Below the pieces are notes generated by a model. The model was not told the origin of the DNA and did no database searches. It was given only the letters and a program-made list of their open reading frames with translations. Shown here piece after piece: positions 1 through 31,859 of a stretch of 31,859 nt of DNA. How positions within the stretch are numbered: position 1 is the stretch's first letter; every line of letters starts with the position of its first letter. This DNA is from a virus. The stretch lies in IMG/VR virus record IMGVR_UViG_3300032083_000398, positions 1 to 31,859 of that record. One strand, written 5' to 3'. The position numbers and the translations under genes were made by a program.

Positions 1-182
1 ACATATCCGCCGACAACACCAATGACGCCAGTAAGTGACATTTGAAGTAAGCCAATTACGCTCTCGTCTATCTCACCGCCATGTTCATTTGCCATCTGAA
101 ACTCATCTACAACAATAAGACCAAGGATGCTCATCAAACCCACAACCATAATTAATACTGTTATATCTTTGATATACTTCAT
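1..182 (-). CDS. Small two-segment membrane protein, cut by the window edge
   Basis: Reading leftward from an ATG at 182-180, an open frame runs off the window after 60 codons. It starts MKYIKDITVLIMVVGL, giving one hydrophobic segment at about residues 6-25, then a polar acidic loop (NEHGGEIDES), then a second hydrophobic, Gly-rich segment (LTGVIGVVGGYV) that is cut. The ATG overlaps the TGA of the preceding gene as ATGA, so translation is probably coupled. It is the last visible member of a chain of small membrane proteins (1-1793). Short proteins with this layout sit beside holin-like genes in marine phage contigs, so a role in lysis or membrane insertion is possible, but no family function is assigned. 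The true C-terminus is unseen. Confidence 0.7.
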   Translation of the reverse strand, partial: MKYIKDITVLIMVVGLMSILGLIVVDEFQMANEHGGEIDESVIGLLQMSLTGVIGVVGGY

Positions 183-475
183 TTATACACCGTTGTTTTT
201 AAATATTCCAACTCAAGTTTAAGTTTAATTAATTCTTTTTCTAAATTTCTAACATTTTTAATATTATCTTGAACAGACGCTGGCGGTTTCCAATCGTCTA
301 TCCAGTTATCGTTTTCTTCTATTTCAACAAGCATCATCTCTTGCTCATGTTCAAGAAAGGACAAGCGCTCTATAATGCCAAAATAAGCCCATACGCTAAT
401 AGCAGTTGCAGCCACTAAAGCTAAAAGGTTTTTTAGTGGTATTGTGAACTCTGAGCTTTCAGATAACTTGGTCAT
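179..475 (-). CDS. Small membrane protein with periplasmic-type coiled coil, spanin-like
   Basis: A 98-aa product. Residues about 17-36 form one hydrophobic helix (LLALVAATAISVWAYFGI). It is followed by an acidic stretch (EIEENDNWIDDWKPPAS) and a C-terminal charged heptad-like helix (VRNLEKELIKLKLELEYL). One transmembrane helix plus a coiled coil is the layout of an inner-membrane spanin, and the location next to a holin-like gene fits. No lipobox-bearing outer spanin partner was found nested or downstream in the window, so the spanin reading is an inference. Start and stop overlap both neighbours by ATGA, placing it in the middle of a translationally coupled cassette. Alternative: a virion or superinfection membrane protein. 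Confidence 0.75.
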   Translation of the reverse strand: MTKLSESSEFTIPLKNLLALVAATAISVWAYFGIIERLSFLEHEQEMMLVEIEENDNWIDDWKPPASVQDNIKNVRNLEKELIKLKLELEYLKTTVYK

Positions 476-861
476 TTCTTACCTAAAAATTGTTTGACAC
501 CTTTCACACCGAAACTGGCTGAAATTGCAGTTAAAAGCGCCCAGAAGTACCAGTCGGGTGCAAGAGAAAGTTGCTCAAACCCATGAGCAACAACGCCTTC
601 CATACCCGGAATAAAACATAAAATAAGTGGGATTGCTAGAATTATGGAAAAAAACTCGTCTTTCCACGATCCACCAGAGTTCTCGGCCATGATCCGTTCC
701 CAGTCAGCCGTCGAAGTCTCTTTAGAGAGTAAAATTTTTGCCTTACTCTCAGCCTCTACAAGTTTAAGTTGTGCAGCCGCAGCTTGCTTATCAGCCTTTC
801 CTTGAAGCCATGACCCTGCTAGATTAGCGACGGGGCCAATAAAAGAGGATATTATACTCAT
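472..861 (-). CDS. Holin-like protein (GTA_holin_3TM-like)
   Basis: A 129-aa product. The N-terminus (MSIISSFIGPVANLAGSWLQ) is weakly hydrophobic. A charged Ala/Gln/Lys helix follows (about 22-50), then WERIMAENSGGSWKDEF. Two clear hydrophobic segments come next: about 72-88 (IILAIPLILCFIPG) and 104-121 (WYFWALLTAISASFGVKG). The WERIMAxxSxxSWKDEF segment followed by an Ile/Leu/Pro-rich helix resembles holins of the three-transmembrane gene-transfer-agent family, whose job is to permeabilise the inner membrane at lysis. That match is from memory, not from a search. It overlaps both neighbours by ATGA. The candidate endolysin (SleB type) is not adjacent but 13 kb away at 14303-14722. Confidence 0.72.
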   Translation of the reverse strand: MSIISSFIGPVANLAGSWLQGKADKQAAAAQLKLVEAESKAKILLSKETSTADWERIMAENSGGSWKDEFFSIILAIPLILCFIPGMEGVVAHGFEQLSLAPDWYFWALLTAISASFGVKGVKQFLGKK

Positions 862-1217
862 TTTTCTAAGTTCCTATCATCAAAAGTAATGGATGCTTTC
901 TTCTTGTCTGCGTTTGCAGAATAAGCATTGAATCCCATAAATGCGGCAACAACACCGGACGCAGCTATCACATAAACAGATGCAATGTCAGTTATAAGTG
1001 AAGCCGCTTTGTCAAAGCCAAGCACCGAAGAAAGCAATATAATGAGCGGATACAAAAGCATTCCAGCTAAAGCAAACCCGGTAAACCTACGTTCCGCATT
1101 GCGCTTGAGGTCCCGGTCAACCATCTCAAGCCTACGATCTTCTAAGGCAAGACGATTCCATTCTTTTCTATCTATATAGCCGTTAGAGTCTAAATCAGCT
1201 TTATCAAACTCAGTCAT
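858..1217 (-). CDS. EF-hand membrane protein
   Basis: A 119-aa product. Residues 8-19 (DLDSNGYIDRKE) fill every position of a canonical EF-hand calcium loop: D8, D10, N12, G13, I15, D16 and E19. A basic amphipathic stretch follows (DRDLKRNAERR), then two hydrophobic helices at about 47-66 (FALAGMLLYPLIILLSSVLG) and 77-97 (IASVYVIAASGVVAAFMGF), and a charged tail. A single EF-hand is unusual because these loops normally pair, so the protein may dimerise. Shine-Dalgarno GAGGAAGAT precedes the ATG and lies inside the upstream tiny gene. The stop overlaps the holin-like gene by ATGA. A calcium-responsive membrane protein of the lysis cassette is an inference from position. Confidence 0.8.
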   Translation of the reverse strand: MTEFDKADLDSNGYIDRKEWNRLALEDRRLEMVDRDLKRNAERRFTGFALAGMLLYPLIILLSSVLGFDKAASLITDIASVYVIAASGVVAAFMGFNAYSANADKKKASITFDDRNLEK

Positions 1218-1329
1218 TTATCTTCCTCGCGTATGCTATAGCAAGTTTTCGTTCTACTGTTATTATAACTACTTTTCCACGTTTGTCATATACAACGTAT
1301 TTTCCTAATTTATTTTGGTATAATCTCAC
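1210..1329 (-). CDS. 39-aa basic protein, GTG start, nested between neighbours
   Basis: A frame of 39 codons fills the apparent gap between the 155-aa and EF-hand genes. It begins with GTG at 1329-1327, overlapping the upstream TGA as GTGA, and ends with TGA at 1212-1210, eight bases inside the EF-hand gene. The peptide begins MRLYQNKLGKYVVYDKRGK and ends with AIAYARKIND. It is basic, with an alternating hydrophobic pattern in VVYDKRGKVVIITV that suggests a short beta hairpin. Evidence for reality is the exact fit between coupled neighbours and the absence of any other use for the 100 bases. Function unknown. Confidence 0.6.
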   Translation of the reverse strand: MRLYQNKLGKYVVYDKRGKVVIITVERKLAIAYARKIND

Positions 1330-1793
1330 CCATTAGCCCACCGATCTGCACCCCAGATCAACAGTGCCGTTCCGGCCACAAAAATTACAACACCAACAAC
1401 AACCGACAAAATATAAAACACACGGTCTCTGTGAGCAGCTTGAGCTTCCAGAGCTTCCTTCTGCCGAACACGCGCCGCAGCGGTTTCCCTGACCACCATC
1501 GCCCACATATCAGGTGGCCCATACAAGCGGCAGGCGGACCTCAATTCCTCTTGGGCTTGCTTGTGCGCCATCTTTGCCTGCGCTATGGCAAAACCTTCTT
1601 CTTCGCTGGACGTAAGCCTGCCCAACGGTCCTTTGTGTTTTCCAGATTCTGCTAAATTTATATCAGCTTCTAACTTGGCAAGTCTACCAAACGCGGGAAG
1701 CAAGGCGTGTGTATCTTTTCCGGCCTTAATAGCTGCGCTTATGCCGCCTGCTATTTTTGTGACAGCACCCGCCAAGGCCAATACCTCAATCAT
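1326..1793 (-). CDS. C-terminally anchored membrane protein, unknown function
   Basis: A 155-aa product. The N-terminus (MIEVLALAGAVTKIAGGISAAIKAG) is amphipathic and Gly/Ala-rich. The middle is a long charged helical region rich in Ala, Glu, Gln and Lys. A Trp-containing segment (LYGPPDMWAMVV) precedes a strongly hydrophobic helix at about 128-148 (ILSVVVGVVIFVAGTALLIW), and the tail is short (GADRWANG). One C-terminal transmembrane helix with a helical cytoplasmic part is visible; no family is recognised. Shine-Dalgarno AAGGGG sits eight bases before the ATG, inside an inverted repeat (1803-1860) that could mask it. It heads the overlapping membrane-protein cassette and may be a late or lysis-associated gene. 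Confidence 0.75.
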   Translation of the reverse strand: MIEVLALAGAVTKIAGGISAAIKAGKDTHALLPAFGRLAKLEADINLAESGKHKGPLGRLTSSEEEGFAIAQAKMAHKQAQEELRSACRLYGPPDMWAMVVRETAAARVRQKEALEAQAAHRDRVFYILSVVVGVVIFVAGTALLIWGADRWANG

Positions 1794-1802
1794 GCTAAAC
1801 GC

Positions 1803-1860
1803 CCCTTTCTTTTAAAAGGCACTATAACATGTGTATAACTTTTTAAAAAGTTAGAAAGGG
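1803..1860 (-). repeat. Nested inverted repeat over the ribosome binding site
   Basis: The gap between the 67-aa and 155-aa genes is bounded by CCCTTTCT (1803-1810 on +) and its complement AGAAAGGG (1853-1860). Inside lies a perfect 16-bp palindrome AACTTTTTAAAAAGTT (1837-1852). In the leftward RNA the outer arm AGAAAGGG contains the Shine-Dalgarno of the 155-aa gene, so the fold would sequester it. There is no clear T-run after it, which argues against a simple terminator. Confidence 0.5.
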
Positions 1861-2064
1861 CTAAGAGGGATAACCTATGTAACTTTTTCCGCGGATCGCG
1901 GCACCCGCTCCACGCATGGTCATCTTTTTAGGTTTGCTCGTATCAGCCATAGGAGCCGGAGCCGACTTGCCGTATGGAATGCGGCCTTGGCCTTTAATGT
2001 CCGCATAGCTAACCGCTTCAGGTGTTTTACCCGGCGCGGAGCCGTTTACTCTTACTTTGCCCAT
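1861..2064 (-). CDS. Small basic Gly/Lys-rich phage protein downstream of portal
   Basis: A 67-aa basic protein with a low-complexity look: Gly, Lys, Pro and Ala predominate, and motifs such as VSYADIKGQGRIPYGKS and KPKKMTMRGAGAAIRGK are visible. Similar short basic proteins commonly follow portal genes in marine phage contigs, and a minor virion or head-assembly role is possible; this is an impression, not a database result. Shine-Dalgarno AAAGGAG precedes the ATG at good distance. It follows the portal gene by about 56 bases containing a short TCTGT/ACAGA hairpin without a T-run. No transmembrane segment or cysteines. Confidence 0.7.
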   Translation of the reverse strand: MGKVRVNGSAPGKTPEAVSYADIKGQGRIPYGKSAPAPMADTSKPKKMTMRGAGAAIRGKSYIGYPS

Positions 2065-2120
2065 TAGTTATCTCCTTTGTTTAAAAATACGAGGTTTAGT
2101 ACAATCTGTCAAACAGACCT

Positions 2121-4574
2121 TTATTGTGGGGACCCTCGTTGTTTAAGTATCTCACGTTGCATTGCAGCATCAATACGAGCCGAAGTCTGTTGCTCTTGAG
2201 ATGCCAAACGTTCCTTGAACTGTTGACCGCGCATTTGCTGACCACGGGCGTCAAGCTCAACCTTGGCTTGATCAATCTGGTTGTCTGCCTGATCCGCTGC
2301 CGCCTTCTGCTGCATCTCAGCCTCTTTAAGCTGAACAAGTGGGTCAGGAGCGCCTGCACCTGTCATCTCGCCAGAAAGTTGTTTGACCTGCTGCAACCCT
2401 TCAGCAATAAAGTTAGCCGTCAACTGCTCAATTTGTAACATTTGTTCGTCATCGGCAGGCTGACCACCTTGCTGTTGAACTTGTTGTAAATATGCAACTG
2501 CGGCCTGCTCTCTCGCAGCCTGTTGTACGTGTTCCATAACATGCTTTTGTATAGAAATAGCCACTGGGGGCATCGTGCCAACAATAGGACTTGTGCCAAA
2601 GACCAAGTGCGCCTGAATGTGCGCTTGGTGGTTCTGACCCTCAAACGCCCGAAGTGGCAACATATCCAAAGCATTAATGTTCTCTTGCGCTGGATCAAGA
2701 GGTTCGGGCTCTTCTGTAGGTATAGACTTCATCAAACGGTCTACATCAACAACGCCAATCGCTTCATACATGTCCCGAAAAGCTTCGTGCATGTTGTGAA
2801 TCTCTGGTGCCTGACTTGCAAGTTGTAGCTTAGTCTGAGCTAACGTAATACGCTGGGCCTGACTGAAAGCGTTTGGATTGCTAACAGGTACAACATCAAT
2901 GCGGCCATCAAAGTCCGACGCCATGATAGTCTCGTCGCCGCCCGCTACAGAATACGGATATTCCTGCGGTAAACTCTCCGACATAACACGCGCAAGTATC
3001 TTAAACTCCAGCCGCATCGCATAGTGTAAACGCTTATGGACCGCGCTCATTACACGAGACCCCTGCTCCATAATCGCCATAGTAGTTCCGACGGGCGCGT
3101 TCTGATTACCCTGACCAACCTTTAAATCTGTAATGGTTGCGAACCGTTGACCCGCCTCAACAACAAAACCAAGCAGTTGAAACAACGTCTGATCCGGACC
3201 CTTGAAAGGCAGCGGCATGAGACTATCTCGGATAGCCCCGCCCGGCGCGTCCACATCTCTGAACTCTCCGGGCTGTAACGGTTCATCGTCGTCTCTGATC
3301 CGTAGTCCGCGGGCCTTGAAGCCCGCTGGGAGGTTGGACAACGTACCCGCGTCAATCAACTGTCGCAATGCCGCCGTGGCGGTTCTCGACAAACCGCCAA
3401 TCGTGTGGATGAGCCCCAAGCCATAAAAACCAAAACCCGGTAAAAACTTGTAATGTGTAAAATACTGGATTTTTTTCTTCTTAGGGTCGTCCTGTTTGTA
3501 GTTCCTACGGATACTTAAAACTTGTCCATTATCCATAGAAAGCGTCACTATGTACGGTATCTTAATGCCTGTTGTTTCGCCGTCGTCATCAACTTCTTCA
3601 TAACCTTCTAAATCCAAATCAACGTGACACTCTAAAATAGTGCAGTCATAATCAATCTGAGTAGGTTCAACTCCTTCAATACGGTTTAATTCTCCATCAA
3701 CGCCAGTGATTTCGCGCTGGGCTGGAATAACATCCACGTCTAAATATGTCCCCATAACCTGACGTTTACGCAAATCATTCAAAGACATGCGTACAACCTG
3801 AGTAACATTGGGGCACGTGTCGAGGTCCACGGTCTCATACGGAACAACCAAGTTTTCCGCAGGAACAAACTTAGACACCGCACGATCTAACGTCTCGTCA
3901 AAATAAGTTTTCTTAAAAGTAGAACCCGCCAGCGGTAAATAAAACAACATCTGGTCCATGTCAGGAGTGTAATCCTCCATAACATCTGTAATGTAATAAT
4001 TCATAAACTGTCGAACACGCTGGCCCTGCTCAACCTTCTTGCGCGTTTCTTTGCCCATCACAACTGTGCGGACGGGACCCGAAGACGGTAAAAGCTCATT
4101 AAAAGCTTGAGCCTGAAACTGAGTAGCAGCCTCGGCTAAAAGGGGGTGCGTAACCCCTGTTGATCCTCGAAACGGCTGTGTGCGCTCCTCATAGTTAAAT
4201 CCAAGAAGCTCCAAACCATTAGCATACGCATCTTCCCAATCTTGACGGCCCGACTTGTTTGCGTCGTACTCAGCAAGCATCTCGCTCGAAATCCTTGACA
4301 ACTCCCGGTCAGGCATCTCTTCAGCAAGGTTTGCATCAAAATCTTCCCCCTCGCCGCGCTGGTCCGCAGGATCAAAATCAATCTCAACACCACCATCCTC
4401 TGTAGGTGTTATTCCAATCTCACCAACACCCTCGGCCTCAATCATAGCCATAACATTGTTTTGAGAGTCAGGTATTTCAAGTTCTATCTCAGCAGCTAGA
4501 TCATCCTCATCAAGTTGAGAAGGGACCCCAGTGTCAATTAAACTGCTTGCGTATCCATTTTTTTCTTCAGCCAT
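2121..4574 (-). CDS. Portal protein (large, P22-like)
   Basis: An 817-aa protein that forms the dodecameric DNA entry ring at the capsid vertex and works with the terminase. An acidic N-terminus (1-95) precedes a portal-like core: DWEDAYANGLELLGFNYEER, FRGSTGVTHPLLAEA and QFQAQAFNELLPSSGPV near 110-165. Further on are TITDLKVGQGNQNAPVGTT and AIMEQGSRVMSAVHKRLHYA near 485-530, typical of the stem/clip region of large podovirus portals. The C-terminal 200 residues are Gln/Ala-rich and helical, like the barrel of P22 gp1 (725 aa), so the length is compatible with a barrel. Shine-Dalgarno TAGGAGAG precedes the ATG. It lies downstream of the large terminase and a 353-aa gene, the usual head-gene order. 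Family-level call is from motif memory. Confidence 0.85.
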   Translation of the reverse strand: MAEEKNGYASSLIDTGVPSQLDEDDLAAEIELEIPDSQNNVMAMIEAEGVGEIGITPTEDGGVEIDFDPADQRGEGEDFDANLAEEMPDRELSRISSEMLAEYDANKSGRQDWEDAYANGLELLGFNYEERTQPFRGSTGVTHPLLAEAATQFQAQAFNELLPSSGPVRTVVMGKETRKKVEQGQRVRQFMNYYITDVMEDYTPDMDQMLFYLPLAGSTFKKTYFDETLDRAVSKFVPAENLVVPYETVDLDTCPNVTQVVRMSLNDLRKRQVMGTYLDVDVIPAQREITGVDGELNRIEGVEPTQIDYDCTILECHVDLDLEGYEEVDDDGETTGIKIPYIVTLSMDNGQVLSIRRNYKQDDPKKKKIQYFTHYKFLPGFGFYGLGLIHTIGGLSRTATAALRQLIDAGTLSNLPAGFKARGLRIRDDDEPLQPGEFRDVDAPGGAIRDSLMPLPFKGPDQTLFQLLGFVVEAGQRFATITDLKVGQGNQNAPVGTTMAIMEQGSRVMSAVHKRLHYAMRLEFKILARVMSESLPQEYPYSVAGGDETIMASDFDGRIDVVPVSNPNAFSQAQRITLAQTKLQLASQAPEIHNMHEAFRDMYEAIGVVDVDRLMKSIPTEEPEPLDPAQENINALDMLPLRAFEGQNHQAHIQAHLVFGTSPIVGTMPPVAISIQKHVMEHVQQAAREQAAVAYLQQVQQQGGQPADDEQMLQIEQLTANFIAEGLQQVKQLSGEMTGAGAPDPLVQLKEAEMQQKAAADQADNQIDQAKVELDARGQQMRGQQFKERLASQEQQTSARIDAAMQREILKQRGSPQ

Positions 4575-4592
4575 TCAACTCTCCTATGCGGT

Positions 4593-5654
4593 CTAATCTA
4601 AAAACTGTTGATAATTACCGCGTGTCGTATCAAAAAAACCCTCTTTGTCGCGTGGGAAATAAACATCAAAACCCTCTTCGGGAGATTTAAAATTTGCCGG
4701 AGCTTTGGATTGACCCTCGGCAGGAGTTCTGCGCTCCTCAGGACTACGGCCCATTATTACCTCTAATTGTTCTAATACTTTTGCGTCAACAGTTTCTGCT
4801 AACTCTTCTAAAGTAGCATTTATGCCCGCTTTTTTAAAAATTTGTATGCCAACCGCGTTGTTGCGTAGGTCCATTTCCATGTCCCGGTCATTAGAAGCAC
4901 TGCCTATAGGGGTAAACCGATCCATAAATTCAGCAAAATCACCCGCCTTTTTAGCAGATTCTGGACCATACTCTTGTGCCAATACCGCAGAAGCCAAACC
5001 ATGAGCCCGTGCATCCTCTAACTCTTGGTAAGTTGGTAAATCTTTACGAGCCCGGCCAGTGCGAACTTCCTCAGAGTAAAGTTCCTTGTCCGTAGGAATA
5101 ACCCGCCTTCCCGTTTCAGGGTCTATAACCGAAGGATAACCAAAATCATCTATAAGAGAACTTTGAAAATCGTCCTCAGAAGAAGGATAAAAGTCTTCGT
5201 ACCGATCACTGCCGGGACGAGCAGACTTACTAATACCCTCTGTAACGTTATCGCCAAATACTTTGTCAAATAAAATGCGGCCAATACCTTTTTCGGGAGG
5301 CATCTCCTGCTTTTGTTCGTACATAAGCTTTCGACCTTCTTGGTCCTCTAAACCACCAAAACCCTCTCCGCTAATATAAGGTAAAATGCCTTGCTCTTCT
5401 GCAAGTAACATTTCTTGTCTTTGTTGATAAACAGACTTTCGTCCGTCGGAAGCTGGGGGAGAAAGGTCCGTGAACCGCGGAATGGGACTCATCGCACCCG
5501 GACCGGGGCCCCTGAAACTTTCCGGTCGCAATATAGGACGTAGTGAAGACAGTGAATTAGGTCTCGATACAGGAACTAACGAAGAAGAAGGAGCATAGCT
5601 AAACGGGCCAGCCATGCCTAAGTTTACCGGAGAATCCATGAGCCGTTCATTCAT
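4593..5654 (-). CDS. Probable virion-associated protein with a DUF6973-like segment
   Basis: A 353-aa product between large terminase and portal. The N-terminal 100 residues are Pro/Ser-rich and disordered-looking. A short internal repeat is visible: GRKSVYQQRQEM and GRKLMYEQKQEM, about 40 residues apart. The segment from ARAHGLASAVLAQEYGPESA to MEMDLRNNAVGIQIFKKAG resembles the 'alpha-helix ... D..NNxVG' pattern of the DUF6973 family as I remember it. I chose ATG 5654-5652, with AAAGG seven bases upstream, over an in-frame GTG two codons earlier. It ends 18 bases before the portal start. Function unknown; head or internal protein is inferred from position. Confidence 0.75.
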   Translation of the reverse strand: MNERLMDSPVNLGMAGPFSYAPSSSLVPVSRPNSLSSLRPILRPESFRGPGPGAMSPIPRFTDLSPPASDGRKSVYQQRQEMLLAEEQGILPYISGEGFGGLEDQEGRKLMYEQKQEMPPEKGIGRILFDKVFGDNVTEGISKSARPGSDRYEDFYPSSEDDFQSSLIDDFGYPSVIDPETGRRVIPTDKELYSEEVRTGRARKDLPTYQELEDARAHGLASAVLAQEYGPESAKKAGDFAEFMDRFTPIGSASNDRDMEMDLRNNAVGIQIFKKAGINATLEELAETVDAKVLEQLEVIMGRSPEERRTPAEGQSKAPANFKSPEEGFDVYFPRDKEGFFDTTRGNYQQFLD

Positions 5655-5669
5655 ATCCACGCCTTTCCT

Positions 5670-7133
5670 CTAATAGTATGCCGCCACTCTAACAGAGTTT
5701 TCTTCATCTTCCCAGTCATCTGTTGGTAATTGTACAAAATTTCCTTGCCTATAGCGCATAAGAGCCTGTGTCATACTATCAACTAAGTCGTCATGTTCCC
5801 CGTTTGGAAACGCAGCAACCTCCTCAATTAACTCATCTGCCCACGTCTCGTCGGGGGCCCAAACCATTCCAGCCTCAAATAATGGCGAAACACTGTGAAC
5901 TCTCATTACCTTATCGTTTCCACGCGAAGGTGTAAAGTTTACAACAGGAATCCCCATGTTTCGTAATTCCTGAGTCAGAGGGGTCCCGCTCGCTTTTGCC
6001 TCAATAATAACCGTGTCAGGCTCCCAAAATTTATAATTATCCAAAGCAATCTGCTTCAATTCGGGAAAATCCCATCTCCCCTTCTGACTGTCCAACAAAA
6101 TTAAATTAGGACCACTCCCGCCCTCGTTAGGATAAAACACACCCCACGTCGTAATCGCGCTGTAATCCGCAGTCTCCCGCTTGCTAAACGCCGTATCGTA
6201 ACTCTGAATAACATACTCCAACTGAGGAACCTTCTCCTTTTCCCAACATTGCCACTGCTCACGACGGATAATCGCGTTCTCCTCACCCGTAGGATTTTGC
6301 TGGTACTGAGCGTTCCACTTGCTCGGAGGTATCGACTCCTTCACAGAAGTTAAATCCTCCAAACTCCAATACTCCGGCCAACAAGAAGTCCCGTCCTCAA
6401 AAATAGCAGGTAACTCAACAACCTCCCACTGATCCGCTAATGGATTTTTTGCTTGTGCCCTTAAAAGTTGACCCGTCATATCCTTCTCTGACCACCGCGT
6501 CTGAACCAAAACAATCGAACCGCCCGGCTGTAAACGCTGCCGGGGGCCCCCTGTGTACCAATCCCAAGCATCGTCAAAACCATTCGCGCTCATCGCAGTC
6601 TGCTCCGAGTGAGGGTCATCAATAATAACCAAGTCACCACCACGACCCGCTAAATTCGATCCAACCCCAACAGCATAGTACATCCCGCCGTTGCTCGTGT
6701 CCCACCGCCCACTGGCCTTACTGTCCGCCGCTAACTTAACACCCGGAAACACTTCCCTAAAATCATCACTCTCAATCAAGTTCTTCGTCTTCCTGCCAAA
6801 GTTAACCGCCAACTCCGTCGTGTGTGTCGCCTGAATGATCTTCATACTTGGGTTCTGGCCCATCATCCACGCAGGAAACAAAAAGGACGCAAACTCACTC
6901 TTCGTGTGCCGCGGAGCCATGTTGATAATCAAACGCTTCAACTCCCCACGGGCCACGCGCTCTAACTTGTCAGCAATGATTTTATGATGACGGCCCGCGA
7001 TAAAGTCAGGCCAAACTGTTTTGACAAAAGTTAAAAAATCTTTTTGACATTTCTCATTCTTTTCAAGCTGCGCGAGCCGAAGCTCAAGCTTCAGTTTTTT
7101 CTCTTCTAGGATCACGGAATTTGCTGAACTCAT
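5670..7133 (-). CDS. terL: Terminase large subunit (ATPase and nuclease)
   Basis: A 487-aa packaging motor that translocates and cuts phage DNA. The ATPase domain has a Walker A-like APRHTKSE at about residues 73-80 and Walker B LVIIDDP near 168-174. The RNase H-like nuclease shows three acidic sites: YDTAFSKRETADYSA (Asp), DTVIIEAKASGTPLTQELR (Glu) and NGEHDDLVDSM (Asp). This matches Terminase_6/TerL_nuclease-type proteins of normal length. I start at ATG 7133-7131, preceded by AGGGG. An upstream in-frame GTG at 7169 would add 12 residues but lacks a ribosome binding site. A candidate promoter (7219-7247) and a parS palindrome (7172-7187) precede it. The small subunit is 5.5 kb upstream, an unusual separation. 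Confidence 0.93.
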   Translation of the reverse strand: MSSANSVILEEKKLKLELRLAQLEKNEKCQKDFLTFVKTVWPDFIAGRHHKIIADKLERVARGELKRLIINMAPRHTKSEFASFLFPAWMMGQNPSMKIIQATHTTELAVNFGRKTKNLIESDDFREVFPGVKLAADSKASGRWDTSNGGMYYAVGVGSNLAGRGGDLVIIDDPHSEQTAMSANGFDDAWDWYTGGPRQRLQPGGSIVLVQTRWSEKDMTGQLLRAQAKNPLADQWEVVELPAIFEDGTSCWPEYWSLEDLTSVKESIPPSKWNAQYQQNPTGEENAIIRREQWQCWEKEKVPQLEYVIQSYDTAFSKRETADYSAITTWGVFYPNEGGSGPNLILLDSQKGRWDFPELKQIALDNYKFWEPDTVIIEAKASGTPLTQELRNMGIPVVNFTPSRGNDKVMRVHSVSPLFEAGMVWAPDETWADELIEEVAAFPNGEHDDLVDSMTQALMRYRQGNFVQLPTDDWEDEENSVRVAAYY

Positions 7134-7171
7134 AGGGGGCCCCTGTAATTTTTCACACGCAGTTTTCACAA

Positions 7172-7187
7172 TGTTTCACGTGAAACA
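7172..7187. promoter_or_regulatory. parS: parS-type ParB binding site
   Basis: TGTTTCACGTGAAACA is a perfect 16-bp palindrome and equals the bacterial chromosomal parS consensus (TGTTNCACGTGAAACA, bound by ParB/Spo0J, as in Caulobacter and Bacillus). It is the only copy I found in the window. It lies 38 bases upstream of the chosen terminase start and about 25 bases downstream of the predicted transcription start. No parA or parB is visible. ParB loading by CTP-dependent clamping at this site is established for the consensus; its use by this phage is inference. Confidence 0.85.
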
Positions 7188-7218
7188 ATCCACGTAAATG
7201 TATGCGATTTTAAACGCT

Positions 7219-7247
7219 ATTATAAGACAGTTAACCTTCGTTGGAAA
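7219..7247 (-). promoter_or_regulatory. Candidate sigma70-type promoter for the terminase/portal operon
   Basis: On the minus strand TTTCCA (7247-7242) and a perfect TATAAT (7224-7219) are separated by 17 bases. The -35 is weak (four of six). Predicted start is near 7212, giving a leader of roughly 80 bases that contains the parS palindrome. A TATGCGAT motif at 7201-7208 lies at the start of the leader. Confidence 0.55.
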
Positions 7248-7299
7248 TACCTTATAAATATTTGCGCGAAACATGGCACTAGCTCACGTTAGTAAAGAC

Positions 7300-7620
7300 C
7301 CGGCCACGGCTCGCGGATCGCGAAAATTGGAGCCCGGACGACGGCCAGTTGACCCGATACTCAGGGGCCCCGGCGCGTTTTTTCTGGAGCATCGAAGGCG
7401 GCTCACGGTGCCCGGCGGATTGGCCCCGGCGGATTGGCCCCGGTTTAACTTTTGCAGGCTGGGATGGATGACCCCGGCGAATTGTACGCGGTTTAATTTC
7501 CACCGGCTGGGCGTAATCCCGGCCCGCTGGGGTCGCTAACCGTTTCCGGCTGGGGTCGATGCCCGGCAATTGGCTCACGGCTCACGGTGCCCGGTACGTT
7601 TGGCCATACGTCCAAGGGGC
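7300..7620. repeat. Gene-free GC-rich region with decaying tandem repeats
   Basis: The stretch from 7188 to 7661 carries no convincing gene. Visible order: a 14-bp unit CCCGGCGGATTGGC in two exact tandem copies (7411-7424, 7425-7438) plus a third start; an imperfect repeat of about 48 bp (7424-7471 and 7472-7519) sharing CCCCGGCGRATTG, CGGTTTAAYTT and GGCTGGG; and a 16-bp direct repeat GGCTCACGGTGCCCGG at 7400-7415 and 7579-7594. Frames of 88 aa (+, 7273-7539) and 99 aa (-, 7279-7578, GTG start) exist but are low-complexity products of the repeat and lack ribosome binding sites. Its place upstream of terL next to parS makes a packaging, partition or replication site possible. Confidence 0.7.
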
Positions 7621-7657
7621 GCGGCCCGCCCTATTTAACTGTTTATTGCTGGCAAAG

Positions 7658-7682
7658 AAAAAGGCCGCTCAATGGCGGCCTA
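7658..7682 (-). terminator. Intrinsic terminator, module copy 1
   Basis: Stem AGGCCGC/GCGGCCT (7662-7668 with 7675-7681), loop TCAATG, followed leftward by a short T-run. It ends the 144-aa gene. The same stem core recurs at 8228-8247 and 8808-8827; the outer pair changes from A-T to G-C while pairing is kept. Confidence 0.85.
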
Positions 7683-7703
7683 GATCGTCGGTTGTGGGGG
7701 CGG

Positions 7704-8138
7704 TTATGAAACGTCAATTGAGACGATAATATCGCCGTCGTTGATCATGTCCTTGATCGTATCGCGGGTTTCATTGTCCCGGTCAACGCTATCGGAAATG
7801 TGAGTTTCAACGATGGCATCAACGAAACTTTCAAGGCCGTCGATGTCGTCGGCTTCTACATTCAAATCATCTTTGAATTGCTCAAGGGCTTCAAGGCGGC
7901 TATCGGTCAAGGTGGCTTCGATGCGGCTATCAGTCAAGGCGGCTTTAATGCGGCCATTGATTGCGTCGTTAATAACGGCACCCAAATCAACCGGGGTTTT
8001 TTCCAAATTGGTTATATGATCGCGCAAGTTTTGAATATCCATAATTGCGGCGCGTATATCGCTTGCAAGTTGTGATGCGTCCGGCAAATTTGCCGCGCTG
8101 TTTTCTAAACGGTCAAGATTTGATTTAATGTAGATCAT
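7704..8138 (-). CDS. Acidic helical protein with internal repeat, unknown function
   Basis: A 144-aa acidic protein (MIYIKSNLDRLENSAANL...). It is predicted mostly helical with coiled-coil character. A short internal repeat reads KAALTDSRIEA and ATLTDSRLEA in the middle, visible in the DNA as near-identical 24-base units around 7903-7950. No cysteines, membrane segment or known domain were recognised. It starts after TTGGAGCAAAAAAC and a promoter-leader module shared almost exactly with the next gene upstream, and ends in the matching terminator, so it is an independent transcription unit. Asp-rich composition would allow a DNA-mimic or inhibitor role, but nothing specific shows this. Confidence 0.7.
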   Translation of the reverse strand: MIYIKSNLDRLENSAANLPDASQLASDIRAAIMDIQNLRDHITNLEKTPVDLGAVINDAINGRIKAALTDSRIEATLTDSRLEALEQFKDDLNVEADDIDGLESFVDAIVETHISDSVDRDNETRDTIKDMINDGDIIVSIDVS

Positions 8139-8227
8139 GTTTTTTGCTCCAACGGCGCGACGGAATGCCGGGCCTTGGGTATCTAATTATATATAAAATT
8201 ATATAAAGTAAAGTATTTCATTAAAAA
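8139..8227 (-). promoter_or_regulatory. Promoter-leader module copy 1
   Basis: Leftward, an AT-rich block beginning ACTTTACTTTATATAATTT holds two TATAAT hexamers; the distal one has TTTACT 15 bases upstream. It is followed by a CG-rich leader GGCCCGGCATTCCGTCGCGC and the ribosome binding site TTGGAG. Both blocks recur at 8720-8807 with only a few changes, while the eight bases between terminator and promoter differ. The conservation indicates selection or recent duplication of the expression module. Confidence 0.65.
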
Positions 8228-8247
8228 GGGCCGCTCAATGGCGGCCC
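8225..8247 (-). terminator. Intrinsic terminator, module copy 2
   Basis: Stem GGGCCGC/GCGGCCC (8228-8234 with 8241-8247), loop TCAATG, then TTTTT leftward. It ends the 148-aa gene and directly precedes the promoter of the 144-aa gene. Confidence 0.87.
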
Positions 8248-8272
8248 CGGTGGTTTTTATATAGTGAGCGGT

Positions 8273-8719
8273 TTAATCAAACCGGGCAATATAATGAGTA
8301 GGTGACCACCTATATTTTGACGGGACTTTTTTATCTACAATCGCGCAAATCCCGTATTGGTAAACGTACAAAACAAACCGATCATCAAAAGAAAACCGGG
8401 CCAGCGGGTGTAAATCTGGATCGCCGGGATAAGAATAAACGCCGTTTGCCCCTAACGTACCTTTAAGAGGATATTGAGCAAACCCACCGTGACCGTAAAC
8501 GGCGTCCATTTTGTCGGCAATATCTAAAAGAGTAAGTTTGAGCGGGTCAACTTGCTGGGCTTCAAGGCAAGCCGTGCAAAAGAAATCCGGTATAATGCCG
8601 CAAGCTTCCACAAGGTGATCCGGGCGGGCGTTGCCTATTTCCGGGTCACGGTTTGGATTTAATACGCGATCAAGAATAAAATCACTAGCGCGAAAGTTTT
8701 CTGAAAAAATTTTTGTCAT
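8273..8719 (-). CDS. Conserved-looking phage protein of unknown function
   Basis: A 148-aa product starting MTKIFSENFRASDFILDRVL. It is mixed alpha/beta with several aromatic strands near the C-terminus (RFSFDDRFVLYVYQYGICAIVD). Cysteines are C40, a CTAC pair near 48-51 and one near 125; they are too few to argue for a metal site. A GYGGF-like turn (VYGHGGFAQYPLKG) is present. No transmembrane segment. The gene is a single-gene transcription unit with its own repeated promoter-leader (8720-8807) and terminator. I do not recognise the family. Base composition is CCGG-rich like its neighbours from about 7.3 to 11 kb and unlike the structural genes, which suggests separate acquisition. Confidence 0.7.
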   Translation of the reverse strand: MTKIFSENFRASDFILDRVLNPNRDPEIGNARPDHLVEACGIIPDFFCTACLEAQQVDPLKLTLLDIADKMDAVYGHGGFAQYPLKGTLGANGVYSYPGDPDLHPLARFSFDDRFVLYVYQYGICAIVDKKVPSKYRWSPTHYIARFD

Positions 8720-8807
8720 GTTTTTTGCTCCAATGGCGCGACGGAATGCCGGGCCTTGTTATCTAATTATATATAAAATTATATAAAGTAAAGTCCCCAA
8801 CGAAAAA
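8720..8807 (-). promoter_or_regulatory. Promoter-leader module copy 2
   Basis: Same arrangement as copy 1: an AT-rich block with two TATAAT hexamers, then the CG-rich leader GGCCCGGCATTCCGTCGCGC, then TTGGAGCAAAAAAC and ATG. Differences from copy 1 are confined to the spacer after the terminator, the 4-5 bases before AAGG and one base before the Shine-Dalgarno. Confidence 0.65.
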
Positions 8808-8827
8808 GGGCCGCGCAATGGCGGCCC
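8803..8827 (-). terminator. Intrinsic terminator, module copy 3
   Basis: Stem GGGCCGC/GCGGCCC (8808-8814 with 8821-8827), loop GCAATG, then TTTTT leftward. It ends the DUF932 gene. Confidence 0.87.
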
Positions 8828-8851
8828 AATCTCTTAATAGATAGAAACGAT

Positions 8852-10042
8852 TTAGGCGGTTACTTTATCCAATAAAGCCCCGGCTTTTTTCTCTACTTCT
8901 ATCCGGGCGTCTTGGTGGGGAACGTCGCGGGCGATTGCGGTTATGGCTTGCGCGGCATCCCAAACATTCTCAACCGGGCGGCCCTCTTCCTTCAAGTGAC
9001 GGGCGGCGGCGGCTTTTGCCATGCGTCCAGATAGTCCGGCCCGTTTGCTTAGAAACTCCAACCGTTCTTCGTCGTCGCTTGCAATCTTTGCGGCTTTGGC
9101 GGCCTGCACCCCTTCCACAAAAGAAAAGGTTGAACCGTTAGCAAACGATTGCAACGCCGGGCGGGCTTCCATTGCGAACCGATCCGGCGCAAATTTAGTA
9201 TGGCGGATTTTAATCTCGTGGAAATTTTCCACGCCCCACAAGTTTCTATTCATGCAAACGCCGCGTAAATACATTGCAGCGATCCCGGCGGTTTTGCTTC
9301 CGGTTTCACTGTTCCATGCATAAAACCCGCGAAACATTAAGTCCGGCTCCCCGTTGGCAAGCTTACCGACTTCAATGGGGTTACGGTCATCCACAAGGAA
9401 AACAAAAACGTCACGATCCGACGCAAATAACGTGGTTGTGTCGTTTGTTACTGGGATTTCTGGATCATAAACGGCCATACCGTCACGGCTTCCGGTCATC
9501 ATGCCCGGCACCTTCCAACGTCCGTCGGATGCGTCAACCAAGTTTTTGATTGGTTCTAATATTTCCCAGTCAAAAATCCGGCCATAGTCCGGCCCGGTTG
9601 CGGCTCTCAATTCTCCGCCTTGGGCTTGGTTGCCATATACCTTGATTAGTTCCTTGCCCCGGTTATATTTCAAACCCCATTGAATACAGTCCGCCGCAAT
9701 CGGTGCGGGCAAGTCTTTTAAATATCCGGCGGGTGCCCCGGCAAGTTGTGACAATTGGCCAAAGCTCCAATTAGTCGGAAGGTTGTTATGCTCTTGGTTA
9801 TTATCGTCGGTATATTCAACAAAGATATTTCCCCGGCTGGGGTTTGCTTCGTCGTAATCGCCTATAATTTTAACCTTGTGAGTATCAACAGTGCGGGAAG
9901 TCATCCGGCTTGCGTCAACTTTCTTAAAATTTAGCATACTATCCAAGGATAAAAACTTTTGATCGTCCGGGCGGTTATACCATTGGGATGAAACTGCACT
10001 GTTTCCAATGCCGTGAGATAGTGCGTCGGTTTGATAAGTCAT
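8852..10042 (-). CDS. DUF932 phage/plasmid-like protein
   Basis: A 396-aa protein resembling the DUF932 family ('phage/plasmid-like protein', TIGR03299), found on phages, plasmids and other mobile DNA with no established biochemical role. Visible support: the N-terminal MTYQTDALSHGIGNSAVSSQ region; NWSFGQLSQLAGAPAGYLKDLP and KELIKVYGN; and the C-terminal GVCMNRNLWGVENFHEIKIR with RHTKFAPDRF, a pattern typical of the family. The length is normal and there are no membrane segments. Shine-Dalgarno TAGGAG precedes the ATG. A terminator separates it from the Cys-rich gene upstream. It lies in the CCGG-rich accessory block. A DNA-associated role in replication or recombination is often suggested for the family but is not shown here. 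Confidence 0.85.
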   Translation of the reverse strand: MTYQTDALSHGIGNSAVSSQWYNRPDDQKFLSLDSMLNFKKVDASRMTSRTVDTHKVKIIGDYDEANPSRGNIFVEYTDDNNQEHNNLPTNWSFGQLSQLAGAPAGYLKDLPAPIAADCIQWGLKYNRGKELIKVYGNQAQGGELRAATGPDYGRIFDWEILEPIKNLVDASDGRWKVPGMMTGSRDGMAVYDPEIPVTNDTTTLFASDRDVFVFLVDDRNPIEVGKLANGEPDLMFRGFYAWNSETGSKTAGIAAMYLRGVCMNRNLWGVENFHEIKIRHTKFAPDRFAMEARPALQSFANGSTFSFVEGVQAAKAAKIASDDEERLEFLSKRAGLSGRMAKAAAARHLKEEGRPVENVWDAAQAITAIARDVPHQDARIEVEKKAGALLDKVTA

Positions 10043-10061
10043 GTTTTTAACTCCTAGTTAA

Positions 10062-10093
10062 ATAAAAAAAACGGGGCAGGAATACCCCGCCCC
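10062..10093 (-). terminator. Intrinsic terminator
   Basis: CGGGG (10072-10076) pairs with CCCCG (10085-10089); an overlapping GGGGC/GCCCC alternative exists. It is followed leftward by a run of eight or more T. It ends the 233-aa Cys-rich gene. Confidence 0.8.
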
Positions 10094-10143
10094 TATAAAC
10101 TCGCATAAAATTAGATACCTTGCAAGCTTTATTTTTTCAAAAG

Positions 10144-10845
10144 TTAACTTGCTCCAATATCCCCGGCAATATGGTGCCGCAATATAGTACGGGGTGCCAA
10201 GCTTTTAGCAAACCGGCGCAACTTATCCCCGTCGGTTTCCTCTTGGTTTTGATCCGCCGTATGTGTCCAATGGATTAAGACATTGCCCCCGGTAGCGTAG
10301 CACCCGCCCGGATCATCCGGATTGGCGGCTTTCTTTTTATGTACACCGTGCGCGGTAAATCCAACGGCATAATTTCGTTTAAGTTGAGCGCATAAAGGAT
10401 CACCCGCGCCGCATTGGTTGCATCCAAAATTATCGCGGTATTCCGCTGGGCATCTTACAATTTTTACATCGTCAACCGCCCGCGATTTTTTACCTTGCCA
10501 AAAATCTAAGGGAACCGCGCAAACCGTCGGTATGTTTTGTTTAACATATCGCGCCGCAAGTTCGGAAGTTTTGGCGGAATAGTTTATAACAGTTTTGCCC
10601 GGTTTTAATTTTTTCGCCCAATATATTGGCGAAAAATGCGAGTAAGTAAATGCAACGCCTTTATGTGGTACGGCATCGCTAACGGCATCAAGGTAATCTT
10701 GATCGACTTTTGACGCGCCACAACCGGACGGATTTAATTCACAAGTTACCGGACAAGTTCCGAAGTTATCATTTTCGCCCGCTCTATAAGTTACCGCAAC
10801 GCCTTTAGTTTTTTGCGCTCGGCTAATTTCTACAGTCTTTAACAT
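10144..10845 (-). CDS. Cys-rich phage protein (Gp88/DUF7227-like), possible metal or Fe-S protein
   Basis: A 233-aa protein with a cysteine pattern in two groups. Near the N-terminus is GTCPVTCELNPSGCGASK (C-x3-C-x6-C); in the middle are CPAEYRDNFGCNQCGAGDPLC and a later GGCYATGG. The middle group (C-x9-C-x2-C-x6-C) looks like a cluster or zinc site. Between them, KPGKTVINYSAKTSELAARY and PTVCAVPLDFW suggest an alpha/beta fold. The layout recalls phage proteins of the Gp88 or DUF7227 type, of unknown function, but I cannot confirm this without a search. The start overlaps the 70-aa gene upstream by seven bases, so the two are probably co-translated. A terminator follows at 10062-10093. Confidence 0.75.
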   Translation of the reverse strand: MLKTVEISRAQKTKGVAVTYRAGENDNFGTCPVTCELNPSGCGASKVDQDYLDAVSDAVPHKGVAFTYSHFSPIYWAKKLKPGKTVINYSAKTSELAARYVKQNIPTVCAVPLDFWQGKKSRAVDDVKIVRCPAEYRDNFGCNQCGAGDPLCAQLKRNYAVGFTAHGVHKKKAANPDDPGGCYATGGNVLIHWTHTADQNQEETDGDKLRRFAKSLAPRTILRHHIAGDIGAS

Positions 10846-11051
10846 GGTAATTTCATCCCTTTAATCTGGGAATATGTATTCCAATGCACTGCCCATAAAT
10901 CACGAAGCCCTTGCCCCGTATCTAAAACAATTGACTGGATACGTCCGCCCGTTAATGAAACGTTGTTATTAGCATATTGATAAGCTTGCGGCGCGTTTAA
11001 AAAGTCTTTTTTTAAAACGTGGCCATTGTTGAACTTAATTAATAATCTCAT
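10839..11051 (-). CDS. 70-aa protein, unknown
   Basis: I start at ATG 11051-11049 (MRLLIKFNNGHVLKKDFLNA) because GGGGGCAACC lies just upstream. An in-frame ATG 36 bases earlier has its purines almost touching the start. The 70-aa product has an alternating N-terminal strand, then a helix (APQAYQYANNNVSL) and another strand (RIQSIVLDTG). No recognised domain. It overlaps the Cys-rich gene by seven bases. A terminator ends upstream transcription 50 bases earlier (11101-11124), so a local promoter or read-through must supply it; an ATCGCATA motif (11081-11088) lies in that gap. Confidence 0.65.
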   Translation of the reverse strand: MRLLIKFNNGHVLKKDFLNAPQAYQYANNNVSLTGGRIQSIVLDTGQGLRDLWAVHWNTYSQIKGMKLPC

Positions 11052-11100
11052 GGTTGCCCCCATTGTTTGATATAAGATATATCGCATACCCTACAATATA

Positions 11101-11124
11101 AAAAAGCCCGGCGTCAACCGGGCT
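11101..11124 (-). terminator. Intrinsic terminator
   Basis: Perfect stem AGCCCGG/CCGGGCT (11105-11111 with 11118-11124), six-base loop TTGACG on the minus strand, followed by a T-run. It ends the operon of tiny genes that reaches back to about 12.3 kb. Confidence 0.88.
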
Positions 11125-11131
11125 AATTAAA

Positions 11132-11215
11132 TTATTTTTTACGCCGTCTTTTTGGGGCTTCGGTTGGTAAGTCTTCCCCATATAAAAGTTTATAAATCCA
11201 TTCTAATAAAAACAT
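11132..11215 (-). CDS. 27-aa peptide with basic tail
   Basis: ATG 11215-11213 overlaps no other gene but follows the previous stop directly (TAA then ATG). The peptide begins MFLLEWIYKLLYGEDLPTE and ends APKRRRKK: a short amphipathic or hydrophobic helix with an Arg/Lys tail. AAGGGA sits upstream at good distance and the stop is eight bases before the terminator stem. Support is context (filling the gap, coupling, ribosome binding site) rather than homology. Confidence 0.45.
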   Translation of the reverse strand: MFLLEWIYKLLYGEDLPTEAPKRRRKK

Positions 11216-11284
11216 TTACCAATCCCTTCCAAATACTTTTGCAAATACTTCGTCGAGAATTTTTTCTAGTTCATCTTTTGTCAT
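11216..11284 (-). CDS. 22-aa peptide
   Basis: ATG 11284-11282 has the strong Shine-Dalgarno GAGGG six bases upstream and overlaps the end of the 73-aa gene by 14 bases. The peptide (MTKDELEKILDEVFAKVFGR plus DW) is an amphipathic charged helix. Its TAA is directly followed by the ATG of the 27-aa peptide. A leader-type or tiny accessory gene is possible; function unknown. Confidence 0.45.
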   Translation of the reverse strand: MTKDELEKILDEVFAKVFGRDW

Positions 11285-11492
11285 GTTTTTCCCTCATTTT
11301 TTTAAAGTTAAGTTCTACTACTTCCGGTTGTTTAAAAATATCCACCACCGCAACGCTATGATAGTTTGCACCAGTGTCGTTAGAAAAATTACGCCGGGCG
11401 ATTTCACTCGCCTTCACGATGTCGTCAGCGTCAACTATATGGGTTGCGGAAGTTACGCCTTCCACAACTATTTGATAAGTTTTTTTTGCCAT
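11271..11492 (-). CDS. 73-aa protein, unknown
   Basis: I start at ATG 11492-11490 (MAKKTYQIVVEGVTSATHIV), which overlaps the upstream TGA as TGATG and is preceded by GGGGG. Upstream TTG and GTG codons in frame are less likely. The 73-aa product has a beta strand pair at the N-terminus, a helix (DDIVKASEIARRNF) and a strand near VAVVDIF, ending in a basic tail (KKMREKHDKR). This small alpha/beta layout is shared in outline with the 70-aa and 53-aa genes nearby, which could be paralogues too diverged to prove by eye. Function unknown. Confidence 0.65.
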   Translation of the reverse strand: MAKKTYQIVVEGVTSATHIVDADDIVKASEIARRNFSNDTGANYHSVAVVDIFKQPEVVELNFKKMREKHDKR

Positions 11493-11887
11493 CACCAATC
11501 CCCCGAATATTCTACATCGCGCCAGAAGCCGTCGTCACGTTGTAGCCAAGCCGCCGCATCTCGAAAGATTTTTGCAGTCTTGGCAACTTGTTCCGGTTTT
11601 TTGTGGTAAGCGTCAGTCACGGGATCAAAAAGACTTGCGTCAGGCAATCGCCCTTGCTCCACGGCTTCCGCAATTTCTAGTAACTGGTTTGGATCAAGAG
11701 GGATTTCGTGACGTTCACTGTCTGAGTAATGCAGATCAATATAGTTGTGCAGTGCCCAGTGTTTACGCCATTGGCCAAGGTCAAGCCGCAAGCTTGTGAC
11801 CTCGTAACTATCAACCTTTTGTCGTTGATGTTTGCCGTCGTGGGTTGGGGTAAACTTATCCCCCGTTAGATACATATCTAGTCCCAT
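11492..11887 (-). CDS. 'GLDMYL' phage protein
   Basis: A 131-aa product with the N-terminal MGLDMYLTGDKF and, further on, LGQWRKHWALHNYIDLHYSD. This is the recurrent signature of a phage family of unknown function (MGLDMYL ... YWRKHNALH). His, Trp and Asp residues in the second motif (W-RKHW-LHNYIDLH) look conserved and may form a site, but no reaction is known. The start overlaps the upstream stop as TAATG and the end overlaps the next gene as TGATG. It belongs to the leftward operon of small genes between the VRR-NUC gene and the terminator at 11101. Confidence 0.75.
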   Translation of the reverse strand: MGLDMYLTGDKFTPTHDGKHQRQKVDSYEVTSLRLDLGQWRKHWALHNYIDLHYSDSERHEIPLDPNQLLEIAEAVEQGRLPDASLFDPVTDAYHKKPEQVAKTAKIFRDAAAWLQRDDGFWRDVEYSGDW

Positions 11888-12150
11888 TACAAAACACCCC
11901 CAGTTTTAAATTGAATGTGTTGCGTCACGGTGTTTTCAATCTCATTATTGAACTCCATAAACATGCGGTCTGCAACCGAGGTGACTTGCTGGACAAAATG
12001 AGGCCAATCTTGTTCTGCCTCCCAATAAAATGACGCAAGTGCAAGGACTCGCAAGTACCCGCTAATGTCTCCTTTGCTTGGCATGCTTTCGATAATCTCA
12101 ACCTGCGCCGAAGCACCTTCTATCATGGTTGTTGCCGAATGCTTTGTCAT
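11887..12150 (-). CDS. 87-aa helical protein, unknown
   Basis: An 87-aa product starting MTKHSATTMIEGASAQVEII. It is mostly helical, with Trp/Phe-containing segments (LRVLALASFYWEAEQDWPHF and VADRMFMEFNNEIENT). No cysteines, signal or membrane helix, and no recognised family. GGAGGAAG lies before the ATG, which overlaps the stop of the 53-aa gene as TAATG; its own stop overlaps the GLDMYL gene as TAATG. The consistent coupling is the main support for the assignment. Confidence 0.7.
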   Translation of the reverse strand: MTKHSATTMIEGASAQVEIIESMPSKGDISGYLRVLALASFYWEAEQDWPHFVQQVTSVADRMFMEFNNEIENTVTQHIQFKTGGVL

Positions 12151-12311
12151 TACACTTCCTCCATTTCAGAAACATCTGATATTTGATAGTCCGCGCCATC
12201 TAAGCTTTCGTGCCTGCTTTTAGATAACACTTTTGCAGTAGCTTCCTCTTCGTTGTCGGCTTCCACAATAAAATCATTATACATCGCTACGTGAACATGA
12301 AATTTTGCCAT
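12150..12311 (-). CDS. 53-aa acidic protein, unknown
   Basis: A 54-codon frame from ATG 12311-12309 with GGAGAAG nine bases upstream, ending TAA at 12152-12150 and overlapping the next ATG. The peptide begins MAKFHVHVAMYNDFIVEADN and continues with an acidic helix (NEEEATAKVLSKS) and a strand (DYQISDV). The beta-alpha-beta outline resembles the 73-aa gene downstream. Two TATGCGAT motifs (12338-12345, 12348-12355) lie immediately upstream. Function unknown. Confidence 0.6.
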   Translation of the reverse strand: MAKFHVHVAMYNDFIVEADNEEEATAKVLSKSRHESLDGADYQISDVSEMEEV

Positions 12312-12354
12312 AATCTTCTCCATTGTTAAGTTAAGACTATGCGATCTTATGCGA

Positions 12355-12816
12355 TTATCTAGGAGAAATCAACCCCAGTATTTTTTCCCAGTCAGGTTCA
12401 CCTTCTTCAAAGTAAACTGGATCAACTGCCAGACCTTCAAACTTTAAGTCCATAGCGTCACTTGCAGGGTACAAATACACACGTTGAGGCAACGTCTTTG
12501 TCTTAACCTTGCGAACCAAAACCCAAGCACTTCCATGTGAATGTGACGTTAACCAAGACACTTGATGAGGTCGAAGTTCAACAGCGTTGCCGCCAGTAGC
12601 TTTTAACTCGACGAAATGGAACAAACCTTTTTCATCACATAAGAGAACGTCGGGTACTCCCGGCATAGCCCATGTTTCAAGTCTAGTGGATTTGATCTTT
12701 CGGTTGCTTCTCTCCATCCCCGATTTCATCATCCGCCACAAGTCGGCTTCTCGCTTTGTCGCGGTTTTGGGGATTGTCCTGTCCTTCGGGAGTAATGTCG
12801 ATAGTGATCGGGGCAT
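12355..12816 (-). CDS. VRR-NUC domain nuclease
   Basis: A 153-aa protein of the PD-(D/E)xK superfamily. The core reads GVPDVLLC, then FHFVELKATGGNAVELRPHQVSW: the Asp of PD, Glu-x-Lys and the downstream Gln match the VRR-NUC active site, used in structure-specific DNA cleavage and often as a phage Holliday-junction or flap nuclease. The first 134 bases overlap the small terminase gene in another frame. The ATG at 12816 lacks an obvious ribosome binding site, and ATGs at codons 29, 30 and 34 are alternatives that would shorten the overlap; none affects the catalytic core. A role in resolving branched replication products before packaging is an inference. Confidence 0.85.
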   Translation of the reverse strand: MPRSLSTLLPKDRTIPKTATKREADLWRMMKSGMERSNRKIKSTRLETWAMPGVPDVLLCDEKGLFHFVELKATGGNAVELRPHQVSWLTSHSHGSAWVLVRKVKTKTLPQRVYLYPASDAMDLKFEGLAVDPVYFEEGEPDWEKILGLISPR

Positions 12817-13315
12817 AGCTTTGTTTGATTTCCTTTAGTGCGTTCAAGACCTCTTCTTTACTCATGGAGTCGATACTCCCGTGTCTTATCTCGCTTTTGC
12901 TTACATAAATATCGCCTTGTGCTTGCCCCCGACGATATTCGGCTTGAACGGCGGCAGAGTATGCACCGTTAGTTAGAGCCATATCTCTTATCAATTGCAG
13001 GTCTTTAATATGGCGTTGGTAATGTACCCCGTACTTTTCATCCAGTTGGGCACGATATTCTTGAATAGCGTTTACAACGTGTGGACTAATATTAGGATTG
13101 GTTAGTTCGTAAGCTCTAGTGTGTGCCGAGCCTGCGGGGTAGCCTGCTTCAATAGCGGCTTCTCTCATAGTTATCTGCCCATCTTTAGAAACAAGTTCTT
13201 TAACAAACAGTTCTTGCCGTCGTGTTAACGGTTGTTCCCTTGTGGCTCTTGGCCTTCCGGGTTTCTTTCTAACAACAGGTGTTATTGTTTTAGGTGCTGC
13301 TTTTTTCCTAGCCAT
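12683..13315 (-). CDS. terS: Terminase small subunit
   Basis: A 210-aa DNA-recognition subunit of the packaging machine. A basic N-terminal tail (MARKKAAPKTITPVVRKKPGR) precedes the Terminase_2-type helix-turn-helix: LTRRQELFVKELV, then ITMREAAIEAGYPAGSAHTRA and YELTNPNI. A long helical oligomerisation part follows (EYRAQLDEKYGVHYQRHIKDL). The last 45 residues are polar and overlap the VRR-NUC gene in a different frame. Shine-Dalgarno CTGGAG precedes the ATG. It is separated from terL by about 5.5 kb and at least a dozen unrelated genes, whereas the two subunits are usually adjacent; this suggests the block between them was inserted. Confidence 0.85.
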   Translation of the reverse strand: MARKKAAPKTITPVVRKKPGRPRATREQPLTRRQELFVKELVSKDGQITMREAAIEAGYPAGSAHTRAYELTNPNISPHVVNAIQEYRAQLDEKYGVHYQRHIKDLQLIRDMALTNGAYSAAVQAEYRRGQAQGDIYVSKSEIRHGSIDSMSKEEVLNALKEIKQSYAPITIDITPEGQDNPQNRDKARSRLVADDEIGDGEKQPKDQIH

Positions 13316-13366
13316 AATGTTCTCCAGTTATTTCCAGATACTTTGCCTTAAAACTTCCCTTTTGTA

Positions 13367-13597
13367 TATATAGAGAAGCAAATATATTTTTTATAAAAAA
13401 ACTTTTTGAGGCCCATTATGCTGATTTGGACATTAGGCCCTCTGGCACTTATTCACATTATTGGCACATTTTTATTTTTAAATATGTGTCTTCATAACCC
13501 TATATATATAAACGACTTTTTGTCCAAAGACACACGGTTACACCGGACACACCTATTTTAACAAAAAATATTTTTTTTCTATTTGCTTCTCTATATA
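13367..13597. repeat. 18-bp perfect inverted repeat bounding an AT-rich gap
   Basis: TATATAGAGAAGCAAATA (13367-13384) and its exact complement TATTTGCTTCTCTATATA (13580-13597) face outward across 195 bases. The interval is AT-rich with homopolymer runs. It lies in the 13316-13638 gap between the small terminase and the terminator of the 147-aa gene, where no minus-strand gene is evident. It could be a pair of outward promoters, a replication origin or a protein binding array. Confidence 0.6.
13418..13561 (+). CDS. Possible 47-aa membrane peptide, opposite strand
   Basis: A plus-strand frame begins MLIWTLGPLALIHIIGTFLF and ends with a basic stretch (SKDTRLHRTHLF). A GAGG Shine-Dalgarno lies six bases before the ATG. 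The N-terminal 20 residues are hydrophobic enough for one membrane helix. It sits wholly inside the 18-bp inverted repeat and is the only plus-strand frame with a good ribosome binding site outside the SNF2 gene. The AT-rich DNA makes hydrophobic frames likely by chance, and no clear promoter is seen. Confidence 0.25.
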   Translation: MLIWTLGPLALIHIIGTFLFLNMCLHNPIYINDFLSKDTRLHRTHLF

Positions 13598-13638
13598 CAT
13601 AGAACCGTGTTTAATTGTGCCCCGGTCCGCGATCCACA

Positions 13639-13670
13639 TAAAAAAGCCCGCGATCCGTGAACCGCGGGCT
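13639..13670 (-). terminator. Intrinsic terminator
   Basis: Perfect 8-bp stem AGCCCGCG/CGCGGGCT (13645-13652 with 13663-13670), ten-base loop, followed by TTTTTT leftward. It ends the 147-aa gene eight bases after its stop. Confidence 0.9.
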
Positions 13671-13677
13671 ATGGTTA

Positions 13678-14121
13678 TTAAAGTTCTTCTTTATCGCTAT
13701 ACATTTTGTCGATAGCTTCTTGCTGTCGATCATCTGGCCCCATGTGGTTATCTTCGTGTTCTTTGCTCCACATTGTAATGTCTGCTAGGTTTGACTTCAT
13801 CCATTCTAGGCAGTCTTCGTGATCTTTGTTAAAGTCTCCTTTTTTAACGGGACGTATAGTGTTTTTTGTTACGGTAAATATTCCAATTGGCGTTGGTGGA
13901 TTATCCGCCTGCCAATTGTATCCCCCGTAGTCTGACACGTTTAAGTCCTCGCTTTTGCCATAGACCACGTAAATTGGTCTTTTTGTTCCACCGTCATGTT
14001 TAAAAGCATTTCTAATCGCGGTAATTGGATCAGTTGCTTTTGCCCATGTTCCGTATTGTCCGGCAGTTGATGCAAGAAAGGTGCATCCGTTTGGCAAGAT
14101 ATGATCTTGAGTATCACTCAT
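13678..14121 (-). CDS. 147-aa protein under a structured leader, unknown function
   Basis: I start at ATG 14121-14119 (MSDTQDHILPNGCTFLASTA) because GGAGAAAAAC precedes it; the longer frame adds nine residues without a better site. The product is an acidic mixed alpha/beta protein with PIYVVYGKSEDLNVSDYGG, PTPIGIFTVTKNTIR and a charged helical C-terminus (SKEHEDNHMGPDDRQQEA). No family recognised. It is a single-gene unit: a near-consensus promoter (14244-14272), a leader of about 115 bases with alternative hairpins, and a strong terminator. That amount of dedicated control for one small gene suggests regulated or high expression. Confidence 0.7.
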   Translation of the reverse strand: MSDTQDHILPNGCTFLASTAGQYGTWAKATDPITAIRNAFKHDGGTKRPIYVVYGKSEDLNVSDYGGYNWQADNPPTPIGIFTVTKNTIRPVKKGDFNKDHEDCLEWMKSNLADITMWSKEHEDNHMGPDDRQQEAIDKMYSDKEEL

Positions 14122-14238
14122 GTTTTTCTCCATAGTATGTAGAACCACCTTTCCAGTACCCTAGCACTGGCTGGTTAATTCGATGTCAAATAGCGTAGGG
14201 CTTGCCCGCCCTAATCGAAAAGGCTCATCCCCTTCGAT
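14122..14238 (-). promoter_or_regulatory. Structured leader RNA with mutually exclusive hairpins
   Basis: The leftward RNA begins with ATCGAA (14238-14233), which can pair with TTCGAT (14219-14214), with GG/CC extension. The same TTCGAT can instead pair with a second ATCGAA (14184-14179), enclosing a hairpin AGGGC/GCCCT. A third hairpin CCAGT/ACTGG lies closer to the gene. Two competing partners for one arm are the layout of a switch. I recognise no named riboswitch class. Confidence 0.45.
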
Positions 14239-14243
14239 AACTT

Positions 14244-14272
14244 ATATTAACATAAAATCCCATACATGTCAA
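14244..14272 (-). promoter_or_regulatory. Strong sigma70-type promoter
   Basis: Minus-strand TTGACA (14272-14267), 17-base spacer, TAATAT (14249-14244). The -35 is perfect. Predicted start is near 14237, placing the competing hairpins at the very 5' end of the transcript. Confidence 0.75.
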
Positions 14273-14302
14273 GAGTTAATTTTTAAGAAAGTTAAGTCAA
14301 AG

Positions 14303-14722
14303 TTACTTAGAACGTATCTTAGGCCGCAAACTTACAGTTAAATTTTTAGGCGGGTCATAAGAATAGAAGACGTGTTTACCGATTCGGACTATTCTATGAA
14401 GGGACTTTCTCCAAACAGGTCGCACCTTGGTCGTATGGTAATGGTCCGCGGACGTAGAGGGAAGGACGCTTGGGTCGTCCATAATTTCTTGAGCTAGGGT
14501 TTTAGAAATTTTCCACGCTTCTTCATCTTTAGGAACGGGCACCAATCCTTTTCGTACAAACGAGAACTGGCGTGGTTGCATAATTACGCCGCACATATCT
14601 GAGGGAAATTTTTTGGACTCCATGCGGTTGACGATTACTTTAGCCACCATCATTTGCCCGGTAGAGGGTTCGCCTCTTGCTTCGTGATACAAAGCAAGGG
14701 CCAAGCACATTTCTGCCAACAT
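14303..14722 (-). CDS. SleB-type cell wall hydrolase (candidate endolysin)
   Basis: A 139-aa protein matching the Hydrolase_2 (SleB) domain along its whole length. ALYHEARGEPSTGQMMVAKV carries the catalytic Glu (E14 in HEARGE), followed by VNRMESKKFPSDMCGVIMQ and RQFSFVRKG. The C-terminal part has ADHYHTTKVRPVWRKSL and IGKHVFY, as in the family. SleB domains cleave the peptidoglycan glycan strand as lytic transglycosylases. No signal peptide is visible, so export would need a holin. Shine-Dalgarno GGGAG precedes the ATG. It lies among small early genes rather than beside the holin-like gene, an odd placement for a lysin. Confidence 0.88.
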   Translation of the reverse strand: MLAEMCLALALYHEARGEPSTGQMMVAKVIVNRMESKKFPSDMCGVIMQPRQFSFVRKGLVPVPKDEEAWKISKTLAQEIMDDPSVLPSTSADHYHTTKVRPVWRKSLHRIVRIGKHVFYSYDPPKNLTVSLRPKIRSK

Positions 14723-14746
14723 TTAAAAACTCCCAAGTATTATTTC

Positions 14747-14914
14747 TTACTCGTCGTCCAAATCATCTTCACCGAGGTCTACTTCACCACTGCCGTTGCA
14801 CACTTCGCAAGTAACTGTTCGGGAGTCTATTATTCCAATGTCGCGGTCAAAGGACTGTGGTCTAAAGAACTCTTCTTCCACTTCCCCTTCACCGCCACAT
14901 TCTTCGCATTTCAT
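14747..14914 (-). CDS. Mini DnaJ-type zinc protein (two CxxCxGxG motifs)
   Basis: A 55-aa frame whose ATG overlaps the upstream TGA as ATGA. It contains CEECGGEGE at residues 3-11 and CEVCNGSGE at 37-45: two CxxCxGxG motifs exactly as in the DnaJ zinc domain. Here two repeats are enough for one zinc site, instead of the usual four motifs. The tail is acidic (VDLGEDDLDDE). There is no J domain. In phage HMO-2011 a partial DnaJ central domain is reported to be part of the DNA polymerase; here a free-standing version exists and the polymerase lacks it. A chaperone-like or protein-binding role is inference. Confidence 0.7.
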   Translation of the reverse strand: MKCEECGGEGEVEEEFFRPQSFDRDIGIIDSRTVTCEVCNGSGEVDLGEDDLDDE

Positions 14915-15075
14915 CTATGTTGGCCTTTCATCCAATTAACGTCTTTTAAAAGATTTTGTGTTTCTCGTTTTAATTTGTCGAGGGCCACTGTTAATCTTGT
15001 TATTTCGTTACGTTGTTTTAGGTTTTGGCTTTGCAACGTAAGGATTTTTGCGTTTTTCTTATCTTCTTCCGTCAT
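14911..15075 (-). CDS. 54-aa coiled-coil protein
   Basis: A 54-aa frame from ATG 15075-15073, with GAGG seven bases before it. The sequence (MTEEDKKNAKILTLQSQNLK, then QRNEITRLTVALDKLKRETQ) is a continuous charged helix with hydrophobic residues at heptad spacing, so a short parallel coiled coil is likely. It lies directly after the AlpA-like gene and is coupled by ATGA to the mini zinc protein. No family recognised. Confidence 0.6.
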   Translation of the reverse strand: MTEEDKKNAKILTLQSQNLKQRNEITRLTVALDKLKRETQNLLKDVNWMKGQHR

Positions 15076-15084
15076 TTTATTGCC

Positions 15085-15477
15085 TCAAGTTAACAAACTG
15101 TAAAGCATGGCGGCGATAGCCAGTATTATTACCGGGATAAATAATCTGTGACGAGATATTTTTTTAGCCCAGCTTATAGGCTCGTCCCAATCCATTGGCC
15201 CAGAACCTTCACCCTTGCGGGCTTCTTCCAGAAAAGCGTCACCATAGGGCACTCTAAGCTTTTCATCTTTTATGTCATCTAGTTCTTGCACGTCATCATC
15301 AAACGCCCAAGCAATTACTTTTGCTTTGTCCCAACGGTTCACGAGCCGTGGTCCGCGGGAACTGGGGCTGGGTGTTTTTTGGATTTCCGGGAACGTGCCA
15401 TCTTTTATCTTTTTAAAGACGGTCGATTTAGAAAGTTTAGTGATTTCACATACTTCGTTTATGTCTATTAATTCCAT
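15085..15477 (-). CDS. AlpA/MerR-like helix-turn-helix protein with C-terminal membrane anchor
   Basis: A 130-aa protein. Residues 1-50 (MELIDINEVCEITKLSKSTV, FKKIKDGTFPEI) match the winged helix-turn-helix of AlpA/excisionase-type regulators: a helix, turn at LSKSTVFK and wing at GTFP. RGPRLVNRWDKAKVIAWA continues the DNA-binding unit. An acidic linker follows (about 60-105), then a hydrophobic helix at 111-128 (RLFIPVIILAIAAMLYSLL). A DNA-binding domain tied to the membrane is unusual for this family and would hold its target DNA at the membrane. Shine-Dalgarno AAGGAG precedes the ATG; its promoter is at 15508-15535. Its targets are unknown. Confidence 0.78.
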   Translation of the reverse strand: MELIDINEVCEITKLSKSTVFKKIKDGTFPEIQKTPSPSSRGPRLVNRWDKAKVIAWAFDDDVQELDDIKDEKLRVPYGDAFLEEARKGEGSGPMDWDEPISWAKKISRHRLFIPVIILAIAAMLYSLLT

Positions 15478-15507
15478 GTCGTTCTCCTTTAGTTAAAACG
15501 TGGGAGA

Positions 15508-15535
15508 AGTATAAGACATTATGGGATTAAGTCAA
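15508..15535 (-). promoter_or_regulatory. Strong sigma70-type promoter for the AlpA-SleB operon
   Basis: Minus-strand TTGACT (15535-15530), 16-base spacer, TATACT (15513-15508). The -35 abuts the stop codon of the upstream gene. It drives the AlpA-like gene, the coiled-coil protein, the mini zinc protein and the SleB hydrolase. Confidence 0.72.
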
Positions 15536-15826
15536 CTAATGTATTCCGTCACTGCCGGGGTGGTTCTCAGCGGCGCGGGTCGCGTTTATTGCAGCGTTTG
15601 TCATGCAGGACGAAAGCAGGCCCAGCGCGGTAGCCGGATCGGGGGACACGGCGATAAGGTGGGAGATAAGATGAGTAAGGGAACCGCCGATAGCGGCTCC
15701 TTTGTTTAGGCCCATTTCTTCAAACTCTTTTAGAAGTTCGTGCGTACACTCTACGGCTTGCAGAAAGTCTTCTTTATTCTGCCGCCATCCTTCTTCTAAG
15801 AGTTCTGCATCTTCTTGGGTTCCCAT
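15536..15826 (-). CDS. Helical protein, unknown
   Basis: I start at ATG 15826-15824 (MGTQEDAELLEEGWRQNKED), with AGAGGTAG upstream; an ATG 21 bases earlier also has GGGG upstream and is equally possible (103 aa). The 96-aa product is almost wholly helical: an acidic N-terminal helix, a Cys/His pair (VECTHELL) and Gly/Ala-rich helices (NKGAAIGGSLTHLISHLIAV). It overlaps the upstream 73-aa gene by about 30 bases. No family recognised. Its stop meets the -35 of the next promoter, marking the end of this small operon without a visible terminator. Confidence 0.65.
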   Translation of the reverse strand: MGTQEDAELLEEGWRQNKEDFLQAVECTHELLKEFEEMGLNKGAAIGGSLTHLISHLIAVSPDPATALGLLSSCMTNAAINATRAAENHPGSDGIH

Positions 15827-16017
15827 GTATCTACCTCTGCGTACCATTTATCCCCGCTCTTACTTTCGCACACTTGGACGTTAATCCAATCACCTTTTTG
15901 TTCCGCGAGCCACGCTGCGAGGTCTGCTCGTTTTATACTTAGGTTACATTTTATCCAATCTGGAGCAGTTTCTCTAGGTTTTTTTGCCATGAGACCGTTT
16001 ACAAACACTTTTTCCAT
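15796..16017 (-). CDS. 73-aa phage protein, unknown
   Basis: I start at ATG 16017-16015 (MEKVFVNGLMAKKPRETAPD) with AAAGGAG upstream; the longer frame has a non-ATG start inside a terminator and is unlikely. The layout is a beta strand, a conserved-looking WIKCNLSIKRADLAAWLAEQ segment and WINVQVCESKSGDKWYAEVD. This pattern recurs as a small protein in marine phage contigs as I remember them, without a known function. The product could form an OB-like or small beta barrel, but that is a guess. An intrinsic terminator lies immediately before its ribosome binding site, so expression needs read-through or attenuation control. Confidence 0.68.
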   Translation of the reverse strand: MEKVFVNGLMAKKPRETAPDWIKCNLSIKRADLAAWLAEQKGDWINVQVCESKSGDKWYAEVDTWEPKKMQNS

Positions 16018-16030
16018 ATTTTTCTCCTTT

Positions 16031-16071
16031 AAAAAAAGTAAACCCCTAGCTGGGGGCAACCGAGCTAGGGG
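16031..16071 (-). terminator. Intrinsic terminator, possible attenuator
   Basis: Perfect 9-bp stem CCCCTAGCT/AGCTAGGGG (16043-16051 with 16063-16071), 11-base loop, then TTTACTTTTTTT leftward. It sits between two promoter-like elements (16086-16147) and the Shine-Dalgarno of the 73-aa gene, so it is either the end of the ribbon-helix-helix operon or an attenuator. Confidence 0.88.
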
Positions 16072-16085
16072 CTAGTCTTGTCTTA

Positions 16086-16147
16086 ACTATAGAGCATGAG
16101 GCATGACCCTCAAAAGCCCTTATAAACCCCTTATATGCGATATGCAA
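16086..16147 (-). promoter_or_regulatory. Two tandem promoter-like elements
   Basis: First element: TTGCAT (16147-16142), 17 bases, TATAAG (16124-16119). Second: TTGAGG (16113-16108), 16 bases, TATAGT (16091-16086). Both point leftward into the terminator at 16031-16071 within the first 10-45 bases of transcript. A TATGCGAT motif (16134-16141) lies in the first spacer. Confidence 0.45.
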
Positions 16148-16150
16148 TAC

Positions 16151-16336
16151 TTAATCGCATACCTCTTCCGTATATTCTGCACTTTCTATTTGATCTGATA
16201 CAGTCAGATTACAGATGCCACAGAACCTTACGAGGTTTTTAGCGTCTTTTTTAACAATTTTAAGCTTTTGCTCGCACTTTGGGCACAGGTTTTGTATTAA
16301 TCTTTTGTGAAACTGCCCTGTCCCCTTGGTTATCAT
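16151..16336 (-). CDS. Small zinc-ribbon protein
   Basis: A 61-aa product from ATG 16336-16334 (MITKGTGQFHKRLIQNLCPK), with AAGGAAG upstream. It contains CPKC near residue 18 and CGIC near 39, spaced as a classical zinc ribbon (C-x2-C ... C-x2-C). The stretch between them is basic (KLKIVKKDAKNLVR), which suits nucleic-acid contact; the tail is acidic. Its first 77 bases overlap the end of the ribbon-helix-helix gene in another frame, so the two are co-transcribed. A transcription or RNA-binding accessory role is possible; the target is unknown. Confidence 0.7.
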   Translation of the reverse strand: MITKGTGQFHKRLIQNLCPKCEQKLKIVKKDAKNLVRFCGICNLTVSDQIESAEYTEEVCD

Positions 16337-16484
16337 CTGCGCTTCCTTTTTTAGAATCTCTGTACCAATCAAAAACAAGCCGTAACTGCCCGCCAATGGT
16401 GCGGCCTTCGGTTTTTGACAGTTCTTTTATCTCTTCATACACTTCTCGCGGTACGAGAATGCTTTTCCAACGTGTTGTATCCAT
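16260..16484 (-). CDS. Ribbon-helix-helix (Arc-like) regulator
   Basis: A 74-aa product from ATG 16484-16482 (MDTTRWKSILVPREVYEEIK), with TTGGAG upstream. WKSILVPREVYEEIKELSKT followed by GRTIGGQLRLVFDWYRD fits the ribbon-helix-helix fold: a short strand (KSILVP) and two helices separated by a Gly-containing turn. The C-terminal 25 residues are basic and polar. Such proteins bind short palindromes as dimers and often repress their own promoter; ATGCG-ctta-CGCAT (16496-16509) lies exactly between the predicted -10 and the start codon. The gene overlaps the zinc-ribbon gene. Confidence 0.75.
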   Translation of the reverse strand: MDTTRWKSILVPREVYEEIKELSKTEGRTIGGQLRLVFDWYRDSKKGSADDNQGDRAVSQKINTKPVPKVRAKA

Positions 16485-16495
16485 TTTTATCTCCA

Positions 16496-16545
16496 ATGCG
16501 CTTACGCATGTCTAGGATAATATAGGAAAATATACAAGATTGCAA
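16496..16545 (-). promoter_or_regulatory. Promoter with operator-like palindrome for the RHH gene
   Basis: Minus-strand TTGCAA (16545-16540), 17-base spacer, TATTAT (16522-16517). The palindrome ATGCGCTTACGCAT (16496-16509, arms ATGCG/CGCAT) covers the predicted start site, a position where a bound repressor would block initiation. Confidence 0.6.
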
Positions 16546-16560
16546 GAAAAGAGTGGGACA

Positions 16561-16596
16561 TAAAAAAAGACGACACTGGGTGGAGCGTCGTCTTTT
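16561..16596 (-). terminator. Intrinsic terminator of the candidate small RNA
   Basis: Ten-base-pair stem AAAAGACGAC/GTCGTCTTTT (16565-16574 with 16587-16596), 12-base loop, and a run of seven T on the minus strand. TTTT on the other side allows weaker function for plus-strand transcripts. Confidence 0.85.
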
Positions 16597-16634
16597 GTCT
16601 ACCCGTCTTGAGTTGTTCAAAACAGACTAGTAGC
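16562..16634 (-). ncRNA. Candidate small RNA between a promoter and a terminator
   Basis: A promoter at 16641-16668 points leftward and a strong terminator lies 40-70 bases downstream (stem AAAAGACGAC/GTCGTCTTTT, 16565-16574 with 16587-16596, then TTTTTTT). The interval holds no ATG-started frame. The predicted transcript is roughly 70-75 bases. Its 5' part can form a second hairpin around TTGA-acaac-TCAA with flanking GTC/GAC. It does not look like a tRNA. A regulatory or decoy RNA is inferred only from this architecture. Confidence 0.45.
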
Positions 16635-16640
16635 AAACCC

Positions 16641-16668
16641 CGTATATCAGTTAAAAACAGGCAGTCAA
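16641..16668 (-). promoter_or_regulatory. Promoter just downstream of the DNA polymerase terminator
   Basis: Minus-strand TTGACT (16668-16663), 16-base spacer, TATACG (16646-16641). The -35 lies three bases beyond the T-run of the polymerase terminator, so it restarts transcription with no gene to serve before the next terminator. Confidence 0.65.
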
Positions 16669-16670
16669 GT

Positions 16671-16693
16671 AAAAAAACCCCGCCGAAGCGGGG
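16671..16693 (-). terminator. Intrinsic terminator after DNA polymerase
   Basis: Stem CCCCGC/GCGGGG (16678-16683 with 16688-16693) with a TTCG tetraloop on the minus strand, followed by TTTTTTT. It closes the replication operon. Confidence 0.9.
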
Positions 16694-16716
16694 CAGTTAA
16701 GCGAGCAGTGTCCAAA

Positions 16717-18612
16717 CTACTGTGCTTCGCCCCAAGATGGTCCTATTTCAACATCACATTTACTAGGAACTTCCAGAGGTATAGCAGTCTCCATAATGTG
16801 AGCGATTTTCTTTGCGTCGTCAACAGTTTTTACCGACATTGCAATCTCATCATGGATTTGCACCATAGGTAGGTATCCTGCCTTATATAAATTTACCATT
16901 GCTTGCTTTGTCATGTCCGCGGCGGATGCTTGGATCAACCTGTTCATAGCTTTGTATGTGTAGGCCCTCTTTAGTTTCGTCGTGGGCCCATAAGCGTCAA
17001 CCGCCTCTTTGTAGGGCATAGCCTTGTTCATAGCAAAAGTATCTGGCTCCCAAAGGTCAAACCGTGCTTTACGGCCTGCCAGAGAACGCAACGCCCCTGC
17101 CGACGATTTCTCGTTTAGCCTGTTCATAACACCGCGGGTTAGTCCTTTAACAAACGGTACGCGGTCATGGTACTGTTTCACAAGACCCTTGGCCTCTTCT
17201 AACGAAACATCTAGTTGTTCGGACAGTTTGTTTACGCCCATGCCATACATCATGCCCAGATTAATAGTCTTGGCCTGCTTTCTGGGAATGTTAGCCATCT
17301 CTGCAACCATCGTGTGGAAGTCAGTGTCAGGGTCTTCGTTGTATGCGTCAACAAACTCTGCCGCACCTTCCAACGCAACGCCACGATTACGCCCATAAAC
17401 GTGAGCATAATGCACCAAGATGCGTGGTTCTTGTTGCGAGAAGTCAATTGCCGCCCACTGTTCGCCTTCTTCTGGTAAGAACAGGGATCGGATCATAGGA
17501 CCAAGCTCTGGGTCGCGGGCCGGGATTTGTTGTAAATTGGGGTTGGACATTGATATGCGGCCCGAAACTGTACCGCCATCGTCTGACCGGATTTGGTTTA
17601 TGTGCCCATGTATTCGGCCATCAGTGCGGCAGTGCTTCATAATTGAGTTAATGAACGTGCCGGATGTTTTGTTAAGGTTACGTGCTTGAACAACCAGCTT
17701 CGCAAGCGGGTGTTCGTGTTCGGTCAGAAACATCTTCGTAAAACTTGGTGCGCCCTTTTCTGTTTTTGGATAATTTATACCTAACTTATCAAAAGATTTA
17801 GAGAGCGATTGGGCAGCCCAGATTTCTACATCAGTTCCCGTGAGCCGTTTTATCTCTTGCATTATCTTCTTTTCGCGCTTGAGAAGTGCGTCTCGTGTGC
17901 GTTCCACCCGGTTGGTATCTACGCGAACACCACGCCACGTCATGTCAACAAGACAAGGAAGAAGGTTTAGCTCTAAGTTAGCTATCGGCCAAAGGTCTTC
18001 TTTGCTCAGTTGTGTGGACAGATAGTGCCACAGTTCCAAAGTTAACTCTGCATCTGCTTCAGCATAGGGCCCCACATACATGGCGGGCATCTTCCACATC
18101 TCTGCCTTGGGGTCGATCCCAAACTCAAGAGCCGCGGCGGTTAAGGCTTTTTCGGATTTTGTTTTGTTAAGAAGATCGTAGCATAAAGCGTTGAGGCTGT
18201 AGCTAAACCTGTTCTCATCAAGCAGGGCGGCGATAAGCATCGTATCAATGACACGTCCTTTCATCTCAAAGCCCATCGCTCGAATCCATCCCAAGTCGTA
18301 TTGTGCGTTGTGCATGACCTTATCGGCAGGGCACTCAAAGACTTTCTTGAGCCATTTGTTGACTATCTTTTCGTCTAAGTTACCCCCGCCGAAGTGGCGC
18401 GTGGGCAGATAGCAAGACCACCCGTCCACTGCTACAGCGTATCCTATGACCTCGCCATCTTTTGTTGGCCAGCCGGGCCCGTTCTTTTTTAGGTTCGGGT
18501 CCCGTGTTTCAACGTCAATTGCTATTGTTCCCGCCGCAGTAATGTCCGGGAGTTCTAGCGGTGGAACCCATTCACTTTTGGGGGCGAACATAGCCATTTG
18601 TAAATTTGCCAT
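16717..18612 (-). CDS. polA: DNA polymerase, family A, with 3'-5' exonuclease
   Basis: A 631-aa replicative polymerase of T7/Pol I type. The exonuclease domain has IAIDVETRD (DxE at 33-35), MHNAQYDLGW and YAEADAELT, so proofreading residues are intact. The polymerase domain has motif A AIDFSQQEPRIL, motif B RKQAKTINLGMMYGMG (from residue 444) and motif C QIHDEIAM (HDE at about 587-589). The residue matching E. coli Phe762 is Leu (L452, codon CTG at 17259-17257). There is no 5'-3' exonuclease domain. The start overlaps the DUF6378-like gene by 41 bases, with GAAG upstream of the ATG. A terminator follows 24 bases after the stop. Partners are the SSB-like protein, primase and helicases encoded upstream in the same operon. 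Confidence 0.95.
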   Translation of the reverse strand: MANLQMAMFAPKSEWVPPLELPDITAAGTIAIDVETRDPNLKKNGPGWPTKDGEVIGYAVAVDGWSCYLPTRHFGGGNLDEKIVNKWLKKVFECPADKVMHNAQYDLGWIRAMGFEMKGRVIDTMLIAALLDENRFSYSLNALCYDLLNKTKSEKALTAAALEFGIDPKAEMWKMPAMYVGPYAEADAELTLELWHYLSTQLSKEDLWPIANLELNLLPCLVDMTWRGVRVDTNRVERTRDALLKREKKIMQEIKRLTGTDVEIWAAQSLSKSFDKLGINYPKTEKGAPSFTKMFLTEHEHPLAKLVVQARNLNKTSGTFINSIMKHCRTDGRIHGHINQIRSDDGGTVSGRISMSNPNLQQIPARDPELGPMIRSLFLPEEGEQWAAIDFSQQEPRILVHYAHVYGRNRGVALEGAAEFVDAYNEDPDTDFHTMVAEMANIPRKQAKTINLGMMYGMGVNKLSEQLDVSLEEAKGLVKQYHDRVPFVKGLTRGVMNRLNEKSSAGALRSLAGRKARFDLWEPDTFAMNKAMPYKEAVDAYGPTTKLKRAYTYKAMNRLIQASAADMTKQAMVNLYKAGYLPMVQIHDEIAMSVKTVDDAKKIAHIMETAIPLEVPSKCDVEIGPSWGEAQ

Positions 18613-18934
18613 CTTTTTTTACTTCCTCAATAATTTTATCTACGGGACGGGCATCACGCTCGACAAATTCCGCCCCCAGTCCGGTGTATCCGGCTTTATC
18701 TATCCACGAATCCTCATGGTCTATCGTCTCTATCAGACGACTTGTTTTAACCCAGTCCATCATCAACGTGACGTGGGCCGGGGTTAGGTAACCGTGGCTT
18801 TTTAGGGCCCCGTTCATAATAACGTTCCAACCATCAGCGATACGCCCGTGATTTTCGTAAGCATCACCGTAGTCTTTTGCTCTTGGCCCGTTAATTAATT
18901 GCTTGGCGGCATCCAACACTTCATCACGTTTCAT
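18572..18934 (-). CDS. DUF6378-like phage protein
   Basis: A 120-aa product from ATG 18934-18932 (MKRDEVLDAAKQLINGPRAK). It overlaps the upstream TGA as TGATG, with GGTGAAG before it. The sequence DYGDAYENHGRIADGWNVIM, then LTPAHVTLMMDWVKTSRL and DHEDSWIDKAGYTGLGAEF, matches the phage DUF6378 family as I know it. It is a helical protein with conserved Asp/Glu/His residues arranged like nucleotide-pyrophosphohydrolase (MazG-type) helices, although the activity is unproven. A role in dNTP housekeeping next to the polymerase gene is plausible. The C-terminus (KKDGKFTNGYVRPQK) overlaps the polymerase start by 41 bases. Confidence 0.8.
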   Translation of the reverse strand: MKRDEVLDAAKQLINGPRAKDYGDAYENHGRIADGWNVIMNGALKSHGYLTPAHVTLMMDWVKTSRLIETIDHEDSWIDKAGYTGLGAEFVERDARPVDKIIEEVKKDGKFTNGYVRPQK

Positions 18935-19152
18935 CAGTGCTTCACCGTGTTTGAGCTTCCTGTGTGGACAAATGTGTTTAACTCTTCGTCCCATGTGAAG
19001 TTTTCGCAAGGAATGTCCTCATCCTTAACGGCGGGATCGCCCCACATCTTTCTTGTCCGCACTGCGTCAAGATCGGTCACGCCCATCTTTTCGTACTCTT
19101 CGCGCTTTTTCTTTTCGTGTTCGCACCATTCATCATAAGTCATTTTCTTCAT
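18934..19152 (-). CDS. 72-aa charged protein, unknown
   Basis: A 72-aa product starting MKKMTYDEWCEHEKKKREEY, with GGGAGAAAAC upstream. A charged N-terminal helix is followed by VTDLDAVRTRKMWGDPAVKD and DIPCENFTWDEELNTFVHTG. Two cysteines are too far apart to argue for a metal site. No family recognised. It overlaps the zinc-ribbon gene upstream by 20 bases and the DUF6378-like gene downstream by TGATG, so it belongs to the replication operon. Confidence 0.68.
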   Translation of the reverse strand: MKKMTYDEWCEHEKKKREEYEKMGVTDLDAVRTRKMWGDPAVKDEDIPCENFTWDEELNTFVHTGSSNTVKH

Positions 19153-19297
19153 TAGTTTTCTCCCTTGGATAATATGCCAAAACTAAAGTGTTACATTTTG
19201 GACAGTGAAAGTTAGATTCAAACAAGTAATCTTCTGAGTCCTCGCAGTCGTGATCCCCACCCCAGATCAGTTCTGTTTTACAGTGCCAACAATTCAT
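19133..19297 (-). CDS. 54-aa zinc-ribbon protein
   Basis: A 54-aa frame from ATG 19297-19295, overlapping the stop of the 114-aa gene as ATGA and the next gene by 20 bases. The sequence has CWHC at residues 3-6 with KTELIWGGDHDCEDSEDYLF after it, and CPKC at 32-35 followed by NTLVLAYYP. This is a compact C-x2-C ... C-x2-C zinc ribbon of a type that recurs in marine phage contigs (CWxC.TELIWGGDH ... HCPxC) as I remember them. A link to replication or transcription is suggested only by the operon. Confidence 0.75.
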   Translation of the reverse strand: MNCWHCKTELIWGGDHDCEDSEDYLFESNFHCPKCNTLVLAYYPREKTNEENDL

Positions 19298-19638
19298 GCC
19301 TTTTCGCCCTTAAATAATTGGCTTTCCCACTGGCATACCTCGTTGATATGCGTGTGTCGTGTTGTTGGGCGCACCATGCCAACTTTTTCAACCCACCCTA
19401 AATTTCTTAAAGACACCATCATTGCTCCCCAAACGTTATGATGGTGGGGGTCGGACATACCTTGTGATCTGCAAAAAGCACAAATCTTGCCGCCTTCAAC
19501 AAACTTGTGTTCTGAGAGATACTTTGCTGCATTTTGATAGTATTCTTGCTTCCACTCGTCATCCGCGTGAACATAAGCTCGGTCTATCTCAGCTTCAATA
19601 AAGTCAAACCGCTGTTGTTCAGAAAGGTTTTCACTCAT
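19294..19638 (-). CDS. 114-aa His/Cys-containing phage protein
   Basis: A 114-aa product starting MSENLSEQQRFDFIEAEIDR. The N-terminal half is helical and acidic. Then come CAFCRSQGMSDPHHHNVWGA and MMVSLRNLGWVEKVGMVRPT, with HTHINEVCQWES near the end. The PHHHNVWGA ... GW ... G ... HTH pattern is a recurrent short phage domain (PHHPNAWGA type), a small winged-helix-like unit of unknown role; CxxC may add a metal site. It overlaps the helicase stop as ATGA and the zinc-ribbon start as ATGA. Function is not known; a DNA-binding accessory to the helicase is a guess. Confidence 0.7.
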   Translation of the reverse strand: MSENLSEQQRFDFIEAEIDRAYVHADDEWKQEYYQNAAKYLSEHKFVEGGKICAFCRSQGMSDPHHHNVWGAMMVSLRNLGWVEKVGMVRPTTRHTHINEVCQWESQLFKGEKA

Positions 19639-21152
19639 AAGTCATAACTCCTTGACATATCATCTGCATCGACAATGTATAAGTTCTTCTTGGTCCGTGT
19701 GACGCCGACGTAAAACACACGGTGCATATCGTCTGGATTAATCCTCATGTCTTCGTCCGCAGCGGGACTAAGGTCCGTGAACAACACAACGTTATCAGCT
19801 TCCCCGCCCTTTGACCCGTGGATCGTGGACGCTGTAATGCGGGGTATCCCGTTAAACTTCTCGCCCCGTCGTAAAAGAGAGGTGATATATGCCCGGTCTG
19901 TCTCTGGCAGTTTGTCCATTGCGTCAGACCAGATCATTTCTTTTGTAGCCAGAAGGCCGTGATCCGCGGACAATGTGTCGAAGGTAACCATGTCCTGATC
20001 GTCTACTGCGGGCAGTTTTTTAAAGCCCCGTTGGACGCGATTACCGACGGACATGAAGTTGTAAATCTTCCGCACCACTTCGCCCGACACTTCTTTTCCT
20101 TTACGCAGTTGCTCCCAACCGTTTACTGCGTCTGATATTTTCTCGCTGATGGACCGTTGGCCGCGGTAGTTAAACAGGTAACCGCCCGACTTTAGGTCGT
20201 AGGCCACGGGTATTAGTTGGTAGGCGGCTTGGGAAAGTATAAGCCAAGAGCCGTCGCTCATGTCGAGAGAGTTGACAGAGTTAATTCTTGTAATGTTACC
20301 GGGCTCGTTCTTGGGCTCGTATTTCTTTGGAAAGCGTCGTTTAATCCTTTTCACCACCTTACCCGCCAGTTGATGCACTCTTTCGGGCACACGGTAGGAC
20401 TGCGAAAGGGTTTCTGACCCACCGGGTAGATTAATAAACTGGTCAACGTCGGCTCCCGCCCAGCGATAAATGGCTTGGTCATCATCTCCCGCGGCGTACA
20501 TACGATCAGAGTGTTTATCTAATATATGAGCTATGTCCCACTGTAGCGGACTTAAATCCTGTGCTTCGTCTAAGAAACACAGGTCAAACTGTGGACAATA
20601 TTTGTCTGACTCTTTTACAAACTCAGCAAGCATGTCGGTAAAATCGTACAGACCCAAGGTTTCTTTGTATAACTTTAGGCAACTATCAACATATTGGATG
20701 GTGTTCCAATCAGGTTCGATACTACTGTGGTTGTACTGTTCGCGAAGACTAACCTTACGCAACCGGGCCAAGTTAATTAATCCTAGAATAGGATCACTGC
20801 TTGCCACAACGCTAGAAACGTCATCATCAAAGTTTGCGTTCTTAGCCGCGCCCAACGGAATGTTTATACTGGTGCTGAGTTCCCGGTAGTTTGCTTCTTG
20901 CATGACTTGCTCTGGGCGTATGTCAGTCATTGTAAGGGCCAGAGAATGCAAGGTCCGAAAATACACTAGGTCTTTCTTCGGATCAAGGTTGAAGCGCACA
21001 GAGGCCCTCTCCTGCGCTTCTGTGGATGCTTTGCGGGTAAAGGCTAGGAAAGCAATGCGGTGAGGGTGAACACCCTTCTCAAAGGCGTCATCAACCATGT
21101 TCAACAAAGTAGTTGTTTTTCCCGTGCCGGGCGGTCCAAAAATCCTAAACAT
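19635..21152 (-). CDS. UvrD/Rep-like SF1 DNA helicase
   Basis: A 505-aa 3'-5' superfamily 1 helicase. Walker A GPPGTGKTT lies at residues 6-14, right at the N-terminus. Motif Ia is AFLAFTRKASTEA, motif II FLDEAQDLSPLQ, motif III GDDDQAIYRWAGAD and motif IV LSQSYRVPERV. Motifs V and VI are ASTIHGSKGGEADNVVL and RVFYVGVTRTKKNL. All ATPase motifs are intact; the 2B region is short compared with UvrD (about 720 aa). It probably serves as the replicative or accessory helicase with the primase and polymerase. The ATG follows the TAG of the tiny helix-turn-helix gene by one base and the stop overlaps the 114-aa gene as ATGA. Confidence 0.92.
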   Translation of the reverse strand: MFRIFGPPGTGKTTTLLNMVDDAFEKGVHPHRIAFLAFTRKASTEAQERASVRFNLDPKKDLVYFRTLHSLALTMTDIRPEQVMQEANYRELSTSINIPLGAAKNANFDDDVSSVVASSDPILGLINLARLRKVSLREQYNHSSIEPDWNTIQYVDSCLKLYKETLGLYDFTDMLAEFVKESDKYCPQFDLCFLDEAQDLSPLQWDIAHILDKHSDRMYAAGDDDQAIYRWAGADVDQFINLPGGSETLSQSYRVPERVHQLAGKVVKRIKRRFPKKYEPKNEPGNITRINSVNSLDMSDGSWLILSQAAYQLIPVAYDLKSGGYLFNYRGQRSISEKISDAVNGWEQLRKGKEVSGEVVRKIYNFMSVGNRVQRGFKKLPAVDDQDMVTFDTLSADHGLLATKEMIWSDAMDKLPETDRAYITSLLRRGEKFNGIPRITASTIHGSKGGEADNVVLFTDLSPAADEDMRINPDDMHRVFYVGVTRTKKNLYIVDADDMSRSYDL

Positions 21153-21153
21153 A

Positions 21154-21300
21154 CTAAGACTTTGCTTTTTTGTATATTTGTTGGACGCGCTGTTTAGATA
21201 TTCTAAACCACTTAGCGACCGCGGTCATTGTCATACGCTCATCGTCAATCAAACGAATAATCTCAGCGTTTCGCACGGCCTTAGTGTCATCCGGACTCAT
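21154..21300 (-). CDS. 48-aa helix-turn-helix protein between primase and helicase
   Basis: A frame from ATG 21300-21298 to TAG 21156-21154. Its ATG overlaps the primase stop as TAATG and its stop is one base from the helicase ATG. The sequence MSPDDTKAVRNAEIIRLIDD continues with MTMTAVAKWFRISKQRVQQI and ends YKKAKS. The segment TAVAKWFRISKQRVQQIYKKA is a textbook helix-turn-helix, like sigma region 4 or Trp-repressor-type recognition helices (SKQRVQQI). Such a tiny single-domain DNA binder inside the replication operon could be an origin or promoter factor. Confidence 0.7.
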   Translation of the reverse strand: MSPDDTKAVRNAEIIRLIDDERMTMTAVAKWFRISKQRVQQIYKKAKS

Positions 21301-22838
21301 TAGAACGGGGCCTCCTGTTGTGAACCAAACTTCGGCGGTTCAATTTCTATGTCTACATTATCAAAAGACGGTATCTGCCATACCCGTACAGACCTTCCTT
21401 TAATCTTCAACGTTGTGCTTTGACCGTTAATATCGCGCAGTCTTTGTGCCATCTTATGTGCTTTATATTCAAAAAACTTATTCTTTTTAAGAAAGTTTTC
21501 AAAGTCTTTAAGACGAAAATATGTCTTTCCTTGTTCCTCATCAGTCCAAGGTCGGCGGAGCAAGATTTCTTCTTTGTCCTGCGCTTGTTGTAGGTGACGA
21601 CAGAACTCTTCAAGGTAGTCGTAAAACTGTCCGCTAATGCTGGCGTCTTGTGCTACTTCTATAATTGCGCTCTCGTTGTCGCGCATTTCGTTCATCAACG
21701 AACTGATCCGGCCTTCCCACTGGTTCTTAGCTACAGAGCGTGGCATAAAGTTAAGCTGCTCCATGCAAGACTTTTGAAACAAAGGTTGAGACATTAGAGC
21801 TTCAGTGTCCAACTCAAGAGGCTCCCCGTTAACGTCCATAAACCAAACGGGCGGGGTAGAGTTGTACTTACGCAGGTTTGCAATTGTAGCCCCTGCTACA
21901 GCCGCTCCTATGCCAAACTTACGGGTTCGGCAAAGTTCTTTGTTGCAGTGTGAATTTATTGGAGCGTCAGAACATTTGTAGGCGTAGTCTTTCCGCTGTA
22001 CTTGTTTGGCGACTATGTTGACCTCTGGCAGTGGTAGTGGCGGAGCAAGGTACTCCATGTTGTAGCGTAATATTTCAGATTCCCAACTATCTGGATAGGC
22101 TTTTCGTAGATAAACCCCGATGTTGAATAACCCATTATTTCTACCCCCTTCGCTAATCTTTGCTTTACAAAGTATCTGAAGACAGGGCGGAGCGTCCTTC
22201 ATAAGGTCAGCTTCACCGCCGCCTACTACTTGTAGCTTAACGATTTCTTCTGGGGTTTGAACATATCTTTCGTATAGTTCTACAAACTCTTCTAACGTGG
22301 CAGAGGTGCCGTCATCCAAAAATGCGTACCTCAAGCCGTTTTCATGGTCGTAGTATGGCAGATTGAGAAAGTTACCTACATCTCCACGATCTAGGTGTAG
22401 TTTAATCTGCTTTGGAAATATCTCGCTTTCGCCATAGCCCAGCGCGGCAGACATATTTTGTAAAGACTTCTGCATGTCTTTTGCTTCGATCCAATCTTTG
22501 GAGAACAAAAAACAATGCGCTCCGCCAGACTTTGACCGACAGACAACTAAAGGTAGTTTTAGCCGACGTATCTTTTCTATTAACAACTTGTGATCTAACG
22601 GGTACTGGTCAATGTCGATACATCCCCAGATGCACTGGTTGTCCTCATTAATTGGTATAATACCCAGACCTGTGCCGCCGCCTTTTAAATGACTTTCCCA
22701 AAGCTTCGTGGTCCGCGGGGACTTGAGGACGCCCGCCTTTCCTTTAGCCTTACCGTTAGACCCGGTGGACTCAATCTTAAAATAACCATAAGCTTCTTTG
22801 AGACCATCGAAGATGGTCATAAACTTTTTTATTGACAT
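21300..22838 (-). CDS. AEP-type primase (primase-polymerase-like)
   Basis: A 512-aa archaeo-eukaryotic primase. The catalytic core has GCIDIDQY (DxD at 75-77), VVCRSKSGGAHCFLF (SGGAH at 104-108, the nucleotide-binding His) and EIFPKQ with GNFLNLPYY near 139-162. This order resembles the AEP of TOTE-type primases. A helical PriCT-like region follows (RNNGLFNIGVYLRKAYPDSW). A cysteine cluster CSDAPINSHCNKELC near 292-306 may bind zinc. No Walker motifs, so helicase activity is supplied separately by the UvrD-like and SNF2-like genes. GGGGG precedes the ATG, just after a hairpin with a T-run that may limit expression relative to the SSB-like gene. Confidence 0.87.
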   Translation of the reverse strand: MSIKKFMTIFDGLKEAYGYFKIESTGSNGKAKGKAGVLKSPRTTKLWESHLKGGGTGLGIIPINEDNQCIWGCIDIDQYPLDHKLLIEKIRRLKLPLVVCRSKSGGAHCFLFSKDWIEAKDMQKSLQNMSAALGYGESEIFPKQIKLHLDRGDVGNFLNLPYYDHENGLRYAFLDDGTSATLEEFVELYERYVQTPEEIVKLQVVGGGEADLMKDAPPCLQILCKAKISEGGRNNGLFNIGVYLRKAYPDSWESEILRYNMEYLAPPLPLPEVNIVAKQVQRKDYAYKCSDAPINSHCNKELCRTRKFGIGAAVAGATIANLRKYNSTPPVWFMDVNGEPLELDTEALMSQPLFQKSCMEQLNFMPRSVAKNQWEGRISSLMNEMRDNESAIIEVAQDASISGQFYDYLEEFCRHLQQAQDKEEILLRRPWTDEEQGKTYFRLKDFENFLKKNKFFEYKAHKMAQRLRDINGQSTTLKIKGRSVRVWQIPSFDNVDIEIEPPKFGSQQEAPF

Positions 22839-22852
22839 GAATGCCCCCTACG

Positions 22853-22885
22853 GAAAAAGGAGTGGCGGAGCCTAGACCCCGCCAC
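22853..22885 (-). terminator. Hairpin with T-run between SSB-like and primase genes
   Basis: Stem GTGGCGG/CCGCCAC (22862-22868 with 22879-22885), ten-base loop, then TCCTTTTT. The interrupted T-run suggests partial termination, which would make the SSB-like protein more abundant than the primase. Confidence 0.65.
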
Positions 22886-22894
22886 ATTGACGAC

Positions 22895-23707
22895 TTAAAA
22901 CGGTATTTCGTCTTCCTTAACAGGATCACTGTCACTTTCTTTGACAGAACTACCATCGTCTTCCGTATGCTTGACCACAACGTCACCCGCAGAAATACTT
23001 TCTGCAAATGCTTTGCCGCGGTTATAGGTCCCTGCGTCTGTCACAGGACCTTCCACTGACATTTCCCAACCGTGCCAGTCTCCCTTAGAGTTACCTTCTG
23101 AAATAGTTTTCATATGATAAATGTGAGACCAACGGGGCGGAGTAAAAGGACCGTTAGTACCTTGAACAGAACGAGACATCATCATGCTATTCCATTTACG
23201 CGACTTTTTAAGCTGCGTGGACTTCATTGCAATAAGAGCCGTTTCAACTGCACCGTCATCATTAACTAACAAAACAAAGTGCTGGTGAGTTTCTTCAAGG
23301 TATTCACCTGAACCGTCAGTAAGGTAATCTTTATTATCACCATACTTATCACTATCGCGCTCAGTGTTTGGAAGCGTGTCTCCGGGTTCATATATATTTG
23401 TTGGACCCCCGCTCCCTTCTCCTCGTTTAGCCCATTGGATAAACCTACGCTGGTAAGCACAAGGTATAACCTTCACACCTTCTTTACCTTTGTAGGCAAC
23501 ACCCGTGACGGTGTTGTAAATGTCTCCTTTACGAGCCGTCTCATGTTCGTCTAACTCAGGTGCGTTACCTGAAAGAACTTTAAGAAATGGAAGAGCTAAA
23601 TCTTCTTGCCCCAAATTCTCCATGCCCTTATTAGCGTCTGCTTCAAACATAGAAATATCGAAAGTTGCCACCTCAGTTTTGGCGGTCTTAGCTACTGCTT
23701 TATTCAT
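22895..23707 (-). CDS. Single-stranded DNA-binding protein with SSB-type acidic tip
   Basis: A 270-aa protein whose last residues (VKEDEIPF, after an acidic linker) match the C-terminal tip of bacterial SSB (DDDIPF) that docks replication and repair proteins. The N-terminal 220 residues form a beta-rich domain with many aromatics (YQRRFIQWAKRGEGSG, PFTPPRWSHIYHMKTI, DWHGWEMSVEGP), suitable for stacking on ssDNA. It is longer than E. coli SSB (178 aa) and not a classic OB match by eye, so the call rests on the tip, composition and position. AAGGG precedes the ATG, one base after the upstream stop. A hairpin follows directly. Confidence 0.78.
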   Translation of the reverse strand: MNKAVAKTAKTEVATFDISMFEADANKGMENLGQEDLALPFLKVLSGNAPELDEHETARKGDIYNTVTGVAYKGKEGVKVIPCAYQRRFIQWAKRGEGSGGPTNIYEPGDTLPNTERDSDKYGDNKDYLTDGSGEYLEETHQHFVLLVNDDGAVETALIAMKSTQLKKSRKWNSMMMSRSVQGTNGPFTPPRWSHIYHMKTISEGNSKGDWHGWEMSVEGPVTDAGTYNRGKAFAESISAGDVVVKHTEDDGSSVKESDSDPVKEDEIPF

Positions 23708-23708
23708 G

Positions 23709-24296
23709 TTATTTACCCTTCTTGATGTTGATAACAGCGCGTTGACCTACATACGCGCCAAATAGTTCCATTGGAAAATCATCACCTTCTTCGACGCGCT
23801 CTTTTACAAAAGCCCGAAGTGTTTGAGGGTGAACTGCTGTTTTTTGTTCAGGAACGTATCCCTGCTGTTGAGCAAAAGCCGCAAAAGCGTTTGCTTGATC
23901 GTCCTCGCCACGCCCAAACTGGCACTCGACAGTGTTCTTAATAATGTCATCGTAACCGTTATCACGTAACCATTCGTATGCTTGAGGGCGATTGTCTACA
24001 AGGATCGAAGCCCCGTAGGTTGCTTTGACCTCAACGGTGGAACCGTCATCTAGGGCAAAAGAAGAAATGCCAATCTCTGCAAGCATAGAAGGCATATCGT
24101 CGTCAGTAAGTTTTTGAAGCTTTTTCTTAGCAGCCTTGAGGTCTGTCTCAAGGTCTTTTATATAAAGTTCTTCGTCTCGGATTTGTCGGGCCAAGGAAGC
24201 TACCGAAGTAAGCCCTTCTTGATCCACTTTATCGACAGAGGAGGATAAGGTTTTTTCAAAGTCCTGTTCCATCATTTTTAGTATGTTGTCGCTCAT
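23709..24296 (-). CDS. Conserved phage replication-operon protein, unknown
   Basis: A 195-aa product starting MSDNILKMMEQDFEKTLSSS. Residues about 28-72 form a charged coiled coil (IRDEELYIKDLETDLKAAKK). The C-terminal half is alpha/beta: TVEVKATYGASI, YEWLRDNGYDDIIKN, CQFGRGEDDQANAFAAF, VHPQTLRAFVKERVEEGDDF and GAYVGQRAVIN. This pattern recurs in marine phage contigs just upstream of the SSB-like gene as I remember them, but its role is not known to me; a partner of the SSB or a recombination mediator is a guess. It is the first gene of the leftward replication operon, with GAAGGAG before the ATG and a promoter at 24348-24375. Confidence 0.75.
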   Translation of the reverse strand: MSDNILKMMEQDFEKTLSSSVDKVDQEGLTSVASLARQIRDEELYIKDLETDLKAAKKKLQKLTDDDMPSMLAEIGISSFALDDGSTVEVKATYGASILVDNRPQAYEWLRDNGYDDIIKNTVECQFGRGEDDQANAFAAFAQQQGYVPEQKTAVHPQTLRAFVKERVEEGDDFPMELFGAYVGQRAVINIKKGK

Positions 24297-24334
24297 CGCG
24301 TTTCTCCTTCGTAGTTAAAGGCACCTTTCGGGCC

Positions 24335-24362
24335 TTGACAAATACGGATAATATCTTATACT
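24335..24362 (+). promoter_or_regulatory. Sigma70-type promoter for the SNF2 gene
   Basis: TTGACA (24335-24340, perfect), 16-base spacer, TATACT (24357-24362, five of six). Predicted start near 24369; Shine-Dalgarno AGGGG (24388-24392) precedes ATG 24399. Confidence 0.78.
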
Positions 24363-24375
24363 CAGCCCAAGTCAA
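24348..24375 (-). promoter_or_regulatory. Opposing promoter for the replication operon
   Basis: Minus-strand TTGACT (24375-24370), 16-base spacer, TATTAT (24353-24348). It shares 15 bases with the plus-strand promoter: each -10 lies in the other's spacer. RNA polymerase cannot occupy both at once. Confidence 0.75.
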
Positions 24376-24398
24376 GAAGTTTTTTTTAGGGGCAACAA

Positions 24399-25847
24399 AT
24401 GCGCGACTTTAAGTTTAAGACAAAACCATATGACCATCAGAGACAAGCCTTAGAAGAGTCGTGGGCCGCGGAGTATTACGCGCTGTTTATGGAAATGGGA
24501 ACAGGTAAAACTAAGGTGGCTCTTGATACGTTAGCCTGTCTTTTTGAGTCTGGCAAGATCAACAGTGCCTTGGTTATTGCACCGAAAGGCGTGTACGATA
24601 ACTGGGTAAAAAACGAGATTCCTGCACATTTACCAGACCGTATTTCTTGTAAAGTTATACGTTGGACACCCACCAAGGGAATCAAGAAAGAAAAAGAATT
24701 AAAAGATTTTATTGTAGAGAAATACAATGGACTTAAAATATTTGTGATGAACGTCGAAGCGTTTTCCACGCCTCGTGGTACAGATGCGGCAGAAGCGTTT
24801 TTATTTCAAAACCCGGAAAACATGGTTATTGTTGACGAAAGCACAACCATTAAAAACCGCAAAGCCTCGCGGACCAAGAACATTACACGCTTGCAACGAC
24901 TGTCCAAGTATCGCCGTATCTTAACAGGATCACCTATTACAAAGAGCCCTATGGATTTGTTTAGCCAGTGCGACTTTCTAAAAGACAAGGCGCTGGGCTT
25001 TAACAGCTATTTTGCGTTTCAAGCGCGGTATGCAAATGTCCAGCAAAAAACAATGGGGCACCGTAGTTTTCAACAGATTGTAGGATACCGCAGGCTCGAC
25101 GAATTGTCAGATAAACTTGATACTTTCAGCAACAGAATATTAAAAGAAGACTGCTTAGACTTGCCCGAAAAAGTTTATGTACGTCGTGAAGTAGAGCTTA
25201 CTCCAGAACAATTAAAGGTTTACGTTCAGATGAAGAAGCTGGCCTTGGCCAAGCTAGAAAGTGGAGACTTAGCTACTACTGCAAGTGTTTTGACGCAAGT
25301 TATGCGTCTACATCAAATATGCTGCGGATTTTTGCAGCCAGACGAGGGAGAAATACAACCTCTAGCAAACAATCGCTTGAAGGAACTCCTCTCTGTGTCT
25401 GAAGAAGTTCAAGGTAAAGCAATCATTTGGGCGTCGTGGACTTATGACATTCAACAGATAGCTGATGCCTTGCGCGACCGTTTCGGGCCCGATTCGGTCG
25501 CAACTTATTACGGCGGTACACCACAAGATGAAAGACAAGAAACGGTTAATCGCTTCCAAGACAAAGACAGTCCGTTACGGTTCTTTGTAGGGCAACCACG
25601 CACGGGTGGGTATGGCATTACTTTGACTGCCGCCAATACTGTAATCTATTTTTCTAACAGTTACGATTTGGAGATACGACTACAGTCAGAAGATCGTGCC
25701 CACCGCATTGGTCAGACTAACAAGGTCACCTATATTGACCTAGTTTCGTCAGGCACTATTGACGAAAAGATACTCAAAGCTCTGCGCCAGAAGATTGATA
25801 TAGCCGGGCAAGTGTTGGGAGAAGACGCTAAAGACTGGCTGCTTTAG
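24399..25847 (+). CDS. SNF2-family DNA helicase/translocase
   Basis: A 482-aa superfamily 2 ATPase, the only clear plus-strand gene. It starts with the Q-motif-like PYDHQRQALE. Walker A is MGTGKTK (GTGKT at 34-38); motif II is VIVDEST (146-149, DEST in place of the common DEAH). Motif III is ILTGSPITKSP. In the second RecA lobe KAIIWASWTYDIQQIADAL is motif IV, TGGYGITLTAANTVIYF motif V and QSEDRAHRIGQTNKV motif VI with both arginines. It matches the short phage SNF2-like proteins that act as replication or recombination motors. It ends convergently, overlapping the stop of the 483-aa gene by a few bases. Divergent transcription separates it from the rest of the replication genes. Confidence 0.93.
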   Translation: MRDFKFKTKPYDHQRQALEESWAAEYYALFMEMGTGKTKVALDTLACLFESGKINSALVIAPKGVYDNWVKNEIPAHLPDRISCKVIRWTPTKGIKKEKELKDFIVEKYNGLKIFVMNVEAFSTPRGTDAAEAFLFQNPENMVIVDESTTIKNRKASRTKNITRLQRLSKYRRILTGSPITKSPMDLFSQCDFLKDKALGFNSYFAFQARYANVQQKTMGHRSFQQIVGYRRLDELSDKLDTFSNRILKEDCLDLPEKVYVRREVELTPEQLKVYVQMKKLALAKLESGDLATTASVLTQVMRLHQICCGFLQPDEGEIQPLANNRLKELLSVSEEVQGKAIIWASWTYDIQQIADALRDRFGPDSVATYYGGTPQDERQETVNRFQDKDSPLRFFVGQPRTGGYGITLTAANTVIYFSNSYDLEIRLQSEDRAHRIGQTNKVTYIDLVSSGTIDEKILKALRQKIDIAGQVLGEDAKDWLL

Positions 25848-27295
25848 ATAGGCATTTGCGGTATGGCGTCATAAGGACTTTGTTGGTATTCTTGAGCCTC
25901 TAACATGGCTAAATTACCCGCAAGCTCTTCTCTGTTTATTCCGTATATTTCTAATATCTGAGGGTCAGACAATCTCTCCAAGGCTAAACGCATGTTGGCT
26001 TTCGGGTCTTGAACCTGACCACCGTCTTGGAACGTTGCTTGTGGATTTGGTCCGCGGACCGGGGGCCGCGCTCCAACCATGCCGCCGTCTGCAAACATGC
26101 CAAGGCTGCCAATTCCTTGCTGTTGGTTTTGAAACTGACCTAATAATTTTTGTTGAAAGTCACCGCCGCCAAAGCCGTAGCTGTCTTGCGCGTCAAAATG
26201 AGCGCGTTCCGCTTCATCTACCATTTCAACAAAGTCTTGTACTTTTCCTTCTAAAGCTCCCCCTAACGCGGCGGTTGCGCTTTGCATTTCTGGAGCAGTG
26301 TAAACTTGGTTTAAATAATTTCTGTAGTTCTCTAAAGGTGCGCCTTGCATACCAGCCATTTGCTGTCCAAATTGATTTTTCATTTGGTTCATTTGTTCAA
26401 ATTGCCCACCAACTCCTTGTTGTCCATACTGGTTTTGCATTTGTTCAAACTGTCCACCAAGTCCTTGTTGAGTCAAGGGTTGTTGCATCTGTTCAAACTG
26501 CCCACCAACTCCTTCCATTTGTCCAATTTGATTTTGTGCAGGAGCTAAAGCAGCAAAAGATTGAAGAAAAGAAGCTTGCTGGGAGGGGTTTCCTTCTTTT
26601 GTGCCCATCATGTCCGCATTTGAAGTTGTCATATAACTTGGCGCGTTGCCCGCTTGTTGAGGACCTAGCATTTCATTAGAACCTGTAATTTCTCCCATAG
26701 CTCCAAGACCGGGAACTTTCATTGGGTCTGCAAAAGGAGAGTCCACGTAACCACCAAGGGCAAACCCCATAGCGGTAGAACCAAACCCTGACATGCCTGC
26801 AAGGTTAACGTCTCCTGCGGTTGTTCGATACGTTTGTGTTGGGTCGTTCATAACGGCTAAAGCAACCGCATTAGCTGCACCACTTTCTTGGGCTCTATCT
26901 CCTGCGGCTTGCACAAAAGCATCAACGTCTTCGCCAGAAAAACCGGGGTCTTCTGGAGCCACGGGTGCCGCTCCGCCCTCAAAGATAGGGACTACCCCGG
27001 TAAATTGTCCGGGAGACGCGGGTCCTGCATATTCTTCCGTCCGGGGACCAGCATTATACTCGGCTACCGCAGCGTTATAAGCGTCTGCGTCTGCCTTATA
27101 AGTGTCGAGGGCCGTGTTATATGTTCCGATTTGTGTGTTATATGTGTCAACCAACCCTTGATAGGGTTCCGCTAACGCCTGATATTCTGTGAGAGCCGTA
27201 TTGTACGTGTTAATACGATCATCATAATCCTTCATAATTTCGGTATCGTAATCTGAGTACCGATATTCAGGAGATGCGTATTGAACTATTGACAT
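25844..27295 (-). CDS. Gln/Gly-rich repeat protein, probable virion component
   Basis: A 483-aa product. Residues about 28-80 form a Tyr-rich helical repeat (INTYNTALTEYQ, VDTYNTQIGTYNTALDTY, DAYNAAVAEYNAG). The middle has Gly motifs ALGGYVDSPFADP and later ADGGMVG and QDGGQV, typical of marine phage structural and ejected proteins. Around residues 265-310 the unit GxGGQFEQM appears three times with Gln/Asn-rich spacers. There is no enzymatic domain. The ATG is two bases after the stop of the 1280-aa gene, so both are probably expressed late together. Function unknown; internal or tail-linked virion protein is inferred from composition and position. Confidence 0.75.
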   Translation of the reverse strand: MSIVQYASPEYRYSDYDTEIMKDYDDRINTYNTALTEYQALAEPYQGLVDTYNTQIGTYNTALDTYKADADAYNAAVAEYNAGPRTEEYAGPASPGQFTGVVPIFEGGAAPVAPEDPGFSGEDVDAFVQAAGDRAQESGAANAVALAVMNDPTQTYRTTAGDVNLAGMSGFGSTAMGFALGGYVDSPFADPMKVPGLGAMGEITGSNEMLGPQQAGNAPSYMTTSNADMMGTKEGNPSQQASFLQSFAALAPAQNQIGQMEGVGGQFEQMQQPLTQQGLGGQFEQMQNQYGQQGVGGQFEQMNQMKNQFGQQMAGMQGAPLENYRNYLNQVYTAPEMQSATAALGGALEGKVQDFVEMVDEAERAHFDAQDSYGFGGGDFQQKLLGQFQNQQQGIGSLGMFADGGMVGARPPVRGPNPQATFQDGGQVQDPKANMRLALERLSDPQILEIYGINREELAGNLAMLEAQEYQQSPYDAIPQMPI

Positions 27296-27297
27296 GA

Positions 27298-30200
27298 TTA
27301 AGCCCCCAAGCTGCCAATGCCGCTCTTCAAGAGTTGCGTCGTAGAATCATTTGGAAATAAAGCTGCATACCTCGTTCTATCCACAGGACCAGAAGTCTGA
27401 ATATTTGGCCCCATTGGAGCCGCAGAAGCCTGTTGGACGGAACGAGGGGCAGTACCTCCGCCTAAGGTGGGAACAATTGGCGGTGGAATTAAAGAGCCTT
27501 GCTGATTGTTATCAGGTCGTGGGGGAACTGAGCTATCAGGGCGTAGAGGAACCACTGGGTACTCTTGCTCTGGAACAGGTGTTTCAACCTCTTCTGTAAG
27601 TGCTTTATCTGCTGCGATAATACCTAGAGGAATACGTCTTCCAACTTGACGAGCCAATGGTTTAACTATTTTCTCTAGTTTAGACATAGCAGCGTCTTGT
27701 GCTTCCTTTGTAATTTTATCATTCATTAATCCCGCAAGAGCATTAGGGTTTGAAAACAACTCTGTCATAATTTTTATACGTTGAGACTCTGGTCCTCTTA
27801 GAAGAAACCGTTGAACTACTTCAGAGCCTGTTTGTTCCGCAATCAAACCACCTCCCATCTGTGGAAGACCTAACAAACTTTTCATTTTGTTTTGAACTGC
27901 TCCACCTGCGGTAGCACCTAAGATGCGAACATAAAACAATTTAGCTAAACTTGGTTTTTTAAACAGAACATTTTCAAAATCACCTGTAACAAAAGCTTCT
28001 TCTACGCCGCGCATAGTTTTAATTGCAGCTTGAACTCGGCCCATTTCTGTTAAACCATCTTCTCCAACTGTTTCATCAACCAACCCTTTTTTTATTAAAA
28101 AGTCTTCCATTGAAAATTTTACATTTGGGCTTACACCGGGCAACTGACCAAATAATTCTTGTTGAAGCACGTCGCCGTTAGGAAGAGTGCCATTTCGATT
28201 AGCTTTTAATAAAGCTCTGTTAAATATAGCACTTTTTAAACCAGACATGGCTTGTTCTTTGGTATATTCTAAATCTTTATAATTTGTTTCATCTACCATG
28301 CGGTATAAAGATTCCAGAGCCCTAGTTGGGTATTCTGAATCTAAAGCTTTAGATACTGCTTTGGCAGGGTCTTCAAATTGCAAAACAGTTTGAAAGGCTT
28401 TTGTGTCATACAAAGCGTTTAATTGTTCATCGTCAAAGTTTAATCTCTTTGCTTGGCTAGGGTTTAACCTGTTTGCTATGTTTCCAAGAGTATTGTCAAA
28501 AGCGTTTTGAGCCGCTTCCACCGAGATTAGTTCTTCTTCTAAATCTGGAATTAATGCATACAATTCTTTTGTACCGGGTTTTTCCCGAAAGTTTTTTAGT
28601 TTCGAAGCATTTACTACAAATGTTTGTATTGATTCCGCAGGGTTTGCCGGGTTTGGTATTGTTTTTGGCTCTATTATTTGAGACAAACTATCTCGCAATG
28701 CTGCGTTAATAATTTCGTTAGTATCCATTACTCCAACAGCTTCTTCACTAAACCCTGCCTCATCAACCAAAAAACGACCTGCTGCTTTAATTTGATCTAT
28801 TCGACGAGAGGTTGCTAAATTACCTCCTTTAAACATTTCATCTAAAAGTTGTTGAGGTTCTAAGATTAAACCTCTTTGTCGATCATACATTTGCATATCG
28901 TTTAAGAAACTTCTGCGAAACACGTTGTTTCTAGCAAAAGTGTAAGCACGGGCAGTATTATAGGCTTGACTTGCACCATTTTTTTGGCCTGTTAAATCTC
29001 TAAGTAAGGCATCATTTACTTGATCCAACTGTCTAGCGGTTGTAAGGGCACCCCCTCTTCTCAAATCTGCGGCTTTTTCTAACAATCCAGAACGCATTTC
29101 AAAAAACTTTTGAGCAGAAGCAGGGTTACGACCTGTTCCGTTTTGGAAATAATCTACCATTTCATCAATATCGTCAGCGTATCCGCCCAAAGCACTTCTT
29201 AATTTTGAATTAGCGCCTTTTGTTGCAAATTTTAACCCACCTCTACTAGAGGGTCTATCAAGAAGCTGTAAAACATTAGGTTGATTTATTTGTGCCCCGT
29301 TTTTTGCATAAAACTCTGTTAAGGGGTAACTCTTTACTTCATTCCAAAGTTTTGTTTCCCGATCTTTACTTCTAGCAACTTGATTAGTTAAAATTTTGTA
29401 CAAACCTTCAGAAAGCTTCCCCCGTTCTGACGGAACTTTAACACCTCGCTCATCGACAATTTCTCTTCCAAGAACAGTTTTGCCCGCGTCCATCAACCGA
29501 GTTACACTTGTATCTATATTATCAATAATATTTTGTTCAAATAGACCCTGTTGCATTCTTGCCGCTAAAGTAAGGGCAGCCGGATCACCCGTAGAAGCTA
29601 ACGTCCGGATCATATTTACTGCACCTATTTGCATTTCTTCACGTCCACGACCCGTAGCCGCTTCTAAATCTTTACTTGATCTTGATAATTCTCTTTCAAT
29701 TGTTTCCACCGTTGGAGAAAAGTTAGTTCCTGCGGCCCTGTCTGCGTCTTTTGCTGCTTGTGAAAAAGTTAATGTTACAGGCTTACCGTCAGCGTCTAGA
29801 CTAACCTCTTGTAATTTTTCAAAAAACAAAGCAAATTTTTCGTCTGGAGTTAGAACTTTTCCATCTACGACGGATTGTTCTATGTTTGCATCAGAAAGTT
29901 TAAGAGCAGTTTGAATACGTTTAACTGAATCATTTGTTACTCTTCCTGATAAGAGTCCTTTAGTGTTTTCTTTATTGCCCCACCAACGTCTTGCTGCATT
30001 AAAGGCGTCTGGAGCAGCACCTACAGCGAGTTGAACCGGAGCGGGAACAATAAAAGACCCCGCCAATTCGTAAATAAACCTAGATTTTTCATCATAAGCG
30101 TTAGTGTCTTGAGATAAATATGCGCCTCCCGCTGCTCCCAAACCAGAGGCTGTTTCAATGCCAAGGTATGTTTTAGGATAATCTCTTGCGGCTTTCATAG

Positions 30201-31140
30201 ACTTGCTTATACCTGTTTCTATTCCACCTAAAATTCTGTCCGCCACGGGACCTTTTCTAGGATCAAAAACAAACCCAGCAGGATTAAACCTAGCTATTCC
30301 AATATCCACTCCCATTGACCCGCCAAACATGGGACCTTTTTGAGCAGCAATTCTTGCGTCATTTGCCGCTTTAAAAGCTTTTTCTGAAAGCCCTGAATTT
30401 TTAGCTGTTATTTCAAAAGCCTCGTCTGCAACTTGAGCAAATTTACCGCTGGATACATTGCCAAAATTACCTAAAAACTCTAACGCTCCTGTTGTATTTT
30501 TTGGAGCAGCTTTCCAAGGCTGTGTTATTAAAGATGCTGCCATTATAGCAGTTTCTCCAAGGTTAGTTGCAGGTTGCAAGGAGGGAACTACTGGAGCAGC
30601 TTCTCCTAAAGCAATATCTTCAACTTTTCCAAAACTTAAAGCTCCTGCTATAGTTCCTGCAACCGTAGGAATAGCAATAACAATACCCTTTGCAAGTAAA
30701 CCCGGTATTCCAGCAGGGGGTATAAAACTTTGAGCATACATGCCCAAAGCAAGGCCCTTACTAAACCCAAACCCTCCTCCAACAGCTTCTGGAACAGCCC
30801 TTGCGGCACTATAAGTTCCAGCTTTTAGACCAGAAAAACTTCCTTTTTCAGGGTCATATTTTCCAAAATCCTCTACGTTGGTAAAAAGGGTTAAAATTTC
30901 TTCTAATTGTATGTTTCTCTCATCTTGAGCTACGTCTCTATAACGATCCAGATTGTTTAAAAGAGGGTGAGAACCGTCTCTAAGAGTTTCTATTGTTAAA
31001 GGAACACCACCTAAAGCCTCTTCATTTAATTCATCGTTTGCAATTGAAAGAACACCTTTTACGGTGTTTTCTAAACCTTGTGTTTCCATAAGGTTTTCAA
31101 ACTCTGCCACATCAAGATTAATAAGGGAGTTGTCTGCCAT
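27298..31140 (-). CDS. 1280-aa probable internal virion (ejection) protein
   Basis: The largest gene of the window. Residues about 105-175 and 195-205 contain Gly/Ala-rich hydrophobic segments (FGFSKGLALGMYAQSFIPPA, IVIAIPTVAGTIAGALSF), and further ones lie near 325-345 and 365-385. The rest (about 400-1150) is long, charged and helical, with DGKPVTLTFSQAAKDADRAA and repeated Arg/Asp/Leu helices. The end is Pro-rich and disordered (VPEQEYPVVPLRPDSSVPPR). Membrane-active segments plus a very long helical body fit internal proteins that podoviruses inject to form a DNA conduit. No transglycosylase motif was recognised, so this is an inference. The ATG overlaps the upstream stop as TAATG. Confidence 0.78.
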   Translation of the reverse strand: MADNSLINLDVAEFENLMETQGLENTVKGVLSIANDELNEEALGGVPLTIETLRDGSHPLLNNLDRYRDVAQDERNIQLEEILTLFTNVEDFGKYDPEKGSFSGLKAGTYSAARAVPEAVGGGFGFSKGLALGMYAQSFIPPAGIPGLLAKGIVIAIPTVAGTIAGALSFGKVEDIALGEAAPVVPSLQPATNLGETAIMAASLITQPWKAAPKNTTGALEFLGNFGNVSSGKFAQVADEAFEITAKNSGLSEKAFKAANDARIAAQKGPMFGGSMGVDIGIARFNPAGFVFDPRKGPVADRILGGIETGISKSMKAARDYPKTYLGIETASGLGAAGGAYLSQDTNAYDEKSRFIYELAGSFIVPAPVQLAVGAAPDAFNAARRWWGNKENTKGLLSGRVTNDSVKRIQTALKLSDANIEQSVVDGKVLTPDEKFALFFEKLQEVSLDADGKPVTLTFSQAAKDADRAAGTNFSPTVETIERELSRSSKDLEAATGRGREEMQIGAVNMIRTLASTGDPAALTLAARMQQGLFEQNIIDNIDTSVTRLMDAGKTVLGREIVDERGVKVPSERGKLSEGLYKILTNQVARSKDRETKLWNEVKSYPLTEFYAKNGAQINQPNVLQLLDRPSSRGGLKFATKGANSKLRSALGGYADDIDEMVDYFQNGTGRNPASAQKFFEMRSGLLEKAADLRRGGALTTARQLDQVNDALLRDLTGQKNGASQAYNTARAYTFARNNVFRRSFLNDMQMYDRQRGLILEPQQLLDEMFKGGNLATSRRIDQIKAAGRFLVDEAGFSEEAVGVMDTNEIINAALRDSLSQIIEPKTIPNPANPAESIQTFVVNASKLKNFREKPGTKELYALIPDLEEELISVEAAQNAFDNTLGNIANRLNPSQAKRLNFDDEQLNALYDTKAFQTVLQFEDPAKAVSKALDSEYPTRALESLYRMVDETNYKDLEYTKEQAMSGLKSAIFNRALLKANRNGTLPNGDVLQQELFGQLPGVSPNVKFSMEDFLIKKGLVDETVGEDGLTEMGRVQAAIKTMRGVEEAFVTGDFENVLFKKPSLAKLFYVRILGATAGGAVQNKMKSLLGLPQMGGGLIAEQTGSEVVQRFLLRGPESQRIKIMTELFSNPNALAGLMNDKITKEAQDAAMSKLEKIVKPLARQVGRRIPLGIIAADKALTEEVETPVPEQEYPVVPLRPDSSVPPRPDNNQQGSLIPPPIVPTLGGGTAPRSVQQASAAPMGPNIQTSGPVDRTRYAALFPNDSTTQLLKSGIGSLGA

Positions 31141-31859
31141 TACTTCTTCCTAAATTGGTTAATTTGATTTTTAGCTCGTTCAGTGCTTTGGTCTACTCCG
31201 TCAATAACTGTGGTTTTCTTTTGTTCAGGGTCATTAAACACAAACGCTTTTTTAAAGCCTAATGTTTCGTTTAACAGCAGCTTAGTTCGGTCCATAAATT
31301 CTCGTTCTTTTGTTATTTGAGCAGCCGTGAAGTCCCCCACGTTTCCATTATACTCTGGGAGAATATTTGCTGAAGCTTGCATGGCAAGTTTTAAAGTATC
31401 TTCTAAACTTTTAAGAGCTGCCCCCGCGTCTGCATCTGTTCTAAAGAATAAACCGCCCGGACGCGTACCTGTAGTTTCTTTTTCTAGTAACTCTTGTACA
31501 AACTTCAAAACTCTACTGCCTTGAACATCGGTGGAATATTGAAGTAGGTCGTTAGAATAAGCCGTCAGAGCTTTTTGAGCGTCCCTAAATGCTACGGATT
31601 CTGGGTTAGACCTTCCTTTAAATAATTCTTGAAATATTTCTGAACCAGTGGCTTTAAAACCGGGATACGCCCTAGAAACACCAATAACTTTTCTAAAACT
31701 CTCATCTAATTCAGGTTTGTAACGAACTGTTGGAGTAAGTTCCCATGCAGGGGCCTCAGTGTTTACACTACCGTTTTCATTAAACAACTGAACATTTGCT
31801 TTAAGCAAACTTTTAACTTCTTCGCCCGTTCCAGTGCCAGTGCCAGTTCCAGTGCCAGT
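31140..31859 (-). CDS. Virion-type protein with Thr-Gly repeat, truncated at its N-terminus
   Basis: The frame is open to the window edge, so the real start is unseen; a TTG at 31808 is only an internal codon. The visible 239 residues begin with six Thr-Gly pairs (TGTGTGTGTGTG), then EEVKSLLKANVQLFNENGSV and a helical body with LTPTVRYKPELDESFRKVIG, ending in KNQINQFRKK. The Thr-Gly run looks like a flexible linker, so another domain probably lies upstream. It is coupled to the 1280-aa gene by TAATG and so is likely a partner virion protein. No enzyme motifs are visible. The DNA repeat at 31824-31859 may have ended the assembly. Confidence 0.8.
   Translation of the reverse strand, partial: TGTGTGTGTGTGEEVKSLLKANVQLFNENGSVNTEAPAWELTPTVRYKPELDESFRKVIGVSRAYPGFKATGSEIFQELFKGRSNPESVAFRDAQKALTAYSNDLLQYSTDVQGSRVLKFVQELLEKETTGTRPGGLFFRTDADAGAALKSLEDTLKLAMQASANILPEYNGNVGDFTAAQITKEREFMDRTKLLLNETLGFKKAFVFNDPEQKKTTVIDGVDQSTERAKNQINQFRKK
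31824..31859. repeat. Tandem hexamer repeat at the window edge
   Basis: Six copies of a hexamer (ACTGGC, with ACTGGA and ACGGGC variants) on the minus strand, encoding Thr-Gly pairs and running out of the window. The copy number beyond the edge is unknown. Confidence 0.85.

Follow-up and report, generated by a model that had tools for sequence, protein, structure and literature searches.

A conserved structured leader with a boxA-like element on an exchangeable phage gene cassette

What kind of control does a small phage gene receive from a leader that begins at a strong promoter and folds into successive hairpins before the ribosome site? The question is raised by a minus-strand locus in a virus record of 31,859 bases, given as one strand and called the window here (the whole stretch of DNA that was analysed), which comes from an uncultured, probably marine phage. 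The genes around the leader unit form a tailed-phage set, i.e., polA, primase, helicases, a cell-wall hydrolase, the terminase subunits and portal. An earlier note on this DNA had read the locus as a riboswitch- or thermosensor-like leader of a single-gene transcript. The promoter, the three short segments and the hairpins AGGGC/GCCCT and CCAGT/ACTGG that it listed before the ribosome site are all present on the minus strand, as is the one-gene unit, closed by a terminator after the gene (Table 1). The most informative element of the leader, a boxA, was absent from that note. The RNA start presumably lies near 14238, six bases past the -10 hexamer, and hairpins H1 and H2 stand back to back within the first 43 nt of the predicted RNA.

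Table 1. Features of the leader and its cassette in the window
Feature	Position	Strand	Remarks
Removable cassette	13668..14303	-	both ends approximate; missing from L094 and L096 (alignment)
Sigma70-type promoter TTGACA-17-TAATAT (10/12)	14244..14272	-	at least 9/12 in 41/47 scored leaders, window included
-35 TTGACA	14272-14267	-	followed by a 17-nt spacer
-10 TAATAT	14249-14244	-	
Operator-like TATGGGAT	14264-14257	-	in promoter spacer
Hairpin H1 (ATCGAAGGGG-ATGAG-CCTTTTCGAT)	14214..14238	-	predicted RNA 5' end; 97.2% of cells paired
Hairpin H2 (TAGGGC-GGGCAA-GCCCTA)	14196..14213	-	98.6% of cells paired; contains AGGGC/GCCCT
boxA GCTATTTGACA, putative NusB-S10 site	14184..14194	-	directly after H2; motif match
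Hairpin H3 region	14143..14180	-	variable; contains CCAGT...ACTGG, 14170-14153
First segment ATCGAA	14238-14233	-	named in the earlier note
Middle segment TTCGAT	14219-14214	-	named in the earlier note
Third segment ATCGAA	14184-14179	-	named in the earlier note
Shine-Dalgarno GGAG	14128..14131	-	
Cargo-gene start ATG	14121	-	
Cargo gene, 147 aa	13678..14121	-	no Pfam, NCBIfam or PADLOC match
Intrinsic terminator, 11 bp	13645..13670	-	closes the cassette

Structure and conservation of the leader

Relatives were gathered with a pattern spanning the end of H2 and the motif that follows it, which gave 10 stretches. More leader loci were supplied via related DNA polymerase or TerS genes, a covariance model then located the leader across those loci, and a second, pattern-based scan gave 55 stretches. 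A script counted 48 distinct leaders in all (IMG/VR and the window) that have both GGGCAA and a boxA-like motif. The structure-fitted alignment comprises 25 matches, 24 of them distinct, and leaves out copies that carry inserts, have cut ends or score weakly. In this alignment 97.8% of the cells were paired and 12 of the 15 base pairs had changed on both sides (6/9 in H1 and 6/6 in H2), and none of 500 shuffles was as good. The fitting to the structure biases the alignment in its favour; when the partners were slid by one column, pairing was 53-57%. The H2 loop GGGCAA was invariant in all 25 rows, and boxA was retained in 24 of them despite the divergence of the stems, the deviating row being L035.

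The fold is significant for both the core (14238-14184, z = -2.78) and the leader (14238-14134, z = -3.13). A badly bounded stretch had folded at only z = -0.93, which is not significant, and it was the corrected 5' end that gave the significant fold. These values and the compensatory changes in relatives bear out the structured regulatory leader proposed in the earlier note, which is also right on the strong promoter and the one-gene transcript. In the predicted fold of the window H1, H2 and H3 are kept together and boxA is single-stranded. H3 is missing from some relatives; of the 46 leaders whose ribosome site is readable, 22 have a hairpin of at least 5 bp in the H3 region.

The leader is thus real, conserved and structured, and has no Rfam match: a search of the window and the leader against Rfam 15 gave nothing above chance. 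Two stretches of named phages, L174 from Phage DSL-LC04 and L175 from HTVC023P, gave no match to the leader model even at an E threshold of 1. In two whole MAGs with related phage contigs (Rhodobacteraceae and Verrucomicrobiales), nothing was found at E up to 0.001 and the sole match was a weak H2-like one in L176; binning makes host inference from these two MAGs weak. Among the open-licence PMC papers listed for boxA or antitermination (in phages generally, alphaproteobacteria, roseophages and marine phages), none has a title describing a leader of this kind in phages that are marine or infect alphaproteobacteria.

Hairpins with the H2 loop also occur outside the leader. Among loci collected before the pattern-based scan, hairpins of at least 5 bp with the loop GGGCAA were found at 92 distinct places, and at 64 of these the script's test detected no boxA. 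None of the 59 other permutations of the loop exceeded 14 places. Some of the GGGCAA hairpins lie in coding sequence, and many follow a promoter-like stretch and precede the ribosome site of another gene. When the set was enlarged, with loci fetched by the GGGCAA pattern included, 83 of 123 such hairpins preceded a ribosome site and ATG, whereas no other loop did so more than 8 times. H2 is thus one of a wider set of 5' hairpins in the phage group. A small GGGCAA hairpin, AATGGGGGCAACCATG, lies in the window at 11049-11064, just after an operator-like site and with its 3' arm reaching into a start codon, an arrangement shared by relatives. In L127, L113, L114 and L115, GGGCAA hairpins with stems of 11-13 bp are followed by a U-rich tract right before the ribosome site, which is attenuator-like.

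The boxA and its counterparts in rRNA leaders

The consensus boxA of gamma-proteobacteria is GYTCTTTAANA (Baniulyte et al., PMC5725501), and from this gamma-proteobacterial form GCTATTTGACA of the window departs at positions 4 and 8. The motif of the 48 distinct phage leaders is GYTMTTTRACA, and one relative, L071, carries GCTCTTTAACA. For the rRNA side, 16S loci were taken from genomes of the family and the class of the Rhodobacteraceae MAG whose bin has a related phage contig (genomes with a 16S match: 14/100 and 36/144), and the 400 nt upstream of 16S were searched. Of 16 distinct Rhodobacteraceae 16S leaders, 11 have GYTNTTTGACA exactly (0.03 expected) and all 16 have it within one mismatch (0.77 expected); in the class sample it was found exactly in 7 of 30 leaders (0.05 expected). 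The window boxA agrees with this boxA-like motif from rRNA leaders of the likely host group, and CTACGCTATTTGACATCG is identical in the window and one rRNA leader (L209). In E. coli a C4A change inactivates boxA (PMC5725501), and position 4 of the boxA in the window is likewise A. Rhodobacteraceae rRNA boxA shows A, C, G and T at this position, so the window's A is within the variation of the host group.

Hairpins upstream of the host rRNA boxA were not above chance (7/13 against 6.1 expected), and a host-like boxB at that place was dropped as a candidate on account of this count. The host rRNA upstream stretches compared contained no GGGCAA hairpin. By sequence identity the element after H2 is a boxA, and the leader is best filed as a variant of the boxA (Nus-factor) leaders with a putative NusB-S10 site.

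Outside this phage group, the full alphaproteobacterial boxA with its flank, GCTCTTTGACATTGTRAA, matched 32 viral contigs, against 18 for a permuted 18-mer. The raw contig count is a weak signal, and what counts is the context. Within 100 nt, a ribosome site and ATG were present at 19 of 28 unique places (1/13 for the permuted 18-mer), a hairpin of at least 5 bp lay upstream at 12/28 (1/13), and 9/28 were noncoding by an ORF test and stood before a ribosome site (0/13). Promoter-like sites were near 6/28 (2/13). A 16S start was flagged in none of the contexts inspected from the 32 stretches.

The removable cassette and the TerS gene

The cargo gene of the window gave, with a start four residues longer, one weak PHROG match (E 0.068). 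Met was found at the start used in the earlier note in 9/9 aligned homologues of the product, which makes the start at 14121 plausible; the upstream ATG at 14133 was dropped as the true start after this alignment. L004 is an exception, with ATA at the usual start. The protein has only three relatives in IMG/VR, the cargo region had no DNA or protein match in phage GenBank records, and the mean pLDDT of the structure model was 65.8. Behind the shared leader, 46 distinct proteins were found, which form nine clusters once one spurious entry is removed. In a PHROG scan of ten cargo sequences, five (L075, L089, L007, L241 and the window) had a match with E no higher than 0.1, each to a family of unknown function, and the other five had none.

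In two relatives, L094 and L096, the whole unit is missing, including one half of the terminator, and TerS is kept. On either side of the missing unit both agree almost fully with the window, at 97.8% for the hydrolase in each of them and at 100% for TerS over the best segment. The promoter-leader-gene-terminator unit is a moron-like presence-absence module with exchangeable content.

The leader is present at 21 of 80 TerS loci, in every case on the TerS strand and 589 to 2,590 nt upstream, one of the 21 (L112) being a weak H2-only match without boxA; among the TerS loci having at least 2,000 nt upstream, it is present at only 16/54 by hand tally. A strong terminator lies between the leader and TerS in 15 of the 21 loci. 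From the cassette terminator to TerS, one promoter-like site was found against 7.2 expected (12 segments of 16), and since sigma70-like sites are scarce there, sigma70 transcription of TerS would have to pass the terminator. Given the conserved TATATATA stretches in that spacer, a phage-specific promoter before TerS is possible. L094 and L096 keep TerS without the cassette, so the cassette is dispensable for late transcription; the idea that the leader is an antitermination switch of the late operon is weakened by these empty sites. Among the PHROG matches of the window proteins scanned, a part of the small ORFs of a partial genome included, there was no N-type arginine-rich antiterminator.

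The spacer upstream of TerS in the window (13340-13640) is conserved. Besides the TATATATA stretches it contains GTGTAACC-like repeats and an inverted repeat of 25 nt (13360-13384 / 13580-13604). It could possibly be an origin, a packaging site or a phage-specific promoter.

Possible functions of the leader

The interpretation that we hold with slightly better than even confidence is that the moron-like cassette has a Nus-factor (boxA) leader by which RNA polymerase is modified, probably for antitermination. The RNA would start at a strong promoter of host type, its first 43 nt fold as H1 and H2, and a boxA of the alphaproteobacterial rRNA type comes next. The emerging boxA would most likely be bound by host NusB-S10, giving a Nus-modified polymerase, and H2 with its GGGCAA loop could be a boxB-like docking site for a factor. 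The modified polymerase would withstand Rho and pausing along the cargo gene and may read through the cassette terminator toward TerS. Host Nus factors are the obvious partner because boxA is present, and antitermination fits the rRNA parallel and the few sigma70-like promoters between terminator and TerS. As the empty sites show that TerS can do without the leader, the leader is viewed as serving the cassette, possibly also by keeping the cassette terminator from silencing downstream genes. The cassette-free relatives, the tally of TerS loci with a leader and the A at position 4 of boxA speak against this interpretation, as do the lack of an N-like antiterminator among the window proteins scanned, the chance-level hairpins upstream of the host rRNA boxA and the contig count of the permuted 18-mer. 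More tentatively, and with a chance well short of even, the phages may have a distinct control system in which a phage or host factor reads the GGGCAA hairpin at the 5' ends of many of their transcripts. At one locus, on the exchangeable cassette, this hairpin would be fused to a boxA of host type, and incoming cargo would then bring its own polymerase-modifying signal without silencing the downstream packaging genes.

Four known systems come closest. The rRNA antitermination leader (boxB-boxA-boxC, Nus factors) is alike in its alphaproteobacterial boxA, the hairpin directly upstream and the promoter-proximal position; however, the phage leader precedes a single protein gene and has a phage-specific GGGCAA hairpin. 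At lambda pL the layout is promoter, boxA plus hairpin, small gene and terminator. The lambdoid nut sites (boxA-boxB, N protein) thus agree in these parts, whereas here the hairpin comes before boxA, its loop is GGGCAA and no N-like protein was recognised; with the boxA-boxB order reversed, the leader falls outside the lambdoid nut family. The suhB 5' UTR likewise has a boxA in an mRNA leader close to the ribosome site, but the phage cassette, the covarying hairpins and the exchangeable cargo are particular to the present case. HK022 putRNA can be likened by layout alone, i.e., two stem-loops at a phage transcript start; boxA is present here, and the passages on putRNA in PMC9378689 mention none.

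The switch proposed in the earlier note depended on a middle segment able to pair with either side. Its letters are indeed complementary to both neighbours in the window, but the downstream pairing is not kept in homologues, and neglect of the complementary segments by homologous leaders was the outcome named there as fatal. The third segment begins on the last base of boxA and is found in only 6/48 leaders (after boxA, TCGAA in 3/48 and TTGAA in 3/48). Pairing of at least 6 bp between the 3' arm of H1 and the 30 nt after boxA, counted without boxA's own last A, occurred in 19/45 leaders against 14.0 in shuffles. Furthermore, H1, H2 and H3 coexist in the predicted fold, Rfam gives no riboswitch match, and the same leader stands before nine unrelated protein clusters, a misfit with a ligand sensor of one pathway. 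A riboswitch or thermosensor with mutually exclusive pairings is therefore hardly credible.

The main rival of antitermination is repression of the suhB type, in which the Nus complex on boxA would block translation of the cargo and promote Rho termination, so that a potentially costly gene stays low until Nus factors are titrated in infection. Direct precedents exist in suhB, where boxA lies 6 nt from the S-D and repression survives 100-nt insertions, and in the ParE-like toxin gene of Citrobacter koseri, which is controlled in the suhB fashion (PMC5725501). The phage boxA stands right before a single gene, with 6 to 52 nt between it and the downstream GGAG in the 46 leaders where the site can be read. 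This spacing, however, varies (6, 13-14, 24, 27 or 52 nt), the promoter is strong, and the conserved hairpin pair is not needed by suhB repression as described in the relevant passages of PMC5725501. We regard this alternative as unlikely. It is quite improbable that H1 and H2 act alone on the polymerase or protect the mRNA 5' end, with boxA secondary. HK022 putRNA acts by itself on RNA polymerase, and two stem-loops immediately after a promoter recall putL (PMC9378689). The many GGGCAA hairpins without boxA, often before other genes, point the same way, but boxA is retained in all aligned rows except L035 while the stems diverge.

Control through boxA is known from rRNA operons, from lambdoid phages and from a small number of bacterial mRNAs; with a conserved leader of this type in uncultured phages, alphaproteobacterial phages would join the list. 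As the spelling of boxA follows the rRNA leader of the host group, it would give a host-matching signature. The natural series of leaders would suit asking whether an mRNA boxA promotes or represses expression, and the GGGCAA hairpin is a concrete and searchable RNA motif.

Other recurrent motifs were observed in the window and its relatives. A parS-like palindrome, TGTTTCACGTGAAACA, lies just upstream of the TerL gene (7172-7187). It is also found in leader or upstream regions of L005, L061, L085, L137, L140, L161, L239, L248 and others, between H1 and H2 in L005 and its relatives and inside H1 in L161. TGTTYCACGTGRAACA occurs at 22 unique places in the 1.87 Mb searched, where none of 40 shuffled palindromes occurs at all. 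An operator-like octamer, ATCSCATA/TATGSGAT, is located at or near promoters (window minus strand 16161, 16141, 15527, 14264, 12355, 12345, 11088 and 7208), with TATCGCATA or TATGCGATA in the promoter spacer of most relatives, and looks like a phage regulon. Finally, a promoter-terminator stretch is duplicated upstream of two neighbouring small genes (window 8135-8247 and 8716-8827), the copies being 84-98% identical.

Follow-up and report, generated by a model that had tools for sequence, protein, structure and literature searches.

The locus and its flanking genes

The DNA that was analysed is a fragment of a marine phage, of 31,859 nucleotides with about 45% GC, here called the window over its full length. 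Upstream of the unit under study (16562-16668) lies a gene for DNA polymerase A (16717..18612, minus strand; PHROG 17, E 1.5e-123), whose product shows 47-57% identity to the polymerases of its closest named relatives, DSL-LC04, 023Pt_psg01, HTVC023P and HTVC027P. The polymerase gene is followed by the terminator of its operon, i.e., a hairpin (GCCCCGCTTCGGCGGGGT) with a T run at 16671..16694 (minus strand), and a hairpin of this type is the sole polymerase terminator in many relatives. Immediately 3' of the unit lies TTGCAA-17-TATTAT (16511..16545, minus strand), the promoter of the next operon, which precedes a gene for a protein of 74 amino acids (16260..16484, minus strand; MDTTRWKSILVPREVYEEIKELSK...). 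This protein appears ribbon-helix-helix-like by eye and gave no match in the profile search. The unit separates the replication operon from the operon that follows.

The replication module of the window also encodes a protein with an AEP-TOTE primase domain (21300-22838, minus strand; PF22548, E 6e-12). Further upstream, a protein of 1280 amino acids (27298-31140, minus strand) has no Pfam match at E 0.001.

Promoter, terminator and predicted transcript

An earlier note on this DNA, made from the sequence alone, had proposed a promoter TTGACT-16-TATACG directly after the polymerase terminator as the start of a candidate small RNA gene, without assigning a strand. Its coordinates are correct and the unit is encoded on the minus strand. 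The promoter (16642..16668 with the -10 element read as TATAC, the final G being 16641) is composed of the -35 element TTGACT at 16668-16663, a spacer of 16 nt and the -10 element TATACG at 16646-16641. TATACG is a weak hexamer, and the promoter was absent from a hexamer scan because TATACG lacks the T at position 6. Directly 5' of it, at 16649-16647, the earlier note had overlooked an extended -10 element, TGa. The combination of TTGAC with an extended -10 TATA occurs at one site in the window versus 0.02 sites expected from first-order Markov shuffles.

The predicted transcription start near 16634 opens a body of 38 nt (16597..16634, minus strand), which is structured according to its predicted fold and forms the hairpin CUGUUUUGA-ACAAC-UCAAGACGG. 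It is followed by an intrinsic terminator (16562..16596, minus strand) with a stem-loop at 16596-16565, a loop of six nucleotides (CCACCC) and a run of seven T reaching to 16562. The seven T had been described before, together with a stem of 10 bp; the stem is in fact longer and comprises 13 pairs including an A-U foot. The predicted RNA, running from 16634 to 16562, has a length of about 73 nt and no open frame, in agreement with the 70-75 bases expected earlier. The unit hence has its own promoter and an intrinsic terminator around a non-coding stretch.

Distribution among related phages

A search with the polymerase yielded 80 loci, and pattern scans for the promoter and the terminator yielded 15 IMG/VR contigs that carry the unit; a DNA search among named phages gave no match. 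All 15 contigs belong to one clade and have the unit at the same junction after the polymerase gene. Conservation of promoter and stem in relatives, which had been named as a check, is seen in these contigs, while most relatives do not contain the unit. There it is absent as a whole block, and the junction measures 68-143 bp compared to 235-244 bp when the unit is present. As in most relatives the polymerase terminator is directly followed by the promoter block of the next operon, the unit is an insertion between genes that are adjacent in relatives.

The same junction harbors inserted genes in other relatives and is therefore a hot spot for accessory material. An opposite-strand gene is inserted between the polymerase gene and the next gene in L053, L055, L024, L028, L071 and L043, and apparent truncated remnants of it are present in L052 and L044.

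In one relative (L095:590-670) the hairpin that terminates the unit (GGCGGCACTCCACCCAGTGTCGTC; GGCGGC variant) acts as the polymerase terminator and stands directly before the next promoter, so that the unit probably originated between two alternative polymerase terminators. Both this use of the second hairpin as an ordinary polymerase terminator and the general use of the junction as an insertion site would also suit a relic that is not a gene, i.e., two tandem terminators with a chance promoter-like sequence and a junk body that recombines in a non-coding hot spot.

Exchange of the RNA body

Except for a single variable base (R) in the spacer, the promoter 27-mer is the same in all 15 contigs, and the terminator is identical in 13 of them; the remaining two, L089 and L092, have an altered 5' arm with three changes that keep all 13 pairs. 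Between these constant ends three unrelated types of body were found, with lengths from 38 to about 55 nt. Type A is present as A1 in the window, L003, L088 and L090, as A2 in L005, L006, L083, L086 and L093, and as A3 in L091 and L094. Type B comprises B1 (L084, L085, L087) and B2 (L092), and type C is represented by L089. Alignments of A with B, A with C and B with C, which leave out the GGGGTTT shared just upstream of the transcription start, are no better than those of shuffles, whereas A1-A3 are clearly homologous and so are B1 and B2, as judged from strong alignments within each type. Since independent metagenomes contain the same types (A1 in three contigs and the window, A2 in five, A3 in two, B1 in three), they are not single assembly chimeras.

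The comparison of types also bears on coding capacity. Type A RNAs do not contain any start codon. In type B an ATG is located five bases into the RNA, without a ribosome-binding site; its frame passes through the terminator and the changes between B1 and B2 are non-synonymous in it. Protein coding was rejected because the frame is not consistent from type to type, which upholds the earlier view that no coding frame fits.

Unrelated bodies occur in almost identical phages. L091 (A3) and L092 (B2) show about 5 differences in about 2.2 kb of flank and yet carry unrelated bodies, and the same holds for L005 (A2) and L089 (C) with about 23 flank differences. The borders of the exchange are the -10/+1 region on one side and the terminator hairpin on the other. 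Moreover, body and flank phylogeny are incongruent: the bodies of A2 and A3 are 90.6% identical and those of A1 and A3 86.8%, but flank similarity is about 98% between A1 and A3 and about 85% between A2 and A3. This incongruence and the swaps between near-identical phages suggest that recombination exchanges the body faster than the flanks mutate, and an exchange of the body through recombination between phages is, judged from these sequence comparisons, highly probable. The body swapping could not be seen from the single sequence on which the earlier note was based. The earlier note had counted an unconserved interval between conserved flanks as evidence against a small RNA. Such a pattern was found for the 38-nt body and not for promoter and terminator, and since whole bodies give way to different structured ones while the signals around them are conserved, it favors an RNA gene rather than disfavoring it.

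A second exchange site was observed in the window around the start (15477) of an excisionase/HTH-like gene (15085-15477, minus strand), which has a conserved TTGACT-16-TATACT promoter and shows block variation among near-identical relatives. In L091 and L092 its product differs at the N-terminus and has an insertion there, and in L089 an unrelated sequence follows the same leader (GGAGAACGACATG).

Conservation of the signals and predicted RNA structure

Comparing the window with L005, promoter and terminator differ at 1/62 sites, versus 184/632 third codon positions (29%) of the polymerase gene (Fisher p 4e-8). The junction as a whole is well conserved between the sublineages (polymerase terminator 55/60, next promoter 55/58), so that a shared recombined tract may explain part of the conservation of promoter and terminator.

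The A1 body has a predicted folding energy of -11.4 kcal/mol with a z-score of -2.6, and the z-scores of the other bodies are -1.9 (A2), -1.3 (A3), -3.3 (B1), -2.1 (B2) and -3.3 (C). The fold beats the shuffles on average for every body, most clearly for B and C and modestly for A3. B1 and B2 differ at four positions, all of them unpaired in the predicted fold, and within type A the same holds for 5/8 of the differences; A2 disrupts one pair of the A1 hairpin. Together with the preserved pairing in the terminator variants this suggests a constrained RNA structure, as seen on few sequences.

A relic would hardly be expected to keep a promoter constant but for one base despite 29% divergence at polymerase third positions, to exchange its body within borders at the -10/+1 region and in the terminator hairpin, and to have bodies that fold better than shuffles, with pairing respected by the within-type variation of B and by that of the terminator. 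It is therefore regarded as unlikely. The conserved promoter and terminator, the folding body and the absence as a block in relatives support the earlier proposal of a small RNA gene, and the unit very probably is a real one.

Another explanation concerns a function in cis, in which the RNA would be a leader controlling the downstream small gene, either as an aptamer or by put-like antitermination, and the body types would represent different sensors or read-through elements. The unit is located directly upstream of this gene and shares its direction, the two being separated by a terminator, and in A1 a UUUUG can weakly pair with CAAAA beside the terminator, as noticed by eye. However, this alternative pairing is lost in A2, B and C, and the terminator is of equal strength with every body. 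Moreover, a separate conserved promoter for the next gene follows the terminator, irrespective of whether a relative carries the unit, which makes a leader role improbable to a considerable degree. No co-variation of the body type with the downstream small gene was seen.

Searches for homologues, targets and host

A search of the whole window against Rfam at the gathering score gave no match for the unit, and at permissive thresholds no credible match was obtained for any of the three body types, the best sub-threshold match being STnc240 with 24.4 bits versus the required 55. None of the CRISPR families in Rfam matched the RNA strand up to E 10, so no body resembled the repeats of the Racr RNA anti-CRISPRs in this search. 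The ToxI family in Rfam gave no match either, and the locus contains a single unit with neither tandem repeats nor a toxin gene nearby. The type A body had no match in 84,980 genomes, and all bodies were without match, at up to 3 mismatches, in 398 genomes from the phylum to which a Rhodobacteraceae MAG belongs. As neither Rfam nor the bacterial genomes contained a body match, no mimicked host RNA was found. In the viral collection the bodies A, B and C were found at no locus other than this one. With respect to the host, genome contigs provided two distant phage contigs only, binned in Verrucomicrobiales and Rhodobacteraceae MAGs.

The RNA might alternatively act on the phage itself. P4 CI RNA, P22 sar and plasmid copy-control RNAs are examples of antisense or immunity RNAs, and a size of about 70 nt, strong hairpins, the loop-centered variation within type A and the swapping of specificity fit such systems. 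In this case the body would pair with a transcript of its own or a related phage, and the types would constitute incompatibility or immunity groups. However, on both strands of the 31.9-kb window, which is part of the genome, the complementarity of the bodies does not exceed the range of duplexes formed by shuffled bodies, and none of the genes examined in this part of the genome stood out as an integrase, rendering an antisense or immunity function of this kind rather improbable. A complementarity of 12 nt between B1 and the gene at 15536-15847 was discarded, being at chance level (E 1.8).

Proposed mode of action

Sequence comparison shows a constant frame of promoter and terminator in which structured bodies can be interchanged. 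Host RNA polymerase would start at the extended -10 promoter, and an RNA of about 73 nt with a structured body at its 5' end would be made before transcription stops at the hairpin and the seven U. Recombination through the constant ends very probably swaps structured bodies between otherwise near-identical phages, and the RNA body might act in trans on a host component that varies between strains, with different bodies for different hosts or defenses. In its likeliest forms it would block an RNA-using defense, serving as a decoy or mimic, or regulate host mRNAs. The body swap in almost identical viruses suggests an arms race with the host in which the RNA is exchanged.

The explanation as a whole, a moron-like small-RNA gene with a recombination-exchanged body that acts in trans on the host, is given about an even chance. 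That the RNA is host-directed and trans-acting, considered on its own, is plausible although slightly less than evenly likely, and a specific role as counter-defense decoy is doubtful. It is equally a tentative idea that the locus represents a hypervariable RNA locus, in which promoter and terminator form a docking frame for RNA cassettes, each of them defeating a different RNA-using defense or host strain. If true, it would be the RNA counterpart of the swappable islands of anti-defense proteins.

Replacement of the body while the signals and the genome remain near-identical points to a strong and changing selection on the RNA. To our knowledge, hardly any small RNAs are known from lytic marine phages, as annotation is directed at proteins. 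Comparing almost identical phages for exchanged segments that lie between a promoter and a terminator is a practical way of searching, which could expose RNA-based counter-defense genes.

Comparison with known systems

Phage morons are accessory genes that each bring a promoter and a terminator along. Similar to morons, the unit has an autonomous promoter and terminator, is positioned between two phage genes and is absent in relatives; in contrast to morons its predicted product is an RNA and not a protein, and the exchange affects the body but neither of the two signals. With P4 CI RNA and P22 sar it shares the character of a structured RNA of about 70 nt with the specificity residing within the RNA, whereas a partner sequence of the unit was not found in the window.

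For the possible action, the nearest models are the RNA anti-CRISPRs (PMC10651486) and the pseudo-ToxI of phage PhiTE (PMC3475682), although our limited searches of Rfam and of bacterial genomes do not support membership in either group. The Racr RNA anti-CRISPRs are solitary repeat units, and candidates differ between phages by the type of host (PMC10651486). Like Racr, the unit is a small non-coding RNA gene in intergenic phage DNA, located just downstream of a promoter and without cas genes (PMC10651486); unlike Racr, no body was recognized as a CRISPR repeat in Rfam and no host array was found. The pseudo-ToxI of PhiTE likewise is a structured phage non-coding RNA that changes by recombination or expansion between invariant borders, with a unit of about 36 nt (PMC3475682), in contrast to the unit described here, which has no tandem repeat, Rfam ToxI match or nearby toxin.
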